Positions 1 to 64,000 of a stretch of 64,000 nt of DNA are shown here, piece by piece. The notes under the pieces are model-generated. The model was not told where the DNA came from, searched no databases, and worked only from the letters and a program-made list of their open reading frames with translations. Positions within the stretch are counted from its first letter, which is position 1. Each line of letters opens with the position of its first letter. This DNA comes from Herpetosiphon aurantiacus DSM 785 (lineage in GTDB: Bacteria > Chloroflexota > Chloroflexia > Chloroflexales > Herpetosiphonaceae), in assembly GCA_000018565.1 (NCBI GenBank), contig CP000875.1, positions 3,363,199-3,427,198 of the forward strand, given 5' to 3'. The position numbers and the translations under genes were made by a program.

Positions 1-77
1 TATAGCCATTCGCCGCGAGATGCTGGTTGGCAACGCAGCCAACCAGCCGCATATTGCAAGCATAAGGAGAACACCGC
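1..77 (+). other. Possible 3' tail of an upstream gene (uncertain)
   Basis: Two frames stay open from the window edge. One stops with TGA at 79-81, overlapping the GTG of the next gene; the other stops at 89-91. The piece is too short to assign a family. An AAGGAG-like ribosome site for prs lies at about 64-69. Confidence 0.25.
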
Positions 78-1052
78 GTGAGCCGTTTTGATGAAATGCG
101 CATTTTTAGTGGAACGGGCAACCCAACCCTAGCGCAGGCGATCAGCTCGTACATTGGCATTCGCCACGGTGAACTGAGTATCCATACGTTTCCGAATGAA
201 AATATTTTTGTCAAAATCGAAGAAAGCGTCCGCGAACAAGATGTGTTCGTGGTGCAATCATTAGGTGCTCCGCTTAACCATTTGATTATGGAAATGTTGA
301 TTATGCTCGATGCCTTCAAACGGGCTTCGGCTGGTCGCATTACCGCTGTGATTCCTTACCTCGCCTATAGCCGCACCGATAAAAAAGACCAACCACGCGT
401 GCCAATTACTGCCCGTTTGCTGGCCGACCTGATCGTCGCTGCTGGAGCTCAACGGGTGCTGACCCTCGATTTGCATGCTGGTCAAGTTCAAGGCTTTTTT
501 AGCGTCCCCGTCGATGAAATGAGCACCATGCACCTGCTGACCAACGAGGTCAAATCGTGGGGCTTGGAAAATGGCATCATCGTCTCACCTGGCTTGGGTT
601 TTGCCAAAAAAGCCCGTAACTTCGCCGAAGCTGTCAATATGCCCTTGGCCTTGGTCGAAAAACGTCGAATCAATCACCACGATGGCACGGTTGGTCATTT
701 GGCAATTTTGGGCGATGTGGCTGATCACGATTGTGTAATCGTCGATGATGAAGTTGCAACTGGCCATACCATGGTGCGGGTTTCCGAGTTGTTGATGGAA
801 CGCGGCGCACGCTCGGTTCGCGCTTGCTGTATCCATCCTTTGCTCTACGGCGATTCAGTTGAGCGGATCAAGCGCAGCCCAATCGAGCGCTTTGTCACCA
901 CAGATACGATCACCTTGCCACCGGAAAAACGCTGGCCAGCCTTGGTGGTCAAGTCAGTTGCTCCGCTCTTGGGCGAGGTCATTCAGCGTATCCACACTGG
1001 GATTTCGGTCGGCGCAATGTTTCCCGCTGGCCCACAAATTGGCCGCTGGTAA
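78..1052 (+). CDS. prs: Ribose-phosphate pyrophosphokinase (PRPP synthetase)
   Basis: Makes PRPP from ribose 5-phosphate and ATP in the cytoplasm; PRPP feeds nucleotide, histidine and tryptophan synthesis. The 324 residues match the usual family length. The N-terminus has the family FSGTGNPTLAQAI segment, the flexible-loop region DKKDQPRVPIT lies near residue 100, LTLDLHAGQ lies near 130-140, and the PRPP-binding loop is VIVDDEVATGHTM at about 220-232. The loop is slightly atypical: many family members have a VDDxxDTGGT form. The start is GTG at 78, with AAGGAG about nine bases upstream. A strong hairpin follows at 1077-1114, so it probably ends its transcript. hisG, which uses PRPP, lies 17 kb away. 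Assignment is secure. Confidence 0.93.
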   Translation: MSRFDEMRIFSGTGNPTLAQAISSYIGIRHGELSIHTFPNENIFVKIEESVREQDVFVVQSLGAPLNHLIMEMLIMLDAFKRASAGRITAVIPYLAYSRTDKKDQPRVPITARLLADLIVAAGAQRVLTLDLHAGQVQGFFSVPVDEMSTMHLLTNEVKSWGLENGIIVSPGLGFAKKARNFAEAVNMPLALVEKRRINHHDGTVGHLAILGDVADHDCVIVDDEVATGHTMVRVSELLMERGARSVRACCIHPLLYGDSVERIKRSPIERFVTTDTITLPPEKRWPALVVKSVAPLLGEVIQRIHTGISVGAMFPAGPQIGRW

Positions 1053-1076
1053 ATTAATACCCAAATAAGCACCATA

Positions 1077-1120
1077 ACCCGAAGATTTAGCTAAACAGTG
1101 CGATCTTCGGGTTGTTTAAT
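1077..1120 (+). terminator. Intrinsic terminator after prs
   Basis: An 11-bp perfect stem (AACCCGAAGAT at 1077-1087 with its complement at 1104-1114) is followed by TTGTTT-like sequence. It separates prs from the next gene. Confidence 0.75.
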
Positions 1121-1141
1121 CTGGCATAAGGATGTTTGGCG

Positions 1142-2686
1142 ATGCTTGATTCGATTGATGTTTTGGTAATTGGTGGTGGCGCAACGGGCACGGGAGTTTT
1201 GCGCGATTTGGCGATGCGCGGCTTGAGTTGCGTTTTGGTCGAGCGCCGCGATCTGGCCGATGGCACAACTGGCCGCTACCACGGCTTGCTGCATTCTGGC
1301 GCACGCTACATTGGCCGCGACCGCGAAGCAGCCCGCGATTGTGCAATTGAAAATCAGATTTTGCGCCGCATCATTCCGCATTGCATCGAGGATACCAGCG
1401 GCTACTTTGTGTCCACGCCCCAAGATCCCAAACGCTACGCCGAAGAATTTTTAGGTTTGTGCTTTGCGGCAGGCGTGCCAGCCCAACAAGTGCGGGTTAG
1501 CAGCCTTTTGCAACGTGAGCCAGCGCTCAATCGCGGCATTTCGCATGCCTTCGAGGTTGCCGATGGTTCGGCTGATGCCTTTTTGACAGTTGAAGCCAAT
1601 GTACGTTCGGCTCGTGAGTATGGCGGGCAGACCTTACTCTATCACGAAGTGATCAATTTAATCGTTGAGGCTGGCACAGTCGTTGGCGCTCGCTTGCGCA
1701 ATACCCTGACTGGCGAGGAATTTAATCTCGCCTGCCACTACGTAGTCAATGCTGCTGGAGCGTGGGCTGGCCGGATCGCCGCCATGGCTGGAATCGCCGT
1801 TGATATTGTGGCGGGCAAAGGTGTGATGGTGGCCTTTAATCATCGCTTGGTTAATAGCGTGATCAATCGCTGCAAGCAGCCAGGTGATGGCGATATTATC
1901 GTGCCTGTGCGCACGGTTTGCGTGGCTGGAACCACCGATGAAAGTGTGCCCGACCCCGATGATCGTTCGATGTTGGCCCATGAAATTGCCACAGTTTTGG
2001 ATGAAGGTGAGATTCTAATTCCTGGTTTGTCTCAAGCCCGCATGCTGCGAGCATGGGCTGGCGTGCGCCCACTCTATCGCGAGCAAGCCACCACCGAAGA
2101 TCGCGATCTTAGCCGCGATTTTAAAGTGCTTGATCATGCCCAACGCGATGGGTTAGACGGCATTGTTTCAATTGTAGGCGGCAAATACACAACCTATCGC
2201 ATGATGGCCGAACGTACAGTCGATCTGGTTGCCAAATATGTGCAAAACACCAGCGCCTGTCGCACCGCTGAGGAAGCCATTCCAGCGCCCGATCAACGTC
2301 GTTTATTTACGGTTGGTGCACCATTGGCAACAATTGAGGCCGAACAAAGCTATGGTGATTTAATTTGTGAATGCGAATTGGTTACCCGCCAACGTTTGCT
2401 CGATGCATGGCAAGCAGGCGCAACCAGTATCGACGATTTGCGCCGCGACACGCGCATCGGCATGGGGCCGTGCCAAGGTGGTTTTTGCACGATGCGCACC
2501 GCCGCTCTTGCTTACGAAGCCCAAGTTGCCGATCAACAACAAAGTATCGAGGCAATTGAGCACTTTTTGCAAGAACGTTGGCGCGGTATTCAGCCAATTC
2601 TCTGGGGCGATCAGTTACGTCAGGCACGGCTCGACGAGCAAATTTACCTTAATTTGCTGAATGTAAACCCTGAGGATGCCCAATAA
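1142..2686 (+). CDS. glpA: FAD-dependent glycerol-3-phosphate dehydrogenase with C-terminal [2Fe-2S] BFD-like domain
   Basis: Oxidises sn-glycerol 3-phosphate to dihydroxyacetone phosphate and passes electrons towards quinone. The N-terminus has a dinucleotide fold (VLVIGGGATGTGVLRDLA) and the FAD oxidoreductase body runs to about residue 380. The C-terminus carries CECE near residue 410 and GPCQGGFC near 442, the cysteine pattern of a BFD-like [2Fe-2S] domain as in anaerobic GlpA. An upstream TTG at 1136 is in frame, but AAGGA at 1128-1132 sits 9 bases before ATG 1142 and only 3 before the TTG, so 1142 is preferred. No glpB or glpC follows. The stop overlaps the next start (TAATG), implying translational coupling to the YkvA-like protein. 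Confidence 0.85.
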   Translation: MLDSIDVLVIGGGATGTGVLRDLAMRGLSCVLVERRDLADGTTGRYHGLLHSGARYIGRDREAARDCAIENQILRRIIPHCIEDTSGYFVSTPQDPKRYAEEFLGLCFAAGVPAQQVRVSSLLQREPALNRGISHAFEVADGSADAFLTVEANVRSAREYGGQTLLYHEVINLIVEAGTVVGARLRNTLTGEEFNLACHYVVNAAGAWAGRIAAMAGIAVDIVAGKGVMVAFNHRLVNSVINRCKQPGDGDIIVPVRTVCVAGTTDESVPDPDDRSMLAHEIATVLDEGEILIPGLSQARMLRAWAGVRPLYREQATTEDRDLSRDFKVLDHAQRDGLDGIVSIVGGKYTTYRMMAERTVDLVAKYVQNTSACRTAEEAIPAPDQRRLFTVGAPLATIEAEQSYGDLICECELVTRQRLLDAWQAGATSIDDLRRDTRIGMGPCQGGFCTMRTAALAYEAQVADQQQSIEAIEHFLQERWRGIQPILWGDQLRQARLDEQIYLNLLNVNPEDAQ

Positions 2687-3066
2687 TGCGGCAGCAACTT
2701 GCCCGTTGGCAACAATTGGCTCGCCAGCTCAAACAACAACTACGGGTACTATTGTTGGCATGGCGTGATCCGCGTGTGCCGTGGTATGCCAAAGCCCTAG
2801 CAATGTGCACCTTGGGCTATGCGTTCAGCCCAATCGATCTAATTCCCGATTTTATTCCGGTGTTGGGATATTTAGATGATCTCTTGACCCTGCCGCTTGG
2901 CATTATGTTAAGCATCAAACTCATTCCTAGCATTGTTTGGCAAGAATATACAATCAAGGCCCAGCAAACTCCAGCCCAAGCTAAACCAGTTAGTTATATC
3001 AGCGCAGGCTTGATTATTGGGCTTTGGCTTGGAGCAGCATGGTGGGCATTTAATTGGCTACGCTAG
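2686..3066 (+). CDS. YkvA-like (DUF1232) small membrane protein
   Basis: A 126-residue protein. A basic, helical N-terminus leads into the signature segment YAKALAMCTLGYAFSPIDLI-PDFIPVLGYLDDL at about residues 33-66, typical of DUF1232/YkvA proteins; the SPIDLIPD core is the family hallmark. A hydrophobic segment follows in the signature, and a second membrane helix (SAGLIIGLWLGAAWWAFNW) forms the C-terminus. Its ATG overlaps the stop of the glycerol-3-phosphate dehydrogenase, so the two are probably co-translated. The family's biochemical role is not known, and the coupling does not by itself show a role in glycerol metabolism. Confidence 0.8.
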   Translation: MRQQLARWQQLARQLKQQLRVLLLAWRDPRVPWYAKALAMCTLGYAFSPIDLIPDFIPVLGYLDDLLTLPLGIMLSIKLIPSIVWQEYTIKAQQTPAQAKPVSYISAGLIIGLWLGAAWWAFNWLR

Positions 3067-3089
3067 GCATAAATTCAATCAAAAGTCGC

Positions 3090-3118
3090 TTCATTAATCA
3101 AACCTAGAATGCTATACT
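3090..3118 (+). promoter_or_regulatory. Candidate sigma-70-type promoter
   Basis: TTCATT at 3090-3095, a 17-base gap, and TATACT at 3113-3118, about 44 bases before the start of the TPR membrane protein. The -35 box is a weak match. Confidence 0.45.
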
Positions 3119-3161
3119 AGGAAAATACTGACTAAAGTACCAAACCAATGAGGGAAGAACA

Positions 3162-4301
3162 ATGCAAATCGCCGCATTATTGGCCGAGGCTCGCCAAGCC
3201 TTGAGTGTAGGAGATCGTGCCAAAGCCAAACAGTTCGCTTCACAAGCCTTGCGACTTGATAGCAAGCACATTGAAACATGGCTTTTACTGGCCGATTTGG
3301 TTGAAGTTCCCGCGCAAAAACGCGATTGTTTTCAACGAATTTTGGCCATCGATCCTACCAATGCACAAGCCAAACAAGCCCTGAACCAACTTGATGCACC
3401 AGCCCCAGTTGCTGCCGCCAGCTTTGAATTACCCAAATCGGCGTGGTTTGGCAGCAAATCAGCTGAGCCAGAACTAACCGCCCAAGTTGGTGGGCCGATC
3501 GCAACAGCACCATTAGCAACCAACGCACCGAGTGGCATTCGACCACTCGGTTCGAGCCAAGCTGCCTCATTAGTTGAATTGAGCAATACGGCTGTGGGTG
3601 GCACCACCCCAACTGGCTATGTTCAGCCAATTCAGCCTAGCTATAACCAAACAAATTATCCACAACCCAACCAAGCCTATAGTTTGCCAGCAGCAAGTTA
3701 TGGCCAAGCCCAGCCACAATATGGTCAAGTGACCTACCCATATGTTGAGCCAAGTGGCGCAGCCAAATTCTTGAAATGGCTAGTTTTTGCAACATTAGGC
3801 TTAATAGTAGTTTGTGCAGGGATTGGCTTGATGGTCAATTTTGGCAAAGAGCCACCGCCAACGCCCAAAGTCAGTGCCCAAGATCGCACGACAGCGATGC
3901 TTGGTGATACCATGAAGATAATCGTTAATCCCGATTTTTATGATAAAAGCAAACAGAAAGCCATTGTTGAGCCTTATTTGAATAACTATTTTATTGAGGC
4001 TGCCCGTACTAATACTGGACGGTTAGACCAAACTGTTCTTGATAGCTTCGATAATGGAGTAGATCAACAGGCCTTTCTGGCGGCTCTACCTTATATCAAA
4101 GATGCCTATGTTACGCCAACCCAGTATACGGTAGAATCACAAACGAATGAGATGATTACACTCAAGTTAATCAGTGGAGATCTTGTATTTACTTTTCATA
4201 ATGGTAAATTTCTCCAAGTTCCATTAAAAGATACCTACGATACATTTACCTGGGTCAATGATGATGGAAGATGGTATCTTGCTGGGATAAGTTTAAAATA
4301 A
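3162..4301 (+). CDS. TPR-domain membrane protein of unknown function
   Basis: A 379-residue protein. Residues 1-75 form TPR-like helical repeats (alternating A/L/A patterns, with LRLDSKHIETWLLLADL resembling a TPR helix pair). Residues 80-200 are a low-complexity Pro/Gln/Tyr/Ala linker. A membrane helix spans about 203-226 (LVFATLGLIVVCAGIGLMV). The C-terminal 150 residues appear to be an extracytoplasmic folded domain that I do not recognise. The start ATG has GGGAAG upstream. The gene at 7367-8326 on the other strand has the same N-terminal TPR style, so this may be a local protein family. Codon use towards the 3' end is more AT-rich than its neighbours. Confidence 0.75.
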   Translation: MQIAALLAEARQALSVGDRAKAKQFASQALRLDSKHIETWLLLADLVEVPAQKRDCFQRILAIDPTNAQAKQALNQLDAPAPVAAASFELPKSAWFGSKSAEPELTAQVGGPIATAPLATNAPSGIRPLGSSQAASLVELSNTAVGGTTPTGYVQPIQPSYNQTNYPQPNQAYSLPAASYGQAQPQYGQVTYPYVEPSGAAKFLKWLVFATLGLIVVCAGIGLMVNFGKEPPPTPKVSAQDRTTAMLGDTMKIIVNPDFYDKSKQKAIVEPYLNNYFIEAARTNTGRLDQTVLDSFDNGVDQQAFLAALPYIKDAYVTPTQYTVESQTNEMITLKLISGDLVFTFHNGKFLQVPLKDTYDTFTWVNDDGRWYLAGISLK

Positions 4302-4434
4302 GTTAGTCAGAGGCATTATCTATTCTCAATATTGATATAGAATAGCATTAAACTGTTACTCCGCCCCAATGCTGTGGCTGGTATACTTAAGCGAGAGAGT
4401 CGAAGGCCATTCTTTGTGCGGAGGCTTAGAACCC

Positions 4435-5886
4435 ATGGACGCAACAGCCGATATTGGCTTAATCGGGTTGGCCGTAATGGGCCAAAACTTAGTTTTGAAC
4501 ATGAACGACCACGGTTTTGTGGTCGCTGTCTATAATCGCACCACCAGCAAAGTCGATCAATTTTTGGCTAACGAGGCTCAAGGCACCAATGTTGTCGGAG
4601 CGCATTCGTTGGAAGAATTGGTCGGCAAACTCAAGCGCCCACGCCGCGTGATGTTGATGATTCAGGCTGGCAGTGCGGTCGATGCCACAATCGATCAATT
4701 AGTGCCCTTGCTGGAACCTGGCGATATTATCATTGATGGTGGTAATTCACTGTTTACCGATAGCAATCGCCGAACTGCTGATCTCGAAGCCAAAGGCTTG
4801 TTGTTCATCGGCACAGGGGTTTCGGGCGGCGAGGAAGGTGCACGCCATGGCCCTTCGATTATGCCTGGTGGTTCGCCCGCCGCATGGCCGCATGTGCAGC
4901 CAATTTTCCAAGCCATCGCGGCCAAAGTTGATGATGGTTCGCCATGTTGCGATTGGGTTGGCGAGGGCGGCGCTGGCCACTTCGTCAAGATGGTGCATAA
5001 CGGCATCGAATATGGCGACATGCAATTGATCGGCGAAACCTACGATGTCATGCGCTCGTTGGGCTTGAGCGCCGACGAGATGAGCAGCGTGTTTGGCGAA
5101 TGGAACGCGGGCAAACTCGATTCATATCTGATCGAAATTACCCGCGATATTCTGGCCTTCCGAGATAGCGATGGAGCACCGTTGGTCGATAAGATTTTGG
5201 ATAGCGCTGGCCAAAAAGGTACAGGCAAATGGACGGTCGTTTCCGCTTTGGATAATGGCATTCCGCTGACATTAATCGGCGAAGCCGTGTTTAGCCGCTT
5301 TTTGTCGGCACTCAAAGATGAACGGGTGCACGCCGCCAGCGCGATCAGCGGGCCAGCCGATCAGCCAAACGTTGATCGGGCCGCCTTGGTCAACGATCTC
5401 CGTGATGCCTTGTATGCTGCCAAAATCGTTTCATATACGCAAGGCTATATGCTGATGCGAGCCGCTGCCAAGGAACAAGGCTGGAATCTCAATTATGGTG
5501 GGATTGCCTTGATGTGGCGCGGTGGCTGTATCATTCGCTCGGCCTTCTTGGGCAAAATTGAGGAAGCCTATCGCAATAATCCCGAATTGGTGAACTTGTT
5601 GCTCGACCCCTATTTCAGCAACGAAGTACAGCAATCGCAAGCCGCTTGGCGACGAGTGATTGCCCACGCCGTCCTCGCAGGCATTCCAGTGCCAGCCTTA
5701 TCGAGCGCTTTGGCCTTCTTTGATGGTTACCGCACCGGCAATTTGCCAGCCAATCTGTTACAAGCTCAACGCGATTACTTCGGTGCTCATACCTACGAGC
5801 GCATTGATGCTGAGCGTGGCAAGTTCTTCCATACCAACTGGACAGGCAAAGGCGGCACGACAACTGCCGGAACGTACCAAGCGTAG
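4435..5886 (+). CDS. gnd: 6-phosphogluconate dehydrogenase, decarboxylating
   Basis: Oxidatively decarboxylates 6-phosphogluconate to ribulose 5-phosphate with NADP+ in the pentose phosphate pathway. The N-terminal Rossmann motif is IGLIGLAVMGQNL. Substrate-site signatures include GVSGGEEGARHGPSIMPGG and GHFVKMVHNGIEYGDMQL (catalytic Lys and Asn), and GTGKWT occurs in the helical domain. The frame is open from 4369, but ATG 4435 gives 483 residues, the normal length, and has GGAGG at about 4421-4425; the 22 extra residues have no family counterpart. It is monocistronic, between a TPR protein and a convergent lipoprotein gene. Confidence 0.95.
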   Translation: MDATADIGLIGLAVMGQNLVLNMNDHGFVVAVYNRTTSKVDQFLANEAQGTNVVGAHSLEELVGKLKRPRRVMLMIQAGSAVDATIDQLVPLLEPGDIIIDGGNSLFTDSNRRTADLEAKGLLFIGTGVSGGEEGARHGPSIMPGGSPAAWPHVQPIFQAIAAKVDDGSPCCDWVGEGGAGHFVKMVHNGIEYGDMQLIGETYDVMRSLGLSADEMSSVFGEWNAGKLDSYLIEITRDILAFRDSDGAPLVDKILDSAGQKGTGKWTVVSALDNGIPLTLIGEAVFSRFLSALKDERVHAASAISGPADQPNVDRAALVNDLRDALYAAKIVSYTQGYMLMRAAAKEQGWNLNYGGIALMWRGGCIIRSAFLGKIEEAYRNNPELVNLLLDPYFSNEVQQSQAAWRRVIAHAVLAGIPVPALSSALAFFDGYRTGNLPANLLQAQRDYFGAHTYERIDAERGKFFHTNWTGKGGTTTAGTYQA

Positions 5887-5889
5887 TTC

Positions 5890-5979
5890 AAGGCAGAAAG
5901 CACAAGTCAAAAGTCAAAATAGTTCATTCTTGGTTTAATCTAAGAAACCATTTTGATTTTTGACTTGTGCCTTTTGAAT
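5890..5979. repeat. Imperfect inverted repeat built from an AAGTCAA heptad
   Basis: Bases 5890-5920 contain tandem AAGTCAA units and pair with 5950-5979 with few mismatches, separated by about 29 bases. A related heptad stretch occurs in reverse orientation near 49103-49140. It lies just after gnd, so the RNA could fold as a long hairpin. Confidence 0.6.
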
Positions 5980-6033
5980 TAATTTGGTATGCATAGTATG
6001 TTAGGATTAACCAAATTCAGCCATTGATCAAAA

Positions 6034-6066
6034 AAGGCCTGCCTAACACTTGGTTGAGCAGGCCTT
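6034..6066. terminator. Bidirectional intrinsic terminator
   Basis: A 9-bp stem AAGGCCTGC/GCAGGCCTT at 6034-6042 and 6058-6066, flanked by A-rich sequence on the left and TTTT on the right. It lies between the convergent gnd and lipoprotein genes and can serve both. Confidence 0.8.
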
Positions 6067-6087
6067 CAGTTTTAGAGTAATCGAAGG

Positions 6088-7269
6088 TTACTTGAGGCTT
6101 TCGGCAATCTTGGTGGCTTGTTCGCCATCGATGTTGCCAGTAATCACGAAGGTCACATCGCCTTCTTGCCAAGTCAACACCACACCAACATTGCCACGGC
6201 CTTCAATCAAGGTGCCTTGAACGCCACGGACGGTTACTTCAGTGCCGCCACGTTGAATCTTAGCATCTGGATCATCGCCTTTGGCTTGAACCAAGGTCCA
6301 TTCCACATCAGCGCCAGCGTAGGTTTGAATTACGGTGGTGGCTTTGGCAAGGGTCAACAATTGAACATCGCTCAAGGTTGTGCCCAAGGTTTCGCCGGGA
6401 GCCAACAGTTCGAAGCCTGCTTGTGCCTTAGCTTCGTCCAAGGTCAAATCGGTAGCTGGAGCAGCTTGTTCCATTTCCTTGATCATATCGGCGATCTTGA
6501 CGATTTCGGCGTTAGCTGGTGGCTGAGCGCTGAAAATCGCCATATCGATGCCTTTATTGACTTCAAGGGTTTCAGCGGCAAAGCTGACATTGCCCATATC
6601 TTTGGCATCAAGCACAAACTTGACTGGCATCCAATTGGTATCTTCCAACCAAACGTTGATGTCAACCAACAAATCGATTGGCAATTGTTGTTGGGCATCT
6701 GATTTTGGCGCAATGCTGACTTTGTAGGTATTGAAACCAGCAACTTCTTCTTCGCCCAAAATTGTGATTGTTAAGGCATCCAAGCCTTTTTCAACGACAC
6801 CTTGCAATTGGCCGAGCATTTCGGTTTGATCCATGCGACCGCGACCGCCTTGGCCTTGCTCTTGATCTTGTTGGCCTTGGCCCATTTGCGATTCGCTCAA
6901 CTCAGCGGCAGTGCCAACATAGGCTTTATTTTCAGCGGGGTCGTAGAACCAGCCTTGAGTACCATCAGTCACGACTTCCGCGCCAACCATCTTAGCATCG
7001 TTGGCATCAAGAATTTTAGCGCGGAAGGCTTTGATTTCGTTGCCTTCAGCATCTTTGTTGCCAGTTTTGCTCGACCAAACTTCGGCCTTGATAAAGCCGG
7101 TTGCTTGATCCGAGGTGTAATCGACGCGCATAATTGCATGAACATTGTTGGTATTGGCTTGGCCTTCCCGAATTTTGGTAACGATGTTTTCAGCCGTGAT
7201 ATCTTCTTGACCACAACCTGCTAACACCATTGTTAACACGAGCATCAAGCTCCACATTCGCTTGAACAT
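6088..7269 (-). CDS. LolA/LppX-like lipoprotein
   Basis: A 393-residue predicted lipoprotein. A basic start and hydrophobic segment end in the lipobox VLAGC (Cys19). The body (about 25-260) has the alternating beta-strand pattern of LolA/LppX-type lipid-binding folds, including LVDINVWLEDTNWMPVKF. A Gln/Gly-rich low-complexity loop occurs near residues 128-150. The last 110 residues resemble a DUF4367-like domain (FELLAPGE, a Gly-rich turn and EGDVTFVITGN). GGAGGAA precedes the ATG. A terminator lies at 6034-6066 and a promoter-like sequence at 7298-7325. Cargo is unknown; lipid or glycolipid binding is inferred from fold resemblance only. Confidence 0.75.
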   Translation of the reverse strand: MFKRMWSLMLVLTMVLAGCGQEDITAENIVTKIREGQANTNNVHAIMRVDYTSDQATGFIKAEVWSSKTGNKDAEGNEIKAFRAKILDANDAKMVGAEVVTDGTQGWFYDPAENKAYVGTAAELSESQMGQGQQDQEQGQGGRGRMDQTEMLGQLQGVVEKGLDALTITILGEEEVAGFNTYKVSIAPKSDAQQQLPIDLLVDINVWLEDTNWMPVKFVLDAKDMGNVSFAAETLEVNKGIDMAIFSAQPPANAEIVKIADMIKEMEQAAPATDLTLDEAKAQAGFELLAPGETLGTTLSDVQLLTLAKATTVIQTYAGADVEWTLVQAKGDDPDAKIQRGGTEVTVRGVQGTLIEGRGNVGVVLTWQEGDVTFVITGNIDGEQATKIAESLK

Positions 7270-7297
7270 TTGGTTCCTCCTAGCAGTATTGAACGGT

Positions 7298-7325
7298 TTT
7301 ATAGTAGCACGGCCCCTGGTTACAA
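7298..7325 (-). promoter_or_regulatory. Candidate promoter of the lipoprotein gene
   Basis: Read on the minus strand: TTGTAA (7320-7325), a 16-base gap and TATAAA (7298-7303), about 30 bases before the start codon. Confidence 0.55.
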
Positions 7326-7366
7326 ACTAGGTCAGCGATGTAATAAAATGATGAACAGCTATTAAC

Positions 7367-8326
7367 TCACCAAATCCATGCCGCAACCAAACTGGCAGCC
7401 CATAAACAAAACCACATCACGCTGGCTTGGGTCATTTTGGCACTCGTCATCCGATCAAGTTCTAAGCCTGGAATAGCAGGCCGCAGGAGTTGGGTCATCA
7501 AATTAAACACACTCCAAGCAACCATCAATAATTGGGCCAAGCGCAAAACCGCCAGCCATGGCTCGCCCCACCAAACGCCGAGCAAACCCACCCCAATCCC
7601 TGCAATTAGCAACAAACTACTGCGCCAAAGCATGGCGCTCAGCAAGGCCAAATAGGTGGTTCGCCCCAAGGTTTCGTGCTGAATCCGGCTTTGGTTGTTT
7701 AATAATAACCACCATGCTGGCAGTTGAATAATGGCAATAATCAGCCCAAGTTGCAGCACCACCCCCATCGCTTGCACCAAGCTTTGTTGCGCTAAATTGG
7801 GTGCACGCAACAGCAACATATGCACTGCCACTAAGCCCGACCAAAGTCCAATATAGCCCCAAGTTGTGCGTTGATGGCCTTGCAACACCTCTTGCACCGC
7901 CCCCGATTCGATCATCGATTCGGGGCGTGGACGCGGCATGGCCACATTACGAGCACGCGGGCGCGGCTTGGTTGGTTGTTTCGGGGCGGCTGGAGTTTCC
8001 AGTGGCTCGGTTTGGCTGGGAATTGGCTGAGTTGGCGTTTCCAGTGGCTGGGTTTGATTGCGAAAGCGCTGCTCGGCCAGCTCAGCAAAATCTTCTAAGG
8101 CCGAAAGTGCAAGTTGATTGGTTGGATTAATCGCCAGCACCCGATCTAAGCAGTAACGCATTTTATCGGCAGAATCAACCACACCGCTCAGCCAGAGCCA
8201 TGCTTGCTCGTGGTTGGGGTCGCGTTGCACAATGTTGCTCAACAATTTTCGCGATTGTTCAGTATTACCTTGATTGGCCGCCGCTTTGGCTAAGCGCAAC
8301 AATTCATCAATCGATTGTTCGGTCAT
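7367..8326 (-). CDS. TPR-containing multi-pass membrane protein
   Basis: A 319-residue protein. Residues 1-90 are TPR-like (AAANQGNTEQSRKLL, RDPNHEQAWLWLSGV, INPTNQLALSALEDF). Residues 90-150 are a Pro/Thr/Gln and Arg-rich linker. The C-terminal half has about five hydrophobic helices (roughly 155-175, 182-205, 225-245, 250-272 and 298-318). The layout parallels 3162-4301, but this protein has several membrane helices where that one has a single helix plus an outer domain. No catalytic motif is visible. It is probably a scaffold or assembly factor, which is inference only. Confidence 0.7.
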   Translation of the reverse strand: MTEQSIDELLRLAKAAANQGNTEQSRKLLSNIVQRDPNHEQAWLWLSGVVDSADKMRYCLDRVLAINPTNQLALSALEDFAELAEQRFRNQTQPLETPTQPIPSQTEPLETPAAPKQPTKPRPRARNVAMPRPRPESMIESGAVQEVLQGHQRTTWGYIGLWSGLVAVHMLLLRAPNLAQQSLVQAMGVVLQLGLIIAIIQLPAWWLLLNNQSRIQHETLGRTTYLALLSAMLWRSSLLLIAGIGVGLLGVWWGEPWLAVLRLAQLLMVAWSVFNLMTQLLRPAIPGLELDRMTSAKMTQASVMWFCLWAASLVAAWIW

Positions 8327-8492
8327 GCTACTTCCTCAATATTAACAAGCCTATTTTAACCGAGGTTGGCAGCACAACGCACAAGCATCAAGGCTGTATA
8401 ATGGTAGCAACCACTGATCAACGCTATCAATGGCTGCATTTGTCGTAAATGATGCAAGCATTCGCCTGCATCGCTAGTGCGGAGTGTCAACG

Positions 8493-10454
8493 GTGACCTA
8501 CTTCGACTCTTTGTTAATTGCCAATCGGGGCGAAATTGCGGTGCGGGTAATTCGGGCTTGTCGCTCATTGGGCATCGAAGCAATCGCGGTTTATTCCGAT
8601 GCCGACGCACGCGCCTTGCATGTGCGCGAGGCTGATCGCGCGATTCGCATCGGCCCAGCTGCTGCCGCTCAATCGTATTTGAATATCGAAGCAGTGCTAG
8701 CCGCTGCCCAACAAACTGGAGCACAGGCGATTCACCCAGGCTATGGCTTTCTCTCAGAAAATGCCAATTTTGCCCGTGCCTGCCAATCAGCAGGCATTGC
8801 CTTCATTGGCCCGCCCGCCGAAGCAATCGAGGCCATGGGTTCGAAAAGCGCCGCCAAACGCCTCGCCGAATCGGTGGGCGTGCCAACCGTGCCAGGCTAC
8901 AACGGCGATGATCAAAGCGAACAACGCTTGTTGGCCGAAGCCGAGCGAATTGGCTTTCCATTGCTGATCAAGGCTTCAGCTGGTGGCGGCGGCAAAGGCA
9001 TGCGCAGCGTGCATCGGCTTGCTGAATTTTCAGCGGCCTTGGCAGCAGCGCAGCGCGAAGCCCTTGCCGCATTTGGCGATCAGCATGTTTTGCTCGAAAA
9101 GCTGATTGAACGCCCACGCCATATTGAGTTTCAAATCCTCGGCGATCAACATGGCACCATGCTGCATCTTGGCGAACGCGAGTGTTCAATTCAACGCCGC
9201 CACCAAAAAGTGCTTGAAGAATCGCCCTCAATTGCATTAACTCCAGCATTACGCGCTACGATGGGCGCGGCGGCGGTGCGTTTGGCGCAAGCCGTCAATT
9301 ATTACAATGCTGGCACTCAAGAGTTTATGCTCGATGCCAATGGCGAGTTTTATTTCCTCGAAATGAATACCCGTTTGCAAGTTGAGCACCCCGTGACCGA
9401 GTTGGTGACAGGCTTGGATTTGGTGCAATTGCAAATTGCGATCGCCGCTGGTCAGCGTTTGCCCTTTGCTCAAGCAGATATTCAGCAAACTGGCCATGCG
9501 ATTGAAGTGCGCTTGTATGCGGAAGATCCCGTGCAAATGTTGCCCTCAATCGGCCAACTCAGCAGCTACACGCCGCCCGAAGGCCCAGGCATTCGACTGG
9601 ATACTGGGGTCACAGTTGGCGATCATGTCACGATCAATTATGATCCGATGCTGGCCAAGTTGATCGTGTGGGGCGAGCAGCGTGAGCAAGCGATTGCCCG
9701 TTTGCGCTATGCCTTGCAGCATTTCGAGGTTGCTGGCGTTACCACTAACATCCCATTGTTGCAAGCGATTATCAACACGCCAGCCTACCAAGCCGGAGCC
9801 ACAACCACCGATTTTCTGCAAACCTATGCAATTAGCGAGCAATTGCAACATCGTCAGTTGCCACCTAATTTGGCTTTGGCAGCCAGAGCGTTGTTTGATT
9901 TAGAGCCTGATCCTGATGCAGCATTAGTTGGCGACCCTTGGAATGTGCCATGGCGGGCGGCCCACATGCCGCATCAACTACGCTATCAAAGCAACGATCA
10001 AACCGTGCCGATCAAGGCGCAGCCGCAAGCGCCTCAAGCATGGCTGGTAACGATCAACGACGAGCAACTTGAGATTGTGGTTTTGCGTCGCCATCTCAAT
10101 CGCATGGTTGTGCGGGTTGCCGATCGAATTTATCAATGCCAACTTGAGCAGGATAGCCTCGTTTGGCAAGGCGTTGGCTATCAGATTCAGCCTGCTGCCG
10201 CCCCCAGCCTTGACCAAAATAATGGTCACAAAGGCGATGCGAGCCTTGAAGCGCCCATGCCAGGCACAATTATCAAACTGCTAGTAGCCGAAGGCGAGCA
10301 TGTTAGTGCAGGCCAGCCATTGCTGATTATGGAAGCCATGAAGATGGAGCACACTGTGACCGCGCCCTACGCTGGCACTGTTGCCAAACTGCCCTACCGC
10401 CAAGGCCAACAAGTCAGCGGCGGGGTAGCGCTGGCCGAAATTACCGCTGAGTAA
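8493..10454 (+). CDS. Acetyl/propionyl-CoA carboxylase alpha chain (biotin carboxylase plus BCCP)
   Basis: Carboxylates a covalently held biotin using ATP and bicarbonate; a separate beta subunit, not in this window, would transfer CO2 to an acyl-CoA. Domains: biotin carboxylase N-domain (LIANRGEIAVRVIRA), ATP-grasp with Gly-rich loop KASAGGGGKGMRSV near residue 170, EMNTRLQVEHPVTE near 290, the biotin carboxylase C-domain to about 440, a linker, and a C-terminal biotinyl domain with EAMKMEHT (acceptor Lys near 617). The frame opens at GTG 8484, but GGAG at 8481-8484 lies 8 bases before GTG 8493, so 8493 is preferred. Fused alpha chains like this serve acyl-CoA assimilation and actinobacterial-type fatty acid synthesis. 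A TATAAT at 8397-8402 is a possible -10 box. Confidence 0.9.
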   Translation: MTYFDSLLIANRGEIAVRVIRACRSLGIEAIAVYSDADARALHVREADRAIRIGPAAAAQSYLNIEAVLAAAQQTGAQAIHPGYGFLSENANFARACQSAGIAFIGPPAEAIEAMGSKSAAKRLAESVGVPTVPGYNGDDQSEQRLLAEAERIGFPLLIKASAGGGGKGMRSVHRLAEFSAALAAAQREALAAFGDQHVLLEKLIERPRHIEFQILGDQHGTMLHLGERECSIQRRHQKVLEESPSIALTPALRATMGAAAVRLAQAVNYYNAGTQEFMLDANGEFYFLEMNTRLQVEHPVTELVTGLDLVQLQIAIAAGQRLPFAQADIQQTGHAIEVRLYAEDPVQMLPSIGQLSSYTPPEGPGIRLDTGVTVGDHVTINYDPMLAKLIVWGEQREQAIARLRYALQHFEVAGVTTNIPLLQAIINTPAYQAGATTTDFLQTYAISEQLQHRQLPPNLALAARALFDLEPDPDAALVGDPWNVPWRAAHMPHQLRYQSNDQTVPIKAQPQAPQAWLVTINDEQLEIVVLRRHLNRMVVRVADRIYQCQLEQDSLVWQGVGYQIQPAAAPSLDQNNGHKGDASLEAPMPGTIIKLLVAEGEHVSAGQPLLIMEAMKMEHTVTAPYAGTVAKLPYRQGQQVSGGVALAEITAE

Positions 10455-10473
10455 CTATCGCCACAGTAACAGC

Positions 10474-10516
10474 AAGGGATTGATAAGCATTTAAGTTTAT
10501 CGATCCCTTATATTTT
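10474..10516 (+). terminator. Intrinsic terminator after the carboxylase
   Basis: A 13-bp stem with one wobble (AAGGGATTGATAA at 10474-10486 with 10497-10509) followed by a TTATATTTTT run. Confidence 0.8.
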
Positions 10517-10521
10517 TAAGC

Positions 10522-10549
10522 TTGATAATTGGTTTATCTCCGTTATACT
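10522..10549 (+). promoter_or_regulatory. Candidate promoter reading towards the AT-rich cassette
   Basis: TTGATA at 10522-10527, a 16-base gap and TATACT at 10544-10549. The first downstream start codon is at 10915, so any transcript would carry the whole 10.58-10.88 kb repeat as a leader. Confidence 0.5.
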
Positions 10550-10578
10550 GTAATTGCCTGATACCCATGAAGACAATC

Positions 10579-10875
10579 CCTCACCCCCAGCCCCTTTCCC
10601 ACAGCGTTGGGCGAGGGGTGTTGCAACCTTCATGCGACGATGATTCCCCCTCGCTCGCTCGGCGGGAGAAGGGCTAACTTACAAGGGTAGGTTGCAGCTA
10701 CGAACCACGGATAGGCTGGTTCATCGATGGATGGATGCCAGCTCTGATTGCCCGTGAGGGGGTGCAGGGGGATTAAAGCCCCCTGCGTCTCCCGCCTTGA
10801 GGCGGGACGGAAGGGTGGTGATTGACAATAATTGTTAAAACCTACCCTTGTAAGGAGGGGGCTAGGGGGTGAGGT
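10579..10875. repeat. Dispersed GC-rich palindromic repeat, copy 1 (with nested insertion)
   Basis: The ends are CCCTCACCCCC and its complement GGGGGTGAGG. The left arm (CCCCTTTCCC, GGGCGAGGGG, CCCCCTCGC and GGCGGGAGA) matches the other copies listed here. The right end is separated from it by a 177-bp nested element at 10678-10854. The whole fills most of the gap between the carboxylase and the AT-rich cassette. Confidence 0.85.
10678..10854. mobile_element. MITE-like element, copy 1 (177 bp)
   Basis: Terminal inverted repeats TTACAAGGGTAGGTT (10679-10693) and AACCTACCCTTGTAA (10839-10853) are perfect. It has no coding capacity. Internally it carries two hairpins (GCAGGGG/CCCCTGC and TCCCGCC/GGCGGGA). 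Bases 10755-10822 are identical to 54467-54534. The flanks GAAGGGCTA and GAGGGGGCTA look like a decayed 9-10 bp target duplication. Confidence 0.8.
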
Positions 10876-10914
10876 CACAAAACGCTACGCTCACTAAACC
10901 GTTGGAGGCTCCCC

Positions 10915-11502
10915 ATGAATCCCAACAATCCACAAATCTCGAATACTATTAATGGAAGCACTATTAATGGCGGCAACGTCGCAATCGGTAATAACGGAAA
11001 CATCAATCAAACTAATAATAACTATATTACCCACCAAAACAGCAATGAATATATTGAAGTCTTTGGAACGTTATCAATCTATCTAAAAAGTGATAAACAA
11101 TATCAAGATTTCGATCCTTATGTTCCGTTTAGTTGTATGGCTGAAATAACTGAAGATAGAACAACCAGAACCACAAATTACACATTATTTACTGATTATT
11201 TATATTTAGATAATTATCAAAGATCTTATACATCTGAATTTGATTATTATTATCAATTTCGCAATGATAACAATAAATATCTACGAAGAATTTTTAGAAA
11301 TATGATTGATGAATTAAAGAAAATAGGATTTTACTTTAAAGAAGAAGATGAAAAATTCATATTAGATACATCTATTGGAAATCCTTCATTATCAGCTTTA
11401 AAATCGTTTACAGGATCAGAACACAAGTGTTTCCTTCGTATCTATGATAATTTTATATCAATCGACAAAAAAAATACACAAGTATGTACAATGTATCAAT
11501 AA
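10915..11502 (+). CDS. AT-rich gene of unknown function with Asn/Gly-rich N-terminus
   Basis: I do not recognise a family. The 195 residues begin with about 45 Asn/Gly/Ile-rich residues in a short-period pattern (NTINGSTINGGNVAIGNNGN), likely a beta-helical or linker-like lead-in. A mixed alpha/beta body rich in Tyr, Phe, Asp, Asn and Lys follows. There is no signal peptide or membrane helix. Base and codon use (AAT, AAA, TAT, ATA) differ sharply from the flanking genes, which suggests recent transfer. A GGAGG at about 10901-10905 supports ATG 10915. It overlaps the next frame by 19 bases. Similar Asn/Gly lead-ins occur on some bacterial conflict-system proteins, but a link here is only a guess. 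Confidence 0.65.
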   Translation: MNPNNPQISNTINGSTINGGNVAIGNNGNINQTNNNYITHQNSNEYIEVFGTLSIYLKSDKQYQDFDPYVPFSCMAEITEDRTTRTTNYTLFTDYLYLDNYQRSYTSEFDYYYQFRNDNNKYLRRIFRNMIDELKKIGFYFKEEDEKFILDTSIGNPSLSALKSFTGSEHKCFLRIYDNFISIDKKNTQVCTMYQ

Positions 11503-11756
11503 ATACTGATAATATCAGTATAAATCAAAAAATCCTTAATGAATGGCTGGCTAGTAAGCCGCGACCTGATAAAGGTGACTTAATCGAAATACATTGGCTT
11601 TTATCTATATCTATAATCGTTATAACAATCTTTATCGCCTTTTCCCAATACGAAAAGCAAGCAATACCTATTATTATAGGTATGATTATTGTATTAAAAG
11701 TTTTAGGATTTATCATCGATTTAATTAATCATATCTATAAAACATCAAATGATTAG
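11484..11756 (+). CDS. AT-rich small two-helix membrane protein
   Basis: A 90-residue protein with a polar N-terminal 35 residues and two membrane helices at about 40-58 and 63-83 (LLSISIIVITIFIAF and PIIIGMIIVLKVLGFIIDL), separated by a short charged loop. It starts inside the last 19 bases of the preceding gene in another frame and shares its AT-rich composition, so the two probably form one cassette with coupled translation. A soluble protein paired with a small membrane protein is a layout seen in effector/pore pairs, but nothing in the sequence proves toxicity or defence. The start codon is uncertain. Confidence 0.6.
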   Translation: MYNVSINTDNISINQKILNEWLASKPRPDKGDLIEIHWLLSISIIVITIFIAFSQYEKQAIPIIIGMIIVLKVLGFIIDLINHIYKTSND

Positions 11757-11827
11757 ATCCTCTAGCCAAAGCCCCAACCAGCAGCTATACTAGCGCCAAG
11801 CGTCTGGATTGAACGGAGGTTGCAACG

Positions 11828-12628
11828 ATGGCCTTAACCTTTCAAACCGCCCCACGCATTTCGCAAGCAGAGTTTCGGCGCGTGCTCGAACGTGGCACAG
11901 AGCTTGGTCGCTCGCCCGTCGCCCCTTTTGCCGATGAGTGCTACCAAATTATTGTTGGCTATGGCTTAGATCCAGCAGTGGCACTCGGTTTTTTCGCCCA
12001 CGAATCGCAATTTGGCCTTGATGGTGTTTCAACCAAAAGCCTCAATTGGGGCAATGTTCGCACGCCTTACGATCCCAAACGAGCTGCCGGAACCGTGCAA
12101 AGTGCTAGCGGTCATGGCGAATTCGTCTGTTTTCGTTCGTGGCAGGATGGGTTGCGCGATTGGTGTGAGCGAATTCTCAATCGCTATATCAAAGAACGTG
12201 GCCTAACGACGGTCGATGCGGCGATTCCAGTCTATGCCCCTTCATCCGATGGCAACAACGAAAAAGCCTATATCCAGCATGTTGAGCGATTGGTAACTCG
12301 TTGGCAGGCGGAAGATCCGCAGCCTGTGGTAGTTTCAACAGGAGGTCCAAGCGTGGCTGAATTACAAGATGCCTTGATGGTCGCAGCGTTCGAGGCGGTT
12401 GGTGCAACCTATCATCCAGAGTGGGCTTTTCATCAATATGCAATGAACGAGGCCAAGGCTGGGCGGTTTCTTGGCTCGCCACTCGGCGAAAGCAAACGAA
12501 TCACGGTGGGCGGTCAACAATTTTCGGTGCAAGTCTTTGCGCTCGATACACTCTACACGCCGATTGGCAACCCTGAGAGCAGCACCAACTGGAGCGATAT
12601 TCGACGGCTCAGTGCTTTGCTCAAGTAA
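11828..12628 (+). CDS. Glucosaminidase-like (lysozyme-fold) peptidoglycan hydrolase
   Basis: A 266-residue protein. Residues 40-155 carry a glucosaminidase-type domain: FFAHESQFG gives the catalytic-Glu segment, and SLNWGNVRTPYD corresponds to the family's Asn-x-x-Gly-Asn/Ile turn. FRSWQDGLRDWCERIL and IPVYAPSSDGNNEKAYI fit the rest of the fold. No signal peptide is evident, so export is unclear. Residues 175-266 form a separate region (MVAAFEAVGATYHPEWAFHQ) that I cannot name. GGAGGT at 11815-11820 supports ATG 11828. Its stop lies one base from the stop of the convergent HAD gene. Confidence 0.75.
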   Translation: MALTFQTAPRISQAEFRRVLERGTELGRSPVAPFADECYQIIVGYGLDPAVALGFFAHESQFGLDGVSTKSLNWGNVRTPYDPKRAAGTVQSASGHGEFVCFRSWQDGLRDWCERILNRYIKERGLTTVDAAIPVYAPSSDGNNEKAYIQHVERLVTRWQAEDPQPVVVSTGGPSVAELQDALMVAAFEAVGATYHPEWAFHQYAMNEAKAGRFLGSPLGESKRITVGGQQFSVQVFALDTLYTPIGNPESSTNWSDIRRLSALLK

Positions 12629-12629
12629 G

Positions 12630-13337
12630 CTAGAAGTTCGCAATCAAATGCAGCGCAAAGGTCATGAGATCAGGCACAATCAAATCGGGGGTATGCTGCG
12701 AGGCTTCGGTGGTGGCTTGCGGTCGCTTGACCCAGGCCGCCCGTAAGCCTGCCAACTGCGCACCTTGCACATCGCGAAACAGATTATCGCCAATATACCA
12801 AGGATGGTTGGCCGGAGTTTCGACTTGAGCCAAGGCATGAGCAAACAAACGCGGGTCGGGCTTACGATAGGCATAATCCGAAGAAATAACGATTGGGTCG
12901 AAATATTCCAGAATTTCTAATTCAGCTAATTCAGCCAGTGCAATCACTCGCTGCGCATCAGAAACAATGCCCAAGCAATAGTGCTGGCGTAGAATGCGCA
13001 AGGCCTCTTTGGTATCGGGGAAAAGTCGTAGATGCTTAATGCTCAACACTCGTAATAATTGAGTGATACTCACCGCCTCAGCCGGATCAAGCCCAAATTC
13101 AGCGAGCAACTCAGCCCAAACCGCCTCAGTTTGCCATTCGGGGTAGGCTTCATGGGCTGGCAAATTGGCTTGCATCGCCGCAAAATAACGCTTATGTAAA
13201 CTATCAGCACTACAAGCCAAACCACGATACCGCAACCACTGCGCCAAGTGTTGCCACAACGCTGGCTGATGTTCGTCGGTATGCACATCAACCAGCGTGC
13301 CATAAATATCAAACAATACTAGCGGACGACCAGGCAT
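12630..13337 (-). CDS. HAD-superfamily phosphatase
   Basis: A 235-residue HAD hydrolase, probably a phosphatase of a small metabolite. Motif I is LFDIYGTLVDV (nucleophile Asp, with Tyr between the two acid positions in place of the usual x-Asp, so the general acid is displaced or missing). Motif II lies around GIVSDAQRV, motif III is the Lys in YRKPDPRLF, and motif IV is YIGDNLFRDVQGA. The cap region is helical. The substitution within DxDxT (DIYGT) is worth noting because the second Asp is normally the acid/base. The gene overlaps the preceding kinase gene by 19 bases, so the two are co-expressed and may act on the same substrate. Confidence 0.8.
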   Translation of the reverse strand: MPGRPLVLFDIYGTLVDVHTDEHQPALWQHLAQWLRYRGLACSADSLHKRYFAAMQANLPAHEAYPEWQTEAVWAELLAEFGLDPAEAVSITQLLRVLSIKHLRLFPDTKEALRILRQHYCLGIVSDAQRVIALAELAELEILEYFDPIVISSDYAYRKPDPRLFAHALAQVETPANHPWYIGDNLFRDVQGAQLAGLRAAWVKRPQATTEASQHTPDLIVPDLMTFALHLIANF

Positions 13338-14329
13338 GCCTGTGCCTCCGCGACCAACCGTTGACGATATTCCCAGCTAAACCATTCGTTGCGAGCGATC
13401 CGCAGCAAATAGCAGCCCATATAAAATTGGCCACGTTGGGTAAAGGCGGCAAATTCCTCTTGATCAAAATCGCTCAACAAGCTATAGCGATCATAAACCC
13501 GGCGGATTAACCACTCGGCAGCGGTTGGATCACCCGTAGCATTGAAGAAGGCATGCTTCAATTCAGCCACCATACAACCAATATCAATCGCTGGATCATC
13601 GTGGCGGGATCGCTCCCAATCGATTAATGCAAGTTCCTCCGGAGCAGTAAAGAGCATGTTGGCCGGAGTTGCATCGCCATGAATCATCGAACGCAGGCCT
13701 TGATGCAGCACACCGCTGGCATCCCAATGTACTTGGAGCATGCGTAAATTTGCCAAGGCTGCATGATTGAGCAATTCTTGTTCACGCAATTGGCGCAACA
13801 ATTTTTCCCAATATTCCCAAGCATTGGTCACATCAATTTTATCGGTGGTGGCAGTTCGACGGTGCAAGGTGGCCAACCAGCCAGTAATCGTATTGACATA
13901 GGCCATCAATGGGCCAAGATTGCGAGTCTGCAGGGTGGTTTCGAGAATTGAACCCCAACTTTGGCCTGGCAGCCACTCAGTGATCAACAGCAGGCGCTCA
14001 GGGTCGGTGGCCAGTGGGCGTGGCACCAAATAGGGGGCTTGGGCAAAACCCAGCGCATGCAATTGCGCCAGCGTCGTGGCTTCGCGGTTCAACAACGTGC
14101 GTGAGTAGGTGGGCAAAAATCGCCGGCCATCTAAGCCCGTTTTATGCTCAAACGACTTAATTACTACGTGTACTCCGCTATGGGCTTCATGCACCCGTTG
14201 CACGCTGGGAGTATTCATAATTGGTTCGACATTGAACGTTGGATGTAGCGTGAAAATCCCTAAACTTGGCAGGGCTTGATCACGTAGCGCAGGAAATGCG
14301 CGATGATCTGAGAGCAGCATGATCGTCAT
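13319..14329 (-). CDS. Aminoglycoside phosphotransferase-family kinase
   Basis: A 336-residue APH/choline-kinase-fold protein. The catalytic loop is MIHGDATPANMLF, and the metal-binding segment is LIDWERSRHDDPAIDIG. The N-lobe contains VVIKSFEHKTG and an E in the following helix (NREATTLAQLHALG). LLITEWLPGQSWG is the hinge. It phosphorylates a small-molecule hydroxyl; the substrate cannot be read from sequence, and this family is often metabolic rather than for antibiotic resistance. It overlaps the HAD phosphatase by 19 bases. A LacI-type palindrome sits about 185 bases upstream in a non-coding tract. The start could be downstream at one of two internal Met codons (residues 4 and 37). Confidence 0.8.
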   Translation of the reverse strand: MTIMLLSDHRAFPALRDQALPSLGIFTLHPTFNVEPIMNTPSVQRVHEAHSGVHVVIKSFEHKTGLDGRRFLPTYSRTLLNREATTLAQLHALGFAQAPYLVPRPLATDPERLLLITEWLPGQSWGSILETTLQTRNLGPLMAYVNTITGWLATLHRRTATTDKIDVTNAWEYWEKLLRQLREQELLNHAALANLRMLQVHWDASGVLHQGLRSMIHGDATPANMLFTAPEELALIDWERSRHDDPAIDIGCMVAELKHAFFNATGDPTAAEWLIRRVYDRYSLLSDFDQEEFAAFTQRGQFYMGCYLLRIARNEWFSWEYRQRLVAEAQACLVVR

Positions 14330-14514
14330 CGTTCGCCCGCTCCTTCCTTTATACGAGTTCCACCACCATCGGTTGGGCGGCTCACATTGCCGCTAGTGGG
14401 GAATGGCTAGAATGTGCAGAACCTAGCTAAATTCAAGTTTTGCAAATGTTCACCTATTCAGCAATGGTTGAATAGTCCTTGCTTCCTCACAGATAGTTAG
14501 GTCTTTTTAATTTG

Positions 14515-14528
14515 TGTAAACGTTTACA
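14515..14528. promoter_or_regulatory. LacI-family-like operator palindrome
   Basis: TGTAAACGTTTACA is a perfect palindrome with central CG, the form typical of LacI/GalR-family operators. It lies about 185 bases upstream of the kinase gene. No LacI-type regulator is in the window. Confidence 0.45.
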
Positions 14529-14602
14529 AATACTAACATAGCTAGCTAGCATTGTTAATCACAGTCAAGGGAGTAGAAATAGGTGATTCGTTATCCTATG
14601 TT

Positions 14603-14643
14603 GAGGTGATTAAAGATCCCCTGTAGGAGTTATTAATCACCTC
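14603..14643. ncRNA. Candidate structured RNA element
   Basis: A 10-bp perfect stem GAGGTGATTA/TAATCACCTC encloses a 21-base loop with a possible inner TCC/GGA stem. It lies 83 bases beyond the reverse transcriptase stop and lacks a clear U-run, so it is not an ordinary terminator. Confidence 0.35.
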
Positions 14644-14725
14644 ACTTGACGACAATTAACATTAACAAAAACTAACTATTAGATCACGATTGGGAGTTTA
14701 AATGTCATTTCTCTCGCGAGGCAGT

Positions 14726-17086
14726 TTATTCGACCGCGCCGTGCAATTTATGAGCTGATTTACGTGCAATCAGTTGTAATGGCACGAGTTCTGTAAAGAG
14801 AAAACGAAAACTTCCGCAGCGTTCAAGCATTTGAGGGCCGTAGAGTGCCAGCACCCAGCGCCAATAGGCCGATAAGCCATGTTGCTCGCCATTGCGAACC
14901 TCGCCGCCTCGTGCAATAAAATCATCGGTCAATGACGTTAATACGCTGTTGGCTTCTGGCTCAGTTGCCGCAAGTTTCTGCAACCAATGGCGATAAAACT
15001 TGCCCCATGGATTATCGTTTTGTTGCCACCATGCCAGCCGTTCTGTTGGCACGCTTGGCGCTGTAGCTGCTTGCCACGCTTGCTGGTAACTGTGAGCAAT
15101 AATCAACGGTTGCTGAATGCCCAAGCCGCCAGCGGTGATTGGCCAATGAAACCAACCTTCAGGCAAACTAACGCTGTTGTTCAAACGCTGGTGAATCAAA
15201 TCGCCAATATAGGCCACCATGCTGCCTTGTTGAATGATTTGTTGACCATAGCGCCATAAGGTTGTACGCACCTGCTCGCGATGGCTAGCCCCAAGGTTGA
15301 CCCGCAGACCAATCGCTTGGCATAGGTAGGTACAAGCGCCATTATACACCTCAATTTTATTAAGAATTGCAGGTGTATTAGTGATAGTCTGGGCAGTTTG
15401 GTTAATATATTCGCCAATCAGACTATGATCAAGTTGCCATGTGCCTTGCGCATCAAGCGTCAAAAAGAGCCAATGCGGCGCTTGATGCGGTAATTCGCTG
15501 GGTAATTGGTCATTAATTGCCATTGCGCCAGTTTTTTGCTCGTTCAAATTCAGGCCACAGCTAGTACACCAGGTTTGTAGTGCTTGCCATGCTTTGCGCA
15601 TTTCATCAGGATCGGTGGCGATAATCGTCAAATCATCGACGAAGCGCACGATTTGCACATGAGCATGCAACTCAAGATATTGCTCCATCAACCGCAACAC
15701 CAACTCGCCTAAAATGTCTGAAATTGGACGATGATTGGGAATGCCAATCTGTTGTTGGGTCGCTTGCTGATTGACTTGCAACGGCACTGCCATATATTCA
15801 GCAAAAAACCCGATTTGCTGCTGGCTCAAGCCCATACGCTGCAACACATCGAGCACAAATTGCTGATTGAGCGATGGATAATAATCGCGGAAATCGGTTT
15901 TGAGCACATAGATGGCTTGGTCGGGCGTGGCGTGCAAGCCAAGCTGAATTTCGGCGTTGATCAAGCGTAATGCAACTTCGAGATTATGCTCATAATTGCT
16001 ATCATACTCGGCCAATTGGCTCCATTGCTGCAAGCGTGTAATTTCAGCGGCTCGACTGGCAAAAATCGATTGCGGATTGCCATATAGTTCAAGCTGTTCA
16101 GCCGCATCGAGTGCCAGCGGGCGGCGCAGGGTATGCCACAAATTAACGCTTTTGGAAACTGCATAGCTTTCGGCAATTAACTTGTTCAAATCGCGATCAT
16201 AGCCGCGATCTTGGGCGATGCGCTTGAGTTTTTTCAGGGGCAAGCTGCTGTTGACCCGACAAAACTTAGCAAAATACTCTTGCCAATGTTCAGCAACGAC
16301 GTGATGCAAACAGGCGGTCAGTAAATCTTCTTGCAAAAATAAACGCCATTTTGTTCGCGCAAATTGAGCAACCGCCGTAACTCCGGACTTGGGCCAGCGC
16401 CAATCGGCCAATTGCGTCCGCACAATCATCAACGCATCGGCCAATTCTTTGCGCATAATCGGATCGCCCAAAATCTGACGAGCCTCAGACCGGGTAGCGG
16501 CGCTGTAAAAACTATCTTTGGCAATCCGCCGCAAGATCGCGCAGAGTGTATCGCTATCAATTTCATCAGGCTCAGCCTGTAGCGCTTTGCTCAATTCGCT
16601 GCGAGTTTCAGGATCAAATTGATCATGAAAGATGGCATCGAGCACCACCCCATGCGTGGTTGCCATGCTTGGCTGATTAATTTGGGTAACGAGGCTCTGG
16701 GCCTGCTCGGGGTAGCTCGCCGCCACTTCAGCATGATCAAGCCATTCTTGAAATAGTGCGCCGAAAATCGAGACTAATTCGGCTCGCAGTTGGCCGCTAG
16801 CCAGTTCGCGCTCTAGCTCAGCCGACCACCAAGCAGTTAATTCGCTACTCGCAGGCGTAGCTGGATCGCTCAATAAACGCATGTTGGTGATGCTTGGGTG
16901 CAGCGGCTGTTTGGCAAAGGTTAATTGCTGGAGCTGCTCGTGAAGCAGGTTAATCCGAGCGTGGGGGTCTTCAATTGTGGCTAAACGTTGGCTAATTTCA
17001 GCATAGGTTGCAAGGGCTTGCTCACGTTGCAAGCCCAGCTCGCGCAATTTAATCGCAGTTACCAATTGTTCACTTGCAGTTAACAT
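14726..17086 (-). CDS. Reverse transcriptase of an unassigned type (786 aa)
   Basis: The polymerase core lies at about residues 390-570: motif A YVLKTDFRDYYPSL, motif B GIPNHRPISDILGELVL and the catalytic motif C IVRFVDDLTIIAT (FVDD, not the YADD usual in group II intron enzymes), followed by CGLNLNEQKTG (motif D/E). There is a long helical N-terminal region (about 380 residues) and a C-terminal region (about 200) with no maturase, HNH or integrase motif. A fingers motif of the group II kind is not evident. Length and layout recall the unknown-group or abortive-infection reverse transcriptases involved in phage defence, but I cannot place it in a named clade. GGAGG at 17092-17096 precedes the ATG within a small hairpin. 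It follows hisG by 28 bases. Confidence 0.85.
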   Translation of the reverse strand: MLTASEQLVTAIKLRELGLQREQALATYAEISQRLATIEDPHARINLLHEQLQQLTFAKQPLHPSITNMRLLSDPATPASSELTAWWSAELERELASGQLRAELVSIFGALFQEWLDHAEVAASYPEQAQSLVTQINQPSMATTHGVVLDAIFHDQFDPETRSELSKALQAEPDEIDSDTLCAILRRIAKDSFYSAATRSEARQILGDPIMRKELADALMIVRTQLADWRWPKSGVTAVAQFARTKWRLFLQEDLLTACLHHVVAEHWQEYFAKFCRVNSSLPLKKLKRIAQDRGYDRDLNKLIAESYAVSKSVNLWHTLRRPLALDAAEQLELYGNPQSIFASRAAEITRLQQWSQLAEYDSNYEHNLEVALRLINAEIQLGLHATPDQAIYVLKTDFRDYYPSLNQQFVLDVLQRMGLSQQQIGFFAEYMAVPLQVNQQATQQQIGIPNHRPISDILGELVLRLMEQYLELHAHVQIVRFVDDLTIIATDPDEMRKAWQALQTWCTSCGLNLNEQKTGAMAINDQLPSELPHQAPHWLFLTLDAQGTWQLDHSLIGEYINQTAQTITNTPAILNKIEVYNGACTYLCQAIGLRVNLGASHREQVRTTLWRYGQQIIQQGSMVAYIGDLIHQRLNNSVSLPEGWFHWPITAGGLGIQQPLIIAHSYQQAWQAATAPSVPTERLAWWQQNDNPWGKFYRHWLQKLAATEPEANSVLTSLTDDFIARGGEVRNGEQHGLSAYWRWVLALYGPQMLERCGSFRFLFTELVPLQLIARKSAHKLHGAVE

Positions 17087-17088
17087 CA

Positions 17089-17108
17089 GTGCCTCCAGCG
17101 TGGAGCAC
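17089..17108 (-). promoter_or_regulatory. Hairpin masking the reverse transcriptase ribosome site
   Basis: GTGC-TCCA pairs with TGGA-GCAC around a CGC loop, with one bulged base. The GGAGG Shine-Dalgarno sequence lies inside the 3' arm, five bases before the ATG. There is no U-run, so it is not an obvious terminator. Confidence 0.5.
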
Positions 17109-17114
17109 CTTCTG

Positions 17115-18116
17115 CTAGCTTTTGTGCATCAACTCGCTCAATGCGGCAAAACTTTGAGAACGTTCGGCAAAAACATAGTGGACTGGCAGAACCGTAATGC
17201 CTGTCGAGCCAATCGAACGCAAATGATCGATCGCTGGCAAAATGTTGGCGCTATCGACGACCAACGACACCGCGTACCAGCCTTCACCACCATCGCGACT
17301 CCAAACTGGCGAAACAGTTGGGCCTTGCAATCCTGCCAAGGCGGCATGGGCTACCACTCTTGCCCCAACATCGGCAACATCCGAGCCTGGCACGTTGGCA
17401 ATCAACGAAACATAGGTTTTGGCGCGATGGCGAGCTTCGATCAGCTCTAAAATCGATTGGACAACCCGTTGTTTTTGCGAACTTTCCCGTAGCGACCGTC
17501 GGTTGGCGATTAATGCAGCTTGCGCTTGCAGAATTGTGCCTCCTTGAATCATTTTGAGATGATTATCGCGTAGGGTTGTCCCAGTGGCTGTCAAATCGGC
17601 GATGATATCGGCATATCCCAACGAAGGCGCGGCCTCGGTTGCACCTTGCGAGTCGATCAGCGCAAAAACATTGATGCCTTGCTGATGACACCATTGGCGC
17701 ACCAAATTGGGAAACTTGGTGGCGATGCGCAATTGGCGGCCAGCCCGGGCATACTCCGCCGCCAAATCGGCCACATCACGCCACGAGGTTACGTCAATCC
17801 AATGATCGGGCACGGCCAGCACCAAATCGCAGTAGCCAAAGCCCAAATCTTTATAGACCACGACTAGATCATCGCTCTCGCCGCCCAGTTCTTCGACCAA
17901 ATCATAGCCACTTACGCCCAAATCAATCGAGCCATCGGCGACTTTCTCGACAATATCGGGTGCACGATGCAGCAAGACTTCAACTTCGGGCAGCGCTTTG
18001 ATCGAAGCCGTGTAGCGGCGCGGATTGGGTCGCGAGACTTTCAGGCCACAGCTTTCAAAAAAGCGAAACGTATCATCAGCAAGAGCACCTTTGGAAGGCA
18101 CAGCAAAACGTAGCAT
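17115..18116 (-). CDS. hisG: ATP phosphoribosyltransferase, long form
   Basis: Joins ATP and PRPP in the first step of histidine synthesis. The N-terminus is LRFAVPSKGALADDTFRFF. Key segments are DLGVSGYDLVEE, the PRPP-binding region GATEAAPSLGYADIIADLTATGTTLRDN, and a C-terminal ACT-like regulatory domain (about residues 225-310), which marks the HisZ-independent long form. The frame is open to 18140, but ATG 18116 overlaps the stop of the CopC-CopD gene as TAATG and starts directly at the conserved region, giving 333 residues. No other his gene is present. It sits at the end of a copper/cytochrome cluster, an unusual partner. Confidence 0.93.
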   Translation of the reverse strand: MLRFAVPSKGALADDTFRFFESCGLKVSRPNPRRYTASIKALPEVEVLLHRAPDIVEKVADGSIDLGVSGYDLVEELGGESDDLVVVYKDLGFGYCDLVLAVPDHWIDVTSWRDVADLAAEYARAGRQLRIATKFPNLVRQWCHQQGINVFALIDSQGATEAAPSLGYADIIADLTATGTTLRDNHLKMIQGGTILQAQAALIANRRSLRESSQKQRVVQSILELIEARHRAKTYVSLIANVPGSDVADVGARVVAHAALAGLQGPTVSPVWSRDGGEGWYAVSLVVDSANILPAIDHLRSIGSTGITVLPVHYVFAERSQSFAALSELMHKS

Positions 18117-19831
18117 TAGCGCGTTATCTCCACAGTCCATTCAGCAGTTACGTCGGGCAAATTCAAACGACGCACCTGCATTTCGATCTTCCAGCGCCCA
18201 ACCAAGCTTAGCGCTCCTGAGGTCGCGGTAAAACGTCCATCAGTAGCAGGTTCAAGAATTGCCACTTGTTGGCCAGCTTCGAGATCAAGCGATTCAAAGC
18301 GTAAGCGTACTCGATCTGGGCGAATTACGCCATTCGCATCGCGGACGGTTGCGCTAAATTGGCGTTCACCAGGCCGATTATCATCAGTATCGAGGGTCAT
18401 GGTTAAATCTTCGCGCTGCGCTGTTAGATAGAGCGGCTGGGCGACCCGTGGGGTTGGCGTTGGCAAGGTTGGTCGGGCAGTGCCACCAGCGCTGGGAGCG
18501 GCTTTGACTGGATGTGGCGTTTGAGTCAAAGCGCTAGCAACCAGAATCACCCCAATCGCCAAAGCACTTTCCAAGCCCAAGGTCAGGCCAATTTTTACCA
18601 CAGTTGTTTGATCTTTGGCAGCTTGCAAACGGGGATTAAGCTTACGCCAATGCCAAGAGCCGAGCAACAAAGCTGCCAGCATCACCGCCAACTTGATCAA
18701 CAAGGTCTGGCCGTAGCGCGATTCCCACAAGCCTGCCAAGGTTGGCAATTGGTCAAAGGTACGCATCGTACCAGTCAACACAACCATCGCAATGCTAAAC
18801 AAGGCCAACGGGCTAAATCGGGCAATCAGCCAAGCCAAAGCGCTGTTACGTAGCGCCGCCTCGGTTTTACGGAGTACCCAAGCACTCAAAGCCATACCAA
18901 TCAAGCCACCAAACCAAACCGCCGCCGTCAGCATATGCATCCAATCTGAGGCCACCGGCGTGATTGGATCGTCGATGTTAGCCGCTGCATGGCCGCTCAT
19001 ACTAAAGGTCAATAGGCTTAAACTTGCCAAAGCCAAGGCAACATAGCCCATTGGTTTTTGGTAAGCAGCCAAGAACGTCAGCGGAATTAACAGTGTGATC
19101 GCGACCAAGCGAATCAAGGCCAACACGCCCCAACGGCTAATCGCCATCGAAGAAAGCACATCGGCATATTGAATTGAGGCTAAACTACCATCACCAAAAT
19201 CGCTGGCCCGCACCACAAATTCCCAAACCGAGCCAATCAACAGCCAAACCAAACTCAGCTGGGTCAGCCAAATCGTTGGGCGAACCAGCAACGGCAAACG
19301 TGATTCAGGATTATGTTGAATTGCTGGCAATAATAAAATCAACAACCACGCCAAGCCGCCAATCGCCCCTAAGCCGCCAGTTAAGGCGATTGAACGCCCG
19401 CTGACCACGCCCCAATTCAAGCCAGCATTGGCGGTTGCACTAACTTCGACCGAGGGCGCGGTGGGAGCAACCCCAGTGCCAATGCTAAACAGCAACGAGC
19501 CAGCCGAACGATGGCCATCGGCGGTCGAAAGCACTTTGTAAATCAAGGTATATTCGCCAGGCCGAAGCTCGGCAGGCAAGGCCACTTGCATACTATCGGC
19601 AGCAGGAAACTGGGTTTGCGGTAGGCCAATTGGCTGCGATTGCTCATTGTAGAGCGTCAACGAGCTATAACTACGATCAAGCGGCTCGCTAAATCGCAAC
19701 ACAACCTCGGCAGGTGCGACATCGAGCACCGCCCCATCAACAATGCTGCTCTCGATAACCAAGGCATGAGCCGCCGCCACACTTGGCCATAAACACAGCA
19801 CAAATAGAGCTACAATTAAAATCCGCTTCAT
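18116..19831 (-). CDS. CopC-CopD fusion copper-handling membrane protein
   Basis: A 571-residue protein. A signal segment ends near AHALVIESS, so the mature N-terminus probably begins at or near the copper-ligating His (Ala-His). CopC domain (about 22-125) features are VVLRFSEPLDRS and VLSTADGHRSAGSLLFSIG. A CopD membrane domain of about eight helices follows (about 148-455) with GHAAA and WMHMLTAAVWFGGLIGM. The C-terminal 110 residues lie outside as a beta-rich domain after a Pro/Thr linker. It probably delivers or imports copper, perhaps for cytochrome oxidase maturation. It is translationally coupled to hisG downstream and separated from the second copC gene by a terminator and a repeat. 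Confidence 0.85.
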   Translation of the reverse strand: MKRILIVALFVLCLWPSVAAAHALVIESSIVDGAVLDVAPAEVVLRFSEPLDRSYSSLTLYNEQSQPIGLPQTQFPAADSMQVALPAELRPGEYTLIYKVLSTADGHRSAGSLLFSIGTGVAPTAPSVEVSATANAGLNWGVVSGRSIALTGGLGAIGGLAWLLILLLPAIQHNPESRLPLLVRPTIWLTQLSLVWLLIGSVWEFVVRASDFGDGSLASIQYADVLSSMAISRWGVLALIRLVAITLLIPLTFLAAYQKPMGYVALALASLSLLTFSMSGHAAANIDDPITPVASDWMHMLTAAVWFGGLIGMALSAWVLRKTEAALRNSALAWLIARFSPLALFSIAMVVLTGTMRTFDQLPTLAGLWESRYGQTLLIKLAVMLAALLLGSWHWRKLNPRLQAAKDQTTVVKIGLTLGLESALAIGVILVASALTQTPHPVKAAPSAGGTARPTLPTPTPRVAQPLYLTAQREDLTMTLDTDDNRPGERQFSATVRDANGVIRPDRVRLRFESLDLEAGQQVAILEPATDGRFTATSGALSLVGRWKIEMQVRRLNLPDVTAEWTVEITR

Positions 19832-19878
19832 AGCTATTGTTCCTTAAATCTAGTAGGGGTCGGGCTAGGATTTACGAT

Positions 19879-19982
19879 CCCTCACCCCCGATCCCTCTCC
19901 CACTGCGGCGGGCGAGGGGCGTTCCACGCTTCATGATCGAAGGCTTCCCCCTCGCCTTGCTCGGCGGGCTAGGGGGTGAGGG
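19879..19982. repeat. Dispersed GC-rich palindromic repeat, copy 2
   Basis: Starts CCCTCACCCCC and ends GGGGGTGAGGG, with GCGGGCGAGGGG and CCCCCTCGC near the centre. The ends pair with each other. It lies in the 280-base gap between two copper genes, with no other gene in the gap. Confidence 0.85.
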
Positions 19983-20056
19983 CATGTCAATCGACGGTAA
20001 ATCACACCCAATCGCCGATCCCACACCCCCAACAACCGATCCCCATTCCTCTATAG

Positions 20057-20092
20057 CAAAAAAAGCGTGCTAGGCCGCAACCTAGCACGCTT
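20057..20092 (-). terminator. Intrinsic terminator of the CopC-LPXTG gene
   Basis: A perfect 12-bp stem AAGCGTGCTAGG/CCTAGCACGCTT (20063-20074 and 20081-20092) with a 6-base loop; read on the minus strand it is followed by a run of seven T. Confidence 0.9.
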
Positions 20093-20111
20093 AATCACTC
20101 AAACTACAGGC

Positions 20112-20633
20112 TTAGGCACGAACTGAGCGGCGGCGCAAAGCCACGCCAGCAATCATAAAGATAATGATTGCAGCCACCAGCATGCCAAGATTGAAGCCAT
20201 TGCTACCAGTTGCTGGCAAGCCTGGGCTGTGATGATCTGGCTCGGCGGGGGTTGGCACAGCCGCATCGCCCACAGCAAAGCCAATTGAACCAGTTACTTC
20301 GTGACCATCGCTGCCAACCACCGACCAACGAACGGTGTAGCTGCCCGTCCCCAAGCCCGATTTCAACGAAACGCGCATAGTTTTGCGCTCAAGATCAGCC
20401 AAATCAACCCGACCATCACCGGTATCAACCACAGCGCCATTGGCATCGGTAACGCTTAATTTCAAGCCTTCGGATTCCAATTCGTCGTTGAAGGTCAGCA
20501 CAACTTCGCTTGGCGCGGCTGCCAACTTCGAGCCATCGGCGGGGGTTGAACTAGCCAATTTTGAGTGTGCTGAACCAACGCTTGGCTGAGCAAAAATAAT
20601 TACCAATGCTAATAATGCAATTAAACGTTTCAT
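20112..20633 (-). CDS. CopC-domain copper-binding protein with LPXTG cell-wall anchor
   Basis: After a signal peptide ending SVGSA, the mature protein begins HSKLASSTPADG, giving the N-terminal His of CopC proteins. The CopC fold follows (PSEVVLTFNDELESEGLKLSV, VRWSVVGSDGHEVTGSIGFAVG). The C-terminus has LPATG, a hydrophobic helix and a basic tail (RRRSVRA), a complete sortase signal. The frame opens at 20675, but ATG 20633 starts the signal peptide directly (MKRLIALLALVI), giving 173 residues. A sortase-anchored CopC implies a Gram-positive-like surface where copper is handled at the wall. No sortase gene is in the window. Confidence 0.85.
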   Translation of the reverse strand: MKRLIALLALVIIFAQPSVGSAHSKLASSTPADGSKLAAAPSEVVLTFNDELESEGLKLSVTDANGAVVDTGDGRVDLADLERKTMRVSLKSGLGTGSYTVRWSVVGSDGHEVTGSIGFAVGDAAVPTPAEPDHHSPGLPATGSNGFNLGMLVAAIIIFMIAGVALRRRSVRA

Positions 20634-20705
20634 TCTGTAAATCCTTGATTGCAGCAGATCACAACGATCTGCCAAAGAATGCCAAAACCGATCAAACGAA
20701 TGAGA

Positions 20706-21107
20706 TTAAGCATTACAACCAAGGTAACGTGGCGGCGGGGCAAGTGGACGCTCGATCCATGAACGCCCAAGATAGCCTAATTCGCGGTAGATCCAACGGG
20801 CAATTCGGATTGAGCCAAGCAAAATCAGCAAGGTTGCTAAAGCCAAGGGCACTTCATGGCCTTGCTCCAGCACGCCTGAAGTAAACGGCGCAGGTTGGAG
20901 ATGTTGAAAATCATCAATCATAACCGGAATTTGGGTTTGGTGATGATGATGCCCATGATGGGCGATTAATGGATTATCGGACTGAATCACGGCACAATAG
21001 ACAATACAGGCTAGGGCAATCCCATGCGTGAGGATCAAGCCACATAGGCTACCAGCGATTGGCAGCCATGCCTGTTTGTTGGTTAATTTGTGCCAGTGTT
21101 GCTTCAT
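20706..21107 (-). CDS. Small membrane protein of the copper/cytochrome cluster
   Basis: A 133-residue protein. One membrane helix lies at about 15-40 (LPIAGSLCGLILTHGIALACIVY), an external His-rich loop (HHGHHHHQ) sits near residues 50-57, and a second helix follows at about 83-100 (VPLALATLLILLGSI). The His cluster could bind metal, in keeping with the copper genes around it. It begins 4 bases after the cytochrome c stop, so it is probably in the same operon. I do not recognise the family. Confidence 0.7.
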   Translation of the reverse strand: MKQHWHKLTNKQAWLPIAGSLCGLILTHGIALACIVYCAVIQSDNPLIAHHGHHHHQTQIPVMIDDFQHLQPAPFTSGVLEQGHEVPLALATLLILLGSIRIARWIYRELGYLGRSWIERPLAPPPRYLGCNA

Positions 21108-21111
21108 GAAT

Positions 21112-21576
21112 TTATTGCATCAAGGTCGGAGTTGGCCCCGGCGAGATCAAACATAATTGGCGTTGCTCGGATAGTTTACCCGGCCCCCACCATGCTTTCA
21201 CTCGGGCGATGATCGTAATTATTTCTTCTTCGCTGAGTTGCGAGCCAAAGGCTGGCATCGAATTTTTACCATCGCGAATCAGCGAAATTAATTCCCAATC
21301 GGGGTGTGAATAGGCATGCATGCCATCGTTGAGCGCAGGAAACGGCCCCATACCCTCGCCACTTTGGCCATGACAATTGGCACAATATTGACCAAATAAG
21401 GCCTGACCACTGGCTAATTTTTCGCCAAATGCTGGCTCGATATAAGGCACGGCTGGCTCGCCTAGGGTAAGTGTCGCTTGCTGAGCCGCCTCACCACAAG
21501 CAATTAAACCGGGGATTCCTAATGTCAACAACAGGGCAATTAGCCGCCACCGATTGAATTTATGTTGCATGGGCAT
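21112..21576 (-). CDS. Lipid-anchored class I cytochrome c
   Basis: A 154-residue protein. The signal peptide carries the lipobox GLIACG. Heme attachment is CANCH at about residues 65-69, followed by GQSGEGMGPFPALNDG. A distal Met ligand is likely in NSMPAFGSQLS, and SEEEIITIIARVKAWW is the C-terminal helix. It is a single-heme electron carrier on the outer face of the membrane. Two ATGs are possible; the second, at 21570, has better spacing from GGAG. It overlaps the upstream membrane-protein gene by up to 17 bases. The last 20 residues (LISPGPTPTLMQ) are unstructured. Confidence 0.88.
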   Translation of the reverse strand: MPMQHKFNRWRLIALLLTLGIPGLIACGEAAQQATLTLGEPAVPYIEPAFGEKLASGQALFGQYCANCHGQSGEGMGPFPALNDGMHAYSHPDWELISLIRDGKNSMPAFGSQLSEEEIITIIARVKAWWGPGKLSEQRQLCLISPGPTPTLMQ

Positions 21577-22120
21577 CCGACTCCATCGCCGCCTTGCGCA
21601 GCATCCGATTGCGCAGCGCTGCCAAGGTAATTAAGATTGCTAGCACAATAAGAGGTGCCATGTAGAGAATTACGTTGAGCCAGCGCATAATGCCACCAGC
21701 AACATTCACGGTTGTGCGAAATTCTTGGGTTTGGCCAGCCTCGCTGAAGCTCATCAGAAATTGCCAATCGCCGCTGCTCGAAAAATCGAGGTCATGCGAA
21801 CCATAAATTGCATCTTCTGGGCGGCTTTCGGGCGCAGGCGTGTAGCGAAATTCTTGACCATCAGGATCAATCAACACCAACGAAATTGCTTCAACAGGCA
21901 ATGCGGCATAATCGTTGCTGTTACGCACCGCAATGCTGGCATCGCCACGGCCAACGCTCATTGGCGCAGGAGCCAACGAAACGACCACAAAATATTGATT
22001 TCGTGTCTCATTGATGATGTAATTGCCGCCATGAGCTGCTGCTAGATCTGTCCACCACAAACTAGCCAGCACCACCCAACCAACGAGGAAACATAGGCGT
22101 TTCAGCATAGAGTGTATCAC
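21560..22120 (-). CDS. Secreted membrane-anchored protein of the copper cluster (YtkA/FixH-like fold)
   Basis: A 186-residue protein. The signal peptide ends near DLAAAHG, leaving an N-terminal His-Gly. An Ig-like beta-sandwich follows (about 28-135, with YFVVVSLAPAPMSVG, ISLVLIDPDGQEFRY and GDWQFLMSFS) and one C-terminal helix (ILYMAPLIVLAILITLAAL). The layout recalls YtkA/FixH-like and CopC-like proteins of copper or oxidase assembly, which fits its place as first gene of the cluster. The Met at residue 5 (22108) is an alternative start. Functional assignment is by fold resemblance and context only. Confidence 0.65.
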   Translation of the reverse strand: MIHSMLKRLCFLVGWVVLASLWWTDLAAAHGGNYIINETRNQYFVVVSLAPAPMSVGRGDASIAVRNSNDYAALPVEAISLVLIDPDGQEFRYTPAPESRPEDAIYGSHDLDFSSSGDWQFLMSFSEAGQTQEFRTTVNVAGGIMRWLNVILYMAPLIVLAILITLAALRNRMLRKAAMESDAHAT

Positions 22121-22149
22121 AATCTTTGGCCGGATAGTGTGGTAGTTTC

Positions 22150-25100
22150 TTAACCAACTGTCTCAACAATTCGCACTGCCCCACCATCATCGACCAACTG
22201 ATCAAGGCGAATCGACAACACTTTGGAAGCTCCATCAGGATTCATCGTCACGCCATATAAGGTTGAAGCCGCTTCCACAGTACCACGGTTATGCGTCACC
22301 AAGACAAACTGGGTCTGTTGACTCATCTCAATTAATTGTTCACGAAGTCGCACAACATTGGCTTCATCCAGGGCTGCGTCAACTTCGTCCATCACACAAA
22401 ACGGCGTGGGATTAACTTTCAACAAGGCCACCAACAGTGCCACGGCGGTCAATGAACGTTCGCCCCCAGAGAGCAAGGAGAGCGGTTGGCGGCGTTTGCC
22501 TGGTGGTTGGGCAATAATATCAATGCCACTTTCGCTGCTATTGGGGTCGTTCAAAATCAACTGGGCTGTACCACCACCAAACAAACGGGTAAAGGCTAGG
22601 CTAAATTCTTCGGCCACGGCACTAAATGTTTGGGCAAAACGGCTATTCATGGCCGTTTCAAGCTCGTTAATCAACTCACGCAGGCCATCAGCCGCTTGGC
22701 GAATATCGCTGACTTGGCCCGTTAAGAATTGATTGCGTTCGCCAAGCTCAGCATATTCTTGCGGCGCAAGTGGGTTAATCGTGCCCATTCGCCGCAGTTT
22801 GTTGCGCAACTGATCAATTTGCTCGTTCAAGGCTTGGGCCGATAATTCAGCCTGCTCAACCTCAGGCGTTTGGCGCAAATCCAATTGCTCAATATCAATA
22901 TTCTCTTCGGCGCAACGTTCCCACACATGGTCGCGGCGAGTGTTGGCTGTCGCCAATTGGCTTTCAGCCCGACTAAGGCTGGTTTGCGCTTGAACAAAGG
23001 CCTGCGAGGCTGCCCGCTCTTGCAATTCGGCGTGTTGCAGCGCCAAATTTGCCTGATTCAAGCGTTCGAGCAACGGGGCTTGCTCGGCATAAACGGCCTC
23101 ACGTTGCAGCTGGGCTTGCTGACGGCGTTCGGCTACAAGCACGCTTTGGGCTTCAGCCAAGGCCAATTGTTCAACCAACTCGTGCTGGCGTTGCTGATCT
23201 TCACGGCTCCGCCGCACCAAGCCATCAATCACCTGTTGCTGATCGCGTTGGGCACGCTGGGTCGCCTGCAAGGTTGCATCGCTGGAGACAATCGCTGCTC
23301 GTGCTGCCGCAACCCGTTCTTCGCTAGCCCGACTGGCCGCCGCTGCGGTTTCGGCTTGCTCACGGGCAGCAACAACCAAACGTTCATGCTCAGCACCATG
23401 GATTTGCGCCTGCTCAATTGCGGTTTGGCTGGCGGCAAGTTGCTCGGCAAGGCGGGCTTGCTCTTGTTGAACATTGTTGCTGCGCAGTTGTTGCCATTGT
23501 TGCTCTTGCTCAATTTGCTGAAGGCCACGTTGGCGTTGCGCCAAACTATCACGAGCTTTTTCCATGGTAGTGCGGTTGCTGCGGCGGGCTTGCTCGGCCT
23601 CACGAACTGCTTTTTCAGCATTGCCAATTGCGGCAATCGCCTGCTTGAGCTGTTGTTCATGCTCGGCGAGTTGTTGTTGGGCGGCCTCAAGTTGGGCGGG
23701 CAATTCACGCAATTCTCGTTCGCGGCGCAACGTACCAGCCTCACGAGTTCTAGCGCCACCAGTCATCGCCCCCGATGAGCCAACTTGTTCGCCACCAAGC
23801 GTCACAATCGTCCAAGCACCATCAAGTTCGGCTAAAACTCGCCGTGCAGTGGCTAAATCTTCGACCACAATTGTGCGCCCAAGCAAATGCTGCACCGCCC
23901 GTTCATAGGCCTCGGCATAGTTCACCAACTCGCTGGCAAGCCCTAAAACCCCTTTGCCTTGGGGAATGCGGCTTGGGCGTGGCGTGCGTAGCGTATCGAG
24001 CGGCAAAAAGGTAGCACGGCCAGCATCAGTGCGTTTGAGTTCAGCAATCGCGGCTTCGGCGGCTTCCCAATTGGGCACGATAATATTTTGCAAGCGTGCA
24101 CCCAACGCCACTTCCAAGGCCGTTTCTAACTCAGCAGGCACTTCAATCACGCTGGCAACCACGGCAAATTGCTGGTGCTGCTTTTCGGCCCATTGCAAAG
24201 CCGCCCGAACCCCAGTAAACATGCCAGCTCCGGCAGCGGCAGTGCGGCGCAAGGCATCCAAGCGACTATGCAAGGCATCGGCTTCACGGCGGGCGTAGGC
24301 CACAGCTTCTTCTTGCTCACGGCGCAGATTACGGGCTTCCAACAAACTTTTTTGGGCAGCCTCTTCATTGGCTTGAGTTTGGTTAAACTCAGCTTCGGCC
24401 TGTTGATATAGCTGTTGGGCTTGTTCAAGGGTGGTTTGGGCTTGCTGAATGCGCGTTTGGCTAGCGGCAAGTTGCTGTTGGTTGGTGGTTAATTCATTGG
24501 CCAACGCTTGCCAACGCTCTTGCTGCAATTTGGCCCGTTGCTGAGCCTCGTTCAAGGTTCTGGTTGCTTGCAAAGCAGCTTCTTGGGCTTGTTTGAGGGC
24601 TTGATCAGCTTCGCGGCGGGCGGCAATAGTCGCTTGTTCGCCAGCCTCAATTGTGGTTAAGGCGTGGCGCTGAGCAATCAAGGCCGCTTGGGCTTGGGCA
24701 GCCTGTTCAGCTAACTCAAGCGCTCGCGCTTGGGCTTGGGTTTGCTCTCGCTCTAGGCTTTGCTGACGCTCGTGAGCCTCAGCGCGACGGGTGATCAGCG
24801 CTTGTTGGCGCTCAGTCAACACCGCCCATTCACGCTCCACGGCTTCCCATTCACGCTCAAATTGGGCCAATTGCTGGTGTTGTTGCTCAACCAATTGCTG
24901 CTGCTGATCACGCTGCTGGCGTAATGCACCAAGTTGTTGCTCGGCTTGAGCCTGGCCAACTTGAGCGTGAGCTAGAACTTTTTCGGCCTTAGCAAAAGCA
25001 ATTTCGGCTTGAGCGACCAAGCTTTGGGCGGCCTGCCACTGGCGGCGATAAGCAATCAGCAGGGCTTGCTGCAAGGCGGTTTCAATTTCATGAACCTGCT

Positions 25101-25728
25101 CAGCCTCACGCGCTTGGCGGCGCAGCACCTTCAAACGTGGCTCGATCTCAGCCAAGGTATCCAAAATGCGGCCTAGATTGTCTTCGGTTTGTTTGAGTCG
25201 CCGCTCGGCCTCGGCGCGTTTACTGACCGAAAGGCTAATCGAGGCGGCATCTTCGAATAAGCTGCGGCGCTCCTCGGGACGTAAAGTCAAGGCAGCATCA
25301 ACCAAACCTTGATTGATCAGGGTATAACTCGAAGCCAAGGGCGATGTGGCTTCTTGAATATCGCGCAAACGAACTTTATTTTTATTCAAGAAATATTCAT
25401 TCTCGCCAGAGCGAAACGAGCGGCGCGTGATTGTGACTTCGTTGAAATCGAGCGGCAAGGTGCGATCGGTATTATCGATCGTTAGGGCGACTTCAGCCAT
25501 ACCTTGGGCGGCACGTTTGCCACCGCCGCTATAAATGAGATCTTCGGTGCGGCGACAGCGCAAAGCCGAGAAACTTTGTTCGCCCAGCACCCAACGAATC
25601 GCATCGGTAACGTTGGACTTGCCCGAACCATTTGGCCCGACAATCGCCGTCACTCCTAGCGGAAACTCAATCACTGTGCGATTGGCAAAGGTTTTAAATC
25701 CCTGAATTTCAAGTCGTTTGAGATACAT
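22150..25728 (-). CDS. smc: Chromosome segregation ATPase SMC
   Basis: A 1192-residue condensin subunit that organises and segregates the chromosome with ScpA/ScpB, which are not in the window. Walker A is GPNGSGKSNVTDA at about 32-44. The arms are very Gln/Ala/Glu-rich coiled coil (about 165-500 and 665-1010). The hinge at about 500-660 includes GVLGLASELVNY and VTLGGEQVGSSGAMTGG. The signature is LLSGGERSLTAVALL near 1082, and Walker B is FCVMDEVDAALDEANV near 1110. Length is standard. The start is ATG 25728, 13 bases after the GNAT gene, suggesting an operon. Confidence 0.95.
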   Translation of the reverse strand: MYLKRLEIQGFKTFANRTVIEFPLGVTAIVGPNGSGKSNVTDAIRWVLGEQSFSALRCRRTEDLIYSGGGKRAAQGMAEVALTIDNTDRTLPLDFNEVTITRRSFRSGENEYFLNKNKVRLRDIQEATSPLASSYTLINQGLVDAALTLRPEERRSLFEDAASISLSVSKRAEAERRLKQTEDNLGRILDTLAEIEPRLKVLRRQAREAEQVHEIETALQQALLIAYRRQWQAAQSLVAQAEIAFAKAEKVLAHAQVGQAQAEQQLGALRQQRDQQQQLVEQQHQQLAQFEREWEAVEREWAVLTERQQALITRRAEAHERQQSLEREQTQAQARALELAEQAAQAQAALIAQRHALTTIEAGEQATIAARREADQALKQAQEAALQATRTLNEAQQRAKLQQERWQALANELTTNQQQLAASQTRIQQAQTTLEQAQQLYQQAEAEFNQTQANEEAAQKSLLEARNLRREQEEAVAYARREADALHSRLDALRRTAAAGAGMFTGVRAALQWAEKQHQQFAVVASVIEVPAELETALEVALGARLQNIIVPNWEAAEAAIAELKRTDAGRATFLPLDTLRTPRPSRIPQGKGVLGLASELVNYAEAYERAVQHLLGRTIVVEDLATARRVLAELDGAWTIVTLGGEQVGSSGAMTGGARTREAGTLRRERELRELPAQLEAAQQQLAEHEQQLKQAIAAIGNAEKAVREAEQARRSNRTTMEKARDSLAQRQRGLQQIEQEQQWQQLRSNNVQQEQARLAEQLAASQTAIEQAQIHGAEHERLVVAAREQAETAAAASRASEERVAAARAAIVSSDATLQATQRAQRDQQQVIDGLVRRSREDQQRQHELVEQLALAEAQSVLVAERRQQAQLQREAVYAEQAPLLERLNQANLALQHAELQERAASQAFVQAQTSLSRAESQLATANTRRDHVWERCAEENIDIEQLDLRQTPEVEQAELSAQALNEQIDQLRNKLRRMGTINPLAPQEYAELGERNQFLTGQVSDIRQAADGLRELINELETAMNSRFAQTFSAVAEEFSLAFTRLFGGGTAQLILNDPNSSESGIDIIAQPPGKRRQPLSLLSGGERSLTAVALLVALLKVNPTPFCVMDEVDAALDEANVVRLREQLIEMSQQTQFVLVTHNRGTVEAASTLYGVTMNPDGASKVLSIRLDQLVDDGGAVRIVETVG

Positions 25729-25741
25729 TCAAAGCCCTACT

Positions 25742-26221
25742 TTATGCTGCGGTGGTGCGTAATTGATGCTGCATGGTCACATAGGTTGGCTCAGGATAGC
25801 CTTGATGGCTGTGGTATTCAGTAATGATGTAGCCCAATTGTTGATACATGGCGATCAAGTGCGGCAAGGCTAGACGCACGCCAATCGTAATAATCTGACG
25901 CTGTTCGGCTTGGGCAATTGCTTCAACCGCAACAATCAGCTGTTTAGCTAAACCACGGCCACGATAGGCGGGCAACACCGACAAGCGTCCCAAATAGAGT
26001 GTATCGCTGCCACGTCGCTCGTACAGCACGCAGCCAATTAATTGATTGTGCGATTCGACGACCAATACCCCGCCATCGCCCATGCGCGAGCGAAAACTCT
26101 CAACGGTTTCCCAGCCAACACTAGAGGGCGGATCGAGGATCGCTTCATATTCAACAAAGGCTTGGCGAATGATCTCCAAGGCTTGGCTATGTTCATCAAC
26201 AGCTGCTTCACGAATCTGCAT
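25742..26221 (-). CDS. GNAT-family N-acetyltransferase
   Basis: A 159-residue acetyl-CoA-dependent acetyltransferase. Motif A is LYLGRLSVLPAYRGRGLAKQ with the RGRGLA pyrophosphate loop near residues 88-95, motif B is around ITIGVRLALPHLIAMYQQLGY, and ITEYHSHQG follows. The substrate (amine, peptide or antibiotic) cannot be read from sequence. It is the first gene of a likely two-gene unit with smc (13-base gap). A TATAAT -10 box on the minus strand at 26266-26271 is well placed for the start codon. Confidence 0.85.
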   Translation of the reverse strand: MQIREAAVDEHSQALEIIRQAFVEYEAILDPPSSVGWETVESFRSRMGDGGVLVVESHNQLIGCVLYERRGSDTLYLGRLSVLPAYRGRGLAKQLIVAVEAIAQAEQRQIITIGVRLALPHLIAMYQQLGYIITEYHSHQGYPEPTYVTMQHQLRTTAA

Positions 26222-26300
26222 CGAACTCCCTCAACACAACGGACTGGTGGTCGTGACTGGCGCATATTATACCTGTATCAGGCAGCTTAGATGCAACGCT

Positions 26301-26332
26301 AAAACAAAAAACTCAAGGGTTGCGCCTTGAGT
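26301..26332 (-). terminator. Terminator after the tRNA genes
   Basis: Stem ACTCAAGG/CCTTGAGT (26311-26318 and 26325-26332); on the minus strand it is followed by TTTTTTGTTTT. It lies six bases beyond the encoded CCA of the second tRNA. Confidence 0.85.
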
Positions 26333-26337
26333 TGATT

Positions 26338-26413
26338 TGGTGGAGGTGAGGGGGATCGAACCCCTTACCTTCGCAATGCCATTGCGACGCTCTACCAAGT
26401 GAGCTACACCCCC
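26338..26413 (-). tRNA. tRNA-Ala (anticodon GGC)
   Basis: A 76-base cloverleaf including an encoded CCA. The acceptor GGGGGTG pairs with CACCTCC, the D-arm is AGCTCACTTGGTAGAGC, the anticodon stem is TCGCA/TGCGA around ATGGCAT (GGC at 34-36), and the T-arm is GGGGTTCGATCCCC. Confidence 0.93.
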
Positions 26414-26440
26414 ATATCGATTTAGTTACACCAAGCAAGT

Positions 26441-26516
26441 TGGTGGAGGCGAGGGGACTCGAACCCCTTACCTCGACAGTGCGATTGTCGCGCTCTACCA
26501 GGTGAGCTACGCCCCC
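26441..26516 (-). tRNA. tRNA-Ala (anticodon CGC)
   Basis: A 76-base cloverleaf including an encoded CCA. The acceptor GGGGGCG pairs with CGCCTCC, the anticodon stem is CGACA/TGTCG around ATCGCAC (CGC at 34-36), and the T-arm is GGGGTTCGAGTCCCC. It lies 27 bases upstream of the GGC isoacceptor and is probably co-transcribed. Confidence 0.93.
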
Positions 26517-26611
26517 GCTTGTCGGTGTTGTGTGTTTGTTCACAACGCGAGCGATTATAGCATAGGCGGCATGGGCTGTCAAATTTGGCGAAAGCACCAA
26601 GAAGGATCGCC

Positions 26612-26694
26612 TTTTTTAACCACGAAGAGCACGAAGATAATTAATGTACGGGATGCTTCATGGTTAAATTTCATCCCTCATCCTTTCGTTAGTT
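26612..26694. repeat. Dispersed CACGAAG-type repeat
   Basis: TTTTTTAACCACGAAGAGC-ACGAAGAT followed by TTCATCCCTCATCCTT. The same pair of blocks occurs at about 42548-42654. No gene is visible in it. Confidence 0.65.
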
Positions 26695-26744
26695 GACGAA
26701 TCAACTATACTCAGCTGAACTACCATGTTGAATGGGAGATATGT

Positions 26745-27845
26745 GTGTTTGATCAACGCTGGCAACAGTTGGCCAAAATCATTGTCCATCACTCATTAGA
26801 GCTACAACCAAACGATTTGCTACGAATTCAAGCTGAAGCTATTGCGAAGCCATTGCTCTATGCGCTCTACCGCGAGGCACTCCATGCTGGAGCCTTAGTT
26901 ATTCCCAAAATTGTCGATCCGGTATTTGAAGAAATTATGCTCAAAGAGGGCACTCCTGAGCAGCTGCAATTTGTGCCAAGCACCTTAGTTCACGAAATTG
27001 AAACCATGACTACTTGGTGTGATATTTATAGCGAAATAAATACGAAACATTTCAACCAAGCCGATCAACAACGCCAACTATTGCGCCGAAAAGCATTCGG
27101 CCCAGTCCAAGTATTATTCGATAGCAGAGCAGCTCAAAATCAATTGCGCTGGTGCGATGTGCTTTATCCAACCGAGGCTTTTGCTCAAGACGCAGGTATG
27201 TCGCTGTGGGATTTTGAAGACTTGGTAGTAAAATCCTATCTGCTTGATCATCCAGATCCAGTTACAGCGTGGCAGACCATCCATCAACAACAGCAAAAAG
27301 TTACCCACTTCCTCAATAGTTGTCGCTCAATTCGGATTGAAGGGCCAGACGTTGATTTGAGTTATCGCTGTGAAGATCGCATTTGGATTAATTGTGCTGG
27401 TAAACGCAATCTGCCCGATGGCGAAGTCTTTACCGCGCCAATCGAAGATTCAGTCAATGGCCGATTGAAGATTAGCTATCCAAGCATTTATCAGGGGAAT
27501 TTGGTTAGCGGAATTCAGCTCGTGATTGAAGATGGCAAAGTAACCCAAGCAACTGCTGAGCAAGGCCAAGATTTTCTGCATACCATGCTTGATCTTGATG
27601 CTGGTGCTCGGTATATTGGCGAGGTTGCCTTCGGCCTGAACCCAGGCATTACAAAACCAACTGGTCATACTATTTTCGATGAAAAGATGGCTGGAACGAT
27701 GCACTTAGCACTTGGTCGAGCCTATCCTGAGTGTGGCGGCAAAAATGAATCAACCCTGCACTGGGATTTAGTCTGCGATTTACATCAAGCTGAAGTGTAT
27801 GCCAATAATGCGCTGTGCTACAAAAATGGTGAGTTTATTATTTAA
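26745..27845 (+). CDS. M29-family metal-dependent aminopeptidase
   Basis: A 366-residue cytoplasmic aminopeptidase. Family features: LELQPNDLLRIQAEAIAKPL at the N-terminus; the metal site is built from DGEVFTAP (Glu near 228), IGEVAFGLNPG (Glu near 291), a His-Tyr region around TMHLALGRAYPECGG and the final STLHWDLVCDL (His-x-Asp). The length is slightly short for the family (about 370-410). Start GTG 26745 has GGGAGA a few bases before it. The next gene begins 15 bases later, so they may be co-transcribed, though the next gene is more AT-rich. Confidence 0.88.
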   Translation: MFDQRWQQLAKIIVHHSLELQPNDLLRIQAEAIAKPLLYALYREALHAGALVIPKIVDPVFEEIMLKEGTPEQLQFVPSTLVHEIETMTTWCDIYSEINTKHFNQADQQRQLLRRKAFGPVQVLFDSRAAQNQLRWCDVLYPTEAFAQDAGMSLWDFEDLVVKSYLLDHPDPVTAWQTIHQQQQKVTHFLNSCRSIRIEGPDVDLSYRCEDRIWINCAGKRNLPDGEVFTAPIEDSVNGRLKISYPSIYQGNLVSGIQLVIEDGKVTQATAEQGQDFLHTMLDLDAGARYIGEVAFGLNPGITKPTGHTIFDEKMAGTMHLALGRAYPECGGKNESTLHWDLVCDLHQAEVYANNALCYKNGEFII

Positions 27846-27860
27846 CATAGAAAGCACCAT

Positions 27861-28535
27861 ATGGATAGTTTTGAGCCATTACGCGCAGCTGGCTTGGATG
27901 TAACATTCCATGTATGGGACGAGGAAGAAGTCGCAACCGCAATCCGCTATGCTCAACAACGTCGAAGCCAAGGACTTCCATCTCAAGTACCCTATTTTTG
28001 GTATGCCAACGTATCCAAGCCCGCCGATCACCCAACCTATAATCTGTCGCAGGATGTTACACAGGAAAAAACACCAAGGCCACTAGATAGTCTTGTATCA
28101 AGCATTGCATTGCAGATTGAAAACCGCCAAGCCTGCTATTGGAAAATCTGGGATTACATTCCAGGCCCAGTTCATCACGAATTTTTCTGTCATTACGAAT
28201 CACTTGATATGCTGATACCCAATCTTATCAACTATTATTGTGGAGAGTCTACAATAATTAATGATTGGGTTGTTCCATTAAATCGGCATCCTGAATTGAA
28301 CCCTAGGCGAGTAGCGACGATTATTGTCCACGCAAGGCCTACCACACTCACCAAGCTTGAGAAGCATCAAACCAACCAATCTCACCGAGACCAGATGCAA
28401 TGGAATCGTGAACGTTGCACACGCCATGCCTTCCTACGCCAATACCTCATCATCAAGCATAATAGTGATCCGACGAGCCAACTTTATCTGCGACGTGATT
28501 GCCGAGCTGCTTGGATCATTCCTCAATCTGATTAA
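27861..28535 (+). CDS. Unknown protein upstream of the permuted methyltransferase
   Basis: A 224-residue soluble protein that I do not recognise. It has no signal peptide or membrane helix. Features visible: an acidic N-terminal part (FHVWDEEEVATAIRYAQQRR), an aromatic-rich middle (ACYWKIWDYIPGPVHHEFFC) and a basic, His/Arg/Asn-rich C-terminal third (LEKHQTNQSHRDQMQWNRER). Composition is more AT-rich than the aminopeptidase before it, and it lies 41 bases from the C5 methyltransferase. A partner restriction enzyme or accessory factor is possible from context alone; no PD-(D/E)xK or HNH motif is convincing. Confidence 0.6.
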   Translation: MDSFEPLRAAGLDVTFHVWDEEEVATAIRYAQQRRSQGLPSQVPYFWYANVSKPADHPTYNLSQDVTQEKTPRPLDSLVSSIALQIENRQACYWKIWDYIPGPVHHEFFCHYESLDMLIPNLINYYCGESTIINDWVVPLNRHPELNPRRVATIIVHARPTTLTKLEKHQTNQSHRDQMQWNRERCTRHAFLRQYLIIKHNSDPTSQLYLRRDCRAAWIIPQSD

Positions 28536-28576
28536 GAGCTAAAACAGAATCGAGTTCAATTCTAGGACTATATGTT

Positions 28577-29665
28577 ATGTCAAAAATTACGAATCACTAT
28601 ACACGTAATGTGGGGATGCAAGTTCAAGAGCGGATTAATCATCTTGGTATTGGGCAAAAAATGCAGGATCTACCCGAACACCTTTGGCATGAAAGTTTTC
28701 GCTATTATGTTAAAGAAGATCCATCACGTCAAGGTGGGCCAAATCTACGGATGATTCGCTTAGATCCTAATAAGCCATCGTTAACAGTTACTGCCTTTAT
28801 CTTCAATAAATTTGTCCATCCTTTTGAAAATAGATTTATTACAACTCGTGAGGCTGCACGATTACAAGGCTTTCCTGACAACTTCGAATTTATTGGCTCA
28901 TTAACTAGTATTCAACGTCAAATCGGTAATGCAGTTCCAGTTCCATTAGCAACGGCTATATTACAAACAATCTTACAGCATGCAAAAGCTCATCATCCAG
29001 AAAAAAGCTTATTTTCAGCATTAAGTATTTTCAGTGGGGCAGGTGGGCTTAATTTAGGTGCTCAACAGGCCAAATTACCCAATGCAAAATGGCAAACAAT
29101 TGCATCAATTGATATCGATCGTGATGCATGTACCAGTCTTGAACATCATTTCGCGAATAAAAATGTGATTTGTCAAAATATTATTGATATTACTCAACCT
29201 AAATCATTAATGAGCCAACCACTCGATCTATCATATGGTGGGCCTCCTTGTCAATCATTCAGTCAGGCTGGTAAACAAAAAGGGTTATCCGATCCTCGTG
29301 GAAATTTAATTTACGAGTTTATTCGTTTTCTAAGTGATCTTAATCCAAATTACTTTTTGTTAGAGAACGTAAAAGGTTTACAGGGAATTAATAATGGCCA
29401 ATTATTACATCTGATAATCGATGATATTCGTAAGCTTGGGTATAACGTAACATTCGGTGTAGTCAATGCTGCTGATTATGGAACACCGCAGCTTCGCAAA
29501 AGAATTATTATCCTAGGTTGTAAGCAAGATTTAGGATTTGTAAATCTGCCGCTACCAACGCATGCGACTGAGGCTAATTTGCTATTACAGCCCTATAAAA
29601 CAGTTGGTCAAGCTTTGCAAAATCTACCACCCGCCTTAGTTTGGCAAAAAACAACCACCAAGTAA
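28577..29665 (+). CDS. Circularly permuted C5-cytosine DNA methyltransferase
   Basis: Transfers methyl groups from SAM to cytosine C5 in a specific DNA site. The motif order is rearranged: a target-recognition-like segment (1-65), motif IX/X region (SLTVTAFIFNK, then FITTREAARLQGFPD near 92-106, and QIGNAVPVPLA near 115-125), then motif I IFSGAGGLNLG (about 151-161), motif IV GGPPCQSFSQ (catalytic Cys near 225), motif VI LLENVKG and motif VIII YGTPQLRKRIIIL near 300. The protein ends with TVGQALQNLPPALVW, which normally leads into the recognition domain. All motifs are present and the frame is intact. No recognisable restriction enzyme adjoins it. AT-rich composition suggests transfer. The last codons lie in the terminator stem. 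Confidence 0.9.
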   Translation: MSKITNHYTRNVGMQVQERINHLGIGQKMQDLPEHLWHESFRYYVKEDPSRQGGPNLRMIRLDPNKPSLTVTAFIFNKFVHPFENRFITTREAARLQGFPDNFEFIGSLTSIQRQIGNAVPVPLATAILQTILQHAKAHHPEKSLFSALSIFSGAGGLNLGAQQAKLPNAKWQTIASIDIDRDACTSLEHHFANKNVICQNIIDITQPKSLMSQPLDLSYGGPPCQSFSQAGKQKGLSDPRGNLIYEFIRFLSDLNPNYFLLENVKGLQGINNGQLLHLIIDDIRKLGYNVTFGVVNAADYGTPQLRKRIIILGCKQDLGFVNLPLPTHATEANLLLQPYKTVGQALQNLPPALVWQKTTTK

Positions 29666-29690
29666 CGAACTACTTGGTGGTTGTTCTAAA
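29650..29690 (+). terminator. Terminator hairpin overlapping the methyltransferase stop
   Basis: A perfect 15-bp stem, 29650-29664 with 29671-29685, and a 6-base loop. The 5' arm contains the last five sense codons and most of the TAA stop (29663-29665). The U-run is weak. Confidence 0.7.
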
Positions 29691-29931
29691 TTGCGTTTGA
29701 TAATTCAAACCCATATAGCATCGCCAAAATCGCATTAATCTCATCGCCCTCACCGTAAACTCGCTCGTTAATCACCCATACTACCATCAACGAATCACCC
29801 ATCATCCTAATTTGGTACACGCTGATGCCTCACTGATACTGTAAGTGAGCGGGGCAAGGCAACTAGCATAATTCGCCGCATGATCTCTGCGGCGCATCGC
29901 TAGTGTTCCGGATTTTCAAGAAAGGGCGTTT
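29691..29931 (+). other. Intergenic tract with leader hairpin
   Basis: No gene seen. Near its end, CTAGC and GCCGCA (29866-29885) pair with TGCGGC and GCTAG (29889-29904) to form a two-part hairpin about 30 bases before the next start codon. Confidence 0.4.
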
Positions 29932-31593
29932 ATGCGATTCCTCGATTCAACTCACAAGCGGCGCACATCCTTCCGCCTCGTCACCTTGCTCAGTTTCCTG
30001 CTTTTGGCGCTTGGGATGCCTGCCACCTTTGCTTCGACACCACAGGGAGCTGCACCAATTTATCTTCCCGCCGTTTTCAATAATCGAGCCTTCGTCATGT
30101 CCGATGGCTTTCAATTTGCCAACTATGGCGGGAACAGCTATCAAAACTTAACTCCAGTCGAGATGCGTCGCCTCTATGGATCATAAGTATGTGCCACCAT
30201 CCAAAATGATGTCTGTACCCTCACCCCGCCTGCCGAACGCTGGATGGAGTGGGTCAATAGCACGATGGAATATGGGCATTGTGAGGGGATGGCTGTACTC
30301 AGTATCCTATTTCAGCGTGGGATCTTGAATCCTGCTGATTTCGGAGCAGCCCGCACCCGCGACCTTGTGTTAGAAGGCAATCAAAAGCTCCAACGCGAGA
30401 TTGCCTATTGGTATGCAACCATGATTCCTAATCCTGGGCGGGCGGCTCGGATTATCGCCCCACCCCGCGATCTAGTAGCCGTCTTGCGAACAGCGTTTGC
30501 CAATACCCAAACTGCCTTTTATACCTTACGCTTCAGCAAATTGGATCGCAGCGGTGGCCACTCGGTCGTGCCGATGGGGCTGCGCGATATTTCAGCAAAC
30601 GAAGTGGCAATCCAAGTCTACGATAGTAATAGCCCCACGATCGCCCGTGAGTTGATCGTCAATACTGCAACCAATACATGGTCATACTCGCCTGCCCTAG
30701 ACCCCAACCAAACCAGCGATGACTACAACGGGACGGCGCAAAGCCTCACGTTAGGCCTTGCACCAATCGAGCCACGCCAAGGCCAACAAACCTGCGCACT
30801 ATGCGCCGAATCAGATCCGTTACTTAACACCACAGCTTCATCGGACAATCCGATCATTTTACCACCAACAACGACAAATGATGGAATGGGAAATGTGAAT
30901 CAAGGAAATGCGGATATTTCCAATCCCGAATTCATCACGCCATGGATGGATTTGGCACCGTCGAATCCGCTGGTTGATTCATGGTCAAGCCCTGTCTTAA
31001 AGTATTTTGTTTTACAGCCAAATGCTGATGGTCACTTTGTACTTTCAGCTCCAAGTGAAAATCAAACTAATATTCCCGTGAGTATCAGATCGATTGGGCG
31101 TGGCTATACCTTCGAGGTGGAAACGACCGTTGCAAGTGGCTTCCCAAGCGAAGTCATTGTTGGCAGTCAAGGCAATGTTATTACCTTTACCACCCAAACA
31201 ACCACCTCGCCCACGATGTATCTTGGCTTTGAAACTCCCACCGACGACTTCGATTTCTATATCGAGGACTTTGACCTCAGCGCCGATGATTCCTTCCGAC
31301 TTGAGGTTGATGCCTCAAACAAACTCGTTGGGCTACGTGCCATCACCGCTATCCCCGACGAAAGTGTTACCTTTAGTCTGTCGATGGAGCGGATTGATGA
31401 TCAAGGGATTGAAATTTTCAACTCTCCCGACGAAGGCATTAGTTTGTTTGAAAACGAGATTTTGCTGATCGATTTCAGTCAATGGTCGGGCAATGGCGGA
31501 ACTCTACGTATGGGCTACGACGATAATCTCAATGGGTTGATTGATGCCAATGAAGCATTTGTAATTGAGGATGTCGGCGATACCATCCCTTAA
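29932..31593 (+). pseudogene. Secreted papain-like protein gene interrupted by one in-frame stop
   Basis: Reading from ATG 29932, a signal peptide (LLSFLLLALGMPATFA) and IYLPAVFNNR lead to TAA at 30184-30186, after 84 codons. The same frame then stays open to 31593, and its sequence continues naturally (VCATIQNDVC, then ERWMEWVNSTMEYGHCEGMA). The next ATG in frame is 30244. Without the stop it would be a 553-residue secreted protein. GHCEGMAVL (Cys near 117), GGHSVVPMG (His near 210) and VYDSNSP (Asp near 231) look like a papain-fold Cys-His-Asp triad. The C-terminal 300 residues are beta-rich and acidic, ending in DDNLNGLIDANEAF, a calcium-binding-like loop. It could be a real nonsense mutation, readthrough or a sequencing error. 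Confidence 0.75.
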
Positions 31594-31618
31594 TTAATTC
31601 GCGTTAACAGCAAACCAA

Positions 31619-31649
31619 CCGCTCCACATGGATTATGCATGTGGAGCGG
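31619..31649. terminator. Perfect hairpin between convergent genes
   Basis: CCGCTCCACATG pairs with CATGTGGAGCGG (12 bp) around a 7-base loop. There is no T-run on either side, so termination is probable but not certain. Confidence 0.6.
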
Positions 31650-31688
31650 TGTAGTGCCTCTGATGATCATCGATGAATAGCAGAAACC

Positions 31689-34127
31689 TTACGGCGTAAC
31701 GCTACAGGCGATACCATTCAAGCTGAAAGCAGTTGGTTTGGCATTTGTGCCACTAAAGCTCGCTTGCATGCCAAAACTAGCAGTTGCCCCAGTGCCTAAG
31801 TAGCCATTCCAATTGACGTTGGTCACATTGACCGCTTGACCAACTTGGCTCACATTGCCATTCCACAAATTGCTAATAAATTGATTACCAGCATACGTCC
31901 AAGCAAGGTTCCAGCCATTGATCGCCGCACCGTTGTTTTTGATCACAACATCGGCGGTAAAGCCGGTTGGCCATTGGTTAGAAATTGTATAGGTCACTTG
32001 GCAACTTGAGTTCGTTTGGGTTGGCACAACTGGCGTGTTGGTTGGCACAGGAGTTGCCGTCGCTGGACGTGGCGTGGCGGTTGGCACAATTGGCGTAGCC
32101 GTCGCGGTTGGGCCAATCGGGGTTGCCGTCGCCGGAATTGGCGTAGCTGTGGCTGGGCGTGGCGTGGCGGTCGCCGGAATTGGAGTCGCAGTTGGCGGAA
32201 TTGGCGTAGCCGTCGGTGGTATTACCGAACCAGCCTTTTCATCTAAATAGGCGGCGACCCAAGCTAATGGTGCATTCCAGTTGATGGTAATTTCGTTGGT
32301 TGACCACGATTCGATATGATCGACGAAACATTTTTGGGCGTTGCAGCCAGGCAAGCCAATGCTTTGAGCATAAGGGTCTTGCAAGGCCGAGTTAGGGCCG
32401 CCTGAAACTGCCCCAGCTGGTGGGCGAGGAAAGCCACTATTCGCTTGAAAGGCCCAGAAACGGTGATGCGGGTTTTGCAAGGGGTTTTCGCCATAGCCCG
32501 TCACATACGATTTGTCCATCGCATTGCGGCCCAGCAAATAATCCATACCTTGGCTCATCGCATTGAGATAGCTCACGTTGCCAGTGAAATCGTGGGCCAA
32601 GCCCAAAATAATGCCATTATTCAAGACAAACGAGTTGGAACCCCATGGATAACCAGTGCTGGTTGAATTAAATGGTGTGCCATAGCCTTGTCCAGTGGTG
32701 TTATTGGCAAACACGGTGGCTGCGCTGATCACTGCATTGCGCACGCCCGCCAGTTCGCTGCTATTGAAACCGCTGGGTACAACCGCCAACGAAATTGTGC
32801 CAAGTGCCTCGGTTGTGCCCCACGTCATGGCTGGTTCGCGGCTGCTGTAATCGCTGGGTACATCTTGGTAGTAGCTTGAGCTTTGCAAATAGCTCTTGTA
32901 TTCGGCTTTGCCAGTTGTGATGTAGAGTTCACTGGCGGCCCAATAAAATTCATCGCCAACTTGCGGATCGCCATACGAACCACCGCCAGTTCCATCGCTA
33001 TCCAAAGCAATTACGTTGGGGTTAGCCCGCGCCGCTGCCCAAGCAGTTTCGGCAGCGCTCAGCAAACGTGCTGAATACGTTGGATCAATGAAACGCCAGA
33101 TCCGTGAGCCTTGGGCCGCAGTTGCCGCCAAGTTCAAGGTTGCGGCGGTGCTTGGTGGGCGTAATACCCGATCCTGTGAATCTTGATCGGGGCGCAGTGG
33201 AATGCCAGTCCAGTTGGCATCGTGCATTTTGTGGTGCACCATGCCAGCCCGTGGTTGGCCAGCAGGCACTTGCATGCGCAACATAAAATCCAATTCCCAA
33301 CGCGCCTCGTCGAGCAAATCGGCTACACCATTGCTATTTTCAGGAATACTCATGCGGCCATCGCCAAAATCGGCTGCCGACGAGCCTAAATATTGGTTGC
33401 GCTCATATTGGTTAAGCAATGTCCAGACCGAAATCCCACCATTGACCACATATTTGCCATGATCGCCAGCATCGTACCAGCCGCCAACTACATTCAGCGA
33501 ATAGCTACAGCCAGTGCCAGGCGCACAGGGTACATTGGTATCGCCACGGTTGGGAGCGATGCCAACGTGGCCAGCAGGTCGAGTCAGATCATTGCGTCCA
33601 GCATAGGGCATGGTGATCGCAATTCCGCTGCGATTATGGTAGAAGTAGGCGAGGGCATCGTATTTTAATTGGCGATACACTGTTGAGCTAATATCAAATT
33701 GATGGCTCAGATTGCCAGCCGCTGCTAACGTAAAGCTGCTGCCTGTGCCAGTGTAGCCCGAAAAATCGATGATATGAATCGTATCGCCAGAACTGGCATC
33801 GTAGCCAAAAACCGTGGTATTGCCTGAAAGTACGGTTGTGCCAGAGCTATTGCGCAATTGCCATGCCACAGGCGAGTTACTGCTATTGACCAAGCTAGCG
33901 CGTTTGATCGCGTTGGGCAAATAGCCATGTTGGTTGACCCGAATCAGTGAGGAAGCTGCTACCGCAGCGGCGGGGAGATTAGCCGGGGTCGTATTGCGGG
34001 ATTCGTGTTGGATAACCCCAAACACTGAGGAGATGTTCCCAAAAGCCACACTTGCCGTCAATGCAACCGTGCTACAGGCTGCGATCAGCGTGCGTGATCG
34101 TTTCCGCCGTTGGAAATGAACAGTCAT
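31689..34127 (-). CDS. Secreted GH9 cellulase with N-terminal Ig-like domain and C-terminal CBM2
   Basis: Cleaves beta-1,4-glucan chains outside the cell. An 812-residue protein: basic start and signal segment (to about 40), CelD-N/Ig-like domain (about 60-150, IRVNQHGYLPNAIKRA), GH9 catalytic domain (about 155-625) with nucleophile/base segment GGWYDAGDHGKYVV at about 215-228, the GYGENPLQNPHHRFW substrate motif and catalytic acid in NEITINWNAPL near 609. A long Pro/Thr/Ala linker (about 632-700) leads to a CBM2 (about 706-812) with NGWNLAWTY and WNGNVSQ. AAGGA precedes the start. It is divergent from the AA10 oxidase, so the two probably act together on cellulose. Confidence 0.94.
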   Translation of the reverse strand: MTVHFQRRKRSRTLIAACSTVALTASVAFGNISSVFGVIQHESRNTTPANLPAAAVAASSLIRVNQHGYLPNAIKRASLVNSSNSPVAWQLRNSSGTTVLSGNTTVFGYDASSGDTIHIIDFSGYTGTGSSFTLAAAGNLSHQFDISSTVYRQLKYDALAYFYHNRSGIAITMPYAGRNDLTRPAGHVGIAPNRGDTNVPCAPGTGCSYSLNVVGGWYDAGDHGKYVVNGGISVWTLLNQYERNQYLGSSAADFGDGRMSIPENSNGVADLLDEARWELDFMLRMQVPAGQPRAGMVHHKMHDANWTGIPLRPDQDSQDRVLRPPSTAATLNLAATAAQGSRIWRFIDPTYSARLLSAAETAWAAARANPNVIALDSDGTGGGSYGDPQVGDEFYWAASELYITTGKAEYKSYLQSSSYYQDVPSDYSSREPAMTWGTTEALGTISLAVVPSGFNSSELAGVRNAVISAATVFANNTTGQGYGTPFNSTSTGYPWGSNSFVLNNGIILGLAHDFTGNVSYLNAMSQGMDYLLGRNAMDKSYVTGYGENPLQNPHHRFWAFQANSGFPRPPAGAVSGGPNSALQDPYAQSIGLPGCNAQKCFVDHIESWSTNEITINWNAPLAWVAAYLDEKAGSVIPPTATPIPPTATPIPATATPRPATATPIPATATPIGPTATATPIVPTATPRPATATPVPTNTPVVPTQTNSSCQVTYTISNQWPTGFTADVVIKNNGAAINGWNLAWTYAGNQFISNLWNGNVSQVGQAVNVTNVNWNGYLGTGATASFGMQASFSGTNAKPTAFSLNGIACSVTP

Positions 34128-34280
34128 TGGTCGATCCTTTTTGGGCTATTGCAACAGGACAATTATCTGCTGCAATAGTTCAACATAATTAAATAGAGCA
34201 GCATTTGGGATCGGTTTCAATCTAGGATGGAGATTGCTCAGCTAGCAGTCGCAGCAAAAGTCTTTGAATTGCAACAACTA

Positions 34281-34298
34281 TTTGAGATCGTTCCCAAA
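34281..34298. promoter_or_regulatory. Imperfect palindrome, candidate operator for the cellulase/LPMO pair
   Basis: TTTGAGATCGTTCCCAAA has half-sites TTTGRGA and TYCCAAA about a TCGT centre. It lies near the middle of the 490-base divergent region, the rest of which is AT-rich with no gene. Significance is unproven. Confidence 0.3.
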
Positions 34299-34445
34299 TT
34301 ATTGAAGAAAATATTAAATGATTTTTACAACTCTGTCAATGCTCTAGCACTAAAATAGTTAAATCATGCTATAGCCAATATTGGTATAGATCGTTAAACC
34401 AAGATGATCGATTAGGGGCTTTTGCAACATATTTCTTAAAAATCA

Positions 34446-34474
34446 TTGACTTTTACTTAAGGAATCTTTATAAT
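34446..34474 (+). promoter_or_regulatory. Strong sigma-70-type promoter of the LPMO gene
   Basis: TTGACT at 34446-34451, a 17-base gap and TATAAT at 34469-34474. It implies a leader of about 137 bases containing a GGAGC/GCTCC hairpin at about 34577-34592. Confidence 0.8.
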
Positions 34475-34617
34475 TCCAGTGAAATTATAAAGAGCGTATT
34501 AAATGTTACTACGATCAAGCCTTTACGCTTTTGTCCGCCAGCGTTGGTTGTGTTGAACTGGAAAACCCATAACGCGGAGCCACGCCGCTCCGAACCTAGT
34601 ACGAGGGGGACAATCCA

Positions 34618-35541
34618 ATGGTACAACGCCGTATCTTTAGTTTAACCGTCGGTTGTTGGTCGGCATTATTGCTGGTTTTGGCAATTAGCAGCCAAGTTAA
34701 CGCTCACGGAGCGATGCAAACGCCAGTCAGTCGGACATATGCATGTTTTCTTGAAGGCCCAGAAACTCCTGATACCGCCGCTTGTCGCGCAGCAATTGAT
34801 ATCGGAGGCACGCAGCCACTCTACGATTGGAATGAAGTTAATATTGGTAATGCTGCGGGTCAGCATCGTTCGTTAATTCCCGATGGCAAATTGTGTAGTG
34901 CAGGCCGCGCCAAGTATGCCGGCTTTGATCTAGCTCGCGCCGATTGGCCCGCCACACCATTAACATCTGGCAGTTCGATGAGTTTTCTCTATCGGGCGAC
35001 CGCACCGCACCCTGGTTCGTTCGAGTTTTATATTACTCGCGACGGTTATAGCCCGACCCAAGCCCTCAAATGGTCGGATCTTGAGGCCACGCCCTTTTTG
35101 AAGGTCACCAATCCGCAATTAGTTAATGGCTCATATGTGATCAATGCCCGCATTCCTAACAACAAAACTGGCCGCCATTTGATCTATTCAATTTGGCAGC
35201 GCTCGGATAGTGCCGAAGCCTTTTACACCTGCTCGGATGTGACCTTTGGCGGCACCAACCCAACCAGCGTGCCAACCGCCACACCACGGCCAAGCGCAGT
35301 GCCAACCGCAACCGTGCCACCAACCGGCACACCAATTGCCACCGCCACACCGCGCCCAACCAACGTACCAACTGCCACGCCAACCAATCCAACTACTCAA
35401 GCTTGGCAACCCTATACCAGCTATGCCACTGGCGCAGGCGTAGCTTATGCAGGCAACACCTACATCTGTCGCCAAGGCCATACCTCGCTGCCAGGTTGGG
35501 AACCCTCAGCAGTGCCAGCGTTATGGCAATTGATCAATTAA
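34618..35541 (+). CDS. AA10 lytic polysaccharide monooxygenase with CBM5/12
   Basis: A copper enzyme that oxidatively cuts cellulose or chitin chains. The signal peptide ends at NA, placing His30 (HGAMQTPVSR) at the mature N-terminus; with His131 (TAPHPGSFEFYIT) it forms the copper histidine brace. YDWNEVNIGNAAG and HLIYSIWQRSDSAEAFYTC are AA10 features. A Pro/Thr/Ala linker (about 215-256) joins a C-terminal CBM5/12-like module (AWQPYTSYATGAGVAYAGNT and WEPSAVPALWQL). It is divergent from the GH9 cellulase. The promoter is at 34446-34474, and GAGGGGG precedes the ATG. Substrate (cellulose or chitin) is not decided by the sequence; context favours cellulose, while the CBM type favours chitin. 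Confidence 0.92.
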   Translation: MVQRRIFSLTVGCWSALLLVLAISSQVNAHGAMQTPVSRTYACFLEGPETPDTAACRAAIDIGGTQPLYDWNEVNIGNAAGQHRSLIPDGKLCSAGRAKYAGFDLARADWPATPLTSGSSMSFLYRATAPHPGSFEFYITRDGYSPTQALKWSDLEATPFLKVTNPQLVNGSYVINARIPNNKTGRHLIYSIWQRSDSAEAFYTCSDVTFGGTNPTSVPTATPRPSAVPTATVPPTGTPIATATPRPTNVPTATPTNPTTQAWQPYTSYATGAGVAYAGNTYICRQGHTSLPGWEPSAVPALWQLIN

Positions 35542-35548
35542 ATGAATC

Positions 35549-35584
35549 AAAGCCCCGCAGATCTGGCTGAAGCTGCGGGGCTTT
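35549..35584. terminator. Bidirectional terminator
   Basis: AAAGCCCCGCAG/CTGCGGGGCTTT (35549-35560 and 35573-35584), 12-bp perfect stem, between the LPMO gene and the convergent lipoprotein gene. Confidence 0.88.
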
Positions 35585-35588
35585 AAAT

Positions 35589-36581
35589 TTAGTCAGCTAA
35601 CGGCCATAATACCACTTGGTTGGTCATAATCAGCGGCATCAATAGAACTTTACGTTGATGGTCAAGATTAATATCGGCGGGAGCGCCAGTTGGGCCATGG
35701 TAAATAATGCGTTCGCTGCCATCAGCCATTAATTGATGAATATTGGCGGTTTGCCACGATGAAACCAACAAACTTTGATCAGCTAACACTACCAAGCCAT
35801 CGTGTTGGCTAGCGCTAGCCTTGCGATAAGGCTGCAATATACCATCAGCAGTCAGTTCAAAAATCTCAACCGCAGTATCGTAGCGGCAAACCAACAGCGT
35901 ACCATCAGCAGTCATAGCCAAGCCATTAGGATTACCATCGGCAAGTTTGACCGCCAGCGAAACATTACCAGCAGGGTCAATTTGATAGATCGCCGCCGTA
36001 CCAGTGCTGCCAAACGCCTCGTTAATTCCCATGTCGCTGACAAACACCGTTCCATCATCACGCGCCACAAGATCATTTAAGAAGCTGCTACCGCTAATTG
36101 CAATTGTGCCTTTGACCTCGCCCGAAACTGCATCGAACAAGCGCACGCTATCCAGATCGGCCACATACAGGGTATTATTGGCAATCGCCATGCCTTTGGG
36201 GGCATTCAATTCGACCTCAGCACTCGCGCCATCGATCCATTTGGCTTGATTAAGCGTGCCATCGGGGTTAATTTGCGCAATATAGCCGTTATCATCGCGG
36301 CCAAATGGTGTACCATTAATATTTGAAACCAGATACAGATCGCTAAGCTGATTGTGTAACATGCCTTCTGGTTGGGCAAAACCTTCGCTCAAGGTAATGG
36401 GGGCAGTAATTGCGGCAATTGGGGCGGTTGTTGGCTCAAGCGTGGGGGCAACCGTTGCAGTTGCTTCAGCTTGGCTAACGCTAGTTGTGCTTGGTGCGAT
36501 CGTTGCAGTCGGGGCGACGGTGCTCCCACAACTCGTTAAACTCACACCGATAATCAGCATTAATAGATAGATCCGAGCCAT
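35589..36581 (-). CDS. SMP-30/gluconolactonase-like beta-propeller lipoprotein
   Basis: A 330-residue lipoprotein from ATG 36581, which has AAGGA nine bases upstream; the frame is open to 36611. The lipobox is SLTSCGS. A Thr/Ala/Pro linker runs to about residue 65 and is followed by a six-bladed propeller: repeats such as PKGMAIANNTLYVADL, DLVARDDGTVFVSDMG and PNGLAMTADGTLLVCRYD resemble SMP-30/NHL blades. The usual metal-binding residues cannot be confirmed, so it may be a lactonase or a binding protein. It is divergent from an XRE-family regulator with about 80 bases between starts, suggesting local control. Confidence 0.75.
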   Translation of the reverse strand: MARIYLLMLIIGVSLTSCGSTVAPTATIAPSTTSVSQAEATATVAPTLEPTTAPIAAITAPITLSEGFAQPEGMLHNQLSDLYLVSNINGTPFGRDDNGYIAQINPDGTLNQAKWIDGASAEVELNAPKGMAIANNTLYVADLDSVRLFDAVSGEVKGTIAISGSSFLNDLVARDDGTVFVSDMGINEAFGSTGTAAIYQIDPAGNVSLAVKLADGNPNGLAMTADGTLLVCRYDTAVEIFELTADGILQPYRKASASQHDGLVVLADQSLLVSSWQTANIHQLMADGSERIIYHGPTGAPADINLDHQRKVLLMPLIMTNQVVLWPLAD

Positions 36582-36662
36582 TGGAGCATTCCTTTCCTGA
36601 ATAATGATCACAGCAGAATGCTACCAAGCCACGGCTTCGCTAGTAAGACATGGAAATATCCT

Positions 36663-37529
36663 ATGACAAAAACTCCTAGCCTCGTGCCAACCAAGCCAAA
36701 TCAGATTCAGCGCCGTCGTTTGCTGACCGATTTTCTGCGTGCTCGGCGTGCCCGCATTTCGCCGGAAAGTGTTGGTTTGCCTAATGGCCAACGCCGCCGC
36801 ACCCCTGGCTTACGCCGCGAAGAGGTCGCTTTGTTGGCGGGAGTCAGTGTTAGTTGGTACACTTGGTTTGAGCAAGGCCGCGAAATTCAAGTTTCCAGCG
36901 CGGTTTTAGATAGTTTGGTGCGGGTGTTGCAACTTGATGGCTATGAACGTGAACATTTGTATGTTTTAGCCCGTGATAGTGTTAATCCCTTGCCTTGGCT
37001 CTGTCATGAAATCGATTCAGGCACCCAATTGATGCTCGACATGCTCGATCCGGCTCCAGCTTATGTGATTAGCCCATGTTGCACGGTGGTGGCGTGGAAC
37101 CAAGCAGCACAGCTCGTTTTTGGTGATTGGCAAGCCAAAAGTATGCGCGAACGCAACTTGCTTTGGATGACGTTTAGCCAGCCGGGCGCTCGTTTATTTT
37201 TTGCTGATTGGGTTGGCGAAACTCAGCGCGTGCTAGCATTTTTTCGCGCCAACAGCACCAAATATATTGGTCACCCAATTTTGCAAGAATTAATCAACGA
37301 TTTGATGGCAATCAGCCCTGAATTTTGCCAATTATGGGCGCAACACGATGTTGGCGGCATCACGATTGAGCGCAAAGAGCTACGCCATTGGGATTTAGGC
37401 AGCTTGGTGTTTCACCCCAAAGTTCTGCAAATTCACAATAGCGATCAGCAACAGCTAGTGGTCTATCTGCCGTTGGATGAGGCACAAACTCGCGAGAAAC
37501 TTGAACAAGCTCTGACCACGACGATCTAA
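36663..37529 (+). CDS. XRE-family regulator with MmyB-like ligand-binding domain
   Basis: A 288-residue DNA-binding protein. A helix-turn-helix near residues 40-95 includes TPGLRREEVALLAGVSVSWY and TWFEQGREIQVS. The C-terminal part (about 105-285) has the MmyB-like, PAS-like ligand-domain pattern (YVISPCCTVVAWNQAAQLVF, RNLLWMTF and VYLPLDEAQ). Homologues usually sit beside and control an oxidoreductase or hydrolase. The frame opens at 36618, but ATG 36663 begins just before the conserved region. The nearest candidate target is the divergent propeller lipoprotein gene. Confidence 0.85.
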   Translation: MTKTPSLVPTKPNQIQRRRLLTDFLRARRARISPESVGLPNGQRRRTPGLRREEVALLAGVSVSWYTWFEQGREIQVSSAVLDSLVRVLQLDGYEREHLYVLARDSVNPLPWLCHEIDSGTQLMLDMLDPAPAYVISPCCTVVAWNQAAQLVFGDWQAKSMRERNLLWMTFSQPGARLFFADWVGETQRVLAFFRANSTKYIGHPILQELINDLMAISPEFCQLWAQHDVGGITIERKELRHWDLGSLVFHPKVLQIHNSDQQQLVVYLPLDEAQTREKLEQALTTTI

Positions 37530-37599
37530 CATTCTGCTAACATGGAAGCAGCGAAAAGTAGCGCATAATACTACTACGTTGTTGTATCGAGATAGCCAC

Positions 37600-38574
37600 A
37601 TGTTTGAACCAATCACCACTGATCTTTATCGGGTGCCAATTCCTGTGCCGTTGCCACTCAAATATGTCAATTGCTATTTGCTCAAAGCTGATCATGGCTG
37701 GGTCGTGATCGATACGGGCATGCGCTATGCCCAAGCCGAGCAAACGTGGCAAGCAACCTTTGAGCAATTGGGGATTGCATGGTCACAGATTAAGCAAATT
37801 ATTGTGACCCACTATCATCCTGACCATTATGGCATGGCGGGCTGGATGGCCGAGCGCAGTGGAGCCAGCGTTTGGATGTCGCCAATTGAAATTCAAAGCG
37901 TGCAACGCGCTTGGTATCAACCATTGCCCGATGCTGCTGATCATTTGGCCGATTTTTTCGAACTGCATGGCATGCCCAACGATCTCAATCGCCAAATTTG
38001 GCAACATACCATGGATGCAAGCCAATATGTCGATCCCAAGCCGCTGCTCCAAACACTCGATATGACCCAACCTTTGCAGCTTGGGCAACGCTCGTGGCAA
38101 CTCTTGCACGCACCTGGCCACGCCGATGGTCAACTCTGTTTATACGATGCCGCCGATCAATTGTTGATTGTGGCTGACCATGTGTTAGCCGATATTACGC
38201 CCAACATCAGCCTTTGGCCCGAAGCCAAACGCGACCCATTGGCCGATTATTTGGCATCATTAAACGAATTTGCGGCGCTCGATGTACGCTTGGCCTTGGC
38301 GGGGCATCGCAAGCCAATTATGGCCTTTCGTGAACGTTGCCATGAAATTGCGCAACATCATGATCAGCGGCTTGATTTGATGCAGCAATACGCTAGCACA
38401 GGCAAAACCGCCTTTGAAGTCTGCGAATTTGCCTTTGGCGTAACCACCCTTTCAGCCCATCAATTACGCTTCGCAATCACCGAAACCTTGGCGCATCTGG
38501 TTTATTTGGAGGGTCAAGGGCGTTTGCAGCGCGAACAACGGGCTAGACAGATTATCTTTCTTGATCAACACTAA
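37600..38574 (+). CDS. Metallo-beta-lactamase-fold hydrolase
   Basis: A 324-residue binuclear-metal hydrolase. The core motif is THYHPDHYGMAG near residues 70-80, with the later ligands HAPGHADGQL, VADHVLADI and LAGHRKPI. The C-terminal 60 residues form a winged-helix-like extension (TGKTAFEVCEFAFGV, QLRFAITETLAHLVYLE), as in LACTB2/RNase-like members. The frame opens at TTG 37579, but ATG 37600 starts the fold directly. Substrate is unknown: thioester, lactone and RNA are all possible in this family. It stands alone between the regulator and a lipoprotein gene. Confidence 0.85.
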   Translation: MFEPITTDLYRVPIPVPLPLKYVNCYLLKADHGWVVIDTGMRYAQAEQTWQATFEQLGIAWSQIKQIIVTHYHPDHYGMAGWMAERSGASVWMSPIEIQSVQRAWYQPLPDAADHLADFFELHGMPNDLNRQIWQHTMDASQYVDPKPLLQTLDMTQPLQLGQRSWQLLHAPGHADGQLCLYDAADQLLIVADHVLADITPNISLWPEAKRDPLADYLASLNEFAALDVRLALAGHRKPIMAFRERCHEIAQHHDQRLDLMQQYASTGKTAFEVCEFAFGVTTLSAHQLRFAITETLAHLVYLEGQGRLQREQRARQIIFLDQH

Positions 38575-38604
38575 CGCCGATTCGCAACGTTTTTTGGAGG
38601 GTGT

Positions 38605-39291
38605 ATGCGCTGGTGGAAAAAACTTGGCTTATTGGTGGTAGCAATGGCCTTGGTGGCCTGTGGCAACGCCGATGTCGATGCAGCAAAAGTGGCGAGCGAA
38701 GGTGCAACCGCCTTTGAAAGCGTCAACAATTTTCACTTTAAACTAACGGTCAGCGAAGGCGAAGCCGCGCCTTTGGGCGATATTATCATCATCGATGCTG
38801 ATGGCGATAGCATTCGCCCTGATAAAATTCAAGCTAAAATCAAGGCCAAATTGGCAGGTGCACCAATCGCCGTCAATATCAACGGCATCATCATCGGAGC
38901 CGATGCCTGGATCACGCCGAATCCGTTCAACCCAACCGCCTTCGAAAAGTTGGAAGATACTGGTGGGCTTGAAACATTTTCGCCAGCCAAGGGTATTAGT
39001 GATGTGCTGCGCGGCCTGAAAACCCCAACGTTTGTCGAAGAGGCAGAAATCGACGGCACGGCAACCTATCATATCAGCGGCGAAGTTGATGCTCAAAGCG
39101 TCTCAGCGCTGACTGGTGGAGTCGCCGAGGCTGGTACAATTAAGCTCGATCTGTGGATTGGCAAAGACGACAAATTATTACGTCAATTGGTTGCGGTTGG
39201 CCGCTTGGTCAGCACCGAAAAAGAAACCATCAAGCGCACCTTGATTGTTTCGAAATTCAACCAAACGCTCACAATCGAGCCACCACAATAG
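38605..39291 (+). CDS. LppX/LprG-like lipoprotein
   Basis: A 228-residue lipoprotein with lipobox ALVACG. The body has the LppX_LprAFG pattern: early helix AAKVASEGATAFESVNNFHF, a strand-rich sheet (IKAKLAGAPIAVNINGIII), NPFNPTAFEKL, and ISDVLRGLKTPTF before TATYHISGEV. The family carries lipids or lipoglycans in a hydrophobic pocket. GGAGGGTGT precedes the ATG. It is about 30 bases after the hydrolase gene and may be co-transcribed. It is a second LolA/LppX-type protein in the window, with 6088-7269. Confidence 0.82.
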   Translation: MRWWKKLGLLVVAMALVACGNADVDAAKVASEGATAFESVNNFHFKLTVSEGEAAPLGDIIIIDADGDSIRPDKIQAKIKAKLAGAPIAVNINGIIIGADAWITPNPFNPTAFEKLEDTGGLETFSPAKGISDVLRGLKTPTFVEEAEIDGTATYHISGEVDAQSVSALTGGVAEAGTIKLDLWIGKDDKLLRQLVAVGRLVSTEKETIKRTLIVSKFNQTLTIEPPQ

Positions 39292-39369
39292 TTTTCCGTA
39301 GGCTGGTTCGTTATGTCGAACCACGATGCTATGGATAGACCAAACACTGTAATCGCGAGGTATCCAAAC

Positions 39370-39861
39370 ATGCTTGATCAACCATTAAACGATATATTTA
39401 CAGGGTGGGCTGCTATGACTGAACACAATAGCGATCTAGTGGCTGATCGTTTTGGCATGCCACGCGCTGAACTCGACGAATTAGTCCATGGCTCGGTGGC
39501 ACATTTGGCACAAACCCATTACTATCATTATTTAGCACGGCCAAAGCCTCAGTTTGATGATGATAGCGACGAAAACACCGCTGCCCAAAGCAAACCCCGC
39601 CATGTCGTGCTGTTTCGCACGCCCGATGATGCACTATCGTTCGCCCAACGTATTCGCATTGGCGAAACACCACGGGTACGCCAAATTAGTCGTGAGAATA
39701 TGATTTGGCATATGCTCAACGATGAAGCGATTGTGCGGGTGATTTTCTTTGAGCAACCACTCGAAGAATTGCCAACTGGCCTAAATTTGCAAACTTTGGC
39801 CGATTTGCCTGGCGCAATTGCAATCGAACGCAACGATGTTTTGACCTCGCGCCAAATTTGA
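39370..39861 (+). CDS. Unknown 163-residue soluble protein
   Basis: Not recognised. From ATG 39370, supported by GAGG at 39357-39360, it has a helical N-terminus (LNDIFTGWAAMTEHNSDLVA), an acidic loop (FDDDSDENT) and an alpha/beta C-terminal half (VVLFRTPDDALSFAQRIRIG and VIFFEQPLEELP). The frame opens 57 bases earlier at 39313. There is no signal peptide. A terminator follows at 39924-39950. Confidence 0.65.
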   Translation: MLDQPLNDIFTGWAAMTEHNSDLVADRFGMPRAELDELVHGSVAHLAQTHYYHYLARPKPQFDDDSDENTAAQSKPRHVVLFRTPDDALSFAQRIRIGETPRVRQISRENMIWHMLNDEAIVRVIFFEQPLEELPTGLNLQTLADLPGAIAIERNDVLTSRQI

Positions 39862-39923
39862 CCCTTACCTATCTGGGTGTTAGAATCCCGATAGGCGGAA
39901 TATTAACTAGTAATGCTGATACC

Positions 39924-39952
39924 AAGAGCTACGATAAATTCGTAGCTCTTTA
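39924..39952 (+). terminator. Intrinsic terminator
   Basis: AAGAGCTACG/CGTAGCTCTT, 10-bp perfect stem and 7-base loop, followed by TTAT. It lies immediately before the DAHP synthase gene. Confidence 0.78.
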
Positions 39953-39984
39953 TCTATGTTATGCATTACCCAATGCGAGGTTGT

Positions 39985-41028
39985 ATGTTAGTTGTCATGG
40001 ACGCACACGCTACACCTGAGGATATTCAAGCTGTTTGTACAGTGATCGAGGACATGGGTTTGCAGGCCAATACCATGCCCGGCCCAACCCGCACGGCGAT
40101 CGGGATTACCGGCAATAAAGGGGCAATTGCCGAAGCTGCGCGGCTTAAATTGATGCCTGGCGTGCGCGATGTGATTCGCGTCACCGCACCCTATAAATTA
40201 GTCAGCCGCGAGTATCGCGAAGCCGACACGATTATTGAAATTAATGGCGTGCAAATTGGTGGCCCTTCGCTGGTGGTGATGGCTGGACCATGCTCAGTCG
40301 AAGGCCGCAAACAATTGCTCACTACTGCCGAGGCGGTCAAAGCTGCGGGAGCTACAATTTTGCGTGGTGGAGCTTTCAAGCCCCGCACCTCGCCCTATAG
40401 TTTCCAAGGCATGGGCGAAGATGGGCTGAAACTATTGGCCGAAGCGCGTGAACTCACTGGCATGCCCGTCATCACCGAAGTGATGGATACCGAGCAAGTT
40501 GATTTGGTCGCCGAATACGCCGATATTTTGCAGCTTGGCGCACGCAATATGCAAAATTTTGCCTTGCTCAAGCGGGTTGGCCGTACTCGTCGCCCAGTTA
40601 TGCTCAAGCGCGGCCTCTCTTCAACCGTCAAAGATTGGCTGCTTTCCGCCGAATATATTATGGCCGAAGGCAACCAAGCAGTGATTTTGTGTGAACGCGG
40701 CATCCGCACCTTCGACGACCACTCACGCGGCACGTTCGATTTGAGCGTGGTTCCGGTATTGCGCGAATTGACCCACTTGCCGATTATTGTCGATCCTAGC
40801 CATGCAACTGGCCGCTGGCAGAGTATTTTGCCAATGGCTCGCGCTGGTATCGCCTCGGGTGCTGATGGCTTGATGATCGAAGTACATCCGAACCCTGCCG
40901 AAGCGTGGTCGGATGGCGAGCAATCGCTCTTGCCCGAACGCTTCGTCGAATTGATGGAGCAGGTCGAACGGATTGCCGACGCCATGGATCGACCAATCCA
41001 AGGCCGCACCAAAGCAGCCACAGTTTAG
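39985..41028 (+). CDS. aroF: 3-deoxy-7-phosphoheptulonate (DAHP) synthase
   Basis: Condenses phosphoenolpyruvate with erythrose 4-phosphate in the first step of the shikimate pathway. An N-terminal ferredoxin/ACT-like regulatory domain (about 1-75, [16 protein letters not shown]) precedes the catalytic barrel, as in the Thermotoga-type I-beta class. Barrel motifs are [51 protein letters not shown] and [12 protein letters not shown]. Three in-frame ATGs exist (39961, 39973, 39985); the last gives the usual LVVM start and has GAGG at 39977-39980. Its stop is separated from the convergent SDR gene only by a palindromic repeat. Confidence 0.93.
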
Positions 41029-41030
41029 AT

Positions 41031-41127
41031 CCCTCGCCCTCAACCCCTCACACACTGCGGTGGACGAGGGGAGCCACAGAATTAAAAGCCCCTCTCCCGT
41101 TCGACGGGAGAGGGGTTGGGGTGAGGG
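41031..41127. repeat. Dispersed GC-rich palindromic repeat, copy 3, filling a convergent gap
   Basis: Starts CCCTCGCCCTCAACCCC and ends GGGGTTGGGGTGAGGG. An inner 11-bp perfect stem, CCCCTCTCCCG (41089-41099) with its complement at 41105-41115, is present. It fills all but two bases at each side of the 101-base gap between the stops at 41028 and 41130, so it may serve as a terminator in both directions. Confidence 0.85.
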
Positions 41128-41129
41128 CA

Positions 41130-41855
41130 TTACCGCCCATAGCGCATCAAACGATCGGCCACGCTTGGCACAAAGCGCTGCAATTGAATTAACAGCTTGA
41201 CCTTGCCAATTGCCAATTGATACTTATCGCGGCTAAAACCCCGCCAAAACTCCTCAACCAAAGCTTCGGGGCTGATTTTGCCCTTACCACGGCCAGCAGT
41301 CATCGCCGTATCGACCAATGGCGGAATAATCTCAAACACCCGCACCCGCGTTTGCTCTAATTGCCAGCGCAGCGCCTTGGTAAAAATATGAATTCCAGCT
41401 TTAGTCGCGCAATAAATCGGTGCTTGTTGCTTGGGAACCAAGGCCAAGCCCGATGAAACATTGATAATCGCCGCTTCTGGTTGCTGTTGCAGCGTCGGCA
41501 AAAAGCGCTGAATCAAATCAATCGGCGCAGTTAAATTAATCGCAATTTCTTGGTCACGCTCAACCTGGGCATATTGCTGCTCGACCAAATCGCCATGATA
41601 TTGCACCCCAGCATTGTTAATTAAAATTGAGATATTGGAAACTTGCTCGGCCAAGCGTTGGCGCTCGCTAGCTTGAGCTAAATCAGCTTGAATTGTCGTG
41701 ATCGCTGGCTGAGTTGCCTTGAGTTCGGCCAATTTGTGGGCATCGCGGCCAACCGCAATCACGTGGTTGCCTGCTTGAGCAAAACGCAAGGCTAAGGCTC
41801 GGCCAATCCCGGCTGCGCCGCCCGTAATTAAAACTGTATGACCTGTGGTTTGCAT
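41130..41855 (-). CDS. Short-chain dehydrogenase/reductase
   Basis: A 241-residue NAD(P)-dependent oxidoreductase of the DltE-like kind. The cofactor motif is LITGGAAGIGRALALRF, the NNAG motif is ILINNAGVQYHG, Ser is in INVSSGLALVP and the catalytic YxxxK is YCATK. The C-terminus (FSRDKYQLAIGKVKLLIQL) is helical, typical of family members that act on lipid-like substrates. The substrate is unknown. It shares orientation with the Crp-family regulator 77 bases upstream, which may control it. Confidence 0.88.
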   Translation of the reverse strand: MQTTGHTVLITGGAAGIGRALALRFAQAGNHVIAVGRDAHKLAELKATQPAITTIQADLAQASERQRLAEQVSNISILINNAGVQYHGDLVEQQYAQVERDQEIAINLTAPIDLIQRFLPTLQQQPEAAIINVSSGLALVPKQQAPIYCATKAGIHIFTKALRWQLEQTRVRVFEIIPPLVDTAMTAGRGKGKISPEALVEEFWRGFSRDKYQLAIGKVKLLIQLQRFVPSVADRLMRYGR

Positions 41856-41932
41856 TGAAGGTACCTCGCTAGATAAATTTAATTTCCTGCGCTTACTCTA
41901 GCAGGTAGCGGCTTGCCACGCATTATCATAGG

Positions 41933-42523
41933 TTAATCGTCACGCAATTGGCGACGAATGCGGCTCAAACTAACGGGGGTAATTCCTAAATACGAGGCTA
42001 TGTGATATTGCTTGATCACGCCTGCCACGCCTGCGAAATCGAGCAAAAAGCGCTGATAGCGGGTAGTTGCATCATCGAGCAACAGGCTACTTTCGCGCTG
42101 TTCTTTTTTGATAAACAAGCCTTCAGCCACCCGCCGCAACAAGCGATCCCAACAAGGGTGTTGGGCGGTCAGGGCAGCAAAATCAGCATAATTGGCAACT
42201 AAATAATGGCTTGGCAACAGGGTTTCGATTGTAAATTGGCATGGTTCGTTCAGCAACAAAGCCCGATAACCACCAATTAAATCGCCAGGCAGACAAAACG
42301 ATTTTGTCCATTCCTCGCCATCGCCAGTTAAGTAGTAGAAGCGCAGCAAGCCATCGACCAAAAAGCCAACTTGATTCGTCGTCTCACCAGCATGCAGCCA
42401 AATCTGCTCAGCCTCAAGAAAACGCGGCTTGAACAACTTCAAACAAGCCTGCATTTGCTCAGGCGGAATTGGCGCAAGCTGCTGAAAATTGCGCTGCATT
42501 AATCCATAGCTATCAATCGCCAT
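41933..42523 (-). CDS. Crp/Fnr-family transcriptional regulator
   Basis: A 196-residue regulator. The N-terminal cyclic-nucleotide-binding fold (about 25-125) includes IWLHAGETTNQVGFLVDGLLRFYY and SFCLPGDLIGGYRALLL. A dimer helix follows, and the C-terminus has a short HTH (IASYLGITPVSLSRIRRQL). The nucleotide-binding Arg/Glu set is not obvious, so it may respond to another signal. It lies upstream of the SDR gene in the same direction, 77 bases apart. Confidence 0.85.
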   Translation of the reverse strand: MAIDSYGLMQRNFQQLAPIPPEQMQACLKLFKPRFLEAEQIWLHAGETTNQVGFLVDGLLRFYYLTGDGEEWTKSFCLPGDLIGGYRALLLNEPCQFTIETLLPSHYLVANYADFAALTAQHPCWDRLLRRVAEGLFIKKEQRESSLLLDDATTRYQRFLLDFAGVAGVIKQYHIASYLGITPVSLSRIRRQLRDD

Positions 42524-42547
42524 TATTCAACTCCAATCGATTTTCGC

Positions 42548-42660
42548 TTTTTTAACCACGAAGAATACGAAGATAGAAATTATTTATTGTAGCCACGAAT
42601 TATGTTTCTGATTCCAAACCGTATTTTCATCCCTCATAATTCATCCCTCATCCTTCTGTT
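42548..42660. repeat. Dispersed CACGAAG-type repeat, second copy
   Basis: CTTTTTTAACCACGAAGAA-TACGAAGAT, then CCACGAATTATG, and two TTCATCCCTCAT blocks ending CATCCTTCTG. It matches 26612-26694. Confidence 0.65.
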
Positions 42661-42682
42661 CTCTGCATCCCTAACCTCTAGC

Positions 42683-42849
42683 TGTAATGGTTCATTCGGT
42701 TGGCAACCATGGTTCATGCCCTCACCCCCAGCCCCTCTCCCACGGCGGCGGGCGAGGGGAGCACTGTTGGAGTGGTTCCCCCTCGCCTCGCGTGCGGGAG
42801 AGGGGGTCAGGGGGTGAGGGAACGCTGGCGGTTGTTAATGCGATAAACC
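42683..42849. repeat. Dispersed palindromic repeat, copy 4, with outer arms
   Basis: The GC-rich core at 42719-42820 starts CCCTCACCCCC and ends GGGGGTGAGGG. Outer arms are TGTAATGGTTCAT and GGTTGGCAACC on the left and GGCGGTTGTTAATGCG on the right. This core is the uninterrupted version of the site that carries the nested element at 54380-54568. Confidence 0.85.
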
Positions 42850-42957
42850 CCTGACCCCTAGCACCTGACCTCTACTTAATTTGCTAGCAAATATGTTTGA
42901 TTTAAGCTAATTAAGGTACAATAGCAATATTTGAATTGTTTAAAGCGGTGGCGCACA

Positions 42958-45900
42958 ATGACAGATCATGTTGATACGTTGCTAGCAGATATTCAGGCGC
43001 TCTTTGCCAGCGAGCCGCAGCTTAAAGCAGCCTTAGCAGCAGCCCAACCCAATACAACCCGCACAATCACGCCTGTACCAAGTGCAGCACGCCGCGTCGT
43101 CGCCGCCATCGCGACCCGGCAACATCGGAGCAGTTTGTTGATTGCTGCTACACCTGATGCCGCAGTACGCATGCACGCCGACCTAACCGCATGGCTCGGC
43201 GAGAACGTCATGCTCTTTCCACCGACCGATACGCTGCCCTACGAGCATATGTCGGCGGATATTGGGATTGTAGCGCAACGTTTGGCAGTGCTCGGGCGCT
43301 TGCATGCTAGCGAACCGATCTGCGTAGTCGCTTCGGTCAAAGCCTTGATGCAACCCACCATGACCCCTGAAGAATTTCAGTTTGCCACGCGCTTGTTGCG
43401 CCAAGGCGACCAGCATGATCCACGCAAGTTGCTCGCTCACTGGGTCAGTTTGGGCTATCGGGTTGGCCCAACCGCCGAACAACCAGGCGATCTCAGCCAG
43501 CGCGGCGGGATTATCGATATTTTTCCGCCAACCAGCGATCGCCCAATTCGGCTCGAATTTTGGGATGATCAGCTCGAAAGTTTGCGTATTTACGACCCAA
43601 TCTCGCAGCGCTCAGATAAACGGGTGCGCCAAATTCAAATCAGCCCAGCCCATGAAATTCCGTTTTGGCGACGAACCGAGGCGATCAAACGGATCGAGCA
43701 GTTGCAAATTGCCAGCTTGCGCCGCGAAGTACAGCACGAATGGGCCACCGCCCGCGAACATCTTGAAACAGGCCAGCGCTTTGAAGGGCGGGCCTTTTAT
43801 GCCCCGTTTTTTCGCACGCCCCACGAAGCAGCCGAGGCTGGGCTATGGCAACATTTGCCAGCCTCAGCAATCATCCTGCTTTCCGAAGAGCATGAATTGA
43901 ATGCCCAAGGCATTGAATTGCAAAGCCATGCCGATTTGGTGCGCAGCACTCAAATTGAAAATAATGAATTACCGCCCGATTTTCCGTTTCCATTAATCGC
44001 TTGGACGTTTATTCGGCGGTCGATTCAACGCTGGAGTTGCCTCAACCTCAGCAATCAGCCCATCGCCGATGATCAAAACGATAGCTTTGTGCATGAAATT
44101 AATACATTTAGCCAAGCTGCATCCTATGGCGGCCAAACTGATCGGCTGTTTGAGGATCTGCGCGAACGCTTGGTTGGTGGCGAACGAGTGGTGTTGATTT
44201 CACCACAGGCTAGTCGGCTGCGCGAATTGGCTAGCCAACACAATTTAGCCCTAATTGGCGAAGAAGACGGCCCCGATGTTGACGATCCGCCATTTCAAAG
44301 CGGCACGATCATCATTCGCCATGGCAATTTATCAGGTGGGTTTAGCAGCGATCCATTGCGCTTAACGATTTTAAGCGATAGTGAGATTTTTGGCTGGCAG
44401 CAACGCCGAGCACTTTCAACTCGTGCCCGCAAACAGCGCACCGAAAGCGATCGCACGGCCTTTTTGCAATCGCTCAAAGTTGGCGATTATGTGGTGCATA
44501 TCGAGCATGGCATCGCTCAATACGAGGGTTTATCACGGATCGAGGCTAGCGGCGCTGAACGCGAGTTTTTGGTGCTGCGCTACGCTTCGGGCGATAAATT
44601 ATATGTGCCGGTCGATCAGGTCGATCGGGTATCACGCTATATCGGCGCAGGCGAAGGCAAGCCAACCCTCACCCGTTTGGGCACCTCAGATTGGGAGCGT
44701 GCCAAGCGCAAAGTGCGGGCCGATGTTGAAGAACTCGCGACTGAATTGCTCGATTTATACGCAGCTCGTCAGTTAGTCGAGGGCTTTGCCTATAGCAGCG
44801 ACACCTCGTGGCAACGCGAACTCGAAGATAGTTTTCCCTATACCGAGACCGACGATCAACTGCGGGCAATCGAAGAAGTCAAAAGCGACATGGAAAATAC
44901 CCGCCCAATGGATCGGCTGATCTGTGGCGATGTGGGCTTTGGCAAAACTGAAGTTGCCTTACGCGCCGCCTTCAAAGCGGTGCAAGATGGCCGCCAAGTT
45001 GCGGTGCTGGTACCAACCACCGTCCTAGCCCAACAACATTTTGAAACCTTCTCGCGGCGCATGCAAATGTTTCCGGTACGGATCGAAATGCTTTCACGCT
45101 TTCGCTCAGCATCACAGCAAAAATCAATCACCGAACGGATCGTCAAGGGCGAAATTGATATTGTGGTTGGCACGCATCGGATTTTATCCAGCGATATTCA
45201 TTTTAAGCAACTCGGCTTGGTGATTATCGACGAAGAACAACGCTTCGGCGTTAAAGATAAAGAGCGACTTAAAAAATTGCGCCATGAAATTGATGTGCTG
45301 ACATTAACTGCCACGCCGATTCCGCGCACAATGCACATGGCTTTGTCGGGTATTCGCGATTTAAGCGTGATCGACACACCGCCCGACGATCGCATGCCAA
45401 TCAAAACCTATGTGCAGCCCTACAACGAAATGTTGGTACGCGATGCGATTTTGCGCGAATTAGGGCGTAATGGTCAAGCCTATTTTGTGCATAATCGGGT
45501 GCAATCAATTTATACTGTCGCCAATCGGCTGCAAAAACTCGTGCCCGAAGCCCGAATCGGGGTTGGCCATGGCCAAATGCCCGAAAAAGCGCTCGAAAAA
45601 GTTATTTTGCAATTTTTCGAAGGCTTGTTTGATGTGTTTGTGTGTACGACGATTATCGAAAGCGGCATCGACGTGCCCAGCGCCAACACCATGATTATTG
45701 ATGATGCAACAACCTATGGACTAGCCCAACTCTATCAATTGCGGGGGCGAGTTGGTCGCTCAACCCAGCGCGGTTATGCCTATATGTTCTACAACCCCAC
45801 CAAAGCCATGGGCGAAGAAGCGCAAAAGCGGCTTGAGGCGATTCAAGAGGCCACCGAACTTGGGGCAGGCTTTCGCATCGCCATGCGCGACCTAGAAATT

Positions 45901-46581
45901 CGTGGCACTGGCAATTTGCTTGGAGCTGAACAATCGGGCAATATCACCACGATTGGCTTTGATCTCTACTCGCGCTTGCTTTCGCAGGCAGTCGAGCGCG
46001 TGCGTGAAGAACGCAAACGCGGCCAACAGCAAAAATCTGGCGAACAAAAAGCCCAACGCGCTCGTGCAGTCGAGGCCTTGCGCCGAGCAGCAGTGGTTTC
46101 AGCTCGCAGCAGTTTTAGCGGCGATGCCGATGATCCAGTCTTGCCCGATGCGATGGTCAGCATTGATCTGCCGATTAATGCCTACTTGCCGCAAAATTAT
46201 GTTGACGATGAACCGCTGCGTTTGCGCGTCTATCAACATATTGCCGAAGCACGTTCAACCCGCGATATTCGTATGTTGCGCCAAGAATTAGAAGATCGCT
46301 TTGGACCTGTGCCAGAGCCAGCCGCCCGCCTGCTCGATTTGCTGACAATCAAAGTTTTAGCCTTACAAGCTGGCGTTATTTCGATCATTTCTGATGATAA
46401 TGAAATTACTGTGCGCTTGCCCAAGAGCGTCTATCTTGATCGCGAGCAACTTCAGCGCGAATCACCACGTGGCGTAGTAATTGGCCCGCAATTGGCGCGG
46501 CTTGATCGGCGGGTATTGCGCGATGATTGGGAAGTTGTGTTGCGGCAGTTGCTCGAAGCACTCAACAAAATTGGCAATTAA
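42958..46581 (+). CDS. mfd: Transcription-repair coupling factor Mfd
   Basis: Releases RNA polymerase stalled at DNA damage and recruits UvrA. A 1207-residue protein: UvrB-like N-terminal domains (FPPTDTLPYEHMSADIGIV), CarD-like RNA polymerase interaction domain (KVGDYVVHIEHGIAQYEGL near 510-530), helicase motor with Walker A CGDVGFGKTEVALRAAF near 655-671, DEEQ box IIDEEQRFGV near 756, TLTATPIPRTMHMALSG and GRVGRSTQRGYAY, and a C-terminal TRCF domain. The frame opens at TTG 42931, but ATG 42958 is the likely start. Repeats and a -10-like TACAAT (42917-42922) lie upstream. Confidence 0.95.
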   Translation: MTDHVDTLLADIQALFASEPQLKAALAAAQPNTTRTITPVPSAARRVVAAIATRQHRSSLLIAATPDAAVRMHADLTAWLGENVMLFPPTDTLPYEHMSADIGIVAQRLAVLGRLHASEPICVVASVKALMQPTMTPEEFQFATRLLRQGDQHDPRKLLAHWVSLGYRVGPTAEQPGDLSQRGGIIDIFPPTSDRPIRLEFWDDQLESLRIYDPISQRSDKRVRQIQISPAHEIPFWRRTEAIKRIEQLQIASLRREVQHEWATAREHLETGQRFEGRAFYAPFFRTPHEAAEAGLWQHLPASAIILLSEEHELNAQGIELQSHADLVRSTQIENNELPPDFPFPLIAWTFIRRSIQRWSCLNLSNQPIADDQNDSFVHEINTFSQAASYGGQTDRLFEDLRERLVGGERVVLISPQASRLRELASQHNLALIGEEDGPDVDDPPFQSGTIIIRHGNLSGGFSSDPLRLTILSDSEIFGWQQRRALSTRARKQRTESDRTAFLQSLKVGDYVVHIEHGIAQYEGLSRIEASGAEREFLVLRYASGDKLYVPVDQVDRVSRYIGAGEGKPTLTRLGTSDWERAKRKVRADVEELATELLDLYAARQLVEGFAYSSDTSWQRELEDSFPYTETDDQLRAIEEVKSDMENTRPMDRLICGDVGFGKTEVALRAAFKAVQDGRQVAVLVPTTVLAQQHFETFSRRMQMFPVRIEMLSRFRSASQQKSITERIVKGEIDIVVGTHRILSSDIHFKQLGLVIIDEEQRFGVKDKERLKKLRHEIDVLTLTATPIPRTMHMALSGIRDLSVIDTPPDDRMPIKTYVQPYNEMLVRDAILRELGRNGQAYFVHNRVQSIYTVANRLQKLVPEARIGVGHGQMPEKALEKVILQFFEGLFDVFVCTTIIESGIDVPSANTMIIDDATTYGLAQLYQLRGRVGRSTQRGYAYMFYNPTKAMGEEAQKRLEAIQEATELGAGFRIAMRDLEIRGTGNLLGAEQSGNITTIGFDLYSRLLSQAVERVREERKRGQQQKSGEQKAQRARAVEALRRAAVVSARSSFSGDADDPVLPDAMVSIDLPINAYLPQNYVDDEPLRLRVYQHIAEARSTRDIRMLRQELEDRFGPVPEPAARLLDLLTIKVLALQAGVISIISDDNEITVRLPKSVYLDREQLQRESPRGVVIGPQLARLDRRVLRDDWEVVLRQLLEALNKIGN

Positions 46582-46672
46582 TCGGATTATGTACGATCGA
46601 TATGCTTAATTGCGCATACTTTTTAATCAAATTTTGAGCTTTATCGCCATAAATATCACAGAAACCGCATAT

Positions 46673-46701
46673 TTGCATAAAACCATGGGATCTGCTATAG
46701 T
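46673..46701 (+). promoter_or_regulatory. Promoter of the peptide-binding protein gene
   Basis: TTGCAT at 46673-46678, a 17-base gap and TATAGT at 46696-46701. The predicted start of transcription coincides with the first stem of the leader RNA. Confidence 0.7.
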
Positions 46702-46705
46702 TTGA

Positions 46706-46886
46706 GTGAATGCACCGTCTTGAGCTTGCACAACCAACGTGCATTCACGGCGAGGTAGCAATACCCAGCCACAACAAAACAGGCCACAGCGAAAAAAAGC
46801 GAGGCGTGCGTTCCGGGAAGACGCAGGCGCAGCTTTTTTCGTTTTTAGTTGGCAGATTTTTGGATACAGGAAAGAGGATTCCAGTC
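46706..46886 (+). promoter_or_regulatory. Structured leader RNA, possible riboswitch/attenuator
   Basis: Three elements are visible. First, a perfect 10-bp stem GTGAATGCAC (46706-46715) with GTGCATTCAC (46739-46748) at the RNA 5' end. Second, a hairpin at 46749-46770 made of GGC-GGTA and TACC-GCC around a GCAA tetraloop, with a GA/CA internal loop. Third, a long terminator-like hairpin at 46790-46841 (CGAAAAAAAGC and GCTTTTTTCG, with inner GCGTGCGT/ACGCAGGC) followed by TTTTTA. It does not match a riboswitch class I recognise. Confidence 0.6.
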
Positions 46887-48740
46887 ATGTTCGAACGAAG
46901 CAAACGCTTAGCCGCCATCGTGCTTACTGGCGCGATTTTGGCAGCATGCGGTAGCGGCACCAGCACCACACAACCAACCACTGGCAGCAGCGAGGCAACC
47001 GCCGTCGTTGAGCCAGGTACTGATACTGGGTCGCAACCCAGCAGCGATGGCATTGTAATCATTGGGATGAGCCAATCGCCAGACACCTTATTTGGGATGG
47101 AATCGCAATCGAGCGCCACCACCCAAGTGTTAAACTCAGTGCAACCAGCCTGTGTAACGACCCTCAGCTACGATTATCAACCAGTCTGTTTCGCTGAATT
47201 GCCCACCTTTGAAAATGGCGGCGCAGTCGAAGAAATGGTAACAGTTGATCAAAGCTATACCGGCCCATTCGTGATCGAGAATGAACTGATCACTGATACC
47301 AGCGTTTTGACTGGGCCAATCGAATTGCCCCAAGTTAAAGTGACATGGAAGTTGATCGATGGCATTACTTGGGAAGATGGCACACCAGTAACCGCCGATG
47401 ACTTTTTGTTTGCTGCTGAATTGTATGCTAACCCAGGCACCAAAGTCGCCAGCCGCTTCACCATCGAGCACACCGCCAAATACGAAAAAGTTGATGATCA
47501 AACTTTCTCATGGTATGGCGTGCCAGGCTATCAAGATTCAACCTATTTCTTGAACTACGCAGGTGGCGCACTTGGCCCTGAACCCAAGCATGTGCTCGGC
47601 AGCGTCGATGCAGCAACCATCGGCGGTAGCGATTATTCCAGCAAACCGTTAGCTTATGGCCCGTACAAAATTGACGAATATGTGCCGCAAGAACGGGTGA
47701 CAATGAGTGCTAATCCACATTATTGGGGAGCAAAGCAAGGCCTACCCAAAATTAGCAATGTAATCTATAAATTCGTCACCAGCGAAGATCAAATTTTGCA
47801 ACAATTGCAATCAGGCGAAATCGATGTCGTTGGCCAAATTGGCTTATCGCTAGCTCAAGCGCCATCACTTGATGAATTGCAAGCAGGCGCTGAATTCGAT
47901 ATTCAATATGTGCCAGCCACGGTTTGGGAACATATTGACTTTGCTGTTGAGCGCGGCGATGGCGTTGCAACCCCATTTGCTGATGCCAAAGTGCGTCAAG
48001 CAGTCGCCTATGCAATCAACCGCCAAGAAATCATCGATCAGATCTTGTTTGGTAAAACCGTCGCAATGAACAGCTTCATGCCCGATGATCACTGGGCCTA
48101 TCCCAGCGATGCCAGCGTGATCAACTCTTATGCCTTTGATCCCAGCAAAGCGATTCAATTGCTGAATGAAGCTGGTTGGGTTGCTGGCGATGATGGCATT
48201 TTGGTCAAAGATGGCGAACCATTCAAGGTTGAATTCTTCACCACCGAAGGCAACGATACCCGTCAAGCAGTCGCCCAATTGGTGCAAGAATACTTGCGCG
48301 ATGTCGGGATCGACGTTGAATTAAAGTTTGTCGCTGGCACTGATGTGCTGTTCAAAAATGGCTCGGAAGGTATTTTGGCAGGTCGCCGCTACGATATGGC
48401 ATTGTATGCTTGGGTCAGTGGCCCTGAGCCATCAACGCCGTTGTATCTGTGCAGCCAAGTGCCAACAGCAGCCAATGGCTACGCTGGCCAAAACAACACT
48501 GGCTACTGCAACCCCGATTACGATAAAGTAGCGCTCGAAAGCCAAAGCATCATCGAACGGGCTGGCCGCTTGCCATTGCTTAGCCAAGCCCAACAAATCT
48601 TCAACCGCGATTTGCCAACCTTGCCGTTATATCAACGGATCAACGTTGGGGCTGCCCGCAAAACAATCAGCGGCTTCAAGCTCGATCCAACCAGCCAACA
48701 AGATTTCTACAACATCGAAACCTGGGAATTAGCCCAATAA
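46887..48740 (+). CDS. Oligopeptide-type ABC transporter substrate-binding lipoprotein (family 5)
   Basis: A 617-residue extracytoplasmic solute receptor. Lipobox ILAACG (Cys21) is followed by a Thr/Ser linker. SBP family 5 features are WKLIDGITWEDGTPVTADDF near residue 155-175, KPLAYGPYKIDEY, VRQAVAYAINRQEIID, WVAGDDGILVKDGEPF and QQIFNRDLPTLPLYQRI. The frame is open from 46710, but that stretch is the leader RNA; ATG 46887 begins the signal peptide and has AAAGAGGA upstream. No permease genes follow. The substrate could be peptides or another solute. Regulation through the upstream leader is likely. Confidence 0.88.
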   Translation: MFERSKRLAAIVLTGAILAACGSGTSTTQPTTGSSEATAVVEPGTDTGSQPSSDGIVIIGMSQSPDTLFGMESQSSATTQVLNSVQPACVTTLSYDYQPVCFAELPTFENGGAVEEMVTVDQSYTGPFVIENELITDTSVLTGPIELPQVKVTWKLIDGITWEDGTPVTADDFLFAAELYANPGTKVASRFTIEHTAKYEKVDDQTFSWYGVPGYQDSTYFLNYAGGALGPEPKHVLGSVDAATIGGSDYSSKPLAYGPYKIDEYVPQERVTMSANPHYWGAKQGLPKISNVIYKFVTSEDQILQQLQSGEIDVVGQIGLSLAQAPSLDELQAGAEFDIQYVPATVWEHIDFAVERGDGVATPFADAKVRQAVAYAINRQEIIDQILFGKTVAMNSFMPDDHWAYPSDASVINSYAFDPSKAIQLLNEAGWVAGDDGILVKDGEPFKVEFFTTEGNDTRQAVAQLVQEYLRDVGIDVELKFVAGTDVLFKNGSEGILAGRRYDMALYAWVSGPEPSTPLYLCSQVPTAANGYAGQNNTGYCNPDYDKVALESQSIIERAGRLPLLSQAQQIFNRDLPTLPLYQRINVGAARKTISGFKLDPTSQQDFYNIETWELAQ

Positions 48741-48759
48741 CGTTTTGATCCGTTAACCA

Positions 48760-48870
48760 CGAAGAGCACGAAGGATCAGCTTTCGTGCTCTTTACGATTA
48801 ATGACCCATGAAGGACACGAAGAGCACAAAGGCTTTAATTGTTTAGCCACAGATTCCCACAGATGTGAAT
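48760..48870. repeat. Dispersed CACGAAG/CCACAGATT repeat tract
   Basis: AACCACGAAGAGCACGAAGG at the left, an inverted copy (CTTTCGTGCTCTT), GACACGAAGAGCACAAAGG, then TTTAGCCACAGATTCCCACAGAT. Similar blocks occur near 54115-54180. No gene seen. Confidence 0.65.
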
Positions 48871-48887
48871 GATTCATCTGTTCTATG

Positions 48888-49078
48888 CTCTATGTGTAAT
48901 GGTTCATTGGATTAACAACCAATTGTCACCGTCCCCTCACCCCCTTCCCCTCGCCCACTGCGGCGGGCGAGGGGAGCACGGCTAGAGCGGTTCCTCCTCG
49001 CCTCACGTGCGGGAGAGGGGGCTAGGGGGTGAGGGCATGCTGGCCGTGTTAATACTATAAACCATTACATCTATGTTC
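48888..49078. repeat. Dispersed palindromic repeat, copy 5, full length
   Basis: The core is at 48934-49035 (CCCTCACCCCC to GGGGGTGAGGG). Left arm TATGTGTAATGGTTCATTGG-ATTAACAACC pairs with right arm GTGTTAATACTATAAACC-ATTACATCTATG, making a near-complete palindrome of about 190 bp. Confidence 0.85.
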
Positions 49079-49102
49079 TTTGTTCTACAACGCCTGCCCC
49101 TC

Positions 49103-49140
49103 TGTGCCTTTGATTTTTGCCTTCTGCCTTTTGACCTGTT
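49103..49140. repeat. Heptad-type repeat
   Basis: TTTGATTTTTGCCTTCTGCC followed by TTTTGACC. Its reverse complement resembles the AAGTCAA heptad repeat at 5890-5920. Confidence 0.45.
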
Positions 49141-49203
49141 AACAATTGCTCATCAAATGCTTACACCGTACTTGCAATTTCTTTAACCAATTCAAGGTAG
49201 CCT

Positions 49204-50478
49204 ATGGGTATCGATCATATGAGGAGACTCATCGGCATGGCAGCAATTAATCCTTGGGCAAAACGTCTATATCAGACTGGTCGCTGGGCCAGCAACGTCG
49301 TTATTTGGCTGGTACTATGGATCAGTTGTGTGGCGATCATCTTTTTGATGATTCGCTATTTCAGCGGCGCAGAATGGCTAAGCAATCTGCAAGGCTCAGC
49401 CCATTTTGTCGCCGAATTTGGCATGCGCCTGTTGATGGCTGCGCCATTTACCCTCTGGCTTTTGTTGATGCTGCGACCAATTCGCACCCGTCGCTGGGTC
49501 GTCAGCCACATACTCAAATTGACTCAACGCTTGCGCCGCCAGCCCAAGCCCCAACTTGAGCCAGCCATTGATCAGCTAGATCGAGAAGTTCAACCTACAA
49601 CCAACCCAACTATGAGCGCAAAACCGCTCAGTCGCCGTCGATTTTTGGTTGAATCAGGACTGGTTGGTGGTGTGGTCGGTTATGCAATGTTGATCGAGCC
49701 ATATCAGATTCAGGTCCGCGAAGTTAATTTGCCAATCGCCAATTTGCCCGAACGTTTTCGCGGCATGCGCATCGCCCAAATGAGCGATTTGCATATCAAT
49801 GCCTACACCACCAGCGCCGATTTGGCCCGCGCTGTGGCCCAAATCAACCAGCTCAACCCTGATATGGTGCTGCTCACTGGCGATTTTGTCGATTGGGATG
49901 CACGCTTTGCTGATGCCGCCACCGAGCCATTCCGCCAGCTGCGTGCACCCGAAGGTATTTATTCGGTGCTTGGCAACCACGATTACTACAGTGGCAAGAT
50001 CGATATAATCAAACAAGCCATCCAACGCCACGATTTAGGTTTGTTGGTCAATCAGCATACCATTTTGCGCCGTGGCGCTGATCAATTGGTCTTGGTAGGT
50101 TTTGATGATCCACGGCATAATCGTAGCGGCGGGCCACGGCTCAGCCCTGAGAGCATCAATCCTGAAGCGGCCTTGAAGGGTACGCCGAAAAATGTTGCCC
50201 GCCTAGCAATGGTGCATAATCCAGTAATTGTGCCGCATTTTGTCGCCAATTATCAGCTTGATGTGATTCTATCGGGGCATACCCATGGCGGCCAATTCCA
50301 AGTGCCAATTCTCACCGACCAGCTGGTGGGCAATGCTGAATATTTTGTGCGCGGCCATTACGATTTGGGTAAATCACAGGTTTATGTCAACAGTGGTTTT
50401 GGTTTTACCGGGCCGCCCTTGCGATTTCGCTCGGCTCCAGAAATTACATTAATTAATTTAGTTAATGCCAAAGCCTAG
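49204..50478 (+). CDS. Membrane-associated metallophosphoesterase (YkuE-like)
   Basis: A 424-residue protein. Two membrane helices lie near 28-52 and 75-95. An Arg-rich stretch follows, then SRRRFLVESGLVGG and a third hydrophobic helix near 140-162, which resembles an internal twin-arginine signal. The calcineurin-like phosphoesterase domain (about 185-420) has all metal motifs: SDLHIN, GDFVDWD, GNHDYY and SGHTHGGQF, and ends GFGFTGPPLRFRSAPEI as in YkuE/UDP-diacylglucosamine-hydrolase-like enzymes. The substrate is probably a phospholipid or nucleotide-lipid, by family. Alternative starts exist at 49219 and 49237. Confidence 0.87.
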   Translation: MGIDHMRRLIGMAAINPWAKRLYQTGRWASNVVIWLVLWISCVAIIFLMIRYFSGAEWLSNLQGSAHFVAEFGMRLLMAAPFTLWLLLMLRPIRTRRWVVSHILKLTQRLRRQPKPQLEPAIDQLDREVQPTTNPTMSAKPLSRRRFLVESGLVGGVVGYAMLIEPYQIQVREVNLPIANLPERFRGMRIAQMSDLHINAYTTSADLARAVAQINQLNPDMVLLTGDFVDWDARFADAATEPFRQLRAPEGIYSVLGNHDYYSGKIDIIKQAIQRHDLGLLVNQHTILRRGADQLVLVGFDDPRHNRSGGPRLSPESINPEAALKGTPKNVARLAMVHNPVIVPHFVANYQLDVILSGHTHGGQFQVPILTDQLVGNAEYFVRGHYDLGKSQVYVNSGFGFTGPPLRFRSAPEITLINLVNAKA

Positions 50479-50604
50479 TCCGACTCAGGGCTGAGGCCGC
50501 GCAGGGCCAACGACTGAGCGCAATCTGTGTTTTTGCTGTATAATAGCCATTACGTGTCAATTTTTATGGTTGTACGAAACGCCAAATAAAGGGGGTGAAT
50601 TCTA

Positions 50605-50802
50605 GTGGCAAGCATTTCGGTAGATTCAAATGAATCAATCGACAAAGCACTGCGCCGTTTTAACAAGGCCGTGCAAGCTGACGGCATTTTGACGGAAGCC
50701 CGTCGCCGTGAGCATTATGAAAAGCCTAGCGTTAAACGCAAGCGCAAGGAAGCTGCTCGTCTGCGTAAGTTGCAAAAGATGGCTCGTGAAGCCAACAACT
50801 AA
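50605..50802 (+). CDS. rpsU: 30S ribosomal protein S21
   Basis: A 65-residue small-subunit protein that helps base pairing with mRNA leaders. The N-terminal pattern [19 protein letters not shown] and the basic tail [20 protein letters not shown] are diagnostic. Start GTG 50605 has AAAGGGGGTG upstream. TATAAT at 50539-50544 is a good -10 box. A terminator follows at 50824-50866. It begins the rpsU-yqeY-pgpH-ybeY-dgkA gene order found in many bacteria. Confidence 0.96.
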
Positions 50803-50823
50803 GCAATTCGCATGACGCACCCC

Positions 50824-50866
50824 AAATCGCCGCAGCTTGTGGATACCCCACACTGTGGCGATTTTT
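50824..50866 (+). terminator. Intrinsic terminator after rpsU
   Basis: AAATCGCCGCAG (50824-50835) pairs with CTGTGGCGATTT (one wobble), an inner TGTGG/CCACA stem extends it, and TTTTT follows. It may only partly stop transcription into yqeY. Confidence 0.85.
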
Positions 50867-50910
50867 ATGTATCATGAGAGTTGCAGATTTATTAAAGAAG
50901 AGGTTTAACT

Positions 50911-51357
50911 ATGTCGATTCAACAACAATTGCAAGAAGATATGAAAAATGCCATGCGCAATAAAGAGCAACAACGGCTCGATACAATTCGCATGATGCTC
51001 GCATCGCTCAAAAACGCGCAGATTGACCTTCGGCGCGAGCTTGATGAAGTTGAAGCAGTTGGGGTAATTCAAAAAGAAGCCAAGCGTCGCCGCGATGCCA
51101 TGGCCGAATATACCAAAGCTAATCGCCCTGACCTCGCTGCTAGTGAAGAAGTCGAATTGGTGATGATTGAGGCCTATTTGCCAACCATGCTCAGTGCTGA
51201 TCAATTGCGCCCTGAAATTGCCGCAATTATTGCCGAGCTTGGCGCAACCAGCATCGCCGATCTTTCCAAAGTAATGCCTGCAGCGATGCAACGCTTCAAA
51301 GGCAAAGCTGAAGGCCGAGTTATTAACGAGGTTGTGCGCTCATTACTTAGTGCCTAA
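50911..51357 (+). CDS. yqeY: GatB/YqeY-domain protein
   Basis: A 148-residue protein typical of YqeY: an N-terminal helical hairpin (QQQLQEDMKNAMRNKEQQRL, TIRMMLASLKNAQID), a middle EVELVMIEAYLPTMLS and the C-terminal GatB-like domain with MQRFKGKAEGRVINEVVRSLL. The C-terminal domain is related to the tRNA-tail-binding part of GatB, so a tRNA-linked role is suspected but unproven. AAGAGG precedes the ATG. Its stop is 3 bases from the pgpH start, so these are coupled. Confidence 0.93.
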   Translation: MSIQQQLQEDMKNAMRNKEQQRLDTIRMMLASLKNAQIDLRRELDEVEAVGVIQKEAKRRRDAMAEYTKANRPDLAASEEVELVMIEAYLPTMLSADQLRPEIAAIIAELGATSIADLSKVMPAAMQRFKGKAEGRVINEVVRSLLSA

Positions 51358-51360
51358 GCC

Positions 51361-53514
51361 ATGATAGTTCGTTCATATCGCTTAAAAACCTTGCTACGTT
51401 CGTTCATCGAGCATCACCACCATTTGGTGTTGGTGCTCTTTGGGGCCGTGCTCACGCTAATTTTGACCTTGATTTTTACGTGGCGCTCGGCGATCAACCA
51501 AGATATTATGGTTGGTCGTCCCAGCCCACGCACAATCAACGCCGACCGCGATTTGACCTTTGAAAGCCCCTTGCTGACTGAGGCCAAACGCCGTGAAGCC
51601 GCCAACGATCCCCGCAACTTGGTCTATAACGAAGATACTCAAATTCATGGTCAACAGCGTGAACAGCTGCAAGCAACCTACAGCGTGATTAACTCGGTTC
51701 GCGAAAATCCCAGCCTCAACCTCGATCAACAACGCGGGCAACTGACTGAATTGCCTTCGCTGCCGCTCTCCGATACCCTCGCCATCACCATTCTTGAAGC
51801 TGATGACGATACCTGGCAACGGATCAAAGATCAAACCAATGCCTTGTATGATCGAACGCTGCGCGAAAATAATTATTCAATTGATGAAACCACCCTCGCC
51901 GAAATTAAAGTGCGCTATTTGCCTTACAACTTGCCCAGCAGTTTAAAGCCCGATCAACGAGCGGTTGTGCTGTATTTGGTCGAACAAACCCTGCATGTTA
52001 ATCGCACCCTGAATCAAGAGGAAACTGAGCGCCGCCAACAAACAGCCCGCAATGCTGTCCAATCGGTCTCAAAAGATGTCGTCAATGGCCAAAATATTGT
52101 GCGCCAAGGCGATACGGTTTCAGCAGAACAATACGAAACCTTGATCAAAATGGGTCTGATCACGCCTGAATTAGGCTTTGATGGCTTTATGGGGCGCTTC
52201 TTGCTAGCGCTCTTAGTGGCGTTGGCCTTATGTACAGCACTTTATATCGATCAACATAATCTTTTGACATGGCCACGGGCATTGCTGGTCATCTTGATTT
52301 TGATGGTTATTCCGATTTTGTCTGGGCGCATTTTCCTCAACACATGGCTGAATTTCCCTGAAACGTTTGCTTTGGCGGTGATTGCGATTCCGTTGGCAGC
52401 GCTATTTAACAACAATTTGGCCTTAGTTATTTCAGCCTTAGTTTCGATTGTGATGATGTTTTTGGGCGAAGGCGCACTCCAAGTTGGCATGATCAGCTTT
52501 GCCGGAGCCTTGTGTGGCATCTACGCAATTCGTCGCGCCGACCGGGCCATGGCCTTTATTATGGCTGGCGTTTGGATTGCGCTGGGAGTATTCGCCACCG
52601 CCATGATTTGGCGTTTGATTCAGCCCCAAGGCGTAACCTGGCAACAAACTATGTTCACCTTGATTTTTAGCATGCTCAACGGTGGCATCACGGCCATGAT
52701 GTCGTTGACCTTGCATAACGTGCTTGGGCGGATCGCTGGCATCGTTACGCCAATGCAATTATTGGAGTTGGCCCACCCCAACCAGCCGCTGCTGCGCCGC
52801 TTGATGCAAGAAGCTCCAGGCACTTATCATCACTCAGTCGTTGTCAGCAATTTGGCCGAACAGGCTGCTGAACGGATCGGCGCTGATACCTTGCTAACCC
52901 GCGTGGGAGCCTACTATCACGATATTGGCAAAATGCTGCGGCCATTCTTCTTCACCGATAATCAATACGATCGCTCAAATGTCCACGATAACCTTGATCC
53001 GCAAACCAGCGCCAAATTAATCGCCGATCACGTGATTGAGGGAGCTAAAATTGCGCGGCAGCATAAGCTGCCTGAGCAAATTGTTAATTTCATCGTTGAG
53101 CATCACGGCACCGATGTGATTCGCTATTTCTATCAGCAAGCCTTACAAGCCCAAGATAGCGTTGATATCAACGATTATCGCTACCCTGGACCCAAGCCAC
53201 AATCCAAGGAAACAGCGATTTTGATGCTAGCCGATGGAGTTGAGGCCACTGTGCGCTCCAAGGAGCAAGCGGGCATGCTCGTGGCTGAGCGTCACGATGA
53301 CGATGATCAACAAGCACCCAAAGGTTGCCAAAGCATTGCCCAAGTGGTCAACCAAAGCATCGATATGCGCCTTGCCAGCGGCCAGCTTGATCAATGCCCG
53401 CTCACCCAAAAAGATCTCAACACAATTCGCCAATCGTTTGTCAAAACGCTCCAAGGGATCTATCATCCACGGGTTGAGTATCCCAAATTGATGCGGGAAC
53501 CGCAAAATAAATAA
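51361..53514 (+). CDS. pgpH: 7TM-HD phosphohydrolase, PgpH-type cyclic-di-AMP phosphodiesterase
   Basis: A 717-residue membrane enzyme. One helix near 18-38 is followed by a large outer 7TMR-HDED domain (about 45-275). Then come seven membrane helices (about 280-465) and a cytoplasmic HD domain with HHSVVVSNLAEQAAE, YYHDIGKM near 516-523, VEHHGTDVIRYFY and MLADGVEATVRS. Family members break c-di-AMP to pApA. The gene lies between yqeY and ybeY, matching the conserved order in which pgpH precedes ybeY. The phoH gene often found between them is missing. Confidence 0.92.
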   Translation: MIVRSYRLKTLLRSFIEHHHHLVLVLFGAVLTLILTLIFTWRSAINQDIMVGRPSPRTINADRDLTFESPLLTEAKRREAANDPRNLVYNEDTQIHGQQREQLQATYSVINSVRENPSLNLDQQRGQLTELPSLPLSDTLAITILEADDDTWQRIKDQTNALYDRTLRENNYSIDETTLAEIKVRYLPYNLPSSLKPDQRAVVLYLVEQTLHVNRTLNQEETERRQQTARNAVQSVSKDVVNGQNIVRQGDTVSAEQYETLIKMGLITPELGFDGFMGRFLLALLVALALCTALYIDQHNLLTWPRALLVILILMVIPILSGRIFLNTWLNFPETFALAVIAIPLAALFNNNLALVISALVSIVMMFLGEGALQVGMISFAGALCGIYAIRRADRAMAFIMAGVWIALGVFATAMIWRLIQPQGVTWQQTMFTLIFSMLNGGITAMMSLTLHNVLGRIAGIVTPMQLLELAHPNQPLLRRLMQEAPGTYHHSVVVSNLAEQAAERIGADTLLTRVGAYYHDIGKMLRPFFFTDNQYDRSNVHDNLDPQTSAKLIADHVIEGAKIARQHKLPEQIVNFIVEHHGTDVIRYFYQQALQAQDSVDINDYRYPGPKPQSKETAILMLADGVEATVRSKEQAGMLVAERHDDDDQQAPKGCQSIAQVVNQSIDMRLASGQLDQCPLTQKDLNTIRQSFVKTLQGIYHPRVEYPKLMREPQNK

Positions 53515-53542
53515 CCATCTACCAACAAGGAATTTGCGCGGT

Positions 53543-54067
53543 ATGTTAGAACTAACAGCCCATATTGAAGTTGTGCCCACCGATCTTGCGCTCGATACCA
53601 GTTTATTAGAGCAAGTCGTGGCCCAAGTGCTCGCCGATGAAGGCCAAACTGGCACATGGGAAATTGGCATTCGCATCACCAACGATCAAGAATTGCATGA
53701 ACTCAATCGCCAATATCGTGGCGTTGATCGGCCAACCGATGTGCTTTCGTTTGGCGAATACGAAGATGATGACGATGATTTTATCGTGCCCGACGGCGTG
53801 TACGATGATGATGAATTCGATGACCCTGAGGCTGATGAAGCGGCCTATCTCGGCGATTTGGCAATTTCGTATGAGCGGGTGCTGGCTCAAGCCCAAGAAT
53901 ATGCCCATTCAAGCCGCCGCGAATTATGCTATTTGGTAGCTCACGGTACATTGCACTTGCTCGGCTACGATCACGAAACCGACGAGGAGCGCGAAGATAT
54001 GCGCCAACGCGAAGAAAAAGCCCTCAGCACGCTTGGCATCACCCGCGAAGCCGAGCCGTTTGTTTAG
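53543..54067 (+). CDS. ybeY: Endoribonuclease YbeY with acidic insertion
   Basis: Zinc-dependent RNase for 16S rRNA 3' maturation and ribosome quality control. It has DRPTDVLSFG, GDLAISYERV and the zinc motif HGTLHLLGYDH (H-x3-H-x5-H). ATG 53543 is preferred over TTG 53534 because AAGGA at 53528-53532 is ten bases upstream of it. The protein is 174 residues; an acidic insertion of about 30 residues (YEDDDDDF, VYDDDEFDDPEADE) sits between the LSF strand and the GDLAIS strand, where most homologues have a short loop. The next conserved gene, dgkA, is separated by a repeat complex. Confidence 0.93.
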   Translation: MLELTAHIEVVPTDLALDTSLLEQVVAQVLADEGQTGTWEIGIRITNDQELHELNRQYRGVDRPTDVLSFGEYEDDDDDFIVPDGVYDDDEFDDPEADEAAYLGDLAISYERVLAQAQEYAHSSRRELCYLVAHGTLHLLGYDHETDEEREDMRQREEKALSTLGITREAEPFV

Positions 54068-54114
54068 GGGCGAGGGATCAGGGTCTAGAAATTGATCCAC
54101 AAAGGGCAGGGAGA

Positions 54115-54180
54115 TCGAAACCGCGAAGCACACGAAGGTCGCGAAGGTTAAGTTTTTAGCCACAGATTCCACAGATTTAT
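54115..54180. repeat. Dispersed CGAAG/CCACAGATT repeat tract
   Basis: AAACCGCGAAGCACACGAAG, TCGCGAAGG and TTTTAGCCACAGATTCCACA. It is related to 48760-48870. Confidence 0.6.
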
Positions 54181-54242
54181 GTGATTATCCTGCTATGCCC
54201 AATACCTGACCCCTAGCCCCTGATCCCCAGTCCCTATGTTTA

Positions 54243-54632
54243 TGCTCTATGTGTAATGGTTCATGAGGTTGACACCCATGATTCATGCCCTCACCCCAAT
54301 CCCTCTCCCACGGCGGCGGGCGAGGGGCGCACTCCTGGAGCGGTTCCCCCCTCGCCTCGCGGGCGGGAGAGGGGGTCAGCTTTCAAGGGTAGGTTTTAAC
54401 CGTTTTCCGGTTTGAACCACCAATCCCGTGGTTCATCGCTGGATGGATGACGACCCTGATTGTGATTGAGGGGGTGCAGGGGGATTAAAGCCCCCTGCGT
54501 CTCCCGCCTTGAGGCGGGACGGAAGGGTGGTGATCCGCAATCATTGTTAAAAACCTACCCTTGTAAGGAGGGGGTCAGGGGGTGAGGGAACGCTGGCGGT
54601 TGTTCATGCGATAAACCATTACATCTATGTTC
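54243..54632. repeat. Dispersed palindromic repeat, copy 6, full length with nested MITE-like element
   Basis: The outer left arm TATGCTCTATGTGTAATGG pairs with the right arm AACCATTACATCTATG. The core is 54288-54588. It is split by the element at 54380-54568. The right end stops 6-21 bases before the possible dgkA starts. Confidence 0.88.
54380..54568. mobile_element. MITE-like element, copy 2 (189 bp) with perfect 10-bp target duplication
   Basis: AGGGGGTCAG occurs at 54370-54379 and again at 54569-54578, directly flanking the element; the uninterrupted site is seen in copy 4 at 42800-42820. Terminal repeats are CTTTCAAGGGTAGG and CCTACCCTTGTAAGG. There is no coding capacity. It shares 68 identical bases with copy 1 (54467-54534). 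Confidence 0.88.
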
Positions 54633-54652
54633 TACCTTTGGGAATTTATGGA

Positions 54653-55027
54653 ATGCTTCAGGCGCTTTGGAAATTTATTTGTGGCTTTGGCTATGCCTTT
54701 CGCGGCATTTGGATCTTAATTCGCAGCCAACGCAACGCCCAAGTTCATTGCTTAGCTATTGCAGTGGTGCTTTTTTTTGGCTGGTTGTTGGATATCAACA
54801 CCAACGAATGGCTAGCGGTGAGCTTAATTAGCGTGGTGGTCTTGGCACTAGAAGCTGTGAATACCGCCATCGAAAGCATTGTCGATTTAGTTTCGCCGGA
54901 GTATCACCCACTAGCTGGCCGCGCCAAGGATGTAGCCGCTGGTGCAGTGTTGATCGCGGCAATCGGGGCGTTAATAATTGCCGCGATCATCGTTTGGCCA
55001 CGCTTAGCGCACTTGATAGCTGGTTGA
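54653..55027 (+). CDS. dgkA: Diacylglycerol/undecaprenol kinase
   Basis: A 124-residue integral membrane kinase (three helices) that phosphorylates undecaprenol or diacylglycerol, recycling lipid carriers. The family motif ALEAVNTAIESIVDLVSPEYHPLAGRAKDV spans about residues 66-95. ATG 54653 has GGGA nine bases upstream; TTG 54638 is a possible longer start. The right arm of a palindromic repeat ends within about 21 bases, so the native promoter or operon link to ybeY has been replaced or extended by repeats. Its 3' end overlaps the convergent M14 gene by 24 bases. Confidence 0.92.
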   Translation: MLQALWKFICGFGYAFRGIWILIRSQRNAQVHCLAIAVVLFFGWLLDINTNEWLAVSLISVVVLALEAVNTAIESIVDLVSPEYHPLAGRAKDVAAGAVLIAAIGALIIAAIIVWPRLAHLIAG

Positions 55028-56101
55028 TTGTTGATCGAGCAAATAGGCTTGCCAAAGCGCCAAACCACCTTCGCCACGTAGCGCAGGCTGCATGCGATCA
55101 GCCCCATCGGGCACTAAACTCAAATATTGCTCGGCAAAAAAGACGGTTGGCCGCCCTTGATACTCAACCACAGGCGAAATCGGTAGGCCAAAGAAATCAG
55201 GGCCACCGTGGGCACGCCAATAGCGCCATAATAAGGTGGGCATGGTGATGTTGGTGGTTACTTCCACTGTCGTCGTTACCAACGGCAATAGCTCCTCAGA
55301 ACGCCCCATGACTGCTTGCACTGCCCGCAAATTCTCGTCGAAATCAGGCAATTCGCCCGTTGATAATTCTGGGGTAATCGAGGCAATGCCAAGTGCACCC
55401 GCCCAATCGTGCATGCCGCCAGTGATCATATAGTTACGCCAATAACGATCGTAGCGATAGCCGCTAGCTTCGGCATAGGCTTGAGCTAAGGCGATTGATG
55501 GCCCATGTTCACAAAAAGCTGGAAACACATCGCCACCATCGCTATGCACCCAAACTACCGCCGAAGCATCGAGCACCAAATCACGTACTAATTGGCTTTC
55601 CAACTCCGATTCGACGAATGCCCCGCCAGTATCGGAAACGATGCCATACGCTCCCTCGACGGTTTGATTCCAGTCGTTTTCGGGGCAGGCATCGAAATTG
55701 GTATCCATATTGCGGTTGAGATCAACGCTGCGGCTATTGAAACGCGTGCCAATCGCCAAGCCATCAGGATTGACCGTCGGAATAATGTAGAGGCTCACAT
55801 CAGCAGGCACTTGTTGCGGGTTTTGGCGAAAATGCTCAAGCAACGCCAAGGCTAGTTGATAGGTATTGGCTTCGGGGCCGCCGTGGGTATTCGAGACGAC
55901 AAACAGCTTGCGTGGGCCATTGCCAAAGCGCGTACCCGTAATCGCCCGCCCCTGCAACGAAGTTCCAAAGGTCAAATCGACAACTGGAACAGTGCTCGGG
56001 CTAGGCGTTGGCGCAATGGTTGGGGTTTGAGCAACAAGCGTGGTCGCTGGAATGCCAAGCAATCCAGCGACCATTATTAGCATAAGCAGATATTTTTTCA
56101 T
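55004..56101 (-). CDS. Secreted M14-family zinc carboxypeptidase-like protein
   Basis: A 365-residue protein. After a signal peptide (LLMLIMVAGLLGIPATTLVA) and a Pro/Thr linker comes an M14 domain: zinc ligands in NTHGGPEANTY (H-x2-E), substrate segment PTVNPDGLA and VDLNRNMDTNF, third ligand VVWVHSDGG, and the catalytic Glu probably in ITPELSTGE. It may cut peptidoglycan peptides or proteins. The C-terminal 85 residues are a separate module (WRYWRAHGGPDFFGLPISPV), recalling LGFP-like wall-binding repeats. Its ATG overlaps the stop of the VanW gene (TAATG), so the two are translated together, and its 3' end overlaps dgkA. Confidence 0.85.
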   Translation of the reverse strand: MKKYLLMLIMVAGLLGIPATTLVAQTPTIAPTPSPSTVPVVDLTFGTSLQGRAITGTRFGNGPRKLFVVSNTHGGPEANTYQLALALLEHFRQNPQQVPADVSLYIIPTVNPDGLAIGTRFNSRSVDLNRNMDTNFDACPENDWNQTVEGAYGIVSDTGGAFVESELESQLVRDLVLDASAVVWVHSDGGDVFPAFCEHGPSIALAQAYAEASGYRYDRYWRNYMITGGMHDWAGALGIASITPELSTGELPDFDENLRAVQAVMGRSEELLPLVTTTVEVTTNITMPTLLWRYWRAHGGPDFFGLPISPVVEYQGRPTVFFAEQYLSLVPDGADRMQPALRGEGGLALWQAYLLDQQSTSYQVR

Positions 56102-58161
56102 TAGGGATTTGGCGTTGGTACTACAATCTCGCCACCTGGCGTTGGCTCTGGTTGTGGCTCAGGCGTTGGCTCCGGCTGTTGCGGCGGCTGTGGTTCTGGC
56201 GTTGGCGTTGCCGGATTAGCACATGGATCGGTTGGTTTACAACCCTTTGGTGGCAACGGAGTTGCCGGATTATGCACATAAATATCAGGCCATGGCTTGA
56301 AATGGGTGTTGAATGGCTCGCGCAAAATCACTTGGCCATCTTGGCGGATAATGCGATAAACGATGATATCCATGCCATCGCGGGCGGTGTCGGTTTGATG
56401 AAACACCCCAACTGGCTCTTTGGGATCAGCGATATAGGTTGGCTCGGTTGGCTTAGGATACTCTTTGGTCACATAAGGCCCATCGAGAATCACTTCGCGC
56501 TGGGGAGCCGTACCATACAAGGCATAGGTTACAGTTGCCGTCGAATCATCAACATAGGTATTGAGCAACAGCCACTTGCCCGTATCGTTGACAAAGCGGA
56601 AATCCAAGGCTCCGGTGAAAATTGCTGCATCCATGCCATAGGGTTCATAGACTTCGTACCACGAAATGCGGAACGAGTGGGTATGACGCTCAGTGATCGG
56701 CAAGCCAGCGTGGAACGCCGCTCGAAACAGCGTGGTTGAATCTTGGCAAATCCCGCCACCCCATTCTTCTTGGGTGCGATTGCCAACAATTGCATAGCCC
56801 TTGACAAAGCCATTGGCTTCGTCGATTGAGCCAACCGCATTGTTGAACGAAAACTCCTCGCCTGGCTTGATCAAAATTCCATCAAGCAAGCGTGAGCCAG
56901 CTTTGATGTTGGTCACACGATAGGATGCTGAGCCTTTGTAGGAGCTTTTGCCAACCCCAACTGCTTCAACAATTCCCAGGCTATGGATATTTTCGGCGGT
57001 TACATCGGGCTGCACTTCACGAATAACCAATTCGATCGTGCGGGTTTCGCCAATCGTGGCTTGCTCGATAATGCGGCGGGCCGAGGCTTCTTCATCGAGG
57101 CGTAAACCGGTGCGGCCTTCGCGCACAATCGTGAGTGCCCCACCATCCCAAGCTACGCGCGGGTTGACTGAGCCACGCCCAATTTCATCGGCAAAGGTTG
57201 CAACCCGTTGGCGAATCATTTGATCGTTCAACGAAGCCACCATTTTCGTTTTGCCATTGGCATCAGTGTGGGTGTCAAGCCGAATCAAAGCACGCAGATC
57301 ATCGGTGCTGAGTTCCCACTGCAAATCGCCAGCAATCAAGGTTAATGGCGATTGCAACACTGCATCAATCGTTTGTTTAGCTTCAAACACTCCATCATCA
57401 AGCACGGTTGGCATCACCATTTCGGTGCGCAAGACAACTTGAGCAGGTGAGAGTGTTTGCAATTGGGTCAAAATATCTTGGGCAGTTTCATCGATCAGAA
57501 TCAACCGACCTTCGCGAGCCGGAGTCATTGTGGCAGTATTGCCAGCAACGATCAGATTGGCATTGACTGGCGCGGTGATCAAATCGTTGGTTGCGGTCGT
57601 CAGATACTCACTCAGTTGAGCTTGATCAACGGTTACCGCCAACGGAATATCATAGCCATTTTGCCAAATGCCCGAAACCGCCTGCAGGGTATTGATGATG
57701 TTGCCACCGCGCCCAAGACTATAGGCTTCATCAACCGATTGCTCAATTGAAAGGCTGATGCCTGCTTGATCGGCGGTTGGCTCCCAAGTTTGGCCATTGA
57801 AACTTAGACCAACTGGGCGCTTGAGCAAATCGGCATATTGTTCGGCAAGCAACGCCTTAGCTTCTTCAGGGGTTTTCTGGCTCATATCGATGCCCTGAAT
57901 CGCCACATTTGGGTAAATTCGGCCTTCAAAGGTCCGATTGAGATACCACAAACCGATGCCAAACAACAAGCCAACCAAGCCTAGCGTAATGCCAGCGCCC
58001 CACATAAAAGTACGTAGGCGACTGCGTTTACGCTTTGGCGGCGCAGCGGATCGAACGGGGAGATCGTCGGCCAAGGGAGCAGTTGCATCAAACTGTTGCA
58101 CATCGCCATTTTGGCGACGACGCTCGATTGGGCCATATTTCTGATAAAATTCATCTGCCAT
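56101..58161 (-). CDS. VanW-domain, peptidoglycan-binding membrane protein
   Basis: A 686-residue protein. The cytoplasmic N-terminal 47 residues are followed by one membrane helix (about 48-72) and an outer part with two peptidoglycan-binding/YpeB-like repeats (about 80-240 and 240-390; NVAIQGIDMSQKTPEEAKALL is typical). The VanW domain is at about 415-550 (SYRVTNIKAGSRLLDGILIK, EWGGGICQDSTTLFRAAFHAG and HSFRISWYEVYEPYGMDAAIF). A beta-rich segment and a Pro/Glu/Gln-rich tail complete it. It is probably involved in cell-wall maintenance, with vancomycin-related naming only by homology. It is coupled to the M14 peptidase. Confidence 0.9.
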   Translation of the reverse strand: MADEFYQKYGPIERRRQNGDVQQFDATAPLADDLPVRSAAPPKRKRSRLRTFMWGAGITLGLVGLLFGIGLWYLNRTFEGRIYPNVAIQGIDMSQKTPEEAKALLAEQYADLLKRPVGLSFNGQTWEPTADQAGISLSIEQSVDEAYSLGRGGNIINTLQAVSGIWQNGYDIPLAVTVDQAQLSEYLTTATNDLITAPVNANLIVAGNTATMTPAREGRLILIDETAQDILTQLQTLSPAQVVLRTEMVMPTVLDDGVFEAKQTIDAVLQSPLTLIAGDLQWELSTDDLRALIRLDTHTDANGKTKMVASLNDQMIRQRVATFADEIGRGSVNPRVAWDGGALTIVREGRTGLRLDEEASARRIIEQATIGETRTIELVIREVQPDVTAENIHSLGIVEAVGVGKSSYKGSASYRVTNIKAGSRLLDGILIKPGEEFSFNNAVGSIDEANGFVKGYAIVGNRTQEEWGGGICQDSTTLFRAAFHAGLPITERHTHSFRISWYEVYEPYGMDAAIFTGALDFRFVNDTGKWLLLNTYVDDSTATVTYALYGTAPQREVILDGPYVTKEYPKPTEPTYIADPKEPVGVFHQTDTARDGMDIIVYRIIRQDGQVILREPFNTHFKPWPDIYVHNPATPLPPKGCKPTDPCANPATPTPEPQPPQQPEPTPEPQPEPTPGGEIVVPTPNP

Positions 58162-58240
58162 GCCAAGCGCTCCTAGCGACCAAACACCAAATATCTTCTC
58201 AGGCTAACAAACATAGCGCCGATATGCAATGATAGATTGC

Positions 58241-58342
58241 TTATACGCCAATAAAAATGCTAGCGACTAACGAAAGCACCAAAAGTACCACCAAAACAAT
58301 CGAAACAATTCGATAGATTTGTTTAAGCTGCTGATTATTCAC
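58241..58342 (-). CDS. 33-residue single-helix membrane miniprotein
   Basis: GTG at 58342 to TAA at 58241-58243. A polar/basic N-terminus (NNQQLKQIYR) is followed by one long hydrophobic helix (about residues 12-33: IVSIVLVVLLVLSLVASIF). GGAG at 58351-58354 lies eight bases before the GTG, and a promoter with TATAAT lies 31 bases upstream. It has no recognised family. It lies in the gap between the VanW and PAP2 genes, in the same direction. Confidence 0.6.
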   Translation of the reverse strand: MNNQQLKQIYRIVSIVLVVLLVLSLVASIFIGV

Positions 58343-58372
58343 CGTGGACTCTCCTACTTAAACAATGTGGCT

Positions 58373-58401
58373 ATTATACCATTGCTCTGAGGTTATGTCG
58401 T
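58373..58401 (-). promoter_or_regulatory. Promoter of the miniprotein gene
   Basis: Minus strand: ACGACA (58396-58401), a 17-base gap and TATAAT (58373-58378). A short leader of about 25 bases contains the GGAG site. Confidence 0.6.
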
Positions 58402-58406
58402 TCAGA

Positions 58407-59015
58407 TTAAAGCTGATGTGCGGGTGATAAATCAGCGAAGAGCTTGCCAGCAACCAAGCGAGCAAGCCCAATGCCACCAAGTACATCCCAGAGATGGTGT
58501 TGTTTGGTGGTGAGGGTGCTAATGATGATCGCCATCGCCCAAGCACTGACCAGCCAACGCCATGGTGAGCGCACCCGCCAATGGGCCTCGGCCAAAATCA
58601 GCGCATAGGCGGTATGCAAACTTGGAAAGGCATTATAGGGTGGGTCAACCCGCCAAAGCCACTTGAGCAGCCGACTCGTGGTTGATTGAGGGCGTGGAAC
58701 GGTCGTTCGCACACTACAAAACACAATCGAACCAAGGCTGTTCAGCAGGGTGATTGCCTGAAAAACCCGGCGGGCGTGCGTGGGTTTTGGCCAAAAATAG
58801 GCTGCATTCAAGCCCAAAAAGGGGTATAACGAAAGATAAGGCAACACACTGGTAGGCATGAGCGGAATCGCCCGATCAAGCGCGGTGGCAGGCACAACAT
58901 AGGCAGGCTGATCGGGGACATGGCTTGCAGCAAAGTAACCAACAAATGAGCACAATGCGAGCGCAAAATCGGCGCTTGGCTGCGATGAAGTTGATTGTTG
59001 CTGCAAGCCCACCAT
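58407..59015 (-). CDS. PAP2-superfamily membrane phosphatase (inositolphosphotransferase-like)
   Basis: A 202-residue protein with about five membrane helices. Catalytic segments are NAFPSLHTAYALIL and STLTTKQHHLWDVLGGIGL, matching the C2 and C3 motifs of PAP2 enzymes; the first motif (VPRPQSTTSR) is degenerate, as in the PAP2_3/AUR1-like group. It probably acts on lipid phosphates. It begins two bases after the tdk stop, so it is the last gene of the ribosomal protein-tdk unit. Confidence 0.85.
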   Translation of the reverse strand: MVGLQQQSTSSQPSADFALALCSFVGYFAASHVPDQPAYVVPATALDRAIPLMPTSVLPYLSLYPFLGLNAAYFWPKPTHARRVFQAITLLNSLGSIVFCSVRTTVPRPQSTTSRLLKWLWRVDPPYNAFPSLHTAYALILAEAHWRVRSPWRWLVSAWAMAIIISTLTTKQHHLWDVLGGIGLARLVAGKLFADLSPAHQL

Positions 59016-59017
59016 CG

Positions 59018-59626
59018 TTAGCTATTGACTGCGGTTTCTTTGGCATGATTGCCATTGCGATAGGTACGTGGCACTTCATGGCAACGGCGGCAACGAGCTT
59101 CGTAGGCTTCTTGCGCCCCAACCAAAATAATTGGGTCATCATACGAGGCTGGCATACCGTTGATCAAGCGTTGGGTGCGCGAAGCCGCCTGACCGCAAAT
59201 CACACAAATCGCTTGTAGTTTGGTCACTTCTTCGGCTTTGGCGAGCAAGATTGGCAATGGGCCAAATGGCTCACCACGAAAATCTTGATCAAGGCCAGCG
59301 ACAATCACGCGCACGCCGCGATGCGCTAACAAATCACATAAATCGATCACAGCTGGGTCAAAAAACTGCACTTCGTCAATTGCCACAACGGTTGTTTCAA
59401 GCGCAATTGCTGCGGCAATATCGGCAGCAGTTTGCACTGGCGTTGCCAACACGCGCACGCCATTATGTGAAGCTACTTCTTCATCAGAATAGCGGGTATC
59501 GATCGCTGGCTTAAACACCTGAATTTTTTGCCGTGCAATTTGGGCACGCTTGACGCGGCGAATCAATTCCTCGGTTTTACCGCTAAACATACTGCCGCAA
59601 ACAACTTCAATCCCACCACGTTGCAT
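59018..59626 (-). CDS. tdk: Thymidine kinase
   Basis: Phosphorylates thymidine with ATP in nucleotide salvage. A 202-residue type II enzyme: P-loop [46 protein letters not shown], a lasso loop and zinc cysteines CVICG and CRRCH. It follows rpmE, separated by a terminator at 59674-59713 and about 110 bases. AAGGAG precedes the ATG. Confidence 0.95.
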
Positions 59627-59673
59627 GACAACTCCTTATAGCATTTTAGAGGAACGAGGGTCGCGAGGCAACA

Positions 59674-59713
59674 AAAGAGCCACGCGACACCACAAGGAAT
59701 CGCGTGGCTCTTT
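59674..59713 (-). terminator. Intrinsic terminator after rpmE
   Basis: AAAGAGCCACGCG pairs with CGCGTGGCTCTTT (13 bp, 59674-59686 with 59701-59713), and on the minus strand it is followed by TGTTG after the T-rich arm. Confidence 0.82.
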
Positions 59714-59739
59714 CGAAATATCAGAACAACGATGAAACC

Positions 59740-60057
59740 TTATTCTTCGGTTGAAGCTGATTCTTCGCCGTAGACTTCATCGTAGAGGCTGCGCTTTTTG
59801 GGGGCTTGTTGAGCGCGAGCTTCGCGGCGGCGTTGGGCATCTGATTGCTTTTCTTGGCTTGATTGCAAGCGCTTCATAAAGCGATCAACTTGGCCAGCGG
59901 TATCCAGAATGCGTTGTTCGCCGGTATAGAAGGGGTGGTTGCCTGACCAAACATCCAAGCGCAATTCAGGCTTGGTTGAGCCAGTAATCAAGACTTCTTC
60001 GCCGTTCACCACAATTTTGGCATTTGGATAATATTTTGGGTGAATGTTCTTCTTCAT
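59740..60057 (-). CDS. rpmE: 50S ribosomal protein L31, zinc-free form with C-terminal extension
   Basis: A 105-residue protein. The L31 core is MKKNIHPKYYPNAKIVVNG and RLDVWSGNHPFYTGEQRILDTAGQVDRF. It lacks the four cysteines of the zinc form. The last 35 residues are a charged extension (QRRREARAQQAPKKRS, EESASTEE), longer than the usual 66-90-residue proteins. It is the third gene of the rplU-rpmA-rpmE unit. Confidence 0.95.
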   Translation of the reverse strand: MKKNIHPKYYPNAKIVVNGEEVLITGSTKPELRLDVWSGNHPFYTGEQRILDTAGQVDRFMKRLQSSQEKQSDAQRRREARAQQAPKKRSLYDEVYGEESASTEE

Positions 60058-60083
60058 GATAACTCCTCGATGGTGATGCTGGT

Positions 60084-60350
60084 TTAGGCTTCAGCTTCAG
60101 CAGGTACAACGCTCACCATTTTTTGGGTGCGGCTGTAATCTTCGAATTTGACATGACCATCAATCATCGAGTAGATGGTGTAATCGCGGCCAAGGCCAAC
60201 ATTTGCGCCTGGACGCACTTTGGTGCCACATTGGCGAACGATGATTGAACCAGGCTGCACCAACTCACCACCAAAGCGTTTGATTCCACGCATTTGCGGC
60301 TTGCTATCGCGCCCGTTTCGCGAGCTACCTACACCTTTTTTATGTGCCAT
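60084..60350 (-). CDS. rpmA: 50S ribosomal protein L27
   Basis: An 88-residue protein of the peptidyl transferase region. It starts [20 protein letters not shown] and has [18 protein letters not shown] and [20 protein letters not shown]. The N-terminus begins with AHKKG directly, without the cleaved extension found in Firmicutes. It lies 41 bases after rplU and 26 before rpmE. Confidence 0.97.
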
Positions 60351-60391
60351 TTGCAGGCTCCTTTCAGACGCGGGCCAACCGCGCGGTCATA

Positions 60392-60709
60392 TTACTTGCT
60401 TGGAACTACAATATCGTTGATGGTGATTTCAGTGTATTTTTGGCGATGGCCGGTGCGGCGGCGATAGCGTGCCTTTGCTTTGTAGCGGAACACGATAATC
60501 TTTTCGCCCTTCACAACTTCGCCAACGGTTGCTTTCACAACTGCGCCACTGATCAATGGGGAGCCGACAAGGGTGTCGCTGCCACCAACCATCAAGACTT
60601 CATTAAATTCGATAGTGCTTCCATCTTCAGCGTCGGTCAAGGCAATTTGCAATGTTTGGCCTGGCTCAACGCGATACTGTTGGCCACGGTCTCGAATAAT
60701 GGCGTACAC
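60392..60709 (-). CDS. rplU: 50S ribosomal protein L21
   Basis: A 105-residue protein from GTG 60709, with AAGGAG seven bases upstream. The frame is open to 60763, but the extra residues have no counterpart and lie in the leader. The core is [20 protein letters not shown] and the C-terminal basic motif [20 protein letters not shown]. Transcription begins at a consensus promoter (60809-60837) and passes an attenuator-like leader. Confidence 0.95.
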
Positions 60710-60802
60710 GATGCCGCTCCTTCTGGCGGTTTGGTCCGCCGCTGATAAAAAAGAGAGGGGCATCTGCCCGCCCTCTTATAACATTTTTTCTTTACAACAC
60801 GG
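60710..60802 (-). promoter_or_regulatory. Attenuator-like leader of the L21-L27 operon
   Basis: On the minus strand the leader has an AGAGGG/CCCTCT hairpin (about 60754-60776) followed by CTTTTTTATC, then a GGCGG/CCGCC hairpin (about 60725-60741), then the ribosome site. There is no minus-strand gene upstream that the first hairpin could end, so it is probably regulatory, like known L21 leaders. Confidence 0.6.
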
Positions 60803-60808
60803 CATCGG

Positions 60809-60837
60809 ATTATAGCAGAGAGCCTTGATGCTGTCAA
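60809..60837 (-). promoter_or_regulatory. Perfect consensus promoter of rplU
   Basis: Minus strand: TTGACA (60832-60837), 17 bases and TATAAT (60809-60814). This is the exact sigma-70 consensus. Confidence 0.88.
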
Positions 60838-60912
60838 CCACGCTGATTTGAATTTTTAGGTCTCGCGTATGGCTTAGATCAATCAAAATACTTCCATACC
60901 TTCCAACAGCGC

Positions 60913-61022
60913 CCCTCACCCCGCCCCCTCTCCCACGGCGGCGGGAGAGGGGCATTCCAACATTTAGGATAGGGTGATTCCCCCTCGCTTTGCTCGGCAA
61001 GAGGGGGGTCTAGGGGTGAGGG
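60913..61022. repeat. Dispersed GC-rich palindromic repeat, copy 7
   Basis: Starts CCCTCACCCCGCCCCC and ends GGGGTCTAGGGGTGAGGG, with a GCGGCGGGAGAGGGG left centre. It lies between the divergent rplU promoter and the nuclease gene; the rest of the 492-base gap holds the rplU leader and AT-rich sequence. Confidence 0.82.
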
Positions 61023-61201
61023 AATGTATTTATCCCCCTTTGGAGCTAGCTCAATCGTCATTTTTAGACCCCACAAATATAACTAGCTTTTGACCCTGTT
61101 TTAATAAATTATTAAGTATGGTATTCTATAGTACCAAACTAGGAACAAAGAATAACGAAACGCCACATCAGATCAGCAATTCCATTCTGAAAGGAAGTTA
61201 C

Positions 61202-62614
61202 ATGAAGGATCGTCGGCTGATTACCCTGCTCGCGTTGTTCGTCCTTGGGTTTGTTGGGGCTAGCTTGGTACAACCAACGCAGGCCAAAACCGTTAGTAGT
61301 GATAACTTGGTCTTGGGCAATCCCAGCGGGGCCGTCGCCAGCAGCAGCTATCCGACCAATTATTTAATTCAACGCAACCAATATGCGCTCTCGTATCACC
61401 GCGATAATGGGATTGCCAATTGGGTCAGTTGGCACCTCGATAGCGGCGATATTGGTAGCGTTTCACGCAGCGATTTTCAAACCGACACTAGCTTGCCCAG
61501 TGGTTGGTATCGCGTTGCCACTGGCGATTACAGCGGCAGCGGCTATGATCGCGGCCATATGACTCCCTCAGGCGATCGCACCGCCACCACCGCCGATAAC
61601 CAAGCCACCTTCTACATGACCAACATTATTCCCCAAGCGCCCGATAACAACCAAGGCCCATGGGTTGACCTCGAAACCTATGCTCGCGAGTTGGTCAGCG
61701 CTGGCAACGAGTTGTATATTATCAGCGGCGGGGCTGGCTCACGTGGCACAATCGCCAGTGGCAAGGTGCGAATTCCGAATTCAACCTGGAAAATCATCGT
61801 CGTGCTTAGCCAAGGCAGTAACGACCTCAGCCGCGTCAGCAACAACACCCGCGTCATCGCGATCAACATGCCCAATGTGCAAGGTATTCGCGATAACGAT
61901 TGGCGCGATTATCTGACCACGGTTGATGCTCTCGAAAGCTTGACGGGCTATAACTTCCTTTCAAATGTCTCAACCAACATCCAAAATGTGATTGAAGCCC
62001 GCGTCGATGGCTCGACCACACCAATTCCGACAGCTGTACCAACCTCGGGAACCAACCCAACCGCCACTCCAGTACGCACGGCCACCCCAACCCCCAGCAC
62101 CGGCTGTACATCGAGCCGCCTGTTCTTCTCAGAATATGTCGAAGGCAGCAGCAACAACAAAGCTTTGGAACTTTACAATAATACTGGAGCCAGCGTCAGC
62201 CTCAGTGGCTATAGCATTCAGTTGTATGCCAACGGCTCGACCAGCGCCAGCAGTAGCGTGAATTTGAGTGGCTCGGTCGCCAATGGCGCAACCTATGTGA
62301 TTGCCAACGCCTCGGCATCAAGTAGCGTACAGAATCTTGCTAACATCACCAGCAGTGTGGCCAACTTCAATGGCAATGATGCACTTGTGCTGACCTACAA
62401 TGGCACGGTGGTTGATAGCTTTGGCCAAGTTGGCAACGACCCAGGTAGCAGCGGTTGGGGTGGCACAACCACCGATCGCACGTTGCGCCGTAAAGCAACA
62501 ATCAGCGCAGGCGATACCAATCGCAGCGATAGCTTCACCCCAAGCAGCACCTGGGATAGCTATAGCCTTGATACATTCAGTGGCTTGGGCAACCACAGTG
62601 TCAGTTGCCCATAG
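61202..62614 (+). CDS. Secreted DNA/RNA non-specific endonuclease with lamin-tail domain
   Basis: A 470-residue extracellular nuclease. The signal peptide (LITLLALFVLGFVGASLV) ends near TQAK. The beta-beta-alpha-metal nuclease domain (about 38-270) has the catalytic YDRGHMTPSGDR near residues 115-126 and TNIIPQAPDNNQGPW with the metal-binding Asn. A Pro/Thr linker (about 278-300) leads to a lamin-tail domain (about 308-465: LFFSEYVEGSSNNKALELYN, DALVLTYNGTVVDSFGQVG). The frame opens at 61118, but ATG 61202, with AAAGGAAG upstream, starts the signal peptide. It probably degrades nucleic acid released from prey or debris. A terminator follows. Confidence 0.92.
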   Translation: MKDRRLITLLALFVLGFVGASLVQPTQAKTVSSDNLVLGNPSGAVASSSYPTNYLIQRNQYALSYHRDNGIANWVSWHLDSGDIGSVSRSDFQTDTSLPSGWYRVATGDYSGSGYDRGHMTPSGDRTATTADNQATFYMTNIIPQAPDNNQGPWVDLETYARELVSAGNELYIISGGAGSRGTIASGKVRIPNSTWKIIVVLSQGSNDLSRVSNNTRVIAINMPNVQGIRDNDWRDYLTTVDALESLTGYNFLSNVSTNIQNVIEARVDGSTTPIPTAVPTSGTNPTATPVRTATPTPSTGCTSSRLFFSEYVEGSSNNKALELYNNTGASVSLSGYSIQLYANGSTSASSSVNLSGSVANGATYVIANASASSSVQNLANITSSVANFNGNDALVLTYNGTVVDSFGQVGNDPGSSGWGGTTTDRTLRRKATISAGDTNRSDSFTPSSTWDSYSLDTFSGLGNHSVSCP

Positions 62615-62644
62615 GCCGCAAATCGTGCTGAATTGAATATCTGC

Positions 62645-62678
62645 AAAGGGCTGCTGGAGGAAAATCTAGCAGCCCTTT
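62645..62678 (+). terminator. Intrinsic terminator after the nuclease gene
   Basis: AAAGGGCTGCT/AGCAGCCCTTT (62645-62655 and 62668-62678), 11-bp perfect stem, followed by CATTCTT. Confidence 0.85.
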
Positions 62679-62788
62679 CATTCTTAAGGACGAGGGCGGT
62701 TCGCTCTCGAATACCTGTTTAACGATCGGTCAGCCATGGTATGCTTAGGCAGTGGGTAGGCTCCTAGCCTACAGGAGGAAACGATTAC

Positions 62789-63691
62789 ATGGCAATGTTA
62801 AATATTGTTGATGTTAAAAAATCTTTTGCCGGAACTGAAGCAGTTCGGGGAGTAAGTTTTAACGTCGAACCTGGCGAATTGTTTGGGGTACTTGGCCCCA
62901 ATGGTGCGGGTAAAACCACCACTATCCGCATGATTTTGGATATTTTGCGCCCCGACAGCGGCTCAATTGAGGTGCTGGGCGGCGCAATGGATGAAGCCAA
63001 AAAGAACCGCATCGGCTATCTGCCCGAAGAACGCGGTCTGTATCGCAACCTTAAAGTTCTAGATTGTATGGTCTATTTGGCGACACTCAAAGGCCTTGAG
63101 CGCAACGAGGCTCGCAAACGCGCCAGCGACTATCTTGAACGGGTCGAGCTTGGTCATGTGGCCCAAAAGAAGGTCAGCGAACTAAGCAAAGGGATGCAGC
63201 AAAAAGTACAATTTGGCACAACTATTTTGCACGAACCCGATATTGTGATTATCGACGAACCATTTGAGGCGCTTGACCCAGTAAACACACGTATGGTCAA
63301 AGATCTATTGTTTGATATTCGGCGCGAAGGTCGGGCAGTGCTGATGTGTACCCACCAAATGCACTTAATCGAAGAAATGTGCGACCGGATTGTGATGTTC
63401 AATCGTGGCGAGATTGTTTTGAATGGGACATTGCGTGATGTTCGCCGCCGCTTCGCTCCCAATGCCGTTTGGGTTGAAGGCCATGGCTCATTCGATAATT
63501 TGCCAGGCATCGAGAGTGTCCAAACTGAAAACGGCCAAGTGCAGCTCAATTTGCAAGCTGGCACCAGCCCGCAAAGCGTTTTCCAAGCCTTGGCCAGCCG
63601 TAGCGACACCACCGTTGATCGTTTTGAAGTAGCGATTCCCTCACTCGACGATATTTTTGTGCGAGTGGTTAATGGGGAGCGTGGCCAATGA
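62789..63691 (+). CDS. ABC-2-type exporter ATP-binding protein
   Basis: A 300-residue ATPase. Walker A is GPNGAGKTTTIRMIL, the Q-loop region is IGYLPEERGLYRNL, the signature is ELSKGMQQKVQF and Walker B is IVIIDEPFEALDP. The C-terminal 80 residues form the DUF4162-like extension seen in NatA-type sodium or drug exporters. AGGAGG precedes the ATG. The stop overlaps the permease start (ATGA), so the pair form one transporter. Confidence 0.93.
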   Translation: MAMLNIVDVKKSFAGTEAVRGVSFNVEPGELFGVLGPNGAGKTTTIRMILDILRPDSGSIEVLGGAMDEAKKNRIGYLPEERGLYRNLKVLDCMVYLATLKGLERNEARKRASDYLERVELGHVAQKKVSELSKGMQQKVQFGTTILHEPDIVIIDEPFEALDPVNTRMVKDLLFDIRREGRAVLMCTHQMHLIEEMCDRIVMFNRGEIVLNGTLRDVRRRFAPNAVWVEGHGSFDNLPGIESVQTENGQVQLNLQAGTSPQSVFQALASRSDTTVDRFEVAIPSLDDIFVRVVNGERGQ

Positions 63692-64000
63692 GCAAGGCAA
63701 AATGGTGGACGATCGCCGCGCATGAATATAGTGTCCATGCCAAACGCAAAGGCTTTTTGCTAGCCACCTTTGGCACACCATTGCTACTTGGCGCAATCTT
63801 TGGAGCAGTGATTGCCTTTGTGGCCTTTGGCAATCAGAGCAATAATCTTGGCGTTGTCGATCAAGCTGGAATTACAACCCAACTGCCTGCCACAGTCACA
63901 ATTACCGATACCTTGCGCAAAGATGTCGATGTCATTCGATTTAGCGATGAAAATCTAGCCAAAAATGCCCTAAGCAATCAAGAAATTGATGGCTATTTGG
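63688..64000 (+). CDS. ABC-2 permease, NatB-like (cut by window end)
   Basis: The frame from ATG 63688 is open to the last base. It begins SKAKWWTIAAHEYSVHAKRK, then a membrane helix (TFGTPLLLGAIFGAVIAFVAF) and an outer domain starting NLGVVDQAGI and IRFSDENLAKNALSNQEIDG, the usual NatB-like layout in which a large outer loop follows the first helix. The remaining helices lie beyond the window. Confidence 0.85.
   Translation, partial: MSKAKWWTIAAHEYSVHAKRKGFLLATFGTPLLLGAIFGAVIAFVAFGNQSNNLGVVDQAGITTQLPATVTITDTLRKDVDVIRFSDENLAKNALSNQEIDGYL

Follow-up and report, generated by a model that had tools for sequence, protein, structure and literature searches.

Reverse transcriptases (RTs) of the UG groups studied so far each put DNA synthesis to a different use in immunity, and the UG classification of RTs reportedly derives from the paper of Mestre and colleagues. 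Within class 1 of the UG/Abi enzymes, AbiK and Abi-P2 have no thumb and end in a C-terminal alpha-solenoid (PMC9508834). The class 2 systems DRT2, DRT9 and DRT10 require a cis-encoded ncRNA (PMC12632851, PMC12483538, PMC13275509), and class 3 enzymes carry a fused nitrilase or phosphohydrolase domain (PMC13275509). G2L4, a group II-like RT, is reported to act in double-strand-break repair (PMC12337344).

The RT considered here is encoded by Herpetosiphon aurantiacus DSM 785 within a stretch of 64,000 nt (the window). The features of the locus were as follows.

14726..17086, minus strand: UG37 RT gene (786 aa), recognised by the RT_UG37 profile and RVT_1 and kept in 6/6 Herpetosiphon genomes
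17087..17114, minus strand: hisG-RT gap of 28 nt with the conserved Shine-Dalgarno and start, CTGGAGGCACTG-ATG
17115..18140, minus strand: hisG, which lies upstream in the same orientation; it marks the site and is not regarded as belonging to the system
14400..14680, minus strand: conserved non-coding element after the RT, a probable promoter/operator of the APH-HAD pair

The ORF comprises 786 codons on the minus strand, running from an ATG at 17086 to 14726. The original prediction of a 786-residue RT was borne out exactly in position, the strand being added here, and its three motifs, FRDYYPSL, GIPNHRPISDILGE and RFVDDLTI, were all found in the translation. The start codon is preceded by about 8 bases by a GGAGG sequence common to all six Herpetosiphon species. 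Pfam analysis of the protein revealed RVT_1 at residues 386-523 (3.1e-13; 50.3 bits, cut-off 29.6) and no other domain, in agreement with the earlier description of a stand-alone RT on the UG/Abi side that lacks maturase, HNH, integrase and protease domains; the nitrilase or phosphohydrolase domain of class 3 was likewise not found by Pfam. Intact homologues came from six Herpetosiphon species, at 83-96% identity, and from six less closely related genomes, at 32-38%. The dN/dS ratio of 0.07-0.14 across the whole gene indicated purifying selection, and the Haur-Hgig comparison by region gave 0.15 for the N-terminal part, 0.08 for the palm and 0.15 for the C-terminal part. Because the gene is intact across the 12 homologues and its dN/dS is this low, it is not a chance ORF; the gene is real and encodes a bacterial reverse transcriptase. 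A weak Rfam match to RNase MRP within the gene (15.8 bits, cut-off 50) was rejected as chance.

The PADLOC RT_UG37 profile (PADLOC-DB PDLC03776, filed under DRT) covered residues 1-779 of the 786, corresponding to model positions 1-774 of 778, with 1234.4 bits, and the next-best PADLOC family, UG4, reached 61.6 bits and matched the palm only. RT_UG37 was also the group with the best E-value for 12/12 aligned homologues. The RT is a full-length member of UG37, an already catalogued family without characterised function, and nothing detectably different from that profile was seen. No paper naming UG37 as this RT family, or giving its function, was found in the open-access literature. The full-length match refutes the earlier view that the protein belongs to no obvious known class, and the expectation of an undescribed system fails with it, a UG37 model being already in PADLOC-DB. 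The underlying observation is sound and was over-read as new; the features do form an interesting combination, and the status of the protein as a candidate defence RT is upheld, as a candidate only.

The aspartates D398, D484 and D485 were invariant in the 12 homologues, so that the catalytic mutations named beforehand as a possible counter-indication did not occur. Tyrosines Y28, Y393, Y403, Y581, Y667, Y698, Y741 and Y749 are likewise invariant. The YxDD box varies in its first residues; homologues carry LVDD, MVDD, FIDD, TMDD and AVDD, and the FVDD box of this protein is not the distinctive trait it had been taken for. With its catalytic residues intact, the RT is apparently a working enzyme. 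Its regions were delimited as follows.

16727..17086, minus strand: residues 1-120, UG37-specific helical N-terminal module, without Pfam match and outside the structural alignments
15932..16726, minus strand: residues 121-385, predicted N-terminal extension and fingers, from the structural alignment with R2 and GsI-IIC
15470..15931, minus strand: residues 386-539, palm with motif A (D398) and the xxDD box (D484/D485), containing RVT_1 at 386-523
15184..15427, minus strand: residues 554-634, predicted thumb-like helical bundle, from the model helices and the GsI-IIC alignment
14729..15166, minus strand: residues 641-786, conserved C-terminal tail of about 145 aa with the motifs P.xWxxWPxTAGGxG, YWRW and GxFRFLxTxLVP

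An AlphaFold2 model built from 12 sequences (mean pLDDT 69, pTM 0.66, palm pLDDT about 75-93, low confidence after residue 640) predicted a fold of fingers, palm and thumb-like helical bundle. Structural alignments to the model began at about residue 115-124 or later. The original prediction had set apart a helical N-terminal region of 380 residues, of which only about 1-120 proved to be extra, the remainder aligning with the N-terminal extension and fingers of other RTs (R2 from about residue 124, group II GsI-IIC from 170). The C-terminal region of 200 residues was similarly redrawn, since it begins with the thumb-like bundle, whose model helices span 554-570, 574-591, 600-617 and 623-634, and then continues into the conserved tail; the GsI-IIC structural alignment extends to model residue 668. 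Among distant members, residues 1-120 (43-48% mean identity) were as conserved as the RT core, the palm showed 49-51% identity, and the tail showed mean identities of 42% (641-710) and 52% (711-786), the faster-evolving stretches being 121-205 and 291-385 (24-25%). Searched alone, the C-terminal part gave no sequence-profile match in the PDB and none above the Pfam cut-off, and its fold search returned middling helical-bundle scores, including R2 (Z 5.3) and GsI-IIC (Z 4.6). The TAGGxG of the tail may correspond to the GGLG motif that follows the RT in non-LTR elements. Modules 1-120 and 641-786 are likely oligomerisation, sensing or effector parts.

The best PDB fold matches of the model were R2 RTs (R2Bm, Z 23.1 over 425 residues, rmsd 4.9), followed by GsI-IIC (18.4), LINE-1 ORF2p (18.4-16.7), G2L4 (16.2), DGR (16.0), DRT9 (15.7) and DRT2 (15.0); this ranking comes from the UG37 model alone, and the R2 preference may not be specific to UG37. 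The lead of R2 comes partly from its longer N-terminal extension. The fold list from BFVD was headed by LINE-type RTs of large eukaryotic viruses, and the PDB sequence matches were mostly group II RTs. AbiK and Abi-P2 were absent among the 50 structural matches listed, which is no evidence of a different fold.

Each of the described groups shares part of this architecture. UG37 resembles R2 and LINE-1 non-LTR RTs in its best fold matches; however, it has no endonuclease, zinc finger or retrotransposon context, and its sequence similarity to them is confined to the RT core. No linked endonuclease or mobile element was found by Pfam, and each Herpetosiphon genome carries one copy, always at the same site. 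Like DRT2, DRT9 and DRT10 of class 2, it has predicted fingers, palm and thumb, but no ncRNA was found for it. With class 1 (AbiK, Abi-P2 and Drt4) it has in common that it is a single large protein without a known ncRNA, and the tree described below favours placing its RT core beside AbiP2 and Drt4. It is predicted to differ from AbiK and Abi-P2 in a thumb-like bundle, an extra N-terminal module and an unrelated conserved C-terminal tail. The alpha-solenoid was not seen in the model, which shows a four-helix thumb-like bundle instead and is of low confidence after residue 640.

On balance, and with moderate confidence, we propose that UG37 is a catalytically intact single-protein UG/Abi (defence-associated) RT that acts as a DNA polymerase for phage defence. 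The distribution of the gene bears on this proposal from two sides. One intact copy was found in each of 6/6 Herpetosiphon genomes, between hisG and the APH-HAD pair, and it was the sole RVT_1 match at E 1e-8 in four of them (G001, G002, G004 and G005). Measured against the giganteus group, the RT had a dS of 0.74-0.78, similar to or slightly higher than the 0.54-0.63 of hisG and APH, in keeping with vertical descent within the genus. Fixation at one site in 6/6 genomes, with no other RVT_1 match in four of them, is more suggestive of a host function than of a mobile defence island. No mobile-element carriers were found, and UG37 was not detected in the phage, plasmid or viral contigs searched, including IMG/VR; seven IMG/VR pattern matches were rejected as not being relatives. 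The shared site, the sole RVT_1 match in four genomes and the vertical descent, together with the purifying selection, the predicted thumb and the presence of the G2L4 structure among the fold matches, speak for a domesticated host enzyme of DNA repair or end-joining synthesis, like G2L4 RT, that has been kept vertically in the hisG operon. We regard such an enzyme as possible but rather unlikely, and the distribution outside the genus argues against it. A UG37 match was found in 15/400 sampled Chloroflexota genomes, three of which hold only fragments or remnants. The order search detected UG37 in 8/82 genomes, namely the six Herpetosiphon genomes, G073 (another genus of the family; 1/3 further Herpetosiphonaceae genomes) and G302 (1/~73 genomes in the rest of the order), and 7/47 genomes of one other class, that of G125, also had it. 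Copies that are truncated or have lost their core also exist: the matches in G266 and G229 are contig-scale fragments, and G328 retains residues 1-264 followed by the C-terminal end in another frame, with the RT core deleted. In G073, the order SMC-CopC-CopCD-HisG is kept without an RT after hisG and the RT lies on another contig; the location of UG37 thus differs between genomes, and the one behind hisG is a trait of the Herpetosiphon lineage. Because the gene is patchy outside the genus and decayed copies accompany it, the pattern resembles that of an accessory defence gene. The range of UG37 is known from Chloroflexota, and it may be wider, since the wider scan with short peptide patterns finds close relatives only.

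Shared partner genes were not found at the distant UG37 loci, where the neighbours differ at every locus and include LRR, MFS, MarR, short-chain dehydrogenase, TIR-beta-helix and zinc-dehydrogenase proteins. Defence genes beside UG37 are not the rule. The gene for the TIR-beta-helix protein, a TIR domain fused to a right-handed beta-helix, immediately precedes UG37 in G197 (L030:11248-12780, minus strand); TIR proteins are common in defence. The remnant of G328 (L034:8899-9800) consists of an N-terminal part out of frame with the C-terminal end, and a strong hairpin comes after it. In the window, a low-GC, strain-variable stretch at 10915-12628 (plus strand) lies beside the locus; its orphan ORFs and a glucosaminidase-like protein occur in some Herpetosiphon genomes and are missing from others. 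Elsewhere in the window, a C5 cytosine methyltransferase is encoded at 28577-29665 (plus strand), matched by PF00145 in two stretches, the main one at 147-334. Motifs I, IV and VI follow its motif IX/X-like end (RFITTREAARLQGFPDNFEF...QIGNAVPVPLA), an order that makes the enzyme look circularly permuted. The ORF before it (27861-28535) had no Pfam match and could encode a partner restriction enzyme.

Next, the flanks of the RT gene were analysed for a cognate RNA. The gap of 28 nt between hisG and the RT leaves no room for an upstream ncRNA; the corresponding gap in L030 is about 84 nt. Downstream, the 14400-14680 element was conserved at up to 97% within Herpetosiphon, against 58-68% in the adjoining stretches, folded better than shuffled sequences (z -3.65) and was single-copy, occurring only beside the UG37 RT in all six Herpetosiphon genomes. 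These properties would suit an ncRNA-templated DRT of the class 2 kind, with the element serving as template for a DNA effector. Its best-conserved part, however, comprises a -35 (TTAACA), an extended -10 (TGTTAGTAT) and a perfect, LacI-operator-like palindrome of 14 bp (TGTAAACGTTTACA, at 14515-14528), just upstream of the APH gene. The main stems were invariant (covariation term +0.25), so that covariation cannot be judged and lends the RNA no support, and the GTCAAG/CTTGAC closing stem is broken in Hgey. A covariance model of the element found no match at UG37 loci outside Herpetosiphon, and the flanks of distant UG37 genes showed no similarity beyond chance-level matches of 12-34 nt. Terminator-like hairpins were seen by eye directly after the RT in G073 and G328, which also counts against an RNA at this position. 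Since the covariance matches are restricted to Herpetosiphon and nothing is shared by the distant flanks, the element, examined by alignment, folding, covariance model and promoter/operator scan, is better read as the probable promoter/operator of the APH-HAD pair than as an ncRNA of the RT; an RNA-templated system built on this element is doubtful. No conserved cis-encoded ncRNA was found beside UG37 in the examined loci, where a diverged RNA could be missed.

The position of UG37 was examined in a tree of 44 RT cores, comprising eight UG37 members together with group II, DGR-like, AbiP2, Drt4 and unclassified RTs from Chloroflexota genomes, the label DGR-like resting on length and tree place and not on a family model. 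UG37 formed a single clade on a long branch (support 100/99) and fell with AbiP2 and Drt4 at 98/93, and at 91/88 after removal of four long rows, with long branches throughout. When UG37 was forced with group II, p-AU was 0.067 and 0.055, and with the DGR-like RTs it was 0.10. UG37 is thus a clade of its own, for which the side of UG/Abi class 1 is favoured by the core sequences and a grouping with group II disfavoured; this placement rests on long branches, and p-AU values of 0.055-0.10 do not formally reject the group II or DGR-like grouping. As had been proposed as a check, the tree did not place UG37 inside the group II RTs, and no adjacent intron RNA was found. Although UG37 resembles group II RTs and G2L4 in RT core similarity and fold, an RT/maturase derived from a group II intron after intron loss is highly improbable: its 59.7 bits to TIGR04416, the mostly group II sequence matches in the PDB and the GsI-IIC fold match (Z 18.4) are outweighed by a maturase cut-off of 300 that lies far above this score, by the lack of intron RNA among the Rfam matches and of HNH, and by a tree that splits UG37 from the group II/DGR side (98/93), even if AU p of 0.055-0.067 disfavours the grouping rather than rejects it.

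The proposal of a defence polymerase is thus carried by membership in UG37, the invariant aspartates, purifying selection, the differing neighbours and the tree position beside AbiP2 and Drt4. Against it stand the absence of any other RVT_1 match at E 1e-8 from four Herpetosiphon genomes, the lack of mobile carriers and the scarcity of defence neighbours noted above. By analogy with described UG/Abi RTs, the most likely role of the UG37 enzyme is the synthesis of DNA for defence (PMC13275509, PMC13174585, PMC9508834). Transcribed probably from the hisG operon, the RT would respond to phage infection by synthesising DNA, and this DNA, or the enzyme loaded with it, would then block the phage or the cell. 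Synthesis that is protein-primed and needs no dedicated template, or synthesis on ordinary cellular or phage RNA, seems more likely than the ncRNA scheme of DRT2, DRT9 and DRT10, because no cognate ncRNA was found. With neither an ncRNA nor a fused enzyme found, a single-protein mode is the leading idea. The thumb-like bundle makes template copying with duplex formation more plausible than in the thumb-less Abi enzymes, and the enzyme may copy an RNA.

A broader reading, which we offer tentatively and consider rather unlikely, is that UG37 is a thumbed single-protein RT with an R2-like N-terminal extension and no dedicated ncRNA, bridging the untemplated Abi polymerases and the template-copying RTs. 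In Herpetosiphon it would then be a fixed chromosomal defence or genome-maintenance gene, with 1-120 and 641-786 as undescribed effector or sensor domains. Fixation across the genus of a predatory gliding bacterium is unusual for a defence gene. UG37 offers a compact test case, being a single gene for which no partner was found and which has been gained, lost and degraded in nature. Should the enzyme make DNA without an ncRNA despite its thumb, the rule that thumb-less Abi enzymes are untemplated and thumbed DRTs copy an ncRNA would need revision.
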